Origin: a virus
Strand: one strand, 5' to 3'
DNA length: 35,099 nucleotides
IMG/VR virus record: IMGVR_UViG_3300010368_000042
Location: 1 to 35,099 of that record
Made by a program: the position numbers and the translations under genes. The notes under the pieces are model-generated. The model was not told the origin of the DNA. It saw only the letters and a program-made list of their open reading frames with translations, and made no database searches. Shown one piece after another: positions 1 to 35,099 of the stretch. Positions within the stretch are counted from its first letter, which is position 1; every line of letters starts with the position of its first letter.

Positions 1-1
1 A

Positions 2-133
2 CTAATCAAGACTTTAGCTTTACATTCAATGGCTAGTAAAGACCAACGAAAAGAAACAGACAAGCGGACAGCGCTATTAAAAACTAAGGCAGTGCTAAAT
101 GATATGCAAGATTCGCTGATCGCTTCACCGTGA
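2..133 (+). CDS. Terminase small subunit, C-terminal fragment (partial)
   Basis: The frame is open from the first bases of the window and ends in TGA at 131-133, giving the last 43 residues of a protein whose start lies outside. The tail is lysine-rich and hydrophilic (…KDQRKETDKRTALLKTK…). I assign it by position only: it stops inside the start codon of the large terminase, with the GTG at 130 overlapping the TGA, which is the usual spacing of small and large terminase genes in HK97-like phages. The fragment alone does not show a family, so the product is an inference from synteny. Confidence 0.6.
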   Translation, partial: LIKTLALHSMASKDQRKETDKRTALLKTKAVLNDMQDSLIASP

Positions 134-1656
134 TAAAAAAAATGACTAGGGGCGAGAAGGTTATAGCCTTCATTACTACCTATATTATAACGCCGGAGGG
201 TTCGCAAGTAGGCAAGCCAATGCAGTTGGCTGAGTTCCAGCGCAAGTTCATCTTAGAAATTTATGATAATCCGCATGGAACTAAGCAAGCATACCTGAGT
301 ATTTCACGTAAGAACGGAAAGAGCGGACTCATTGCAGCCATTATTTTGGCTCACTTAGTAGGGCCGGAAGCTAAACATAATAGTCAAATTATCTCAGGCG
401 CTAGAAGTCGTGACCAAGCTGCGCTAGTTTTTAAGCTGGCTAGTAAGATGGTTATGCAATCATCTGAGCTTATGAAGGTGGTTAAGATAATCCCGTCAAG
501 CAAAATGTTAATCGGCTTACCTCGCAATGTGGAGTACAAAGCCATTGCAGCAGACGGTACTACAGCTCATGGCTTGAGTCCGGTGTTGGCTATCCTTGAT
601 GAAGTTGGTCAAGTAAGAGGTTCTCAAGATGATTTTATCGATGCTATCACAACTTCGCAGGGTGCTTATGATGAACCGCTGCTGATTGCTATTAGTACGC
701 AGTCGCCTAATGACGCTGATTTGTTCTCTATATGGATTGATGACGCTAAAAAATCAGGTGATCCGGCTATTGTTTCACACGTTTACGAGGCTACAAAAGA
801 TTGCGACTTGATGGATGAAGCTGAATGGTATGCAGCAAACCCAGCGCTAGGCATATTTAGATCGTATAATGAGCTGAAAGAGTACGCGATTAAAGCAGAG
901 CGTATGCCGTCTAGTGAAAATGCTTTTCGCAATTTATATTTGAATCAGCGAGTGCAAGCAAACAATCCGTTTGTTAGTCGTGACGTATGGCAATCAAACG
1001 GCGATATGCCTGAATCATTGATCGGTAAAAATGTATATGGTGGCTTAGACTTGTCAAGCGTTAATGACTTAACTGCGCTAGTATTGGTTACAGATGATGG
1101 CGATGTCGTGCCATACTTTTGGCTTCCAGGTGAAGGGCTTGCTGAAAAGGCTAAATCAGATCGTGTGCCGTATGATGTATGGGAACGTGAAGGTTATTTA
1201 TTGACTACGCCTAGCAAAGCTATTGAGTATTCATACATTGCTGAATATCTACGCAGTATATTTGACAATTTTAATATAGTTAAGATTGCATTTGATAGAT
1301 ACAACATGAGATTTTTAAAGCCTTACTTAGAAAAGGCAGGCTTTACTGATGAGGAAATGGATAGGTTTGTAGAAATGGGGCAGGGGTTTATTTCAATGTC
1401 ACCGGCTATTCGTGAGCTTGAATCTAAGTTACTTACTAAAAAATTAAAACATGGCAATCATCCAGTATTAACTATGTGTGCAAGCAATGCTAGTGTTATA
1501 CTTGATCCTGCCGGTAATAGAAAGTTTACAAAACAAAAATCTAATGGTAGAATAGACGGCATAGTTAGCTTGGCTATGGCTGTAGGCGTTATGCCTGAGT
1601 CGCTAGATCAAGGTGATTTTGATGGCTTTTTAATGAATCCTGTGGCGGTTAAATGA
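130..1656 (+). CDS. terL: Terminase large subunit (HK97-type, Terminase_1 family)
   Basis: This is the DNA-packaging motor, an ATPase plus nuclease that docks on the portal. The N-terminal half holds a variant Walker A (SRKNGKSG, residues 59-66) and a Walker B (LAILDEVGQ, about 153-161), both typical of the family. The C-terminal half carries an RNase H-like nuclease start (YGGLDLSSVNDL, about 303-314) and the family ending RIDGIVSLAMAVGV. The 508-aa length fits. The GTG at 130 overlaps the upstream stop; the ATG at 142 (MTRGEK) is an alternative start, and neither has a clear Shine-Dalgarno. The portal gene follows with an ATGA overlap, so the two are translationally coupled. Confidence 0.95.
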   Translation: MIKKMTRGEKVIAFITTYIITPEGSQVGKPMQLAEFQRKFILEIYDNPHGTKQAYLSISRKNGKSGLIAAIILAHLVGPEAKHNSQIISGARSRDQAALVFKLASKMVMQSSELMKVVKIIPSSKMLIGLPRNVEYKAIAADGTTAHGLSPVLAILDEVGQVRGSQDDFIDAITTSQGAYDEPLLIAISTQSPNDADLFSIWIDDAKKSGDPAIVSHVYEATKDCDLMDEAEWYAANPALGIFRSYNELKEYAIKAERMPSSENAFRNLYLNQRVQANNPFVSRDVWQSNGDMPESLIGKNVYGGLDLSSVNDLTALVLVTDDGDVVPYFWLPGEGLAEKAKSDRVPYDVWEREGYLLTTPSKAIEYSYIAEYLRSIFDNFNIVKIAFDRYNMRFLKPYLEKAGFTDEEMDRFVEMGQGFISMSPAIRELESKLLTKKLKHGNHPVLTMCASNASVILDPAGNRKFTKQKSNGRIDGIVSLAMAVGVMPESLDQGDFDGFLMNPVAVK

Positions 1657-2900
1657 GTGTATTTACACCAGTAATCAATTGGTTGTTTGATGGGTTACAA
1701 AGAAACCAAGGCATACAAAACCCAGCGCCTCCGGTATATTCAGAGAGCGCAGCATCGTCTGTCACATTTGACAGCGCCATGCAACTATCAGGCGTGTGGT
1801 CATGCGTTAAATTAATATCTGAAACAGTGGCAAGTCTGCCATTAACTGTTTATAAAAAAACGCCTGACGGTCGTGTGAAGTCAGTTAGTGATCAGCTAAC
1901 AATTTTGTTTCAAGGTAAAGTCAACCGCTACCAAAACAAGATTGAATTCTTTGAAACAGTATTGTTAAATTTAATTGTGCATGGTAACTCATATTGCATT
2001 ATTCAAAAGTCAGGCGGTCGCATTGTTGGCTTAATGCCTATAATGGCCTCGCAAGTAGAAACAACTTTACTTGCTGATGGCGCTATTGTGCATGAGTATT
2101 ATTATGACGGCGGCGTTAAAGTATATGCTGCTGAATCAATATGGCATTTAAAGATGATGGGTAACGGCGTTATTGGCCTGAGTCCACTAGCTTATCAGCG
2201 TAATACTTTAGGAATTGCACAAGCCGCAGAAAGCGCAGTTACTAAAATATATCGTAACGGCTCAAAGCCTAGCGGAGTTTTAAGTATTGATCGAGTATTA
2301 ACTAAAGAACAGCGTGACTCTATTAGATCAAACTTTAGCACTTTAGTTTCTACCAATGATGAACGGCTGCTAGTGCTTGAGGGTGGCATGAAGTTTGACG
2401 CTATCTCACTGAGTCCGGCAGACATTGAGCTGTTAGCGTCTAGGCAATTCCAGCTTTCTGAAATCTGCCGCTGGTATGGTGTGCCAAGTGTCATGATTAA
2501 CGATACAAACTCTACCACTGTTTGGGGATCAGGTATTGAGCAGATCGTATCAGGATTTTATAAAGTAACATTACGCCCTATCTTAGAAAAGATAGAGCAA
2601 TCAATGATCGTGACTTTGCTTGGCGATAGCGTGGGCGAATACGATGTTGAGTTTAACTTTGAAGGTTTACTGCGAGCAGATCAGAAGTCACGCTTTGACG
2701 GCTATCGAACTGGTATTCAAGGCGGTATCATTACACCTAATGAAGCTAGATCGATGGAAGGCTTGCCGCTTATGGATGGCGGTGACGAATTATTTATGCA
2801 GTCTGCTACCTTGCCTATATCGCAGCTAGGCCAACAACAACCAACTACAGCACCAACTAATACACCTGATATGGGACAAACCAATGACAATCCTGCATAA
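1653..2900 (+). CDS. Portal protein (HK97 family)
   Basis: This forms the dodecameric ring at one capsid vertex through which DNA enters and leaves, and to which the terminase and connector bind. The 415-aa sequence shows the HK97 portal layout: SGVWSCVKLISETVASLPL near residue 46, VHGNSYCIIQ near 109, and the wing/stem stretch RQFQLSEICRWYGVPSVMI around residues 265-283. The end is rich in Gln, Pro and Thr. Its ATG overlaps the terminase stop, and its last 17 bases overlap the protease start, consistent with one packaging/head operon. Confidence 0.95.
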   Translation: MSVFTPVINWLFDGLQRNQGIQNPAPPVYSESAASSVTFDSAMQLSGVWSCVKLISETVASLPLTVYKKTPDGRVKSVSDQLTILFQGKVNRYQNKIEFFETVLLNLIVHGNSYCIIQKSGGRIVGLMPIMASQVETTLLADGAIVHEYYYDGGVKVYAAESIWHLKMMGNGVIGLSPLAYQRNTLGIAQAAESAVTKIYRNGSKPSGVLSIDRVLTKEQRDSIRSNFSTLVSTNDERLLVLEGGMKFDAISLSPADIELLASRQFQLSEICRWYGVPSVMINDTNSTTVWGSGIEQIVSGFYKVTLRPILEKIEQSMIVTLLGDSVGEYDVEFNFEGLLRADQKSRFDGYRTGIQGGIITPNEARSMEGLPLMDGGDELFMQSATLPISQLGQQQPTTAPTNTPDMGQTNDNPA

Positions 2901-3537
2901 AAGCCTTAACTTACAAGATGTAAGCGTTAAGTTTGACACGGTTGGGGGCATGAAGTTTAGCGGATATGCTTCTAAATTTAACGATGTTGACTCTTATAAC
3001 GATACTATTATGCCAGGCGCTTACGCTGCAACCTTGCAAGATCGTGAGCGAGCAATACAAATGCGCTGGAATCACTATGGTGAAGTTATTGGCAAATGGA
3101 CAATGGTTGCCGAAGACGAAAAAGGCTTATGGGTTGAGGGTGAATTAACACCCAATCATTCAAAAGCGCAAGACGTTTACGCGTCATTGAAGCATGGCGC
3201 TATTTCAGGTCTAAGCATTGGCTTCTATCTAAAAGACTTTGATCTAAAGCCTGATGGCGTTCGCGTATTGAAAGAGATTGAGCTAGTAGAGATTAGCGTA
3301 GTAGAAGAACCTGCGGACTTAGGCGCACGAATTGAAGATGTAAAGTCAGCCGTTACAGAGGCTAAGACTTTGAAGGAAATTGAAACCTTACTGCGTGATG
3401 CTGGCAAGTTTTCAAGGGCTGATGCGACTGCTATCGTTAGTCGTATCAAGTCTATTGCACAGCCGAGTGATTCGGTGGCAGAAGAAACAAATGCACAAGC
3501 TATTTTAGCCGCCGCATTAAAACTTAAATCACTATAA
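2884..3537 (+). CDS. Prohead maturation protease (HK97 gp4-like, U35)
   Basis: This serine protease processes the capsid protein and scaffold inside the prohead. Family blocks are visible: SGYASKFNDVD (26-36), RWNHYGEVIGKW with the candidate catalytic His64, HGAISGLSIGF with the candidate nucleophile Ser111, and EISVVEEPA (about 136-144) carrying the acidic member. The Lys/Ala-rich tail after residue 150 could act as an internal scaffold or delta-like extension, which is an inference. The gene sits between portal and capsid as in HK97, and the capsid RBS (AAAGGAATTACAA) follows at once. Confidence 0.93.
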   Translation: MTILHKSLNLQDVSVKFDTVGGMKFSGYASKFNDVDSYNDTIMPGAYAATLQDRERAIQMRWNHYGEVIGKWTMVAEDEKGLWVEGELTPNHSKAQDVYASLKHGAISGLSIGFYLKDFDLKPDGVRVLKEIELVEISVVEEPADLGARIEDVKSAVTEAKTLKEIETLLRDAGKFSRADATAIVSRIKSIAQPSDSVAEETNAQAILAAALKLKSL

Positions 3538-3548
3538 AGGAATTACAA

Positions 3549-4703
3549 ATGGAACTGAATGATATGATCGACGCTGGCTTTAAGTCAGTACAGGAAAAAG
3601 TAGGCGCTGAATTAAAGTCAGCTATGGACAAATACGAAGGCCAACTTAAAGACACTGGCTCAGTTGCTGTTGAAGCTAAGTCAGCCGTTATTGCATTGGC
3701 TGAGGAATTCAAATCAGTCGCCGCTTCTATGAATGAGTTAGCACAAAAGAGCGCTAACGGTTTACATGCAGAAGCACCGCTGTTAAGTGCTGGCGCTGAG
3801 TTCGTTAAATCAGAAGGCTTTAAACAATTGCTTAAAGGCGAGCGCGACAAAGTACGTGTTGAAGTTAAGAACACAGTTACTTCTGATTCAACAACTGTAT
3901 TCCCGTACCAACGTCCAGGCGTTATTGCTGGCGATTACAAACCGCTTACTATTCGTGAATTATTCCGCTCAATCCCTGTTTCTAGCAACATGGTAAACAG
4001 CTTGCGCGAATTAGCAAACACAAACAGCGCAGCAGAAGTTTCACAAGGTGCAGCTAAACCTGAATCAGCAGTGACTTTTGAGCAGTACAATGTGCCAATC
4101 ACTACCGTTGCTCATTGGATTAAAATCTCTAAGCAACTTATGGAGGATGCTCCGGCAATCACTGCTTACATTGACACTCGTTTGCGTGATGGTTTAGCAC
4201 AGCGTATTGATGCACAATTGTTAAATGGTAACGGTACATCACCTAATCTATCAGGTTTGACTGACAGCGGCAATTTTACAGCCTATACAGCTACATCTGA
4301 TGATTTGCTAGTGGATGCTATCAACCGCGCTAAATACCAATTGTGGGCTACTGGCAACTACGCTGACGCTGTTATTGTAAACCCTGCTACTTGGGGCGCA
4401 ATGGAGCGTACACGTGAAGGCTCAGGTACTGGTGCTTATTTATACGGCACTCCTGGCACTGGCGGTAACATGAACCCATTTGGCTTGCGTATCGTGTTGT
4501 CAAACAACATGGCGGCAGGTAAGTTCTTAATCGGTGCGCTTGATACTGCTACTGTATTGTATAACCGTACAGGTGCAGTGGTTGAAATGGGTTATGTAAA
4601 CGCTGACTTTACAAATAACCTGATCACAATCCGAGCAGAAGAACGCTTGGGTCTTGGTGTAGATCGTCCTAGCGCTATTTTATATGGTGATTGGACTGCT
4701 TAG
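3549..4703 (+). CDS. Major capsid protein (HK97 fold)
   Basis: The 384-aa precursor has the expected two parts. Residues 1 to about 85 are Lys/Glu/Ala-rich and helical, like the HK97 delta domain removed by the prohead protease. The rest is the shell domain (TVFPYQRPGVIAGDYKP, HWIKISKQLMEDAP, DAVIVNPATWGAME, RAEERLGLGVDRPSA). A strong SD (AAGGAATTACAA) precedes the ATG. A terminator with a UUCG loop follows 17 bases after the stop, which would limit read-through and help keep capsid mRNA in excess over connector genes. The exact cleavage site cannot be read from this window. Confidence 0.95.
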   Translation: MELNDMIDAGFKSVQEKVGAELKSAMDKYEGQLKDTGSVAVEAKSAVIALAEEFKSVAASMNELAQKSANGLHAEAPLLSAGAEFVKSEGFKQLLKGERDKVRVEVKNTVTSDSTTVFPYQRPGVIAGDYKPLTIRELFRSIPVSSNMVNSLRELANTNSAAEVSQGAAKPESAVTFEQYNVPITTVAHWIKISKQLMEDAPAITAYIDTRLRDGLAQRIDAQLLNGNGTSPNLSGLTDSGNFTAYTATSDDLLVDAINRAKYQLWATGNYADAVIVNPATWGAMERTREGSGTGAYLYGTPGTGGNMNPFGLRIVLSNNMAAGKFLIGALDTATVLYNRTGAVVEMGYVNADFTNNLITIRAEERLGLGVDRPSAILYGDWTA

Positions 4704-4719
4704 TAAATAGTGTAAAATT

Positions 4720-4749
4720 AGAAAGCCTGCTTCGGTGGGCTTTCTTTTT
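4720..4749 (+). terminator. Intrinsic terminator after the capsid gene, UUCG tetraloop
   Basis: An 11-bp stem (4720-4730 with 4735-4745, two G-U pairs) is closed by C(UUCG)G, an exceptionally stable loop, and is followed by a short T run. It lies between the capsid stop and the next gene. Downstream head and tail genes follow on the same strand without an obvious new promoter, so it probably attenuates rather than fully stops transcription. Confidence 0.85.
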
Positions 4750-4760
4750 ATGGGATTAAT

Positions 4761-5042
4761 ATGAAAATAGTTATTACATCAAAAAAGCCAATTAATGATG
4801 ACGTTAAAGGTCGCTTACAAAAAGATACAGTGATTGATCTACCGGATCATAAAGCTAAGTTCTACATTGAACGTGGCGAGGCCGTAGCATACGAAACAAA
4901 GGTCATGCAAGATAACCCACTAAAGACAGGTGGCGCAACGGCACAGTCGTCTGTTGCGCGAGTGGTGGAAGCCTTACGCGACAGGATGCCGAACTCGTTA
5001 GAAAGTGGCGAGAAAAAGACACTGGTACGACTAAAGCGGTAA
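4761..5042 (+). CDS. Short protein next to the capsid gene, function unknown
   Basis: This 93-aa product begins MKIVITSKKPI and contains a small beta-rich unit (VIDLPDHKAKFYIERGEAVAYETKV in outline, residues 25-49), a type often found directly after HK97-family capsid genes. I recognise the context but not a defined function. The ATG is preceded by GGGATTAAT just after the terminator T run. The C-terminal part, from about residue 53, overlaps in another frame the coding of the conserved N-terminus of the next protein (see that entry), so either this tail or the start of the next gene is abnormal. Confidence 0.65.
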   Translation: MKIVITSKKPINDDVKGRLQKDTVIDLPDHKAKFYIERGEAVAYETKVMQDNPLKTGGATAQSSVARVVEALRDRMPNSLESGEKKTLVRLKR

Positions 5043-5068
5043 TAGTAGCAAATAATACTTTTCAGCTA

Positions 5069-5485
5069 GTGTCATGGGCTGATGCTATGTTTGCTATGGA
5101 TAAGGACTGGTGGACTATACACGGTGATGAAGTTGTAAAAACTTTTATAGGTGCTAAGTTCTCAAACAATCCAGTAAAAGAAGCAAAGCATTTAGCTCAG
5201 TTTGAACACTTCGGGAATAGTGGCGCTGCATGTATTAGTTTGGCTATTATGGGCGGAGCTAGTAGAATTATATTGCTTGGCTATGATTGTCAGATAACAA
5301 ATGGCTTAAAACACTGGCATGGTGACCATAAAGCAGGGCTTGGCAACGCAGGAATGATCCACAAATGGCATAAAAAGTTTGCTGAAATAGCAGAAAGATG
5401 GCCTAATTTAGTGGTAAATGCTACTAGACAAACCGCACTAACTTGTTTTGAAAGAGTAGAATTAGAAAATGAAATTGCCACTTAA
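5069..5485 (+). CDS. GT42/DUF115 (MptE)-like protein of the head region; N-terminus lies upstream without a start codon
   Basis: The start given is a GTG at 5069, yielding 138 aa with the motifs GGASRIILLGYDCQ, HWHGDHKAGLGN and NLVVNATRQTAL, which resemble MptE/DUF115 or GT42 sialyltransferase-like Rossmann proteins found in phage morphogenesis regions. The same frame is open from 4916 and encodes VVCCASGGSLT and AVIVANNTFQLV, which look like the first strands of that fold (compare the usual GPSL signature). No ATG, GTG or TTG occurs between 4916 and 5068. The full-length protein would therefore need a -1 shift from the preceding gene, or the gene carries an indel. A role in sugar transfer is an inference, supported by the two following genes. 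Confidence 0.6.
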   Translation: MSWADAMFAMDKDWWTIHGDEVVKTFIGAKFSNNPVKEAKHLAQFEHFGNSGAACISLAIMGGASRIILLGYDCQITNGLKHWHGDHKAGLGNAGMIHKWHKKFAEIAERWPNLVVNATRQTALTCFERVELENEIAT

Positions 5486-6029
5486 TAGCGTTCGCGGTCG
5501 TATTAGATCATTTATTGAAGCTCATGCCGACAAATTGGGCGATGATGTGCTTGAAATAGGGTCTAGGATGACTAATCCTAATACATGGTGGATTGTTAAC
5601 CATGATCTAGCTAAAGGCAAGTGGATTGGTTGCGATATGCAGCAGGGCGATGGCGTTGATGTTGTTGCCGATATTCATAATCCGCCAAGTGAATGGACTG
5701 GTAAGTTTACCGGCATTTTATGCAGCGAGGTTATGGAGCATATAGCAAGGCCGCATATTGCTTTGCCTAAAATTAAGTCACTCCTTAAACCTAACGGCTT
5801 TATTATAATCACTACTTTGTTTGCGTTTCCTGAACATGGCTTTCCTGATGATTATTTTAGATACAGCCGCAGCGGATTAAAATTGTTACTTGAAGATGCT
5901 GGCTTTATTGACGTTGAAACATTTTATGCAGGTGAGGTTGTATTGAAGCTTAACGATCACGGTGAAGCCGGAGAATGTACGCGCACTTTACCGATGCACA
6001 CATTCGCGATTGCGAGAGTGCCATGCTAA
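5469..6029 (+). CDS. Class I SAM-dependent methyltransferase
   Basis: This 186-aa protein has a Rossmann methyltransferase core: motif I VLEIGSR (27-33, one Gly instead of the usual GxGxG), an acidic strand end WIGCDMQQGDGVDVVAD (about 53-69), and ILCSEVMEHI (about 82-91), typical of the Methyltransf_11 group that acts on small molecules, sugars or lipids. It lacks a DPPY motif, so DNA is an unlikely substrate. It overlaps the GT42-like gene upstream by 17 bases and the glycosyltransferase downstream, suggesting that it methylates the glycan made by its neighbours. The substrate is an inference. Confidence 0.85.
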   Translation: MKLPLNSVRGRIRSFIEAHADKLGDDVLEIGSRMTNPNTWWIVNHDLAKGKWIGCDMQQGDGVDVVADIHNPPSEWTGKFTGILCSEVMEHIARPHIALPKIKSLLKPNGFIIITTLFAFPEHGFPDDYFRYSRSGLKLLLEDAGFIDVETFYAGEVVLKLNDHGEAGECTRTLPMHTFAIARVPC

Positions 6030-6703
6030 CACTATTGACAGCTACTGGATGCAGACCTAAAGCATGGGCTATCTGTGAAAAACTTATGCTTGCTCAAGAT
6101 TATACAGGGTCAGTGCGCTGGGTCATTGTAGATGACGGCGAAGAAGCGCAGCCAGTGACGTTTAAACGCGATAACTGGACGCTTGAGGTAGTAAGACCGC
6201 AGCATAGATGGAAAGAAGGCTTAAACACGCAAGCTGATAACCTATTAGCCGGATTGAATGTTATTTCAGATGATGAAAATCTAGTAATTATTGAAGATGA
6301 CGATCACTATGCCAGTGACTGGCTAGCGACTGTTAGCGAGTATTTAAAAGATTATGAATTAGTAGGTGAAACACTAGCAAAGTATTATAATATAACAACT
6401 AAGACCGGCAGACAGCTAAGAAACGACAAACACGCTAGTCTATGCTGTACGGCTATGCGAGGAAATGCCACAAAAGCATTTAGAAAGGTGTGTATTCCAG
6501 GCACTAAGTTTATTGATATTAACCTATGGAATAACTTTTCAAATAAGTTATTATTTATTAGTAGCAAGGTAGTTGGAATTAAGGGTTTTGAAGGTCGAAG
6601 CGGTATTGGCATGGGTCATAGTAAAGACTTTAGCGGAACGAAAGATTATAACCATAGTTTGTTAAAACTGTGGATTGGCGAAGGTATAAAGCACTATGTC
6701 TAA
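6023..6703 (+). CDS. GT-A family glycosyltransferase
   Basis: This 226-aa protein looks like a GT2-type nucleotide-sugar transferase. It opens MLTLLTATGCRPKAW, has VIVDDG (34-39) for the nucleotide side, and EDDDHY (91-96), which supplies the acidic metal-binding DxD. I chose the ATG at 6023, preceded by GAGAG, over an upstream in-frame ATG at 5975 because the fold begins exactly there and it gives a short overlap with the methyltransferase stop. A Gly-rich block (GFEGRSGIGMGH) near the C-terminus could bind the acceptor. Its place inside the head-tail operon suggests virion glycosylation, an inference. Confidence 0.85.
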   Translation: MLTLLTATGCRPKAWAICEKLMLAQDYTGSVRWVIVDDGEEAQPVTFKRDNWTLEVVRPQHRWKEGLNTQADNLLAGLNVISDDENLVIIEDDDHYASDWLATVSEYLKDYELVGETLAKYYNITTKTGRQLRNDKHASLCCTAMRGNATKAFRKVCIPGTKFIDINLWNNFSNKLLFISSKVVGIKGFEGRSGIGMGHSKDFSGTKDYNHSLLKLWIGEGIKHYV

Positions 6704-7316
6704 CATCGTATGGCGCTACTGGCAAGACCGAGCAAAGCTTATTGTTGATATGCTAGACGGAACTTATGCCGAAAGGGTAGAAGCCTATCCGCCTAAAGTG
6801 CTGATGACTGATGATGATGGTGATTATGCACGTTTAAGGGTTGATGTTGGACAAACTGGATTCTTTGCAGGTCGTGAGTTTAGAACTTTTTACGAATTCT
6901 CTATTATTTCAGGTGCTACGCAAGTAATTAAAGTTACTCACGGCACAGATACAATTTTGCAGAAGTTCGGATCATCTTTAGACCTTGCAGAATTAAGAAT
7001 TGAATTAAGAGTTGGTGGTACAGAGGGCGGCACGTTCGGTACTCAATTACCTATATTTAAAACAAATATAATGAGTTCTGCTTCTGATTATTTAAGTCAA
7101 ACTACATTGGCTGTAGGTGGAACACATACCGGCGGCACAGTTGTTGATCTATTAAAGCTATACAGCGGAGCTAATCAAAATAAAGCCGATCAATCATCAG
7201 CTACAGAGGATTCGCCGCAAGGTTTTCCAGTAGGTAATCTTTATATTGTACTAACAAACACAGACGGCGCTACGGCTACCGGAATATTTCAGTCACGATG
7301 GGAAGAAAGACCATGA
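6696..7316 (+). CDS. Putative virion structural protein, unknown family
   Basis: This is a 206-aa, mostly beta-predicted, Gly/Thr-rich protein with no signal peptide or membrane segment. Blocks such as DVGQTGFFAGREFRTFYEF and QGFPVGNLYIVLTNTDG look like a jelly-roll or similar virion surface protein. I do not recognise a named family. It sits between the glycan genes and the head-tail connector, overlaps both neighbours by a few bases, and is expressed with structural genes. A capsid decoration protein or the acceptor of the neighbouring glycosyltransferase is possible, but that is a guess. Confidence 0.6.
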   Translation: MSNIVWRYWQDRAKLIVDMLDGTYAERVEAYPPKVLMTDDDGDYARLRVDVGQTGFFAGREFRTFYEFSIISGATQVIKVTHGTDTILQKFGSSLDLAELRIELRVGGTEGGTFGTQLPIFKTNIMSSASDYLSQTTLAVGGTHTGGTVVDLLKLYSGANQNKADQSSATEDSPQGFPVGNLYIVLTNTDGATATGIFQSRWEERP

Positions 7317-7612
7317 GTACAGCGACTTTAGCAATGGTAAAGGCAGATTTAAGAGTTACTAGCTCAGATGATGATGCTTATCTGCAAGTTTTAATCAATG
7401 CGGCTGAGGATGAGTGCTTGCAATTCTTAAATGTATCTGAATTGCCTACTGAGATCGGTTCTAGTGAGCCGCCATTGAAAGGTAGCGTGTATGCTGCGGT
7501 GTTTTTGTTAGTACGCTCAAAGTTTGACAGCGCTACACCTGATGAGATCAAAGGTATTCGCCAATGCGCTGAAATGTTACTTATGCCTTATCGTGGCAAC
7601 TTAGGGCTTTAA
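7313..7612 (+). CDS. Head-tail connector (gp6-like, Phage_connect_1)
   Basis: This 99-aa, largely helical protein starts MSTATLAMVKADLRV and contains DDAYLQVLINAAEDECLQFLN, the signature of HK97 gp6-like connectors that form a ring under the portal. I used the ATG at 7313, which overlaps the upstream stop as ATGA and has GGAAGAAAG eight bases or so upstream. An in-frame ATG at 7298 would add five residues without family support. It is followed without a gap by the head-tail adaptor. Confidence 0.85.
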   Translation: MSTATLAMVKADLRVTSSDDDAYLQVLINAAEDECLQFLNVSELPTEIGSSEPPLKGSVYAAVFLLVRSKFDSATPDEIKGIRQCAEMLLMPYRGNLGL

Positions 7613-7945
7613 ATGTTAGCGCCTAAACTCAGAAAAAAGATCGACATTGAACAATTCACTAGCACAATTGATTCTAATTATGGCGGTGAAATTCAAGCAT
7701 GGACTGTTTTCGCCAATAACATATCGGCTGAAATATTATCTGTTTCAGGTCGTGAGTTTTTCTCAGCGCAGGAACAACAAAACGCCGTGAACTATAAAAT
7801 AACGATCCGTTATATGGCTGGCATACTTGCTAACATGCGAATAAATTATGACGGTGCTATATATAACATTAAGGCCGTACTGCCTGACAGTACAGGTAAG
7901 CGCTTCATTACTTTAATGGCTGAAATAGGTGTACATAATGGCTGA
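7613..7945 (+). CDS. Head-tail adaptor (Phage_H_T_join family)
   Basis: The 110-aa protein has the family pattern: APKLRKKIDIEQ at the start, then a beta barrel with VFANNISAEILSVSGREFFSAQE and YKITIRYMAGI. Members of this family (SPP1 gp16 / HK97 gp7-like) close the head after packaging and bind the tail. It starts directly after the connector stop, and its end overlaps the next gene by eight bases. Confidence 0.88.
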   Translation: MLAPKLRKKIDIEQFTSTIDSNYGGEIQAWTVFANNISAEILSVSGREFFSAQEQQNAVNYKITIRYMAGILANMRINYDGAIYNIKAVLPDSTGKRFITLMAEIGVHNG

Positions 7946-8369
7946 TGATCTAGGCTTTACAGTTAGCGGACTGGCAGAGCTTTCTAAGAAGCTAAAAGAA
8001 ATGCCTGATAAGCTAGCTAGGAACGGGCTTAGAGCTGCGGTAAATGCAGGGGCAGAGGTTATACGCAAGGATGCCATAACACGAGTGCCAGTGCTTACGG
8101 GTAGGTTGAAGAAAGCTATCTACAAGAAGCAGATAAGAGAAAAGTCAAACAATGTACAACAGACGTTTTTTATAGGTGCTAGGAATGGTAAGAAGTATAA
8201 AAAGTCAGACAAAGATGCTTACTATTGGCGGTTCTTAGAGTTCGGAACGTCTAAGTTACCTGCTAGGCCGTTCCTTCGCCCTGCATTTGATACTAAGAAA
8301 ACGCAAGCAGTAGATGCTATTGCTAAGAAGTTAAAAGAACGAATCGACAAATATGCAGGTGAAAAATGA
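7938..8369 (+). CDS. Tail completion / head-tail joining protein (HK97 gp10-like)
   Basis: This 143-aa basic protein shows the HK97-gp10 signature: GLRAAVNAGAEVIRKDA, VPVLTGRLKKAI, and YYWRFLEFGTSKLPARPFLRPAF near the C-terminus. Such proteins help stabilise the head-tail junction. I chose ATG 7938 (MADDLGF) rather than the GTG at 7929 because an AGGT-type SD precedes it and family members begin here. The gene is in the expected order between the adaptor and the DUF3168 gene. Confidence 0.88.
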   Translation: MADDLGFTVSGLAELSKKLKEMPDKLARNGLRAAVNAGAEVIRKDAITRVPVLTGRLKKAIYKKQIREKSNNVQQTFFIGARNGKKYKKSDKDAYYWRFLEFGTSKLPARPFLRPAFDTKKTQAVDAIAKKLKERIDKYAGEK

Positions 8370-8707
8370 TAGAAACTTCAATATATGGTATAATTAAAAC
8401 GCTTGCAGGTGGTAGAGTTTACCCAATTGTATTGCCTGATTCTGTTTCTTTACCTGCGATAGTCTATCAGCGCATATCTAGTGTGCCGATAACGTCGCTA
8501 GATGGCGATTCAGGGCTAGATAGCGTTAGGATTCAGATTAGCGTATGGGGTAACACTTATAAAGAGGTTAAAGACTTATCTGTTACGGTTAGAGCTACGC
8601 TTAATGCTAGTGCGTTAAAGATAACAACTGAGAATGACACGGATGACTATGAGCCTGAAACAAAAAGGTTTAGGGTCTTAACCGATTTTGTAGTATGGCA
8701 AAAATAG
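8366..8707 (+). CDS. Tail terminator-like protein (DUF3168)
   Basis: This 113-aa protein has the DUF3168 outline: an N-terminal helix (IYGIIKTLAGGRVYP), SLPAIVYQRIS, a conserved SVRIQISVWGNTYKEVKDL, and a C-terminal strand ending FVVWQK. The family includes tail completion proteins that cap the tail tube below the head. It overlaps the previous gene by ATGA and precedes the tail tube gene, which has its own strong SD (AAGAGGAATTTATT). Confidence 0.85.
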   Translation: MIETSIYGIIKTLAGGRVYPIVLPDSVSLPAIVYQRISSVPITSLDGDSGLDSVRIQISVWGNTYKEVKDLSVTVRATLNASALKITTENDTDDYEPETKRFRVLTDFVVWQK

Positions 8708-8730
8708 CAATTTTTTAAGAGGAATTTATT

Positions 8731-9153
8731 ATGTCTAGCTTGGCTTTAGAATCACAAGGCATGTTGTTAAAAATTGGTAATGGGTTAAGCTCAGAAACCT
8801 TTACAACTATTCCTGAAATTAAAACATTTAGCGGCCCTGGCGGTTCGGCTACTGTAATTGACGTATCAGACTTATCTAGCTTGGCACGTGAAAAGCGTAT
8901 GGGCTTGAATGATGAAGGTCAGTTAAGTTTTACCATTAACTATGTGCCAACTAACACGCAACACGCTTTGCTTCGTACTCAACGTGCAAGCCGTGAGTTA
9001 ACATCGTTTCAATTAGTGTTTACTGATACTGGCAACACCACATGGGATTTTGACGGCTATGTGAATGGCTTTAGTGTATCAGGTGCGGTTGATGGTGTTG
9101 TTGAAGCTCAAGTTACTATTGAAATTAGCGGCGCAATTACGGAAACACCATAA
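8731..9153 (+). CDS. Major tail tube protein
   Basis: This 140-aa beta-rich protein contains FTTIPEIKTFSGPGGSATVIDVSDLSS, LNDEGQLSFTINY and FDGYVNGFSVSGAVDGVVEA in outline, the pattern of lambda-V-like/HK97 tube subunits: a beta sandwich with a loop that contacts the next ring. The strong SD and a 23-bp gap before the ATG suggest high expression. Its stop codon shares a base with the start of the tail chaperone gene (TAATG). Confidence 0.9.
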   Translation: MSSLALESQGMLLKIGNGLSSETFTTIPEIKTFSGPGGSATVIDVSDLSSLAREKRMGLNDEGQLSFTINYVPTNTQHALLRTQRASRELTSFQLVFTDTGNTTWDFDGYVNGFSVSGAVDGVVEAQVTIEISGAITETP

Positions 9154-9503
9154 TGGCAATACTAACTAAAAATGAAATCTTAGCAGCGAATGATGTTAAG
9201 CGTATTAAAATTGATGTGCCTGAATGGGGTGGTGAGGTTTATATCAGCACAATGACAGGTACAGCTCGCGATGAATTTGAAACAGGTATTCTCGCTAATG
9301 CCAAGTCCGGTAAAGTTGGTAATGCTCGCGCAAGATTAGCAGCCAGTACTATTACCGATGAACTAGGCAACCTTCTGTTTACTTCTGATGATATTGACAG
9401 CTTAGGTAAGAAGTCACAATTAGCTTTAGATCGTGTTGTCGTTGAGTCACAAAAGTTAAATAAGCTGACTAACGCTGATTTAGAGGAAGCAGAAAAAAAC
9501 TAA
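9153..9503 (+). CDS. Tail assembly chaperone, short form (lambda gpG analogue)
   Basis: The unshifted product is 116 aa and ends one codon after the slippery heptamer. The body (KRIKIDVPEWGGEVYISTM, then ARDEFETGIL) matches the alpha/beta chaperone type located between tube and tape-measure genes. It binds the tape measure and recruits tube subunits during assembly and is not kept in the virion. Most ribosomes should stop at the TAA at 9501-9503, with a minority shifting to make the longer form described separately. Confidence 0.88.
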   Translation: MAILTKNEILAANDVKRIKIDVPEWGGEVYISTMTGTARDEFETGILANAKSGKVGNARARLAASTITDELGNLLFTSDDIDSLGKKSQLALDRVVVESQKLNKLTNADLEEAEKN

Positions 9504-9709
9504 ACCGCCGGCCTGAGAGGATATTTTATTTCAGGCTGGCTGAAAAGTTAGGTAAGACAGTAAAGCAATTACTAAATGAAATTGACAGCGCAGAAATTAC
9601 AGAATGGATGGCACTAGCTAAGATAGATTATCAAGCAAGACAGCCAAAAGTACAAACTGCGGATTCGATTAAATCTTCGTTTGCTAACAAAGTAATTAAA
9701 AAAGGTTAA
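9153..9709 (+). CDS. Tail assembly chaperone, -1 frameshift fusion (gpGT analogue)
   Basis: Reading shifts by -1 on A AAA AAC at 9494-9500, so codons continue from 9500 in the new frame and stop at TAA 9707-9709; the fusion is 185 aa (9497 is read twice). The T part includes RRPERIFYFRLAEKLGK and ITEWMALAKIDYQA, the typical gpT pattern seen in many siphoviruses. It has no start codon of its own at a usable place. The T domain is known in lambda to interact with the tube protein, while the G part binds the tape measure. The tape measure begins five bases after the stop. Confidence 0.9.
9494..9540 (+). promoter_or_regulatory. Programmed -1 frameshift signal: slippery heptamer plus stem-loop
   Basis: A AAA AAC (9494-9500, in the zero frame of the G gene) is followed by the zero-frame stop TAA, a 6-nt spacer, and a perfect 10-bp stem (9507-9516 paired with 9531-9540, one G-U) enclosing a 14-nt AT-rich loop. 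Heptamer, spacer length and stem are all in the range known to stimulate frameshifting. Confidence 0.92.
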
Positions 9710-9713
9710 AAAA

Positions 9714-11534
9714 ATGGCGGCATTAGGTGAATTAGTAGTAAGTTTAAGTGCCAATACCGCCAAGTTTACCCAAGGCTTAGATAAAGCCGAATATTCAGCA
9801 CAAAAATCATTTAAAAGCATGGCGGATAATGCCAAAGTTTACGGCGCTGCACTTGGCGGAATTGCCGTGGCTGGCGTTACTGCGTTTGCTTACTCAGTAA
9901 AACAAGCAATTGACGCAGCCGATGATATGAGTAAGGCATCGCAAAAAATTGGTGTAACTACTGAGGCTTTGTCAGCTCTTAAATATGCGGCAGATCTTTC
10001 AGGTATTAGCTTTGAGTCACTACAGAATGGACTTAAAAAACTTAGCGTTAATATGGATGAAGCATTAAGCGGTACGCTTATGCAAGTCGAAACATTTTAT
10101 AGGCTAGGTGTTTCTGTTACTGATGCCAGTGGCAAGCTAAAGGCTTCTGATTCTGTATTAGCCGAAATTGCCGACAAATTCCAGCGTATGCCTGATGGCG
10201 TAGAAAAAACTGCAATTGCTGTACAGGCATTTGGTAAAGCTGGTGCTGATTTAATACCGCTATTAAATGGCGGTTCAGGTGGCATTGAAAAAATGCGTGA
10301 AGAAGCTGAAATGCTTGGAATCGTATTAGATCAAGAAACAGCAAGATCAGCAGAAAAATTCAACGATCAAATAGCTAAACTTACTACTACTTATGATGGA
10401 TTTGCATTAAGCACAGCAGAAACAATGCTGCCAGCACTTAATTCAGTAGTATCGGCACTAGACAATATATTTTTTGGCTTTGATAAGTTAGAGCGACAAA
10501 TTAAAAAAACTGGTGGGGCTACTGCTGGCAGTTGGAGTCCAGTACCATCAATAAACGACAAACCAACAGAAGGCATGTTTAAATTGCCGACTGAATTTCA
10601 AGCTGCACCAAAAGCTGCGTTTGCTGATTATCAAAAACAATTAAAAGATGCAGAAGATGCGGCAAAGGCATCAGCTAAATCTGCGGCAGACGCTAAGAAA
10701 AAATCACTAGATGAGCAATTAAAAGACCTGCAAGAACAAATGAATTTTGAAATTGAGTTATTAGAATTTCGGAATCAAGAAGAACTCGATATGCTTGCAG
10801 ATCGTGAAGAAGAAAAAAAGGCAAGAATAGCAGAAACAGTTTCTAAACAAAAAGAATTTAACGCAGAAGTTGAGCGCGTTAAAAACTCAGTTGATCCGCT
10901 AAGAGAATATACAGTAGCTATTAAACAGCTTGGTGAAATGTTTGATATGGGTAGAATAACAGCAGAAGAATTTGCAACTGCATCAGCTAACGCACAAAAA
11001 GAAATGCTGGGCTTTACTGATAAAGGCAAAACTGGATTTGATGAATTAAAAAATGCTATTGACGGCTTTGCTAGGGATGGCGCTAGTGCAATGACTGACT
11101 TTATATTTGGCACTAAAGGTTCATTCAGTGACATGGTAAACTCTATGCTTAAAGACTTGGCAAGGTTGGCTTTGCAAAAATCATTATTTGAGCCTTTAGT
11201 TTCAGGAGCTAGTGATGCGTTCTCAAGCTCAAGCGGTGGCATAGCTGGTTTGTTAGGAGGCATGTTTGGCGGTGGTCGCGCTCAAGGTGGTGATGTTCAA
11301 GGTGGTAAAAGCTATTTAGTCGGTGAATATGGGCCGGAGGTTGTAACCATGGGCGGTAACGGAACAGTAACACCTAGCTCTAATGGTAGCGTTACAGTAA
11401 GCGTTAATGTAGATGCTAGCGGTGGTAGCTTTGAATCAAACACTTCATTCGGCAAACAGCTTGGAAATGCGATTAAAACAACTGTACAATCTGAAATGCT
11501 TAGACAGAAAAGACAAGGCGGTTTATTAACATGA
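9714..11534 (+). CDS. Tape measure protein
   Basis: This sets tail length and is ejected during infection. The 606-aa protein starts GELVVSLSANTAKFTQGLDKAEYSA (outline), has a hydrophobic segment near residues 42-62 (GAALGGIAVAGVTAFAY), long Ala/Lys/Glu coiled-coil stretches around 300-400, and a C-terminal Gly-rich part with YLVGEYGPEVVTMGG, frequent in lambda-H-like tape measures. At about 1.5 Å per residue this predicts a tail near 90 nm, short for a siphovirus. It follows the chaperones directly and overlaps gpM by ATGA. Confidence 0.92.
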   Translation: MAALGELVVSLSANTAKFTQGLDKAEYSAQKSFKSMADNAKVYGAALGGIAVAGVTAFAYSVKQAIDAADDMSKASQKIGVTTEALSALKYAADLSGISFESLQNGLKKLSVNMDEALSGTLMQVETFYRLGVSVTDASGKLKASDSVLAEIADKFQRMPDGVEKTAIAVQAFGKAGADLIPLLNGGSGGIEKMREEAEMLGIVLDQETARSAEKFNDQIAKLTTTYDGFALSTAETMLPALNSVVSALDNIFFGFDKLERQIKKTGGATAGSWSPVPSINDKPTEGMFKLPTEFQAAPKAAFADYQKQLKDAEDAAKASAKSAADAKKKSLDEQLKDLQEQMNFEIELLEFRNQEELDMLADREEEKKARIAETVSKQKEFNAEVERVKNSVDPLREYTVAIKQLGEMFDMGRITAEEFATASANAQKEMLGFTDKGKTGFDELKNAIDGFARDGASAMTDFIFGTKGSFSDMVNSMLKDLARLALQKSLFEPLVSGASDAFSSSSGGIAGLLGGMFGGGRAQGGDVQGGKSYLVGEYGPEVVTMGGNGTVTPSSNGSVTVSVNVDASGGSFESNTSFGKQLGNAIKTTVQSEMLRQKRQGGLLT

Positions 11535-11860
11535 GCGACTTTAATTATCAGCCATTATACGGCGCTAATAAATCAACAAAGCCGCGCGTGTTAATGGCGC
11601 AGTTTGGTGACGGTTACGAGCAAAGAATACCTGACGGAATAAACACGCAAAAACAAATATGGGGTTTGATATTTACTGATAGCGCGACTAATATCATGGC
11701 AATAGATTCTTTCTTACAGTTAAAGAATGGATCGACTAATTTCACATGGACACCGCAGGGTGCTAGTGAGATTAAAGTCTTATGTAGAGAGTGGAATTTA
11801 TCACGCGATACAATAGACACTTTTACTTTGCAAGCTACTTTCGAGCAGGTGTTCGAGTGA
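11531..11860 (+). CDS. Minor tail protein M (lambda gpM-like)
   Basis: This 109-aa protein has the Phage_min_tail pattern: PRVLMAQFGDGYEQRIPDG (24-42), then WGLIFTD, SFLQLKNGSTNFTWTP, and an ending of strands that leads to QATFEQVFE. In lambda, gpM joins the tail-tip complex below the tape measure. The start overlaps the tape measure stop and the end overlaps the start of L as GTGA. Confidence 0.9.
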   Translation: MSDFNYQPLYGANKSTKPRVLMAQFGDGYEQRIPDGINTQKQIWGLIFTDSATNIMAIDSFLQLKNGSTNFTWTPQGASEIKVLCREWNLSRDTIDTFTLQATFEQVFE

Positions 11861-12552
11861 CTATACAAGCTGAAATTCAAACTGCTGGCTTATCTAATCT
11901 AATTGAACTGTTCGAGTTAGATTTAAACACGATAGGTATTGCTGAAGTTTTAAACTTTCACAATGGCATAAATGAATTAGGCGGTGACGTTGTATTTAAT
12001 GGCGTTACTTATACTCGATTCCCTATTGAGGCCGAAGGATTTGAATTAAGCGGTAATGCAACACAGCCAAGACCGACATTAAAAGTGGCTAACATCGATG
12101 GGTTAATAGGCGCTGTAGCTAGAAGCAATCAAGATTTAGTTAAAGCTAAATTTATTCGCCGCCGTACTTTTCTAAAGTATTTAGATGCTGTTAACTTCAC
12201 TGGTGGAGTAAATCCTACCGCTGATCCTAACGCCGCGCTAGATGATGAGATTTGGTATATTGATCGCAAGGCTAGTGAGAATAAAATATATGTTGAATGG
12301 GAGCTAACCAGCGCATTAGATTTAGACGGGCAATTTATACCTAAGCGGCAATGTATTCAGAATGTTTGTATATGGAAGTATAGAAGCGCTGAGTGTAGTT
12401 ATGCCGGTGGTGCTGTAGCTGATAAGAATGACGTGCCTACAGCAGACATTAACGCCGATGACTGCGGTAAGCGTTTAAATTCATGCCAGTTAAGGTTTGT
12501 CAACACTACTTTACCATTTGGCGGATTCCCTGCCATATCATTGATACGATAA
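11857..12552 (+). CDS. Minor tail protein L (lambda gpL-like, Fe-S binding)
   Basis: This 231-aa protein almost equals lambda gpL in length. The N-terminal half is the tail-tip hub part (LIELFELDLNTIG, FPIEAEGFELSG). The C-terminal domain has Cys residues in QCIQNVC, AEC, DDC and NSC, matching the cysteine-rich region that binds an iron-sulphur cluster in lambda gpL. I chose the GTG at 11857, with AGG upstream and GTGA overlap with gpM, because an in-frame upstream ATG (11791) would only add residues unlike the family and run through gpM. Confidence 0.9.
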   Translation: MTIQAEIQTAGLSNLIELFELDLNTIGIAEVLNFHNGINELGGDVVFNGVTYTRFPIEAEGFELSGNATQPRPTLKVANIDGLIGAVARSNQDLVKAKFIRRRTFLKYLDAVNFTGGVNPTADPNAALDDEIWYIDRKASENKIYVEWELTSALDLDGQFIPKRQCIQNVCIWKYRSAECSYAGGAVADKNDVPTADINADDCGKRLNSCQLRFVNTTLPFGGFPAISLIR

Positions 12553-12553
12553 T

Positions 12554-13261
12554 ATGATCGTTACAGAATCAATTTTAAATGACGTTAAGACGCACGTTAA
12601 CGTGTCGCCACATAGAGAGATATGCGGTTTGATAGTATCGCATAGGCGTAAAAACTTCTACGTTCCATGCGCTAACATATCGCAAGGAGAGAACGAGTTT
12701 ATTATAGATGCGGTTGAATTCGCTGACATATCAGATAAGTATAAAGTATTAGCGGTCGTTCATTCTCATATTGGCATTAGTCCAAAACCTAGTCAGGCTG
12801 ATTTAATATCAATAGAGAAAAACAATCTACCGTTTTTGATTGTTAATTATCCGCTTAATACGCATACATGGACTGAGCCTACAGGTTATGTAGCGCCATT
12901 TATTGGCAGACCGTTTGTCCATGGCGTTACTGATTGCTACGCTATGCTGGTTGACTATTACAAGCATGAGCTTAACTTAGATATAAAAGACTATGAAAGA
13001 CAAAGTGAGTGGTGGTCTAAAGGTGATAATTTATATCTTGAAAATTACGCTGATGCTGGCTTTATTAAAGTGAATGATCTACAAGTAAATGATATAATCA
13101 TTATGCAGGTAGCAAGTCCAGTTCCTAATCATTGTGCCATTTATTTAGGTGACAATATAATTTTACATCATGTAATGAATAGAGCTTCTAGCCGTGATGT
13201 TTACGGTGGATATTGGCGCAAGATTACATCAATAATAGTTAGGCACAAGTCACTATGTTAG
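12554..13261 (+). CDS. Tail tip assembly protein K (JAMM + NlpC/P60)
   Basis: The 235-aa protein joins two peptidase-like domains, as in lambda gpK. The JAB/MPN part has Glu22, then VVHSHIGISPKPSQAD with His70, His72, Ser80 and Asp83, the full JAMM metal set. The NlpC/P60 part has Cys128 in GVTDCYAML and His193 in PNHCAIYLG as catalytic pair. Both sets look intact, so cleavage of peptidoglycan or of a tail protein during assembly or entry is plausible. It lies between L and I and overlaps I by seven bases. Confidence 0.92.
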   Translation: MIVTESILNDVKTHVNVSPHREICGLIVSHRRKNFYVPCANISQGENEFIIDAVEFADISDKYKVLAVVHSHIGISPKPSQADLISIEKNNLPFLIVNYPLNTHTWTEPTGYVAPFIGRPFVHGVTDCYAMLVDYYKHELNLDIKDYERQSEWWSKGDNLYLENYADAGFIKVNDLQVNDIIIMQVASPVPNHCAIYLGDNIILHHVMNRASSRDVYGGYWRKITSIIVRHKSLC

Positions 13262-13845
13262 CAGTAACTTTATATGGACATTTAGCCGATAAGTATGGCA
13301 AAGATCATAAACTTGACGTTAAAACTCCGGCAGAAGCTATCCGCGCATTTTGTGCTAACTTTGCAGATTTTAAGAATGACATTATTAAAGATGGGCAAGC
13401 ATACTATAAATTACTGGCTGGTAAAGACAATCGAAGTGATTTAGAACGCATACATTTAGGCACATCAAAAACACTAAAGATTATTCCAGTTATTGCCGGT
13501 AAGGGTGGACTAGGTAAAGTAGTGCTTGGCGCTGCATTGATAGCAGCTTCATTCTATATTCCTGGCGCTACTTATTTTAGCGCTATGAGTTCATTTAGTC
13601 TTAACGCTAGTGCGATTGCTTCATCTATTGGATTCTCTTTAATGCTTGGTGGTGTTTCTCAGATGCTATTTGCTCCACCTAAAGCACAAATAAATAATGG
13701 TGAGAGTCCGGAGAATATTCCTTCATACGCTTTCGCAGGGGCTATCAATACTACAGGTCAAGGCAATCCAGTGCCGGTATGTTACGGACGGCTTAGAGTA
13801 GGATCGCAAGTTATATCAACAGGATTAAGCGTGACACAACTATGA
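13255..13845 (+). CDS. Tail assembly protein I (lambda gpI-like)
   Basis: This 196-aa protein starts with a ubiquitin-like beta-grasp region (MLAVTLYGHLADKYGK), followed by hydrophobic stretches (LGKVVLGAALIAASFYIPGA, about 84-103, and IASSIGFSLMLGGVSQMLFA) and the conserved end NPVPVCYGRLRVGSQVIS. It matches the Lambda_tail_I family. In lambda it is needed to start tail-tip assembly but is absent from the finished virion. It overlaps K upstream and J downstream. Confidence 0.9.
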   Translation: MLAVTLYGHLADKYGKDHKLDVKTPAEAIRAFCANFADFKNDIIKDGQAYYKLLAGKDNRSDLERIHLGTSKTLKIIPVIAGKGGLGKVVLGAALIAASFYIPGATYFSAMSSFSLNASAIASSIGFSLMLGGVSQMLFAPPKAQINNGESPENIPSYAFAGAINTTGQGNPVPVCYGRLRVGSQVISTGLSVTQL

Positions 13846-16800
13846 AAAACATTATCGGTGCAGGTGGTGGAGGTGGTGGTAAAGGTGGAGGCGGTGCTAG
13901 TGCGCGTGTTGCCGTTGAATCTCCTGACAGCTTACGTTCTAGGCAATATGCCAACGTATTAGACTTGATTAGTGAGGGCGAGATTGATGGATTAGTAGAT
14001 GGGTTAAAATCAATCTACTTAGATCAAACACCGTTACAAAATGCGGACAACTCATTTAACTTTACCGGCATTACAGTTGATGGGCGTAATGGTACGCAAG
14101 CTCAGACTTACATTAACGGGTTTGCCGGTGCTGAATCAGAAACGCCAGTAGGTGTTGAGATCGTAGCAGCTAGCCCTGTAGTTCGTACAATAACAAACAC
14201 TAACACGTCATCAGTGCGTGTGACTGTATCAGTGCCACAGCTATCACAGCAAAATACTACTAACGGCGATATAACCGGCACTAGCGTTTCATTGTCACTT
14301 GAAATTCAAACTGATGGCGGTGGTTTTTTACCTTATGAACTTCGCCGCGTGTGGAATTCAAACTTCTTCGCTATTGGCAATCCTTCATACAATACGGCCG
14401 ATGCTAAGGCTTTTAATATCGTCGTTACATGGCAACCAACTACAGAATATAGACCGCAAACAATTTACTATAAATTACAGTATAGAGCGCAAGGAGATAT
14501 TACTTGGTTAGATTATGAGTCTACTAATTTTAGTGGCAATCCGTTTCTTACATCTGAGCAGGTGCAAGGTGGTGGTAATCTATTTAGCTGGTACAACACT
14601 ATTCAAGTAAATAACTCGTCAGTAGCTCAGACTAGAACATTCAATGTTAATTTGCCTTTTGATAAATATGAATTTCAAACTGTTAAATTAAGCGGTGACG
14701 GTTCAACTGCTATCACTTACGGTGAAGGCTACTTTCCAGAAAGCGTTGATGTAATTAGTGGTAAGACTACATCTAAGTATCAACGGTCTTATAACATAAC
14801 TTTACCTGCCGGCGACTCATGGGATATTAGATTAACTAGGCTGACGGCTGATAGCACATCATCTGCATTACAAAACAAGACGTTTTGGGATAGCTATACC
14901 GAGATCATAGATGCTAAGTTATCTTATCCAAACTCATCACTTATTGGCTTGCAAATAGACGCAGAGCAGTTTAATAGCATACCTGTTCGCGGTTATGAGA
15001 TTAAAGGCTTAAAGGTAAAGATTCCTAGCAACTATAACCCATTGACTAGAGTTTACACGGGCGTATGGGATGGCACGTTTGTTATCGCATGGACTGATAA
15101 TCCAGCATGGGTATTCTATGACATTACAACCAATGATCGTTATGGTATCGGTGAGTTTATAGACGAATCAATGGTGGATAAGTGGGGCTTATATACTATA
15201 GCTCAGTATTGTGACGTGTTAATTGATAATGGCTTCGGCGGTGTAGAGCCTAGATTTACATGCAACTTATATTTGCAGACTAGAGAACAAGCCTTTCAAG
15301 TTGTATCAAATATCGCATCGATATTTAGATCAATGATATTTTGGGCTAGTGGGTCAATCTTTGTTTCGCAAGATTCGCCTAAAGATGTGACGCAGTTCTT
15401 TAGTGCTGCCAATATCATAGACGGTTCATTTAGCTACTCAGGTTCAAGCGGTAGAGTTAGGCACACAGTGGCGCTGGTATCGTGGAATGATCCTAACGAT
15501 GGCTATACGCCTAAAGTTGAGTATGTATCAGACAATGATGCTATTGCACGTTATGGCATAGTACAAACTGAGTTAGTAGCTATCGGCTGCACTTCACGCG
15601 GTCAAGCGGCTAGAATTGGTAGATGGCTAATTTACAGCGAACAAAACGAAACAGAAACAATTAACTTTAAGGCAAGTTTTGATTCTGTATTTTTACAAGC
15701 TGGTGACGTTATAGAAACTAATGATCCAAATAGATCAGGGCTTCGCATGGCTGGTCGTATTTTGTCAGCTACCACAACACTATTAACCATTGATTCTGAT
15801 ATAACAATTGAAGCTGGCAAGACTTACGAGATTAGCTGTAAGTTATCAGACGGTACAATTGAAACAAGGTCAATAAATAGTCCTACAGGCGCTACCGATC
15901 AGATTAATGTATCGGTTGCATTTAGTTCAGCTCCGCAAGTGTACGCAATGTGGATTATTGCAGCGAGTGATTTATTGCCTGAACAATGGCGCGTTGTTTC
16001 TATCTCAGAAGTAAGCAAAAACGAATTGCAGATTATAGCTTTGTCATATAGGCCTGACAAATATAATGCAGTAGAGCAAGACTTAATTCTAGCGCCATTG
16101 CCGACTAGCATAATCAATGTAAGTCAACCAAGTAAAGCAGAAAATATAACTGTAGTTGAATCGCTATATTTGGCTGGTATTGGTGTGGTAGGTGTTAAGG
16201 CTACTATTAGCTGGGTAACAGTGCCAGGCGCTATTAAATATATTTTAAGCTATCAAACTGAAACAAGTGCAGAAGTTATAATCAATACTGATCGTACATC
16301 GGTTGAGGCTTATCCACTAAATGAAGGTAAATATACTTTCAAAGTATTAGCCATTGATAGCCTAGGGCGCAAGTCAGTTCCATCTGAATTAGTTTTTGAT
16401 ATACTAGGTAAGACTACGCCGCCAAATGACTTAGAAGGATTTTCTGTAGCTCCGCTTGGCGCTATTGGTCTATTTACATGGACTGAATCAATTGATTTAG
16501 ATGTGTTAGTCGGTGGGTCTGTTCGGTTTAGATATTCACCTAATCTAGAGGCATCATGGGAATCGTCTAATGACTTAGTTTCTCAGGTTGCAGGTAATTC
16601 AACCAGTACGACACTGCCTTTACAATCCGGCATGTACTTTGCCAAATTTCAAGATTCTAGCGGAAATTTGTCAACTAATGCGGTTAGCATTGTTACTAAT
16701 GCAGCAAACATAATAAACTTAAATTTCATTGAAACATTAACTGGTCAACCTGATTGGACTGGTGCGAAAGTTAATACTCAGATTTATGCTGATATTGATC

Positions 16801-17471
16801 CTAACGGCTTAATGCTTACATCATCAGACTTATGGGATAGTAGCGAGCTGATGGATAGCGATGAGCTTATGGACTACGGCAGTGGCGTTTCTGCTACTGG
16901 TAGTTATGCGCTTGGTTCAATTGATTTGGGATCAGTGCAAACATCGCGCTTATCTAATGTAATTGAGGCTTACGGTGTTGACATGCTAAACACATGGGAT
17001 GCCGATGAGTTAATGGATTCTACCGACTTAGTAGATGGCGAGGTTATATTATCATCTGCAATTATTTACTTTAGACACACTAGCGACGATCCACTAGGTA
17101 CGCCGACATGGACTGATTGGAGTCCATCGGCATTGGCTGATATAACCGCTAGGGCTTATGAATTTGAGCTAAGATTAGCTAGCCGTTCAACATACCATAA
17201 CATTTTAGTGTTAAAGGCTGAGTCAGTAATTGATATGCCTGATAGAATTGAATCAGAAGATAATATTACATCAGGTGTTTTAGGTTATAATGTTACTTAC
17301 AATAAACCGTTTATGGTGAGTCCTGCACTTGGGTTAAGCGCTGAGAATATGGCGACTGGTGATTATTATTTATTATCTAGTAAGACTAAAGACGGATTTA
17401 CGATAACTTTTTATAACTCAAGTAATGTTTCTATAAACAAAACTTTTGATTACATTGCAAAGGCTTACTAA
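13842..17471 (+). CDS. Central tail tip / host specificity protein J
   Basis: The 1209-aa protein is the receptor-binding tail tip and hub. It begins with a Gly-rich linker (7-19), then EAPDSLRS-like SPDSLRSRQYANVLDLISEG and GLVDGLKSIYLDQTPLQN, the standard start of lambda-J proteins. The middle is the hub region (YDITTNDRYGIGEFID, about 427-442). Two fibronectin-III-like domains follow (about 761-860 and 862-945). Two short Asp-rich blocks with a W-D-x-x-E-L-M-D pattern lie at 996-1010 and 1052-1066. The C-terminal about 150 residues probably give host range, by analogy with lambda. It overlaps I by ATGA and the tail fibre gene by one base. Confidence 0.93.
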   Translation: MKNIIGAGGGGGGKGGGGASARVAVESPDSLRSRQYANVLDLISEGEIDGLVDGLKSIYLDQTPLQNADNSFNFTGITVDGRNGTQAQTYINGFAGAESETPVGVEIVAASPVVRTITNTNTSSVRVTVSVPQLSQQNTTNGDITGTSVSLSLEIQTDGGGFLPYELRRVWNSNFFAIGNPSYNTADAKAFNIVVTWQPTTEYRPQTIYYKLQYRAQGDITWLDYESTNFSGNPFLTSEQVQGGGNLFSWYNTIQVNNSSVAQTRTFNVNLPFDKYEFQTVKLSGDGSTAITYGEGYFPESVDVISGKTTSKYQRSYNITLPAGDSWDIRLTRLTADSTSSALQNKTFWDSYTEIIDAKLSYPNSSLIGLQIDAEQFNSIPVRGYEIKGLKVKIPSNYNPLTRVYTGVWDGTFVIAWTDNPAWVFYDITTNDRYGIGEFIDESMVDKWGLYTIAQYCDVLIDNGFGGVEPRFTCNLYLQTREQAFQVVSNIASIFRSMIFWASGSIFVSQDSPKDVTQFFSAANIIDGSFSYSGSSGRVRHTVALVSWNDPNDGYTPKVEYVSDNDAIARYGIVQTELVAIGCTSRGQAARIGRWLIYSEQNETETINFKASFDSVFLQAGDVIETNDPNRSGLRMAGRILSATTTLLTIDSDITIEAGKTYEISCKLSDGTIETRSINSPTGATDQINVSVAFSSAPQVYAMWIIAASDLLPEQWRVVSISEVSKNELQIIALSYRPDKYNAVEQDLILAPLPTSIINVSQPSKAENITVVESLYLAGIGVVGVKATISWVTVPGAIKYILSYQTETSAEVIINTDRTSVEAYPLNEGKYTFKVLAIDSLGRKSVPSELVFDILGKTTPPNDLEGFSVAPLGAIGLFTWTESIDLDVLVGGSVRFRYSPNLEASWESSNDLVSQVAGNSTSTTLPLQSGMYFAKFQDSSGNLSTNAVSIVTNAANIINLNFIETLTGQPDWTGAKVNTQIYADIDPNGLMLTSSDLWDSSELMDSDELMDYGSGVSATGSYALGSIDLGSVQTSRLSNVIEAYGVDMLNTWDADELMDSTDLVDGEVILSSAIIYFRHTSDDPLGTPTWTDWSPSALADITARAYEFELRLASRSTYHNILVLKAESVIDMPDRIESEDNITSGVLGYNVTYNKPFMVSPALGLSAENMATGDYYLLSSKTKDGFTITFYNSSNVSINKTFDYIAKAY

Positions 17472-18406
17472 TGTCACAAGCTGATTTTAATATTGACAAC
17501 ATATCACGATCGCTTTTTCGTGCTGAAAATAACACATCATTACAAGCGCTGGCTAGTTTAAGCTCAGGTGCTACAGAGCCAGCTACTACTTACGCTTATC
17601 AGTTATGGGCTGACACTACAACCGGATTATTAAAGCAAAGAAACGCTGCGAATTCAGCATGGGTTGATGTTCTTACAATGGCTACTGGTTCGCCGGTTGC
17701 TGGTGGTTCTGATGCTAGCGAAACCGTAAAAGGTATTGTCGAGTTAGCCACTAGCGCAGAAGTTATCACTGGAACTGATACGGTTAGGGCTGTTACTCCG
17801 GCAGGGTTACAGTCTAAGGTTGCGAGTCAATCAGCATTAGGAATTGTTGAGCTGTTAACTGATGCAGAATATGTTACTGGCACAGATACAACTAGAGCAT
17901 TAACTGCGGCGGTGGCTAGGTCTAAAAATTTAGTGGCAGGTACAGCAGTAGACTCTACAAGCGGCACTTCAATTGACTTTACTGGTATCCCTAGTTGGGC
18001 TAAGAGAATTACTGTCATGTTTAGTGGGGTAAGTCTTAGCGGAAGTTCTTTTCCAATTGTTCAATTAGGTGACAGTGGTGGTGTTGAAAATACTGGATAT
18101 AATTGTCAGGTAGGGTCAGTAGTAGTAGGTAATAATATAACACGTCACTCTATATATACCACAGGCTTCGGAGTTACATTTAATAGTTCTGATGCTACTT
18201 ATGTATTTTCAGGTTCATTGACACTAATAAATATATCTGGAAGCACATGGATATGTAGCGGAACAGCTCAAGAACAGGTTGGAATAATATTTTCTGCAAT
18301 AAGTGGAACTAAAACCCTATCAGCAACCTTAGACCGCCTACGCATGACCACAGTCAACGGCGCAGATACTTTCGATGCTGGCTCAATTAACATCATGTAC
18401 GAATAG
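17471..18406 (+). CDS. Tail fibre protein
   Basis: This 311-aa protein is probably a trimeric side or tip fibre. It starts with an adapter segment (SQADFNIDN…LWADTTTGLLKQRN), followed by two tail-fibre repeats of the Phage_fiber_2 type: KGIVELATSAEVITGTDT with AVTPAGL (87-113) and LGIVELLTDAEYVTGTDT (123-140). The C-terminal domain (IPSWAKRITVMFSGVSLSG, about 173-191, to the end) is a beta-sandwich type shared by many phage fibres. It begins with TAATG overlap at the J stop and is followed by a small gene that may help its assembly. Confidence 0.88.
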   Translation: MSQADFNIDNISRSLFRAENNTSLQALASLSSGATEPATTYAYQLWADTTTGLLKQRNAANSAWVDVLTMATGSPVAGGSDASETVKGIVELATSAEVITGTDTVRAVTPAGLQSKVASQSALGIVELLTDAEYVTGTDTTRALTAAVARSKNLVAGTAVDSTSGTSIDFTGIPSWAKRITVMFSGVSLSGSSFPIVQLGDSGGVENTGYNCQVGSVVVGNNITRHSIYTTGFGVTFNSSDATYVFSGSLTLINISGSTWICSGTAQEQVGIIFSAISGTKTLSATLDRLRMTTVNGADTFDAGSINIMYE

Positions 18407-18414
18407 GAGTAGTC

Positions 18415-18723
18415 ATGCGAAAAGAAATTAACTTACTTACAGGTGAAGTTACAGAATATGAAGATGCTCCTGTAACAATTCAGCCGTTGCCAACAATTGA
18501 AGAACTAAAAGCATTAAAACTAACTGAAATAGACGCACTAGAAGCAAGTCAGTTCATGACACGCGGAGAACGTGAAGGCTGGCTAGCTATGATTGAAGCA
18601 CAAGCTGATTCTCAAGGCGTATCGCTAGAAACATTATATCTAGCTAATCCGTTTTATAAAAAGCTAAAAGATGTAAATTATAAAGTAGCAACATTACGCG
18701 CTGAAATTTTTGCCATAGTATGA
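18415..18723 (+). CDS. Small fibre-adjacent protein, possible tail fibre assembly chaperone
   Basis: This 102-aa, charged, mainly helical protein starts with RKEINLLTGEVTEYED, a strand-like region common in proteins encoded right after tail fibres, and then has a helical part with TRGEREGWLAMIEAQA. A GGAG SD (AGGAGTAGTC) precedes the ATG. No catalytic motif is visible. Its position suggests help with fibre folding or assembly; I do not recognise a firm family, so this remains an inference. Confidence 0.6.
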   Translation: MRKEINLLTGEVTEYEDAPVTIQPLPTIEELKALKLTEIDALEASQFMTRGEREGWLAMIEAQADSQGVSLETLYLANPFYKKLKDVNYKVATLRAEIFAIV

Positions 18724-19052
18724 TCTACTTATACATTTTACTAGCAGACTTATATCTGTTCTTTATAATGTATGTGGCAAGCATGGGAATGATACGCGCT
18801 CATGCTGAGAATAAACTAAACGGTGTTCTGTGGGTGCTTTGCTTGCCTTTTGTAGCGTTAAGTATGCTGCTGGACTTAGTTAATAATTTGGTTATATTCA
18901 CACTGCTATTTGCTGAGTTACCACGCGAACTACTTGTTACAGCGCGATTAAAACGCCATTCCACACAACAAACATTTCGCGGTAAGTTAGCGCGTTGGAT
19001 TGGTGTGCATATACTCAATCCGTTTGACCATACCGGAGATCATCTTGATTAG
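18720..19052 (+). CDS. Conserved phage membrane protein
   Basis: The 110-aa protein has two hydrophobic segments (about 1-23 and 36-66), followed by a basic cytoplasm-type region (ELPRELLVTARLKRH, RGKLARWIGVHILNPFD) that recurs in proteins of this kind in proteobacterial phages. It overlaps the upstream gene by ATGA and the next gene by a TTGATTAG overlap. The location at the start of the lysis block suggests a membrane-associated role, perhaps in holin function, but no motif proves this. Confidence 0.7.
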   Translation: MIYLYILLADLYLFFIMYVASMGMIRAHAENKLNGVLWVLCLPFVALSMLLDLVNNLVIFTLLFAELPRELLVTARLKRHSTQQTFRGKLARWIGVHILNPFDHTGDHLD

Positions 19053-19269
19053 CCTATTAATAACTACACTATGCCTTGCTGGTACGTCTATGACGCTGTT
19101 AGGTGTATTTGTATTCATACAGTTATTGCGTAGCTCTAACGCGCCAGCAGACAATAGCAACCGTATTAATCGTATTCGTTTAGTATGGTTTGCATTGACT
19201 AGGCCTGAGTTATTTGTAAGTCAGTTTCAGTGGTTATCTAAAGACGAACTAGAAAATGTGAGTAAATAA
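19045..19269 (+). CDS. Small membrane protein, TTG start
   Basis: This 74-aa product has one long hydrophobic segment (LLITTLCLAGTSMTLLGVFVFI in outline) and a polar tail ending in FVSQFQWLSKDELENVSK. I chose the TTG at 19045 because GGAG lies seven bases upstream and it overlaps the previous stop; an in-frame TTG at 19000 would add 15 residues inside the preceding gene. It lies among small membrane genes before the endolysin. Function is unknown. Confidence 0.6.
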   Translation: MISLLITTLCLAGTSMTLLGVFVFIQLLRSSNAPADNSNRINRIRLVWFALTRPELFVSQFQWLSKDELENVSK

Positions 19270-19503
19270 ATGGATTTTCAATCAATTTTAAATATCGTTT
19301 TAGGTAGCATATTGGCTATTATTGGCTGGTTCGCACGCCAATTATGGGATGCGGTTCAAGATTTAAAAGAAGATATGAAAAAAATAGAGGTTGATTTACC
19401 TACGCATTATGTAAGAAAAGAAGACCTAGAAAACCGTCTTGACAGATTTGAAAATATGTTAGGTAAGATTTACGACAAACTAGATTCTAAGGTTGACAAA
19501 TAA
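19270..19503 (+). CDS. Membrane-anchored coiled-coil protein of the lysis block
   Basis: The 77-aa protein has an N-terminal membrane segment (ILNIVLGSILAIIGWFARQLW, about 5-25), then a charged coiled coil (DLKEDMKKIEVDLPTHYV, then KEDLENRLDRFENMLGKIYDKLD). This layout is common in small proteins that sit next to holins and endolysins in proteobacterial phages. It starts at the base after the previous stop and its stop overlaps the next start. A role in lysis control is an inference from position. Confidence 0.68.
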   Translation: MDFQSILNIVLGSILAIIGWFARQLWDAVQDLKEDMKKIEVDLPTHYVRKEDLENRLDRFENMLGKIYDKLDSKVDK

Positions 19504-19691
19504 TGACTAAGTGGTACAAGTCAAAAACAATTTGGTTTAATATAATTATGACTGGCTTAATTACTTTAGAGGCTAGTTTAAGCCAGTTAAGCAATATACT
19601 ACCGGCTAACTGGTATGGGATATTAGCAACTAGCCTGGCAGTAGGTAATGCCATGCTGCGTATTATTTCAAATACAGGCATTAGTAAATGA
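19503..19691 (+). CDS. Probable holin
   Basis: This 62-aa protein has a short basic start (TKWYKSKTIW), two hydrophobic helices (FNIIMTGLITLEASL and WYGILATSLAVGNAMLRII) and a short tail, a class II-like holin layout. It overlaps the endolysin start by ATGA, which is the strongest support. Holins make the membrane hole that times lysis. The M15 enzyme next to it has no signal peptide and so needs such a partner. Sequence alone does not distinguish it from the other small membrane proteins here. Confidence 0.65.
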   Translation: MTKWYKSKTIWFNIIMTGLITLEASLSQLSNILPANWYGILATSLAVGNAMLRIISNTGISK

Positions 19692-20134
19692 ATCTAACCA
19701 AACATTTTACACTAGCTGAAATGATTGCAAGCTCTACAGCTTTGCGGACTGGTATTAAAAACATACCTTCGCCAACTGTTATTGGCAATTTAAAGTTATT
19801 AGCTGATGGTTTAGAGCAAGTAAGATCGCTATTAAATAATCCTATCACTATCACTAGCGGCTACAGATCGCCAACACTAAACCGTTTTATTGGTGGTTCT
19901 GTTAGTAGCGCACATTGTTTAGGCTATGCGGCCGACTTTAAATGTGCCGGCTTTGGTACGCCTGACGATATTGTACGTGCTATTAAAGATGGCGGCATTA
20001 AATACGATCAGTTAATCTGCGAGGGAGGTGCAACTGGATGGGTTCATATTTCATTTGATCCAAAGTTAAGACAACAAACACTTAATGCGCTATTTGATAG
20101 TAAAGGCAAAGCCACTTACAGAGAATTTGTCTAA
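19688..20134 (+). CDS. Endolysin, peptidase M15 family
   Basis: The 148-aa protein is a single zinc peptidase domain of the M15_3 type that cleaves peptidoglycan peptides. The metal set is visible: SGYRSPTLN (57-65), SAHCLGYAADF with His76 and Asp83, and WVHISF with His120. A Glu/Asp partner is likely near CEGGATGW. No signal peptide or wall-binding domain is seen, so release should depend on the holin just upstream. A strong terminator follows 27 bases after the stop. Confidence 0.92.
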   Translation: MNLTKHFTLAEMIASSTALRTGIKNIPSPTVIGNLKLLADGLEQVRSLLNNPITITSGYRSPTLNRFIGGSVSSAHCLGYAADFKCAGFGTPDDIVRAIKDGGIKYDQLICEGGATGWVHISFDPKLRQQTLNALFDSKGKATYREFV

Positions 20135-20157
20135 TTAATACAAATACATGCTAATAT

Positions 20158-20186
20158 ATAAAAGCCTTATATTAAGGCTTTTTTTA
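20158..20186 (+). terminator. Intrinsic terminator after the endolysin
   Basis: A 9-bp stem (20161-20169 with 20173-20181) has a 3-nt loop and is followed by a T run. The 19 bases from 20181, which hold the T run, GGGA and the next ATG, match those after the capsid terminator at 4745-4763 with one difference. Confidence 0.85.
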
Positions 20187-20196
20187 TGGGATTAAC

Positions 20197-21351
20197 ATGA
20201 TAATAAATGAAGAACTAAAACAATGGGCAACTGATAGGCAAATTGAATATATTGATGCTGTTAATTTGCATGGATCAAATATAAAGGCAGCTAAAGCTTT
20301 AAATGTTAATCGTAGCTCAGTAGATCGATCTATGATTGCATTAAAGAAGAAAGCCGCTTTGCATGGCTATGCGCCTGATAATGATATGGTGCATATTACA
20401 CCTGATCCTTTTATTGTTCGCGGTACGTCAACACTGTATAAAGATGGCGTTGCAAAAATTCAGTGGGTTAAGACTAAGCTTGATGAAAGCAAACTTGATC
20501 AAATAATTAAGGACTCTATTCAATCAATGATTGAAGGGGTACGCGGCTTATCAGCTCCAATAGAAAAGCCAAAGTATTCAAATGATGATTTACTTTGCGT
20601 CTATCCGATGGGTGATCCACACTTTGGCATGAAAGCCTGGCAAGAGGATGCCGGAGATAACTTTGATTTAAAGATTGCAGAGGACTTAACTTGCAGCGCA
20701 ATTGATAGATTGATAGCAAGCGCGCCTAATGCAGAAACAGCTATATTGTTAAATTTAGGTGATATGTTTCATGCTGACAATCAAAATAACACTTCACAAT
20801 CAGGACATCAATTAGACGTTGACGGTCGTTGGTCTAAGGTTCAGCAGGTTGGATTGAAAGCAATGATTTATTGCTTACAAAAATTATTACAAAAACATGA
20901 AAAAGTTATATTCAGAATAAACAAAGGCAATCATGACGGTCATAGCTCCTATGCTTTAGCTTTAATGTTGTCATGCTATTTTGATAAAGAGCCTCGCATT
21001 ACGGTTGATCTATCGCCGTCGCCTGTTTGGTACTATCATTTCGGTAAAGTGCAGATCGGTACAACTCATGGCGACACTATTAAAGGTAAAGATATATTAT
21101 CTATAATGGCTAGTGATCGCCCTAAAGAATGGGGGCAAAGTAAGCATCGCTATTGCTATATTGGTCACGTTCATCATCATGACGCGAAAGAATATCACGG
21201 TGGAATTGTTGAATACTTTAGAACGCTTGCAGCGCGTGACGCATGGCATCAAGGGCAAGGTTACAGGGCAGGTCGTGATATGCGTTTGATCGTATTACAT
21301 AAAGATCATGGCGAAATTGAGCGCCATACTTGCGATATTGGTATGCTTTAA
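20197..21351 (+). CDS. HTH-containing metallophosphoesterase (calcineurin-like)
   Basis: The 384-aa protein begins with a small helix-turn-helix region (about 27-46, SNIKAAKALNVNRSSVDRSM), which fits a terminase-small/resolvase-like DNA-binding fold. The rest is a calcineurin-like phosphoesterase with every metal motif: GDPHFG (139-144), NLGDMFH (186-192), GNHDG (244-248), THGD (290-293) and GHVHHH (323-328). The substrate may be a nucleic acid, as in the related SbcD/Mre11 enzymes, but nothing visible proves this. It is the first gene after the endolysin terminator, read with the late genes. It has its own GGGA SD. Confidence 0.85.
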   Translation: MIINEELKQWATDRQIEYIDAVNLHGSNIKAAKALNVNRSSVDRSMIALKKKAALHGYAPDNDMVHITPDPFIVRGTSTLYKDGVAKIQWVKTKLDESKLDQIIKDSIQSMIEGVRGLSAPIEKPKYSNDDLLCVYPMGDPHFGMKAWQEDAGDNFDLKIAEDLTCSAIDRLIASAPNAETAILLNLGDMFHADNQNNTSQSGHQLDVDGRWSKVQQVGLKAMIYCLQKLLQKHEKVIFRINKGNHDGHSSYALALMLSCYFDKEPRITVDLSPSPVWYYHFGKVQIGTTHGDTIKGKDILSIMASDRPKEWGQSKHRYCYIGHVHHHDAKEYHGGIVEYFRTLAARDAWHQGQGYRAGRDMRLIVLHKDHGEIERHTCDIGML

Positions 21352-21372
21352 ATTTAACTAGAAAGGATTACA

Positions 21373-21870
21373 ATGACACTCATATTAAGCCAATGGCGCA
21401 TTATATTGCTAGCCGCAGTGATTGCTTTAGCTTACTACTATAAAACGTGCTATGAAGCATCTGTAGCTGAACTAGCTACGTTTAAAGCCGATATTGCTAC
21501 ACTTAAAGGAGTAAAAGAAAATGAAAATAAAATACTACGCAATTATGCAGAAAACACAGTATCAAATTTAACTGACAAACATAACAATGAATTGAAAGGT
21601 ATTGAAAATGATTTTATTAAACAAAACAAACTTTCTAGTATTACTATTAGCAATCTGCGTAACAGCCTGCGCCAGTCAATCAGTAGTGCCGATGACGTGT
21701 CAGAAGTTGACACCAATACCGAAAGAACTACCGAAGAATGGCGAAACCGTTACGCAACCATTGTTGGACAATATGAAACGCTAAAACAAGGCTGCACTAT
21801 TACAACCAGTGATTATAATTTATTGCGTGGTTGGGGTGATGCAGCTTGTTTGCAGGTAGGATGTGAATAA
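21373..21870 (+). CDS. Rz-like inner-membrane spanin
   Basis: This 165-aa protein has an uncleaved N-terminal membrane anchor (IILLAAVIALAYYYKTCY, about 10-27) and a long periplasmic coiled coil (ELATFKADIATLKGVKENEN and on), as i-spanins have. It contains a second gene in another frame, the lipoprotein Rz1, which makes the assignment firm. Spanins fuse inner and outer membranes in the last step of Gram-negative lysis. A strong SD (GAAAGGATTACA) precedes the ATG. The stop lies just before the convergent terminator. Confidence 0.88.
   Translation: MTLILSQWRIILLAAVIALAYYYKTCYEASVAELATFKADIATLKGVKENENKILRNYAENTVSNLTDKHNNELKGIENDFIKQNKLSSITISNLRNSLRQSISSADDVSEVDTNTERTTEEWRNRYATIVGQYETLKQGCTITTSDYNLLRGWGDAACLQVGCE
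21608..21784 (+). CDS. Rz1-like outer-membrane spanin lipoprotein, embedded in Rz
   Basis: This 58-aa reading frame lies wholly inside the Rz gene in the +1 frame. It has a signal peptide (LLNKTNFLVLLLAICVTAC) with a lipobox ending in Cys, VTAC, and a mature part rich in Pro (QKLTPIPKELPKNG), all typical of Rz1. I chose ATG 21608 with AAGG upstream; an in-frame TTG at 21602 is less likely. It would be lipidated and moved to the outer membrane, then pair with Rz. Confidence 0.85.
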   Translation: MILLNKTNFLVLLLAICVTACASQSVVPMTCQKLTPIPKELPKNGETVTQPLLDNMKR

Positions 21871-21887
21871 ATAAAAGCCACTAACAA

Positions 21888-21918
21888 AATAAAAGCCCAT
21901 TAAGTTGGGCTTTTTTAT
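21888..21918. terminator. Bidirectional terminator between convergent late and early genes
   Basis: A 9-bp stem (21891-21899 with 21906-21914, AAAAGCCCA / TGGGCTTTT) with a 6-nt loop has a T run on the plus strand and an A run on the 5' side, so it works in both directions. It lies exactly between the end of Rz and the end of the leftward block. Confidence 0.88.
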
Positions 21919-22142
21919 TATCTGCGCTTTAACTTTAACCGTTCAAAGTCTTGCAAGCAATTTGCATCGCACCATCGCTTAGTCTTATCATCTGCAAAGT
22001 CTTCACCACAAAACAAGCATTGTCCAGTCGCTTCAACTTCTAAAGTATTGGCTTTGCTTGAGATATATTTAATTGATGCTTCACTGGCTTTCATTTCTAA
22101 AGCACTTGCTATGTCTAATTGGTCTGACAAATGTTCGTTCAT
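21918..22142 (-). CDS. Small zinc-finger phage protein
   Basis: The 74-aa protein has a four-Cys zinc motif in its C-terminal half: Cys42, Cys45, Cys58 and Cys62 (QCLFCGEDF … RWCDANC), followed by a basic tail (ERLKLKRR). Similar small proteins occur at the end of early regions in proteobacterial phages. A DksA/TraR-like or RNA-polymerase-binding role can be imagined but is not shown, since the long coiled coil of DksA is missing. It starts with ATGA-like overlap after the previous gene (stop and start share base 22142). Confidence 0.68.
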   Translation of the reverse strand: MNEHLSDQLDIASALEMKASEASIKYISSKANTLEVEATGQCLFCGEDFADDKTKRWCDANCLQDFERLKLKRR

Positions 22143-22543
22143 TATTTATTACCTTCTAATTCTAAATAAAAAGCATCAACTTGATCATTGCAAAAATTCC
22201 ACAATTCAGTATTCTGCACAATCCAAAACTCACGATTGAATTTTAACATACTCTTTAATGATTGTAATTCATGGCTAGTCGTTCCTAGCTTGCCAGTCTT
22301 AATAAATCGTGACTTAATACTAATCAGCGTCGGCTTAATTACTGCCTCAGAAAAGCTGATAGCGTGTCGTCTAGCCTTACACGTCTGACCTGCAACCAGT
22401 AACATATTCATCATACGCATTAGCTTGTCATACTGCGCTTCTGTAGCGTGTCCGCTAGTGAATGACTTGATAGCTAAGTGTTCGTGTAGTTCCATTTCGG
22501 TCGTGTCTATGACTAGCATAGGTATTGCTTTTGAGAGTTTCAT
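22142..22543 (-). CDS. Conserved phage protein of unknown function
   Basis: The 133-aa protein is mostly helical and starts KLSKAIPMLVIDTTEMELHEH. Blocks such as AIKSFTSGHATEAQYDKLMRM and RFIKTGKLGTTSHELQSLK are probably conserved, but I do not recognise a function. No catalytic motif, signal or membrane segment is seen. A clear SD (GGATATACAAA) precedes the start. Upstream on this strand lie two tandem hairpins with T runs, so its expression may depend on read-through. Confidence 0.6.
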   Translation of the reverse strand: MKLSKAIPMLVIDTTEMELHEHLAIKSFTSGHATEAQYDKLMRMMNMLLVAGQTCKARRHAISFSEAVIKPTLISIKSRFIKTGKLGTTSHELQSLKSMLKFNREFWIVQNTELWNFCNDQVDAFYLELEGNK

Positions 22544-22556
22544 TTTGTATATCCGT

Positions 22557-22579
22557 AAAAAAATAACCGTTAAGGTTAT
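22557..22579 (-). terminator. Hairpin with T run, second of a tandem pair (minus strand)
   Basis: ATAACC (22563-22568) and GGTTAT (22574-22579) form a 6-bp stem with a 5-nt loop; on the minus strand it is followed by six T. It is weak in GC. It could be a terminator, or an operator palindrome for the gene just downstream. Confidence 0.5.
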
Positions 22580-22584
22580 GTGTT

Positions 22585-22609
22585 AAAAAATGGTTACTTA
22601 CGGTAACCA
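22585..22609 (-). terminator. Hairpin with T run, first of a tandem pair (minus strand)
   Basis: TGGTTAC (22591-22597) and GTAACCA (22603-22609) form a perfect 7-bp stem with a 5-nt loop, followed on the minus strand by six T. It lies downstream of the HTH gene and 12 bases before the next hairpin. It shares the GGTTA/TAACC core with that hairpin. Confidence 0.55.
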
Positions 22610-22657
22610 ATCGCCAAACCAACTTAGAAAAATGAAGTAAAACTAAGTCCGTTTGGA

Positions 22658-23119
22658 TTAATACATATTATAAACTGAATAACCTTGCCACGGTGTAGTT
22701 TTTTGCACTACTCGTTCATTTTGTTTAAACTTGCCGGCTAGTTCTTCTAATGGTGAATGTGAGTGTACAGCATCAGGACTAATTAAACCACGCTTAATGG
22801 CTTCTTGAATATGCAGCGGAATGTTATTGTTAAGTATTTGTCTGATATTATTGCTATACCGTTTCAAATACTTTTCTTTTTCAAGTTCAATGTAAGCGCT
22901 AAATCCTTCAACATTAACGGCTAAGTATGTTTTATTGTGTGGCGTAGTTATAAAGAACTCACCTTTAAGGCGCTTAATATGAAGTGAGATTGTATGAATT
23001 GGCAAGTTTAATTTTGCTGCCATTTCATTACGTGTTAAGTCTTCGGCTTTAATGTTTTCAAATACACGCACATGATCAAATAAGAATTTTTCTTTTACAT
23101 TCATTTTTTGTGGTTTCAT
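22658..23119 (-). CDS. Winged HTH DNA-binding protein, putative regulator
   Basis: The 153-aa protein has a helix-turn-helix near residues 30-52 (RNEMAAKLNLPIHTISLHIKRLKGEFF), followed by a likely wing (ITTPHNKTYLAVN), the layout of ArsR/MarR-type domains. The rest is charged and of unknown role (YLKRYSNNIRQILNNNIPLH). I kept the first ATG, which has GGAGCTATTAAA upstream and overlaps the previous stop. A second in-frame ATG five codons later is possible. It may control a late or middle phage switch, which is an inference. Confidence 0.65.
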   Translation of the reverse strand: MKPQKMNVKEKFLFDHVRVFENIKAEDLTRNEMAAKLNLPIHTISLHIKRLKGEFFITTPHNKTYLAVNVEGFSAYIELEKEKYLKRYSNNIRQILNNNIPLHIQEAIKRGLISPDAVHSHSPLEELAGKFKQNERVVQKTTPWQGYSVYNMY

Positions 23120-23508
23120 TTTAATAGCTCCAATCTTTTCAATTCTGCATTTGCATAGAAAATAATCTTTTTAATACCGCGTAATTCGTCGCTGTGTGAT
23201 GATTGACCGTAACGATAACACTCACGGAATATCTCACCGATTTGAGCGTTCATATCTTTATGGCTAATTAAGTCTTGCAGTATAGTAGAGTTTAAAGGCA
23301 ATTCATAATAACTTGCTGTAGCTCCGTCTGATTTAGTTTTTGTTTCTTCTTTCATTTCAATAATCCTATAGTATTTAACTAATGTCCAATTAAGATCGCC
23401 TGCTTTAAATCTTGCATTTGGTAGTGGAATCCATGTTTCTATTTCAACAATTAACGAATGATCGATAGGACAGCAAAATGATTTATCGTGTTTTATCCAT
23501 GAGGTCAT
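23116..23508 (-). CDS. Conserved phage protein with DUF3310-like segment
   Basis: The 130-aa protein has an N-terminal part of unknown type (WIKHDKSFCCPIDHS) and a C-terminal segment (SYYELPLNSTILQDLI, then DMNAQIGEIFRECYRYGQ, then KKIIFYANAELKRLE) that resembles the DUF3310/SaV-type helical repeat near phage nucleotide-metabolism genes. The match is from memory and partial, so I hold it as a guess. It overlaps ThyX and the HTH gene by four bases each, which places it in the same operon. Confidence 0.6.
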   Translation of the reverse strand: MTSWIKHDKSFCCPIDHSLIVEIETWIPLPNARFKAGDLNWTLVKYYRIIEMKEETKTKSDGATASYYELPLNSTILQDLISHKDMNAQIGEIFRECYRYGQSSHSDELRGIKKIIFYANAELKRLELLK

Positions 23509-24143
23509 AATCCTGCTGCCTCCAAAACTTTTGGGAATTCTAACCGTAAAATCTCAGTGATCTGTTGAGCAATTTCTATGTGTTCCTTTTGTGTACCATT
23601 GCCTGATCTAACTTTAAGATAATGTACCCAGCTTCTTAACGTGCCACTCATATACATGCGGCTAGGTGTTAATCCTTCCGGTAGTAAGGTACGTGCTACT
23701 TCTTTTGCAATGCCTCGACTTAATGCAACTTTATAAGTATTTTGAATGTCATTTAAAAGCTCATCCTGCACCATACCAAACCATTCATTTAGTTCGTCAT
23801 CATCGCTTATAATACTATTCTGTCTATTCTTCGTGTCTTGCGTTCTACATTCTCTATAACCTAAATCCGGCAACACACTAACATCAGCATAACGTTGACT
23901 AAATTCCTGAAAAGAAAAACTACGATGTCTTAAAATCTGCCGTCCAATATCACGCCAAGTGTTGATCTCTACACACGCACTTACCATTTCAAGTGGCGAC
24001 CAATGACATTCATCTAGTAAATGCTTAATAAGTTTAGGTGCTGTAGCTGTATTATTTTGGTTCGCTGGATTGCTTGCCCTTGCCATGTAAGCGACTAGAT
24101 CATCGCCGCCTGGAGTTGCCCATACTAATTTTGCATTAATCAT
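23505..24143 (-). CDS. thyX: Flavin-dependent thymidylate synthase
   Basis: ThyX makes dTMP from dUMP with FAD, NADPH and methylene-tetrahydrofolate. The diagnostic motif is RHRSFSFQEFSQRY (72-85), where RHR binds dUMP and FAD. Also visible are the N-terminal part (ATPGGDDLVAYMARAS) and the substrate block LPEGLTPSRMYMSG. The 212-aa length is normal. It follows the dUTPase gene by two bases, so both enzymes feed dTTP synthesis: dUTPase makes dUMP and ThyX methylates it. Confidence 0.95.
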   Translation of the reverse strand: MINAKLVWATPGGDDLVAYMARASNPANQNNTATAPKLIKHLLDECHWSPLEMVSACVEINTWRDIGRQILRHRSFSFQEFSQRYADVSVLPDLGYRECRTQDTKNRQNSIISDDDELNEWFGMVQDELLNDIQNTYKVALSRGIAKEVARTLLPEGLTPSRMYMSGTLRSWVHYLKVRSGNGTQKEHIEIAQQITEILRLEFPKVLEAAGL

Positions 24144-24145
24144 TC

Positions 24146-24565
24146 TTAAACCCCTGTACTACCAAAGCCATTAACGCCTCGGTTAGTTTCTGTTAGTTGA
24201 TCTACTTCGACTGGTTGCCATAATTCTATTGGTTGGATAATAAGCTGGGCTATTTTGTCGCCTTTATGTAATGAAACACCATAGTGACCATGATTCACCA
24301 ATAGCACTTTAATTTCACCTCGGTAAGAGCTGTCAATAATACCAGCCATAACGTCAATACCTTGTTTAAAAGATAATCCGCTTCTAGGTGCAATACGTGC
24401 CATGTAGCCATCAGGAATTTCAATGGCGATGCTAGTTCCGATTAGTTGTCTTTCATATACATCAATAATGTATTCATCATCAGCATATAAATCTAAACCA
24501 GCATCAGTTGCATTTGCCCGTGTTGGAATTGTTGCGTTTTCGTTTAGTTTTTTTACTTTAATCAT
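24146..24565 (-). CDS. dut: dUTPase (trimeric)
   Basis: This hydrolyses dUTP to dUMP, keeping uracil out of DNA and supplying ThyX. All five motifs are intact: DAGLDLYA (21-28), PRSGLS (60-65), IIDSSYRGEIKVLLVN (76-91), GDKIAQ (102-107) and NRGVNGFGSTG (128-138). I chose ATG 24565, with GGAAGG about nine bases upstream; the longer frame would need a TTG at 24586. The 139-aa length matches short bacterial and phage forms. Confidence 0.95.
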   Translation of the reverse strand: MIKVKKLNENATIPTRANATDAGLDLYADDEYIIDVYERQLIGTSIAIEIPDGYMARIAPRSGLSFKQGIDVMAGIIDSSYRGEIKVLLVNHGHYGVSLHKGDKIAQLIIQPIELWQPVEVDQLTETNRGVNGFGSTGV

Positions 24566-24569
24566 AACC

Positions 24570-24710
24570 CTACACCTTCCAAACAAAAAAAATCATTGCA
24601 CTAACTACGATCACACAACCAAAAATTAAACCTTCTAAGATTGGCGTGAATAATGAATCACTTTTTACTTTTGAGTTTTTGTAGTCTTTAATGTATGTTA
24701 GTTCGTTCAT
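24570..24710 (-). CDS. 46-aa single-span membrane protein
   Basis: This short gene has ATG at 24708-24710, TAG at 24570-24572, and an SD (GGAGTTAAAAA) upstream. It has a polar start (NELTYIKDYKNSKVKSDS) and one strong membrane segment (ILEGLIFGCVIVVSAMIFFV), then WKV. Its start overlaps the previous stop by four bases and its stop lies five bases before dut, so it fits the operon. Function is unknown. Confidence 0.6.
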   Translation of the reverse strand: MNELTYIKDYKNSKVKSDSLFTPILEGLIFGCVIVVSAMIFFVWKV

Positions 24711-24892
24711 TTTTTAACTCCACATAGTTTTCTAAGATCGTGAATACTTGCATCATATAAAGTATTAACACATGATCGGTTAAGTGTTTCTAGCCGTTCA
24801 ATTTGCATTTCGTAATCCTTCATTACGCTAAAAATAATTAACATAAAGATTGTTCCTGCAAATACGGCTAAGTAGAAGTGAGTGTTTTTCAT
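24707..24892 (-). CDS. Small membrane protein
   Basis: The 61-aa protein starts KNTHFYLAVFAGTIFMLIIF, giving a membrane anchor at about 5-24, followed by a helical tail with two Cys (SCVNT and LRKLCGVKK). No lipobox is present. It is the first gene downstream of a likely promoter at 24927-24954 and overlaps the next small membrane gene. A role in host takeover or membrane defence is possible but not shown. Confidence 0.6.
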   Translation of the reverse strand: MKNTHFYLAVFAGTIFMLIIFSVMKDYEMQIERLETLNRSCVNTLYDASIHDLRKLCGVKK

Positions 24893-24926
24893 TTTATTTA
24901 ATTCCGTTTCGTTTGTTGATGTAGTT

Positions 24927-24954
24927 ATTATATATCAACTATTATTAAATACAA
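24927..24954 (-). promoter_or_regulatory. Putative sigma70 promoter for the nucleotide-metabolism genes
   Basis: On the minus strand, TATAAT (24932-24927) lies 16 bases downstream of TTGTAT (24954-24949). The -10 is perfect, the -35 only half so. GTTGAT (24915-24920) and ATCAAC (24934-24939) flank the -10 as an inverted repeat, which could be an operator. It lies in the 67-bp gap before the small membrane gene. Confidence 0.5.
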
Positions 24955-24959
24955 CACTT

Positions 24960-25322
24960 TTATGTATTATTTTCTAATATATTTATTATCTTAATAATCT
25001 CAATCTTTGCAGCTTCAAAGCCTTTGCAGATTATTGCGATGTAACCCAGTGAGTTTAGGTATGCTATCCAGTCTTTTTGTTCTGACGATGTGGTGCTGCC
25101 TTTTGTTCTTTTCATTTCAATAAATAGCCATAGTGATGGAATCATTAGATCAGGTATGCCAGGAACTACGCCTGTATTCTTCAAAGTCATAGCTGTAGAT
25201 TTAGATCTATAGCCTCCGTTTGGTATCGAAAATATACGATGCTGCGGATAAGTCTTTCGCATCCAGCTAACTAGGTGCATCTGCTCCCAATCCTCGGAAG
25301 GTACTTTTATTTTATCAACCAT
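24960..25322 (-). CDS. VRR-NUC domain nuclease
   Basis: The 120-aa protein is a single VRR-NUC (PD-(D/E)XK) domain. The pattern is clear: SIPNGGYRSKSTAMTLKNTG (43-62), VPGIPDLMIP with the catalytic Asp, FIEMKRTKG with the E-x-K pair, then SSEQKDWIAYLNSLGY. Such phage enzymes may cut branched DNA or join recombination. I chose ATG 25322, just after the previous stop, over the GTG at 25355, which lies within the previous gene. Confidence 0.9.
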   Translation of the reverse strand: MVDKIKVPSEDWEQMHLVSWMRKTYPQHRIFSIPNGGYRSKSTAMTLKNTGVVPGIPDLMIPSLWLFIEMKRTKGSTTSSEQKDWIAYLNSLGYIAIICKGFEAAKIEIIKIINILENNT

Positions 25323-25323
25323 A

Positions 25324-25518
25324 TTAAAACCCGATCTCAATAACCCATTCCTCACACGCTCCGTTGGTAGCTGCGAAGTCCTCAGGCGGTGTCATATCAA
25401 ATTTAGTACATACGCCTTTAGTATCGTAATGATCGCAGTTATGGCACAAGTGTGGCGTTTTGGTGGCTATGTCTAGCCAGTCGGTGTAGTGTTTTGGTGG
25501 TGGGTGTCTAGTTGTCAT
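25324..25518 (-). CDS. Small Cys-rich phage protein
   Basis: The 64-aa protein has four Cys (25, 28, 37, 55: CHNCDHYDTKGVC … GAC) that could bind zinc or iron, and a conserved-looking end EEWVIEIGF. I chose ATG 25518, with GGATAT eight bases upstream, over an ATG at 25536 inside the helicase end. It overlaps the helicase stop by some bases. It may assist the neighbouring helicase or nuclease, but that is inferred from position only. Confidence 0.6.
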   Translation of the reverse strand: MTTRHPPPKHYTDWLDIATKTPHLCHNCDHYDTKGVCTKFDMTPPEDFAATNGACEEWVIEIGF

Positions 25519-27100
25519 GGTTGTATATCCTATCAATAATTTTAAAAAACTTACCGTCTTTCTTATAGCTTAGTAAATCAGGACACTTACCTTTATTCAT
25601 CAACTCAGCTATATCAATCAAATCAGCAGAATCATAATTCAATATTACATTGGCTTTATGTGCTATCTCAGCCAGTAGTTTACGTGCTTTGCTTCCGGCC
25701 CATCCATCGTGCATTATGGTGCAATACTCTGTTATTGCTGGGTCAGACAGTCCGCCATAATAACTCACTTTCAACATTTCAATGCCGCTTGTCTTGCTAG
25801 TGTGTTTACTCCACGACCAACTATTAACCTCTAATTCACTCAAGCCGGTCATGATGTCGTCCTGGTGTAATACTAATAACTTCTCTTTAGGCGGTGGGAA
25901 AGGCGTTCCGCAACACGGGCAAATAGGTACTGAGATATGCACGATCTCGCTGCAAGTGTCGCATAGTCTAACGGGGGCTTCGCCGTCACCGCTTCCGCCC
26001 TTCTTAGGTGGCGTGACGTTGGTAATTGGCCCGTGTGTTTCTACCGCTCCGGCAAAGTCTAATACTAAGCAATGATCTGTATGCTCCTTAACCCGTAATC
26101 CACGACCACACATCTGCACATACAGACTGGCTGACATTGTCGGCCGTAATAATGCAATCAGGTCTATATTCGGCGCATCAAATCCAGTCGTCAAAATGTT
26201 AGCGTTAGTTAATGCTTGAATTTTACCTTCTTTAAACTCTCGCAATATACGATCACGATCTAAGCCGCTTGTTTTACCTGTAACACATGCGGCCGTAATT
26301 CCACGATCTATTAAAACGTCTTTAATATGCTCGGCATGTTCTACGCCAGTGCAGAAAAATAACCAATGCTTGCGGCCTTCTGCTAGTGATATGACTTCAT
26401 CAACTACTCGAGCGTTATTGTCAAAAGTATCAACTGCGGCTTGTAATTCGCTTTCTATAAATTCACCACCTCGCTTATGTACGCCATCAGTATTAAGTTT
26501 TGATCGTGTTACCTTTGAGCGTAAAAATGCCAAGTGCTTTTTATGTATCAATTCTTCAATACTTACTGGCTCAATAAGATCGTCAAACAATGCTGGCTTG
26601 TCAGTGATTAACCCGTGGCCTAGTCTAAATGGGGTAGCCGTCAAGCCAATAATCCTAAGTGCTGGATTGATAACTAACAGCTCGCTAATTAACGTGCGAT
26701 AGCCGCCTTCTTCTTTATGGCTGATGAGGTGACATTCATCAACCAGTATTAAGTCAATGTGGCCTAACTGTTTAGATCGTTTAGCCACTGATTGAATAGC
26801 TGCAAATGTTATCGGCTCGCCTAATTCTTTTTTATTAAGGCTAGCAGAATATATCCCCATTGGTGCGCCTTTCCAATGTTCACGCATCTTTTCTGCATTT
26901 TGGCTGATAAGCTCCTTCTGATGGGTCAACATTAACACGCGAGTATCAGGCCAGTTTTGTACTGCATCCTTACACAATGCAGCCACAATATGGCTCTTAC
27001 CTGCTCCTGTAGGTAACACTAGGCATGGGTTGCCGGCGTTATGTGATAGCCAGTCATAGAGCATATCTATTGTGCGTTGTTGGTAGTCGCGGAGTTTCAT
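25508..27100 (-). CDS. Superfamily 2 DEAD/DEAH-type helicase
   Basis: The 530-aa protein has the SF2 motifs: KLRDYQQRTID at the start (Q-like), LPTGAGKS (Walker A, 29-36), LILVDECH (Walker B, 117-124), GLTATP (152-157), and in the second domain TNANILTTGFDAP and QMCGRGLRV (motif VI). A four-Cys zinc ribbon (CDTC … CPCCG, about 383-400) follows, then a C-terminal region without a clear motif. RecG/RadD-like branch-migration or repair roles are likely. Its start overlaps the Mom-like gene stop by ATGA. Confidence 0.92.
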   Translation of the reverse strand: MKLRDYQQRTIDMLYDWLSHNAGNPCLVLPTGAGKSHIVAALCKDAVQNWPDTRVLMLTHQKELISQNAEKMREHWKGAPMGIYSASLNKKELGEPITFAAIQSVAKRSKQLGHIDLILVDECHLISHKEEGGYRTLISELLVINPALRIIGLTATPFRLGHGLITDKPALFDDLIEPVSIEELIHKKHLAFLRSKVTRSKLNTDGVHKRGGEFIESELQAAVDTFDNNARVVDEVISLAEGRKHWLFFCTGVEHAEHIKDVLIDRGITAACVTGKTSGLDRDRILREFKEGKIQALTNANILTTGFDAPNIDLIALLRPTMSASLYVQMCGRGLRVKEHTDHCLVLDFAGAVETHGPITNVTPPKKGGSGDGEAPVRLCDTCSEIVHISVPICPCCGTPFPPPKEKLLVLHQDDIMTGLSELEVNSWSWSKHTSKTSGIEMLKVSYYGGLSDPAITEYCTIMHDGWAGSKARKLLAEIAHKANVILNYDSADLIDIAELMNKGKCPDLLSYKKDGKFFKIIDRIYNHDN

Positions 27101-27708
27101 TTAGGGTAATCCATTATTTTATATTTTAAGTTATTAAGCATGTGACGTTTTTCTGTCTTGCTGCCAATAAAGTAAACGTATCTATGCTTTCTGCTTCTAG
27201 GTACTAATTTAAAATCATCGCCATATTTAGCGCGTATAGCTTTTGCTCTATTTGGCACGCCTCTAAACTCATCTGCAATAGTAATTCCATGTAAATGCTC
27301 TTTACCTTTTATTTGCCAGTCAGTACGCTTTGCACTTAATCCACAGTAAATAAAATTAGTAGCTTGGTAAACTATGCCTAAATGATCATGTGCAATATCA
27401 GCAAATGAAACAATTGCTTTTGGTCTTTCAATAACTTTTAATGATTGTCCAACTAAAAAACTTGCCTCATTTTTTCGGTTATATTTTAAGCATAATCTGT
27501 TTAGCTCAATAACTTTATCAGCATAATTTTCACCTAATAAACCTTTTCTCATTGGTGAACTAGGCGGCGTTCCATAGGTTACAACACCGATCAATTCTTC
27601 ATTATCATAAAGTCCAAAAGCATAACTAATTGATGGAATGCGTTTTGCATAATGAATATCTAATAAAAATGGATAGGTTAGTTTTGATTCTATTTGTTTA
27701 ACTATCAT
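27097..27708 (-). CDS. Mom-like DNA adenine modification protein (GNAT-type fold)
   Basis: This 203-aa protein resembles the Mom family, which in phage Mu adds a methylcarbamoyl group to adenine to block host restriction. Key blocks are LIGVVTYGTPPSS (39-51), IVSFADIAHDHLGIVYQATN (99-118), KHRYVYFIGSK (174-184) and the ending YKIMDYPK (196-203). I used ATG 27708, which has AGGA upstream and overlaps the nuclease stop, rather than an upstream ATG at 27735. The call is from recalled family patterns; a plain acetyltransferase is the alternative. A methyltransferase gene and an Nmad5-like gene in the same region support a modification role. Confidence 0.72.
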   Translation of the reverse strand: MIVKQIESKLTYPFLLDIHYAKRIPSISYAFGLYDNEELIGVVTYGTPPSSPMRKGLLGENYADKVIELNRLCLKYNRKNEASFLVGQSLKVIERPKAIVSFADIAHDHLGIVYQATNFIYCGLSAKRTDWQIKGKEHLHGITIADEFRGVPNRAKAIRAKYGDDFKLVPRSRKHRYVYFIGSKTEKRHMLNNLKYKIMDYPK

Positions 27709-28729
27709 TTTCAATAATCCTAGCACCCATATCATCCCTCAATTCACGAACAAACCCATCCCCATCAGCACAAGCATCAGGATTAGCCACAATCTCACTG
27801 GATAGATAACCGTCAGCACCGTTTAACACTTTCTTACCATTGATAACATATACTGCGTGCCATTCATCTTTAGCTGGCTCAATATCCCACGGTGTTAAAT
27901 CAGGATGTAACACATGGCTATCACAACCAACATACTGAGCATCGTTCGGTATAACATCATCCCAGCGACCACAATGCCAAGTGCTATCCTCTTTAGCCGT
28001 TGAAAAGGCGCAAGTTCGACAATTAACCTCTTTAGTTAGCTTAGTCTTATGGCAAAACTCATGGCTATTACAAAAACGACACTCAAAGTAAGTAGGGTCA
28101 TCACTTAAACCTACTGGCATACGCTCAGACATGGTGATCTTTTGTCCGCGTTCGATTGCTTTTATGGCTGCTGGTTTGTCTAGTTCGATGCGTTCCGTGT
28201 AAATACGATCATCATCTTTACAGATAGCCAAGTAAAATCCACGGTCAATATCTTTACCGAACATATAAGTATTAATCTGCGTCCAGTGCATAGGCTTAGA
28301 TTCTTTTAATCCTTTCTTTTCTAAATCGTCAAATGACTTTTTAGAGTGAGTTTTAAATTCCGCTACGTGCCTGCTCTTAGGCGCTTCTGGCAGTCCGCTT
28401 TCAATAATACCGTCTAAGCTACCACTGACATGCTTGCCGAAGTTAATACGCGATTGTGTGCTAGTGGTATTACGAATATCTATACCAATGGCGCGTAGAT
28501 CACTGACTATGGTTGATTCTTCGTTATGACCTCTGCGGAATAATCTTAAAATACGGCCTGGGAATGGTTCTTTGATTGCCCAATGGAACTGCAACCAAAG
28601 CTTTCTATCGCATTTGTCGCCTAGCATTGATACGCCTAGATGTGGGCGCGGTTGTTCTTTTGCATTTAATTGTTGGTGATATGCGTCTATTAGTGCAACT
28701 GTGGTGTTTTGATTTTCTGGTATTTTCAT
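27698..28729 (-). CDS. Cas4/RecB-like PD-(D/E)XK exonuclease
   Basis: The 343-aa protein has the nuclease core: GHNEES (67-72), VSGSLDG with Asp106, AEFKTHS with Glu124 and Lys126, and QINTYM with Gln151 and Tyr155. Eight or more Cys lie in the second half (FECRFCNSHEFCH, NCRTC, WHCG, VGCDSH), which could bind a zinc or iron-sulphur centre as in Cas4/AddB. It may resect ends for the RecA-like ATPase and the SSB-like protein of the same strand. It overlaps the methyltransferase by ATGA. Confidence 0.82.
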   Translation of the reverse strand: MKIPENQNTTVALIDAYHQQLNAKEQPRPHLGVSMLGDKCDRKLWLQFHWAIKEPFPGRILRLFRRGHNEESTIVSDLRAIGIDIRNTTSTQSRINFGKHVSGSLDGIIESGLPEAPKSRHVAEFKTHSKKSFDDLEKKGLKESKPMHWTQINTYMFGKDIDRGFYLAICKDDDRIYTERIELDKPAAIKAIERGQKITMSERMPVGLSDDPTYFECRFCNSHEFCHKTKLTKEVNCRTCAFSTAKEDSTWHCGRWDDVIPNDAQYVGCDSHVLHPDLTPWDIEPAKDEWHAVYVINGKKVLNGADGYLSSEIVANPDACADGDGFVRELRDDMGARIIENDS

Positions 28730-29460
28730 TTTATTTCACCAATACTAGACTCAATTCTATTTTTAGCTATTTGGAAATACTTATCGTCTTTTTCAATACC
28801 TATGAAATTCCTATTTGTATTTACACAAGCTACTCCTGTAGTTCCGCTTCCCATTGTAAAATCTAAAATTGTTTCGTTTTCTTGCGTATATGTTTTAATT
28901 AAATACTCCATAAGCAATACTGGCTTTTGTGTTGGATGCAAACTTCCTTTTCTTATTTTATCAAACTCAATAAGAGTAATTGGGTTTTTAAGGTCGTATG
29001 TTTTTTTTAATGGTTTATAACCAACACTCGATGCGCTTTGACTATCTGACATTCCACCTGCTTTTATTGGCTTATCACGAATTATCATTTGCGGATAATA
29101 TTTTGTAGGCTCACCTTTGCTTGTAAATATTATAATATCTTCAGTTTGTTGCATTGGTCTAAATCTTGCATAAGACATACCACTTGGAATTTTTTTATTC
29201 CAATCCCATCTATATTTAAAAGATTTTATATTGCTTGTTATTAATAAACTTGTAAAAGGTTCATTACCAAACAATGCAATAACCCCATTAGGTTTAATAA
29301 TTCGCTTTAACTCAAACCACATTTTTTCAAAAGGTATAACACTATCCCATTTGCAAGCAGTAGTGCCATACGGCGGATCGGTAATAATTGCATCAACACT
29401 TCCGTTAGGTATAGACTTCATCAACTCTAAACAGTCGCCGTGCATTAAATCATATTTCAT
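28726..29460 (-). CDS. DNA methyltransferase (N6-adenine or N4-cytosine)
   Basis: The 244-aa protein has the catalytic motif DPPYG (28-32) near the N-terminus and the SAM motif DFTMGSGTTG (200-209) near the C-terminus, with HPTQKP (175-180) between, the order of the beta class. The DPPYG form fits adenine-N6 more than cytosine-N4. No specificity domain is large enough to read. As a phage orphan enzyme it may protect DNA from host restriction. SD GGATAATAAA precedes the ATG. A terminator lies just upstream on this strand. Confidence 0.92.
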   Translation of the reverse strand: MKYDLMHGDCLELMKSIPNGSVDAIITDPPYGTTACKWDSVIPFEKMWFELKRIIKPNGVIALFGNEPFTSLLITSNIKSFKYRWDWNKKIPSGMSYARFRPMQQTEDIIIFTSKGEPTKYYPQMIIRDKPIKAGGMSDSQSASSVGYKPLKKTYDLKNPITLIEFDKIRKGSLHPTQKPVLLMEYLIKTYTQENETILDFTMGSGTTGVACVNTNRNFIGIEKDDKYFQIAKNRIESSIGEIK

Positions 29461-29473
29461 TTTATTATCCTAA

Positions 29474-29512
29474 CAAAAAAAGCCCCATTATTAAACATAC
29501 AATAACAGGGCT
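29474..29512 (-). terminator. Strong intrinsic terminator (minus strand)
   Basis: A 12-bp stem (29481-29492 with 29501-29512, two G-U) with an 8-nt loop is followed by seven T on the minus strand. It closes the recombination operon (31647-29524) just before the methyltransferase gene, so the downstream genes need read-through, antitermination or another promoter. Confidence 0.88.
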
Positions 29513-29523
29513 GTAACACTACA

Positions 29524-30000
29524 TTATTTTGCCCAAGGCGCTTTGGCTTTAGTAGTTTCCGGTTGCGTTGCTTTCGCTGCCGGTGTTGGTAACTCAGCGC
29601 CATCTAGTGATTTAAAGGCTTTGATTTCGTTAGTTGGCTCGTAGCCTTCTTGCTTACGTGTTGCCAACTTAATCAATAAACTAGCCCCTAATAATTCGTC
29701 AGTGTCATTAACTTTAGCTAGTCCAACGGCTCGCATGATCTCGCCTAGTTGTTGCCGGCCGATGTTCTCAGCCACGCTAGAGGCGTTCTTAATGTTGATG
29801 TTACCAAAAACGATACGACCTTCATGAGTAGGGCCAGTAATATCATAGCGAACAGCGATGAATTGACCTGTTCCGTTCTTGGTGGCTTTAATATCTGCCT
29901 TAGTGATTGTTGCTGAGTACCAGCCATCAGGTAAAACTGTAAATTCGCCGTTACCTACTGGTAATTCGTCTACATTGTACTCAAAGTCTAAACTTGCCAT
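29524..30000 (-). CDS. SSB-like protein (DUF669)
   Basis: The 158-aa protein has the DUF669 pattern: FEYNVDELPVGNGEFTVLPD at the start, then WYSATITKADIKATKNGTGQ, GRIVFGNINIKN and the ending APWAK after an Ala/Pro/Lys-rich linker. Family members have an OB-like fold and probably act as single-strand DNA-binding proteins. It lies in the same operon as the RecA-like ATPase, the kind of pair seen for Sak4 plus SSB. It lacks the acidic DDDIPF-type end of bacterial SSB. Confidence 0.82.
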   Translation of the reverse strand: MASLDFEYNVDELPVGNGEFTVLPDGWYSATITKADIKATKNGTGQFIAVRYDITGPTHEGRIVFGNINIKNASSVAENIGRQQLGEIMRAVGLAKVNDTDELLGASLLIKLATRKQEGYEPTNEIKAFKSLDGAELPTPAAKATQPETTKAKAPWAK

Positions 30001-30035
30001 TTTATATCCTTTATATTATTAAATTAAAATACTAC

Positions 30036-30425
30036 TTATTTAGTAAGGGTAATTCCAAAACTAGCACGTCCTGGCTTGCTAGTGATAGCGTCTAACAAAG
30101 GCGTTGTAATATCTTTGCTGGCTGCCTTCCAAAGTGCTGAGTTAATCTCAGCAGACCATCGGAATAGACTGCTTAAATGCTCAGTCAATCCGTTTTCATC
30201 GGCTAATTCTTGCAGTTTTTCAGAATCAACCTTTCTAACCATACGACCGCCGATCTTGATTACATAACCTTCATCAGTCGTTATATTTTCAGTGCCTTGA
30301 AATGTTTCAGCAATACCAATCAATGATAATAGTTTGTCCTCAATCTCACGGCGTTGCTCAGTCGCTTGTCTTTCAGCTTCTTTTAGTTCTAGCCATTGTT
30401 GGCTAAGTGTGGATAGTTCGTTCAT
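30036..30425 (-). CDS. Conserved phage protein in the recombination operon
   Basis: The 129-aa protein begins with a helical coiled coil (QWLELKEAERQATEQRREIEDKL, outline) and a small beta part (TTDEGYVIKIGGRMVRKVD). Its C-terminal part (RWSAEINSALWKAASKDI, then SFGITLTK) is not recognised. The same type of protein sits between the RecA-like ATPase and SSB-like genes in other phages, so it may help them. It overlaps the Nmad5-like gene by ATGA. Confidence 0.6.
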   Translation of the reverse strand: MNELSTLSQQWLELKEAERQATEQRREIEDKLLSLIGIAETFQGTENITTDEGYVIKIGGRMVRKVDSEKLQELADENGLTEHLSSLFRWSAEINSALWKAASKDITTPLLDAITSKPGRASFGITLTK

Positions 30426-30907
30426 GATTTAAACCCCAACTCTTTTAATGAATCCATTAATGCTGTAGTTGTTACTGCCATGCTATTTACTGTAGGCTCA
30501 TTTTCAACTGGTAAATATTTATGTAAATCTTCTGGTAAAATTTCTTTTGCTTTTTTAAGTGTAAAACATCCGTAAATTACAGCTTCTAATTGTTTTTTAA
30601 TTTCATACTTTTTATCGCGTTGCGCTGCAAATAGAGAATGAAATTCTTTTACTTTTTCACGGTCTATATCACTGAATATATATTGACTATTTCTTACTTT
30701 AAATCTACCCAAACAACTGTAATTGTGAATATAAAGTGAATTAACTTCTAAATAATGGCTAATCTCTTTATTTTTTAAAGAATCAGGCAAAGCATTATAA
30801 GCTTGTTTATTTAGATATTCTTGTGTTTGAGAAATGTAATCAATATTAGGTAAAGCATTAATTACTTTATCAATAAATGTATCTCTTAAATTTTTAGTTA
30901 GTTTCAT
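30422..30907 (-). CDS. Nmad5-like protein (putative nucleotide modification-associated)
   Basis: The 161-aa protein starts KLTKNLRDTFIDKVINALPN and continues IDYISQTQEYLNKQAYNALP, a pattern I recall for the Nmad5 family (nucleotide modification-associated domain 5). This class was named from its occurrence in phages with modified bases; its reaction is unknown. The middle is charged and helical (YSCLGRFKVRNSQYIFSDID, outline), and no catalytic motif is obvious. It shares base 30907 with the ATPase stop. Assignment is from memory and moderate. Confidence 0.62.
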   Translation of the reverse strand: MKLTKNLRDTFIDKVINALPNIDYISQTQEYLNKQAYNALPDSLKNKEISHYLEVNSLYIHNYSCLGRFKVRNSQYIFSDIDREKVKEFHSLFAAQRDKKYEIKKQLEAVIYGCFTLKKAKEILPEDLHKYLPVENEPTVNSMAVTTTALMDSLKELGFKS

Positions 30908-31647
30908 TATGAAATAGCCTTAGTAATTGCATCATTGTAAGATTCCCAATCAAGCTTGAAGCTTTCAGGGAGTGAGTAGCGATTCTTAGCTAAATAAGCT
31001 GGCTTTTCTTGAGTGTAGATCATACGTTCACCATTACTAATTGCACGGCTACGCTCTTTATTAAATCCTACATCTTCTTTTTTAACTACTGTTTTGTAAT
31101 TGGCAAAAAATACACAATCAGCCCATTCCTGAATTAGTGCGCTAGAGCGAGTTTGTAGTTTAGGTTGGTAACGATCATAACTATCTACTTCCGGACTATC
31201 GAAGCGCTTAATCTCGCTATGTCCAATTAACACCACGTTCATATTCTTATCATTACGAAGCGCATTAAAGCCTTCTAAAATCTCACGCCATTTTTCAGCT
31301 AAGAACATTGCAGACTTACCGAAGGCCAGTTCTTTAGCATCGTGTGTAGCTTCGATTTCAGTGATAAGCACATTTTCTAACCAGTCGGCCGTATCTAAAA
31401 TAACTGTTTGATAGTTATGCTCATCGGTGTAAAGGATTTGCAACATATCCATAATATCTTGGCTAGTCTTAGCCACTGGAAAATAACTAACGTCTAGTGC
31501 GTCCAGTCCATCCTCGGCACAGATAAAGATAGGGTTAGGTGCTTGGCTTGCAAATGTACTTTTACCAATACCGTGTGTTGAATATAAGAAAATACGTGGT
31601 GGGCGTAGGTTCTTACCTTTTTTAATGCTGCCTAGTGAAATGGCCAT
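30907..31647 (-). CDS. RecA-like ATPase (Sak4 / AAA_24 type)
   Basis: The 246-aa protein has a RecA-type core: STHGIGKST (Walker A, 23-31), TVILDTADWLEN (Walker B, 81-92) and VVLIGHSEI, plus the family start KNLRPPRIFLY. It resembles Sak4-like single-strand annealing/exchange ATPases and AAA_24 phage proteins. I chose ATG 31647, with GGAG ten bases upstream, over an ATG at 31662. An SSB-like gene lies in the same operon. It is the first gene of the leftward block. Confidence 0.82.
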   Translation of the reverse strand: MAISLGSIKKGKNLRPPRIFLYSTHGIGKSTFASQAPNPIFICAEDGLDALDVSYFPVAKTSQDIMDMLQILYTDEHNYQTVILDTADWLENVLITEIEATHDAKELAFGKSAMFLAEKWREILEGFNALRNDKNMNVVLIGHSEIKRFDSPEVDSYDRYQPKLQTRSSALIQEWADCVFFANYKTVVKKEDVGFNKERSRAISNGERMIYTQEKPAYLAKNRYSLPESFKLDWESYNDAITKAIS

Positions 31648-31662
31648 GTCTTTTAACTCCAT

Positions 31663-31803
31663 TTTAATTAACGCCAGTCAGTGATCTGTTCGGCGAGTGA
31701 GTTCATATTAAACTATCTAATTATAAAAGTAAACAAATAATTATAAAATATGATAATATGTTTCTACTGTATTAAGTCACACAACAACCATAAAGGAATA
31801 ACA
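31663..31803. promoter_or_regulatory. Divergent AT-rich control region
   Basis: The 141-bp gap separates the leftward recombination block from the rightward replication block, so both must start here. It holds two TATAAT boxes readable on the minus strand (31720-31725 and 31739-31744), plus plus-strand TATGAT/ATAATATG sites near 31749-31760, but no good -35. The HTH protein encoded at 31804 may bind here. The exact promoters cannot be fixed by eye. Confidence 0.5.
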
Positions 31804-31986
31804 ATGAACGAAATTGAACTAATTAAACAACAATTGAAAGATCGTAACTTAAAGGCAGTTGCTTTGGCGGCTGATGTTAGCTCTGGCGCACTGTATAAGC
31901 TGATGGACGGGTCTACATCTAATCCGTCTTATGATCTTATTAGTAAGTTAAAAGTTTATTTGAATGTTGACCAATCAAAAAAGTAA
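31804..31986 (+). CDS. Cro-size XRE-family HTH protein
   Basis: The 60-aa protein is one HTH domain: KQQLKDRNLKAVALAADVSS gives helices 1-3 with the recognition part SGALYKLMDGSTSNPSYD, then a last helix (LISKLKVYLN). It is Cro-like in size and position: first gene rightward of a divergent control region. I took the ATG at 31804 with AAAGGAATAACA upstream; the longer open frame from 31750 is noncoding in look. No second CI-like repressor is seen in the window. Confidence 0.78.
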   Translation: MNEIELIKQQLKDRNLKAVALAADVSSGALYKLMDGSTSNPSYDLISKLKVYLNVDQSKK

Positions 31987-32050
31987 TTGTTGAATGGTAT
32001 GATTTAGAATTGCCACCAATAAATCTACATAGTTTTAAGAGGTATTAAAA

Positions 32051-34063
32051 ATGGGTAATATATCAAGTATATTCGGCCAAGCTTTCACGCCGCCAACAGA
32101 TAAGATTTTAGATAGTCCTGAAATACAATTACAAGATGCCATGTTAGAACATGGCTTAACGCCGCCTGACCATATTATTATGGATGGTAAGTTAAGACGA
32201 TTCACTAGCGGAACTAAAGGCCAAGGCGGCCAAGGAGATAAAACCGGCTGGTACGTCTGCTTCGATGGTGATATGCCTGCCGGAAAATTCGGTGATTGGC
32301 GATCAAGCATAGAAGTAAACTTTCGTGCCGACATTGGCCGTAAATTTACTATGCAAGAGGAAATGGCTAATAGTAGGCGGATGCAAGAAGTCAAGGCCTT
32401 ACGCGATGCCGAGTTAGAACGTTCTCACAGCCTGGCAGCTAACACAGTACAAACAATATGGGATAACGCCACACACGCCACACACGAGCATGGCTATCTA
32501 TCGCGCAAGGGCATACAGTCTAATGGCGCTAGGGTAACAGGTGACGGGCGTTTAATCGTGCCGTTATATGATAAAGATAACGAATTATGCAGCCTACAAT
32601 ATATTAGTATTGATGGTGAAAAACGCTATCATTCAGGCGGCCTAACACTTGATTGCTTTAATGCTCTAGGTATAGAGGATAGAAAATCAACCATATACGT
32701 GGCCGAGGGATTTGCAACTAGCGCATCCATATATGAAGAAACAGACCAGCTCACATACATAGCGTATAGCGCATCTAATATACCTAACGTGGTAAAGCAT
32801 ATCCGTGAAGTCTATGGTATTAGCCAAGATATATGCGTGGTAGCTGATAATGATGAAAGCGGTGTTGGTCAAAAATATGCAGATCAGGCTAGTGCTAAGT
32901 ATGGTTGTCGTGTCGTATTGCCGCCTAATAAGGGTGATGCTAATGATTATATTCAATCAGGAGGTGATCTAAAGTCACTACTTATGCCTACCGTTGACAA
33001 TTGGTTAATACAAGCCGATGACTTTAGCAATCAACCAGCACCCATATCATGGTTAGTAAAAGGCTGGATTCAAGACAATGCCTTAATTATGGTGCATGGC
33101 CCAAGTGGTGGTGGTAAGACTTTTGTTGTTTTAGATTGGTGTTTAACTATCTCAGGCGGTGTAGATCATTGGTTTGATAATAAGGTTAAAAACGGCTCAA
33201 TCATTTACTTAGCAGGTGAGGGTCATCATGGCTTGCGCGGTCGCGTGGCAGCATGGAAACACGCTCGAGGCGTAGATAAGCTTGATATGTGGCTAAGCCG
33301 TGAAGGGTGCGATTTAAACACGCCAGAAGGTTATCAGCGCGTAGTCAATAACATTCGTGCGCTAGATATTAAACCTAAGATGATCGTTGTCGATACGCTT
33401 CATCGCTTCTTATTAGGTGATGAGAATAGCAGCCAAGATGCTAAAACCATGCTAGATGCTTGCAGCGGCATTATGAATGAGTTTGGTTGTAGTGTATGCC
33501 TTGTTCACCATACAGGCGTTAGCGATGAAGCACAGCATAGGGCGCGAGGTTCTAGTGCTTGGCGTGGTGCATTAGATATTGAGATCAGTATAGTGCCGGC
33601 TAAGAATGACACGCCTATTCAGATCGTTCAACGTAAATCTAAAGATGCTGAGTTAGCTAGTGATCTTTTTTGTACGCTAGAAACAGTTGCTATACCTGGC
33701 TGGTTTGATGAGGATAACGAGGCTGTTACCAGTGCTGTAGTAAAAGAAGCCGAGGCTTTAGATGCTAAACCTAAACAAGATAGTAAGTTAAATGAAGCTA
33801 AAAAGACAATCCAAAGGGCTTGGTTTGCTTCTGATTGTGAAGAAAGAGAGTCAACACCATACGTTAGCCGGTCTGCATTAAAGGGTATTTTGTCTAAAGA
33901 TGGACTAAAAGAACGTACCATTATTAACATAATGACACCGTCAAGAAGTGATGGATTGATCAATTTATTGGTTAATTCAGAAACAATTGAACTATATGAG
34001 CATGGTTATTTGATCGTAGATAATGCTTTTTCTAGTGCTTTAATGTTATCTAAAATAGGCTAA
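32051..34063 (+). CDS. Primase-helicase (Toprim + RecA-like helicase)
   Basis: The 670-aa protein is the likely replication initiator/helicase. The N-terminal half is primase-like: FDGDMPAGKFGDW (71-83), TIYVAEGFATSASIYE with Glu219, and VVADNDESG with Asp266/268 of the Toprim fold. The C-terminal half is a RepA/DnaB-like ATPase: HGPSGGGKT (Walker A, 349-357), IYLAGEGHHGLRGR, MIVVDTLHRFLLGDE (Walker B) and LVHHTG. It has no N-terminal zinc-finger. A good SD (AGAGG) precedes it, and the hexamer-repeat array begins six bases after its stop. Confidence 0.92.
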   Translation: MGNISSIFGQAFTPPTDKILDSPEIQLQDAMLEHGLTPPDHIIMDGKLRRFTSGTKGQGGQGDKTGWYVCFDGDMPAGKFGDWRSSIEVNFRADIGRKFTMQEEMANSRRMQEVKALRDAELERSHSLAANTVQTIWDNATHATHEHGYLSRKGIQSNGARVTGDGRLIVPLYDKDNELCSLQYISIDGEKRYHSGGLTLDCFNALGIEDRKSTIYVAEGFATSASIYEETDQLTYIAYSASNIPNVVKHIREVYGISQDICVVADNDESGVGQKYADQASAKYGCRVVLPPNKGDANDYIQSGGDLKSLLMPTVDNWLIQADDFSNQPAPISWLVKGWIQDNALIMVHGPSGGGKTFVVLDWCLTISGGVDHWFDNKVKNGSIIYLAGEGHHGLRGRVAAWKHARGVDKLDMWLSREGCDLNTPEGYQRVVNNIRALDIKPKMIVVDTLHRFLLGDENSSQDAKTMLDACSGIMNEFGCSVCLVHHTGVSDEAQHRARGSSAWRGALDIEISIVPAKNDTPIQIVQRKSKDAELASDLFCTLETVAIPGWFDEDNEAVTSAVVKEAEALDAKPKQDSKLNEAKKTIQRAWFASDCEERESTPYVSRSALKGILSKDGLKERTIINIMTPSRSDGLINLLVNSETIELYEHGYLIVDNAFSSALMLSKIG

Positions 34064-34068
34064 AAGTT

Positions 34069-34181
34069 TTACCCTTTTTTACCCTGAGGGTAATTTAGGG
34101 TAAAGGGTAAAAAAGTGACAAAAAACGCATATTCTTTACCCTCCCTTACCCCTTACCCTTTAGGGTAAGGGTAAAGGGTAA
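34069..34181. repeat. TTACCC/GGGTAA hexamer array, candidate origin (iterons)
   Basis: Eleven perfect hexamers lie in 113 bp. TTACCC starts at 34069, 34079, 34136, 34146 and 34153; GGGTAA at 34088, 34098, 34105, 34163, 34169 and 34176. They form two blocks, each with TTACCC copies facing GGGTAA copies, so each block is a large inverted repeat; the second has perfect 8-bp arms CCTTACCC/GGGTAAGG around TTTA. Degenerate copies follow at 34203 and 34217. An AT-rich stretch to 34270 is next. Its place after the primase-helicase gene suggests an origin; regulator sites or a terminator are alternatives. Confidence 0.6.
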
Positions 34182-34282
34182 AGATGCAGTTGCGAATTTT
34201 TAGGGTGTTTGTTTTAGGGTAGGTATTGTTTAGTTGTATAATAATCTTTCAGTAATGATTTTAATTAAATTGGAGTAATAAA

Positions 34283-34570
34283 ATGAAAAAGTTATTAAGT
34301 ATTAGTTTGATTGGTTTGTTTTTAGGTGGTTGTGTAAGCATGGAGCAAATGGTAGAACGTGAAGGTGCTAAACATAATGCACCGCGATGGAAAATAGATG
34401 CGGTTAAGCATGGTTGCATTTCAGGTCGTGCTGATGGTGGTGATATGTACAGTAGATTTATAAAGGACTATGATCAGTACAAGACTAATTCTGACTATGC
34501 TATGGTCTATGATGATAGTTATAAAACATGCAGGGCTAGGTATGAATCTACTATGAGGAGTTATCGGTAA
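34283..34570 (+). CDS. Small lipoprotein
   Basis: The 95-aa protein has a signal peptide (KKLLSISLIGLFL) with lipobox LGGC, so Cys17 would be lipidated. The mature part (SMEQMVEREGAKHNAPRW … KTCRARYESTMRSYR) has two more Cys and many charges. It is preceded by TGGAGTAATAAA and a TATAAT box at 34237-34242, so it may have its own promoter. It lies outside the lysis block, as extra genes (morons) often do. Superinfection exclusion by masking a receptor, as with phage lipoproteins such as Cor or Llp, is possible but not shown. Confidence 0.78.
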   Translation: MKKLLSISLIGLFLGGCVSMEQMVEREGAKHNAPRWKIDAVKHGCISGRADGGDMYSRFIKDYDQYKTNSDYAMVYDDSYKTCRARYESTMRSYR

Positions 34571-34653
34571 TGGTTAGACTAGAGATCATCACATGCTGCA
34601 TGATATGCTTTGGTGTAATACTTAACACGGTTAATGTTCTATGGCATTGGTAG
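34570..34653 (+). CDS. 27-aa hydrophobic peptide, possible
   Basis: The ATG overlaps the lipoprotein stop (TAATG) and the TAG lies inside the HNH start region. The peptide is hydrophobic with three Cys (EIITCCMICFGVILNTVNVL) and would be a single membrane span. It bridges the gap between lipoprotein and HNH, so it may simply couple translation. Evidence is only the overlap and composition. Confidence 0.4.
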   Translation: MVRLEIITCCMICFGVILNTVNVLWHW

Positions 34654-34961
34654 GTAAGGCTCATCAATACCATAACCTGTATAATACTAAGCAATGGCAG
34701 CGTTTAAGATACTATCAACTGTTAAGCAATCCGTTATGTAAGTATTGTTCTGATGCTGGTTTGATTGTCAATGCAAAGATCGTTGACCATATCAAACCAC
34801 ATAAGGGCGATGAATCGCTGATGTTCAATGCAGATAACCTGCAATCATTATGCAAACATTGTCATGATAAAGTTAAGGCAACGATTGAGCGTAAAGGTTA
34901 TCTGATTGGTAGTGATGCAAGTGGTATGCCAGCAGATAAAACATCGCATTGGTATAAGTGA
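34641..34961 (+). CDS. HNH endonuclease
   Basis: The 106-aa protein has the HNH motif with zinc-binding Cys: CKYC (33-36), VDHIKPHKGDESLMFNADNL (48-67) with the His of the first H, the Asn of the middle, and CKHCHDKV (71-78). It is the HK97 gp74 type that works with the terminase in packaging, and it lies at the packaging end of the window as expected. The upstream 27-aa frame overlaps its start. Confidence 0.9.
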   Translation: MALVGKAHQYHNLYNTKQWQRLRYYQLLSNPLCKYCSDAGLIVNAKIVDHIKPHKGDESLMFNADNLQSLCKHCHDKVKATIERKGYLIGSDASGMPADKTSHWYK

Positions 34962-35056
34962 TTTAAACGCTGTATAAGCTACTTAAATATAAACATAGCG
35001 CGTAGTATTAACAAAAAATTTAACGAGCTTTAAGACGCTATAACGTGCGTTTAAAT
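34961..35056. repeat. 10-bp inverted repeat bracketing the HNH-terminase gap (candidate packaging site)
   Basis: ATTTAAACGC (34961-34970) and GCGTTTAAAT (35047-35056) are a perfect inverted pair 76 bp apart. The gap holds no gene. GGGTAG and GGGTAA occur just after it (35057 and 35067). Position between HNH and the terminase genes is where cos or terminase-binding sites are often found, but nothing visible shows cleavage. Confidence 0.4.
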
Positions 35057-35099
35057 GGGTAGGGGTGGGTAAAAAGTCAAAAGCCTTATCCTCAAAGAC

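Follow-up and report, generated by a model that had tools for sequence, protein, structure and literature searches.

Locus and array

The window comprises an entire IMG/VR record (35,099 bases, classed as linear) from a tailed phage with terminase, portal and tail genes. Its last stretch (34961-35099) is an HNH gene and its first (1-130) is terminase large subunit, with no small-subunit gene seen between them; a short part of the genome may be missing from the linear record.

The gene at 32051-34063 (+ strand) encodes a primase-helicase with a Toprim_3 primase part, an AAA_25 (RSF1010 RepA-like) helicase and a C-terminal winged helix, as assigned from Pfam, PDB and AlphaFold2. Pfam detects only AAA_25 (E 4e-34) and Toprim_3 in this protein, and the best PDB match of the helicase part is RSF1010 RepA (1g8y, E 7e-8). 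The C-terminal domain (amino acids 572-670; 33764-34060, + strand) is folded by AlphaFold2 as a winged helix with a pLDDT of 91, and the full-length model joins it to the helicase through a poorly modelled linker (572-576). It has no match in Pfam and only weak, generic winged-helix matches in the PDB, where a profile search with the domain returned nothing credible.

Just 3' of the primase-helicase stop codon, a 113-bp segment (34069-34181) holds 11 perfect copies of TTACCC/GGGTAA in two inverted blocks; features given here without a strand have none assigned. Block 1 (34069-34110) consists of five GGGTAA words in the order < < > > > (starts at 34069, 34079, 34088, 34098 and 34105) and includes a small palindrome at 34079-34093. 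An A-rich spacer (34111-34135, ..GTGACAAAAAACGCAT.., read from the sequence) separates it from block 2 (34136-34181), which has six words in the order < < < > > > (starts at 34136, 34146, 34153, 34163, 34169 and 34176). Within block 2 lies a perfect hairpin, CCCTTACCCTTTAGGGTAAGGG, with the apex CTTTAG (34150-34171). A GATGC-like box, GATGCAGTTGCG (34183-34194, + strand), stands 3' of block 2, followed by two degenerate words, AGGGTG at 34202 and AGGGTA at 34216 (34202-34221, + strand), with similar copies in the nearest relative found, L008. An AT-rich stretch (34230-34289, GC 0.17) overlaps the leader of the next gene and is a candidate unwinding region, a role that we infer.

An earlier, sequence-only reading had described 11 hexamers in two inverted blocks, degenerate copies downstream and an AT-rich segment nearby, and all of these elements were recovered on recounting. 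The densest 6-mer per 200 nt across the record reaches 11 copies, at the array, well above the 4-6 given by 20 whole-record shuffles and the at most 8 copies of any 6-mer given by 1000 local shuffles of the array region. The whole-record count proposed in that reading gives 22 copies of the hexamer, and the 11 outside the array are at chance level (shuffle mean 11.2). Since the word occurs at the chance rate outside the array, the isolated copy at 35067, which had been counted as a member, need not belong to it. The surrounding sequence (35054-35082, GGGTAGGGGTGGGTAAAAAG), close to the end of the record, partly resembles the array words and contains one perfect copy.

The array in relatives

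We sampled phage records and approximately 90 viral or genome contigs with a full-length primase-helicase homologue; counts for relatives rest on 75 non-redundant loci. At 65 of these 75 loci, the strict maximum of 6-mer density falls in the stretch just 3' of the primase-helicase gene. The words themselves differ, with about 20 kinds among the relatives. GGTACA follows the gene in Idiomarinaceae phage 1N2-2, GGGACA in Salicola phage CGphi29 and GGTTCA in Alteromonas phages XX1924 and PB15, and the words of other clades include GGGTCA, AGGGGG, GGTAAC, GGAAC, CGTACC, CGGACC, GGGCGT and GGTATA.

The layout is kept across relatives: an inverted block 1, an A-rich spacer, a hairpin-containing block 2 and a GATGC-like box. 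The GCAAAA-like spacer lies at the same place (compared by eye), and GATGC-like boxes stand 3' of block 2 in most relatives. Conservation, which the sequence-only reading had named as a check, thus holds for the layout across the family but not for the hexamer, as GGGTAA was found in only two sequences, the record and L008.

The array is shifted approximately 1-1.65 kb further downstream in L088, with the same layout, and in L032/L342. These displacements indicate that the array is an element in its own right, not merely a consequence of where the gene ends. L032 also carries a long GCCAGA/GCCATA tandem hexamer array (approximately 1600-1950) that is unrelated to the origin words. Among the relative loci examined, a clear array was not seen in a few (for example, L030), and none was seen in the most divergent full-length relative, MW202475 (L006).

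Co-variation of the word and the winged helix

The C-terminal domain is the most variable part of the primase-helicase across relatives. Array word distance correlates with C-terminal domain distance (partial r 0.61 with the rest of the protein controlled; 0 of 2000 permutations) in matrix permutation tests, which only partly remove shared ancestry. No correlation with the helicase core or the N-terminus was found in the same relatives. A DNA-binding role had also been proposed for the helix-turn-helix (HTH) protein encoded at 31804, and this receives no support: its partial correlation with the word is -0.05, in a comparison that used a mechanical choice of HTH ORFs and contains some noisy rows. 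Judged by these distances, the word tracks the C-terminal winged helix and neither the rest of the primase-helicase nor the HTH protein.

Within the domain, residues that differ with the word but are constant within a word are concentrated at 619-633 (33905-33949, + strand). AlphaFold2 places this segment on helix 50-57 and the loop behind it (domain numbering; +571 gives protein numbering), and it is the presumed recognition helix with the loop that follows. We accordingly refer to the winged-helix domain as the presumed reader of the words. The sliding co-variation profile peaks at amino acids 616-635 and declines on both sides, including toward the C-terminus, which is nearer the array. Physical linkage of domain and array predicts the opposite slope, so the profile argues against hitch-hiking.

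DNA-only pattern scans of 2.9 million viral contigs identified 69 GGGTCA arrays, and the winged-helix domain is encoded 60-150 nt upstream in 66 of the 66 with enough upstream sequence. Scan contigs without a detected domain but with at least seven word copies encode a related AAA_25 helicase, except for three that are cut less than 400 nt from the array; those with at most five copies look like chance matches, except for one cut at the contig start. At residue 626, the GGAAC arrays (n = 53) go with Val in 50 cases and Thr in three, and the GTAAC arrays (n = 29) with Gln in 25 and Met in four, with no crossover of Val and Gln between the two words; approximately 12 GGAAC and two GTAAC contigs were already in the earlier comparison and the remainder are new.

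Several natural swaps were also identified. L007 matches the record at 93-100% per 30-residue block over amino acids 121-570 and at 30-57% beyond that, in a contig that stops 96 nt past the stop codon and is too short to show an array. L018 and L049, whose words are unrelated, match at 99% in the core but at 48% in the domain. In L156 (MW202867), a gene at 869-2761 combines a Prim-Pol-like N-terminus (judged by eye, backed by a fold match of the domain to a Prim_Pol protein) with a related helicase and the same winged-helix domain, and a GGGACA array with a hairpin and DnaA boxes lies at approximately 2760-2900. As L156 keeps domain and array with another primase, the reader-plus-array module appears independent of primase type.

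The hairpin

Perfect stems of at least 8 bp occur in 49 of 73 array regions, compared with 48 of 3417 control windows. A CT..AG apex is present in 42 of the array-region hairpins versus three in the controls, counted without prior filtering for the apex. Among 23 distinct hairpins, pairing is kept at stem positions 4, 5 and 6 (beyond the three pairs that selection of the hairpins required) in 23, 19 and 18 cases, respectively, and the letters vary. Stem letters that change while complementarity stays suggest that the folded structure is under selection, which could act, for example, on single-stranded DNA.

More distant AAA_25 helicase phages (L280, L317, L327, L353, L386 and similar) carry dense word arrays around a CTTTAG hairpin, and the C-terminal winged-helix domain is not detectable in them. 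The putative origin type extends wider than the primase-helicase family studied here.

Probable origin function and alternatives

In 30 of 75 relative loci (40%), the array has perfect DnaA boxes (TTATCCACA) on its flanks, and their positions hardly vary. We counted 70 boxes in 30 kb of array regions versus 24 in 559 kb elsewhere, a 54-fold enrichment; none is present in the 35,099 bases of the record or in L008. This enrichment in relatives suggests that the TTACCC/GGGTAA array is very probably the phage DNA replication origin. GC skew, proposed earlier as a check, changes sign near 21.9 and 31.9 kb. This is consistent with an origin in the region, but because the skew tracks the direction of the genes it is not independent evidence.

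The sequence-only reading had suggested iterons for origin binding by the primase-helicase, in an inverted layout instead of direct repeats. The place and layout of the array in dozens of relatives, the DnaA boxes and the co-variation of word and domain all argue strongly for such iterons, and the words do stand in both orientations in two inverted blocks. Like iterons, they are several copies of one short word beside an initiator gene; unlike classical iterons, they are not direct repeats in one orientation. The array would thus work like an iteron origin instead of being a classical member.

It is improbable that the array is an operator at which the 31804 HTH protein, or the primase-helicase as autoregulator, controls transcription instead of replication start. 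The palindromic word arrangement is operator-like and the HTH gene lies upstream of the primase gene, but the word does not track the HTH protein and the divergent promoter region (31662-31804) lacks any word. Moreover, the array follows the last replication gene of the operon, can be displaced and has DnaA boxes beside it in relatives.

The chance is smaller still that the winged-helix domain binds the array as a site for packaging (pac/cos), partition or recombination. Such a site would fit the position of the array, which is separated from the end of the record by approximately 1.1 kb and lies close to what is presumed to be the terminase end of the genome. In CGphi29, however, the terminase small subunit gene begins approximately 1.9 kb after the primase, and in XX1924 the primase is followed by a long run of small genes. 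That the word tracks a domain of the helicase, and the presence of DnaA boxes, also speak against this site.

Slightly less probable again, in our view, is a role in the primase mRNA, as a transcription terminator or an RNA element built around the hairpin. In its favour, the hairpin is conserved with compensating stem changes, but the words track a DNA-binding-like domain and are found in either orientation. The array region contains no T-run or terminator-like site and has no Rfam match, and a terminator and an Rfam RNA element were rejected on these grounds. Finally, slippage can lengthen runs of short G/A-rich words in an AT-rich setting, but a functionless low-complexity repeat is hardly credible for an array that is not head-to-tail tandem, keeps its orientation pattern and cross-phage layout while its word changes, exceeds shuffles and control windows, and co-varies with a protein.

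Proposed mechanism

An origin of replication remains our preferred reading. We regard it as highly likely that the array is the origin, bound through the winged helix of the primase-helicase, opened by the helicase and primed at the hairpin, with word and domain forming a cognate pair. From the observed layout, conservation, co-variation, hairpin and DnaA-box enrichment, we infer binding, origin firing, helicase loading and hairpin priming as follows. The primase-helicase would bind the hexamers through its C-terminal winged helix, with specificity residues around 619-633, and oligomers would assemble on the two blocks, whose words face both ways. Loading of the RepA-like ring helicase would follow, and with it opening of the DNA. 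The exposed strand could fold into the CTTTAG hairpin, at which the fused Toprim primase might plausibly be loaded or begin synthesis. Where relatives have DnaA boxes beside the array, as many do, these may recruit host DnaA. Word and winged-helix domain would evolve, or be swapped, together as a cognate pair.

A broader reading, for which we see the balance as even, is that winged helix, hexamer array and CT..AG priming hairpin form a portable unit exchanged between phages with unrelated primase types. One or a few helix residues would re-program the hexamer, giving a readable protein-DNA code with approximately 20 natural words, driven perhaps by origin-targeting parasites or nucleases.

With these observations, a sequence-level rule would become available for locating the origin and the cognate reader across a large phage family most of whose members are uncultured. 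They also supply naturally matched pairs of initiator helix and word, a data set from which single-residue specificity changes may be predictable (for example, Val/Gln at 626 for GGAAC/GTAAC). Origin-module swapping, for which there is experimental evidence in satellites such as PLE, would thereby extend to a tailed-phage family.

Comparison with known systems

The principle is known from SaPI Rep, PLE RepA and phage P4, whose alpha protein is an SF3-type helicase. For the family described here, the nearest points of likeness are spread over several replicons.

In PMC7581432 (citing Ubeda et al. 2007), SaPI Rep and SCCmec Cch2 are described as recognising multiple short repeats directly downstream of their own gene through a C-terminal domain, and their helicases as belonging to other families (DUF927-like, D5/Primase_Cterm). 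The phage array similarly places short repeats directly 3' of the putative initiator gene, with specificity that appears to track the C-terminal domain. It differs in its AAA_25/RepA-like helicase fused to a Toprim primase, without DUF927 or D5/Primase_Cterm in Pfam, and in its hairpin and, in many relatives, DnaA boxes.

In the PLE of Vibrio cholerae, RepA/ori modules show co-variation and exchange, and a nuclease directed at the origin is a likely driver (PMC8263062). The phages resemble PLE in that origin iterons co-vary with a DNA-binding domain and the two are exchanged as a matched unit. The PLE RepA_N domain is N-terminal, however, and the PLE initiator has no predicted helicase or primase activity; PLE iterons are semi-palindromes of approximately 30 bp in two replicon groups, compared with approximately 20 words here (PMC8263062, PMC7145576).

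P4 alpha and pRN1 ORF904 are likewise fused primase-helicase initiators, with a Toprim-type primase in P4, and ORF904 also has a C-terminal winged helix, with an essential stem-loop downstream of the gene in pRN1 (PMC4234260). Unlike the phage protein, ORF904 joins an SF3 helicase to an archaeo-eukaryotic primase, and pRN1 has no iterons (PMC4234260). Word switching of comparable breadth is not reported for P4 or pRN1 in that source.

Both pRN1 and RSF1010 use stem-loops in their origins (PMC4234260). IncQ RSF1010 shares with the phage system a homologous RepA helicase fold of the hexameric type and an origin with iterons and hairpins (PMC4234260). RSF1010 instead uses separate RepA/RepB'/RepC proteins, in which RepB' is the primase and RepC reads direct iterons, and has no Toprim primase fusion, whereas the phages combine helicase, primase and presumed reader domain in one protein. 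The RSF1010 origin carries ssiA/ssiB (PMC4234260), exposed hairpins at which primers are made; the phages have a conserved hairpin with a putative priming use.

We found no earlier description in the open-licence literature of the array, of its combination of features or of word switching of such breadth. The family is new in joining a RepA-fold helicase, an undescribed winged helix, mixed-orientation iterons with a hairpin and a candidate readable recognition code.
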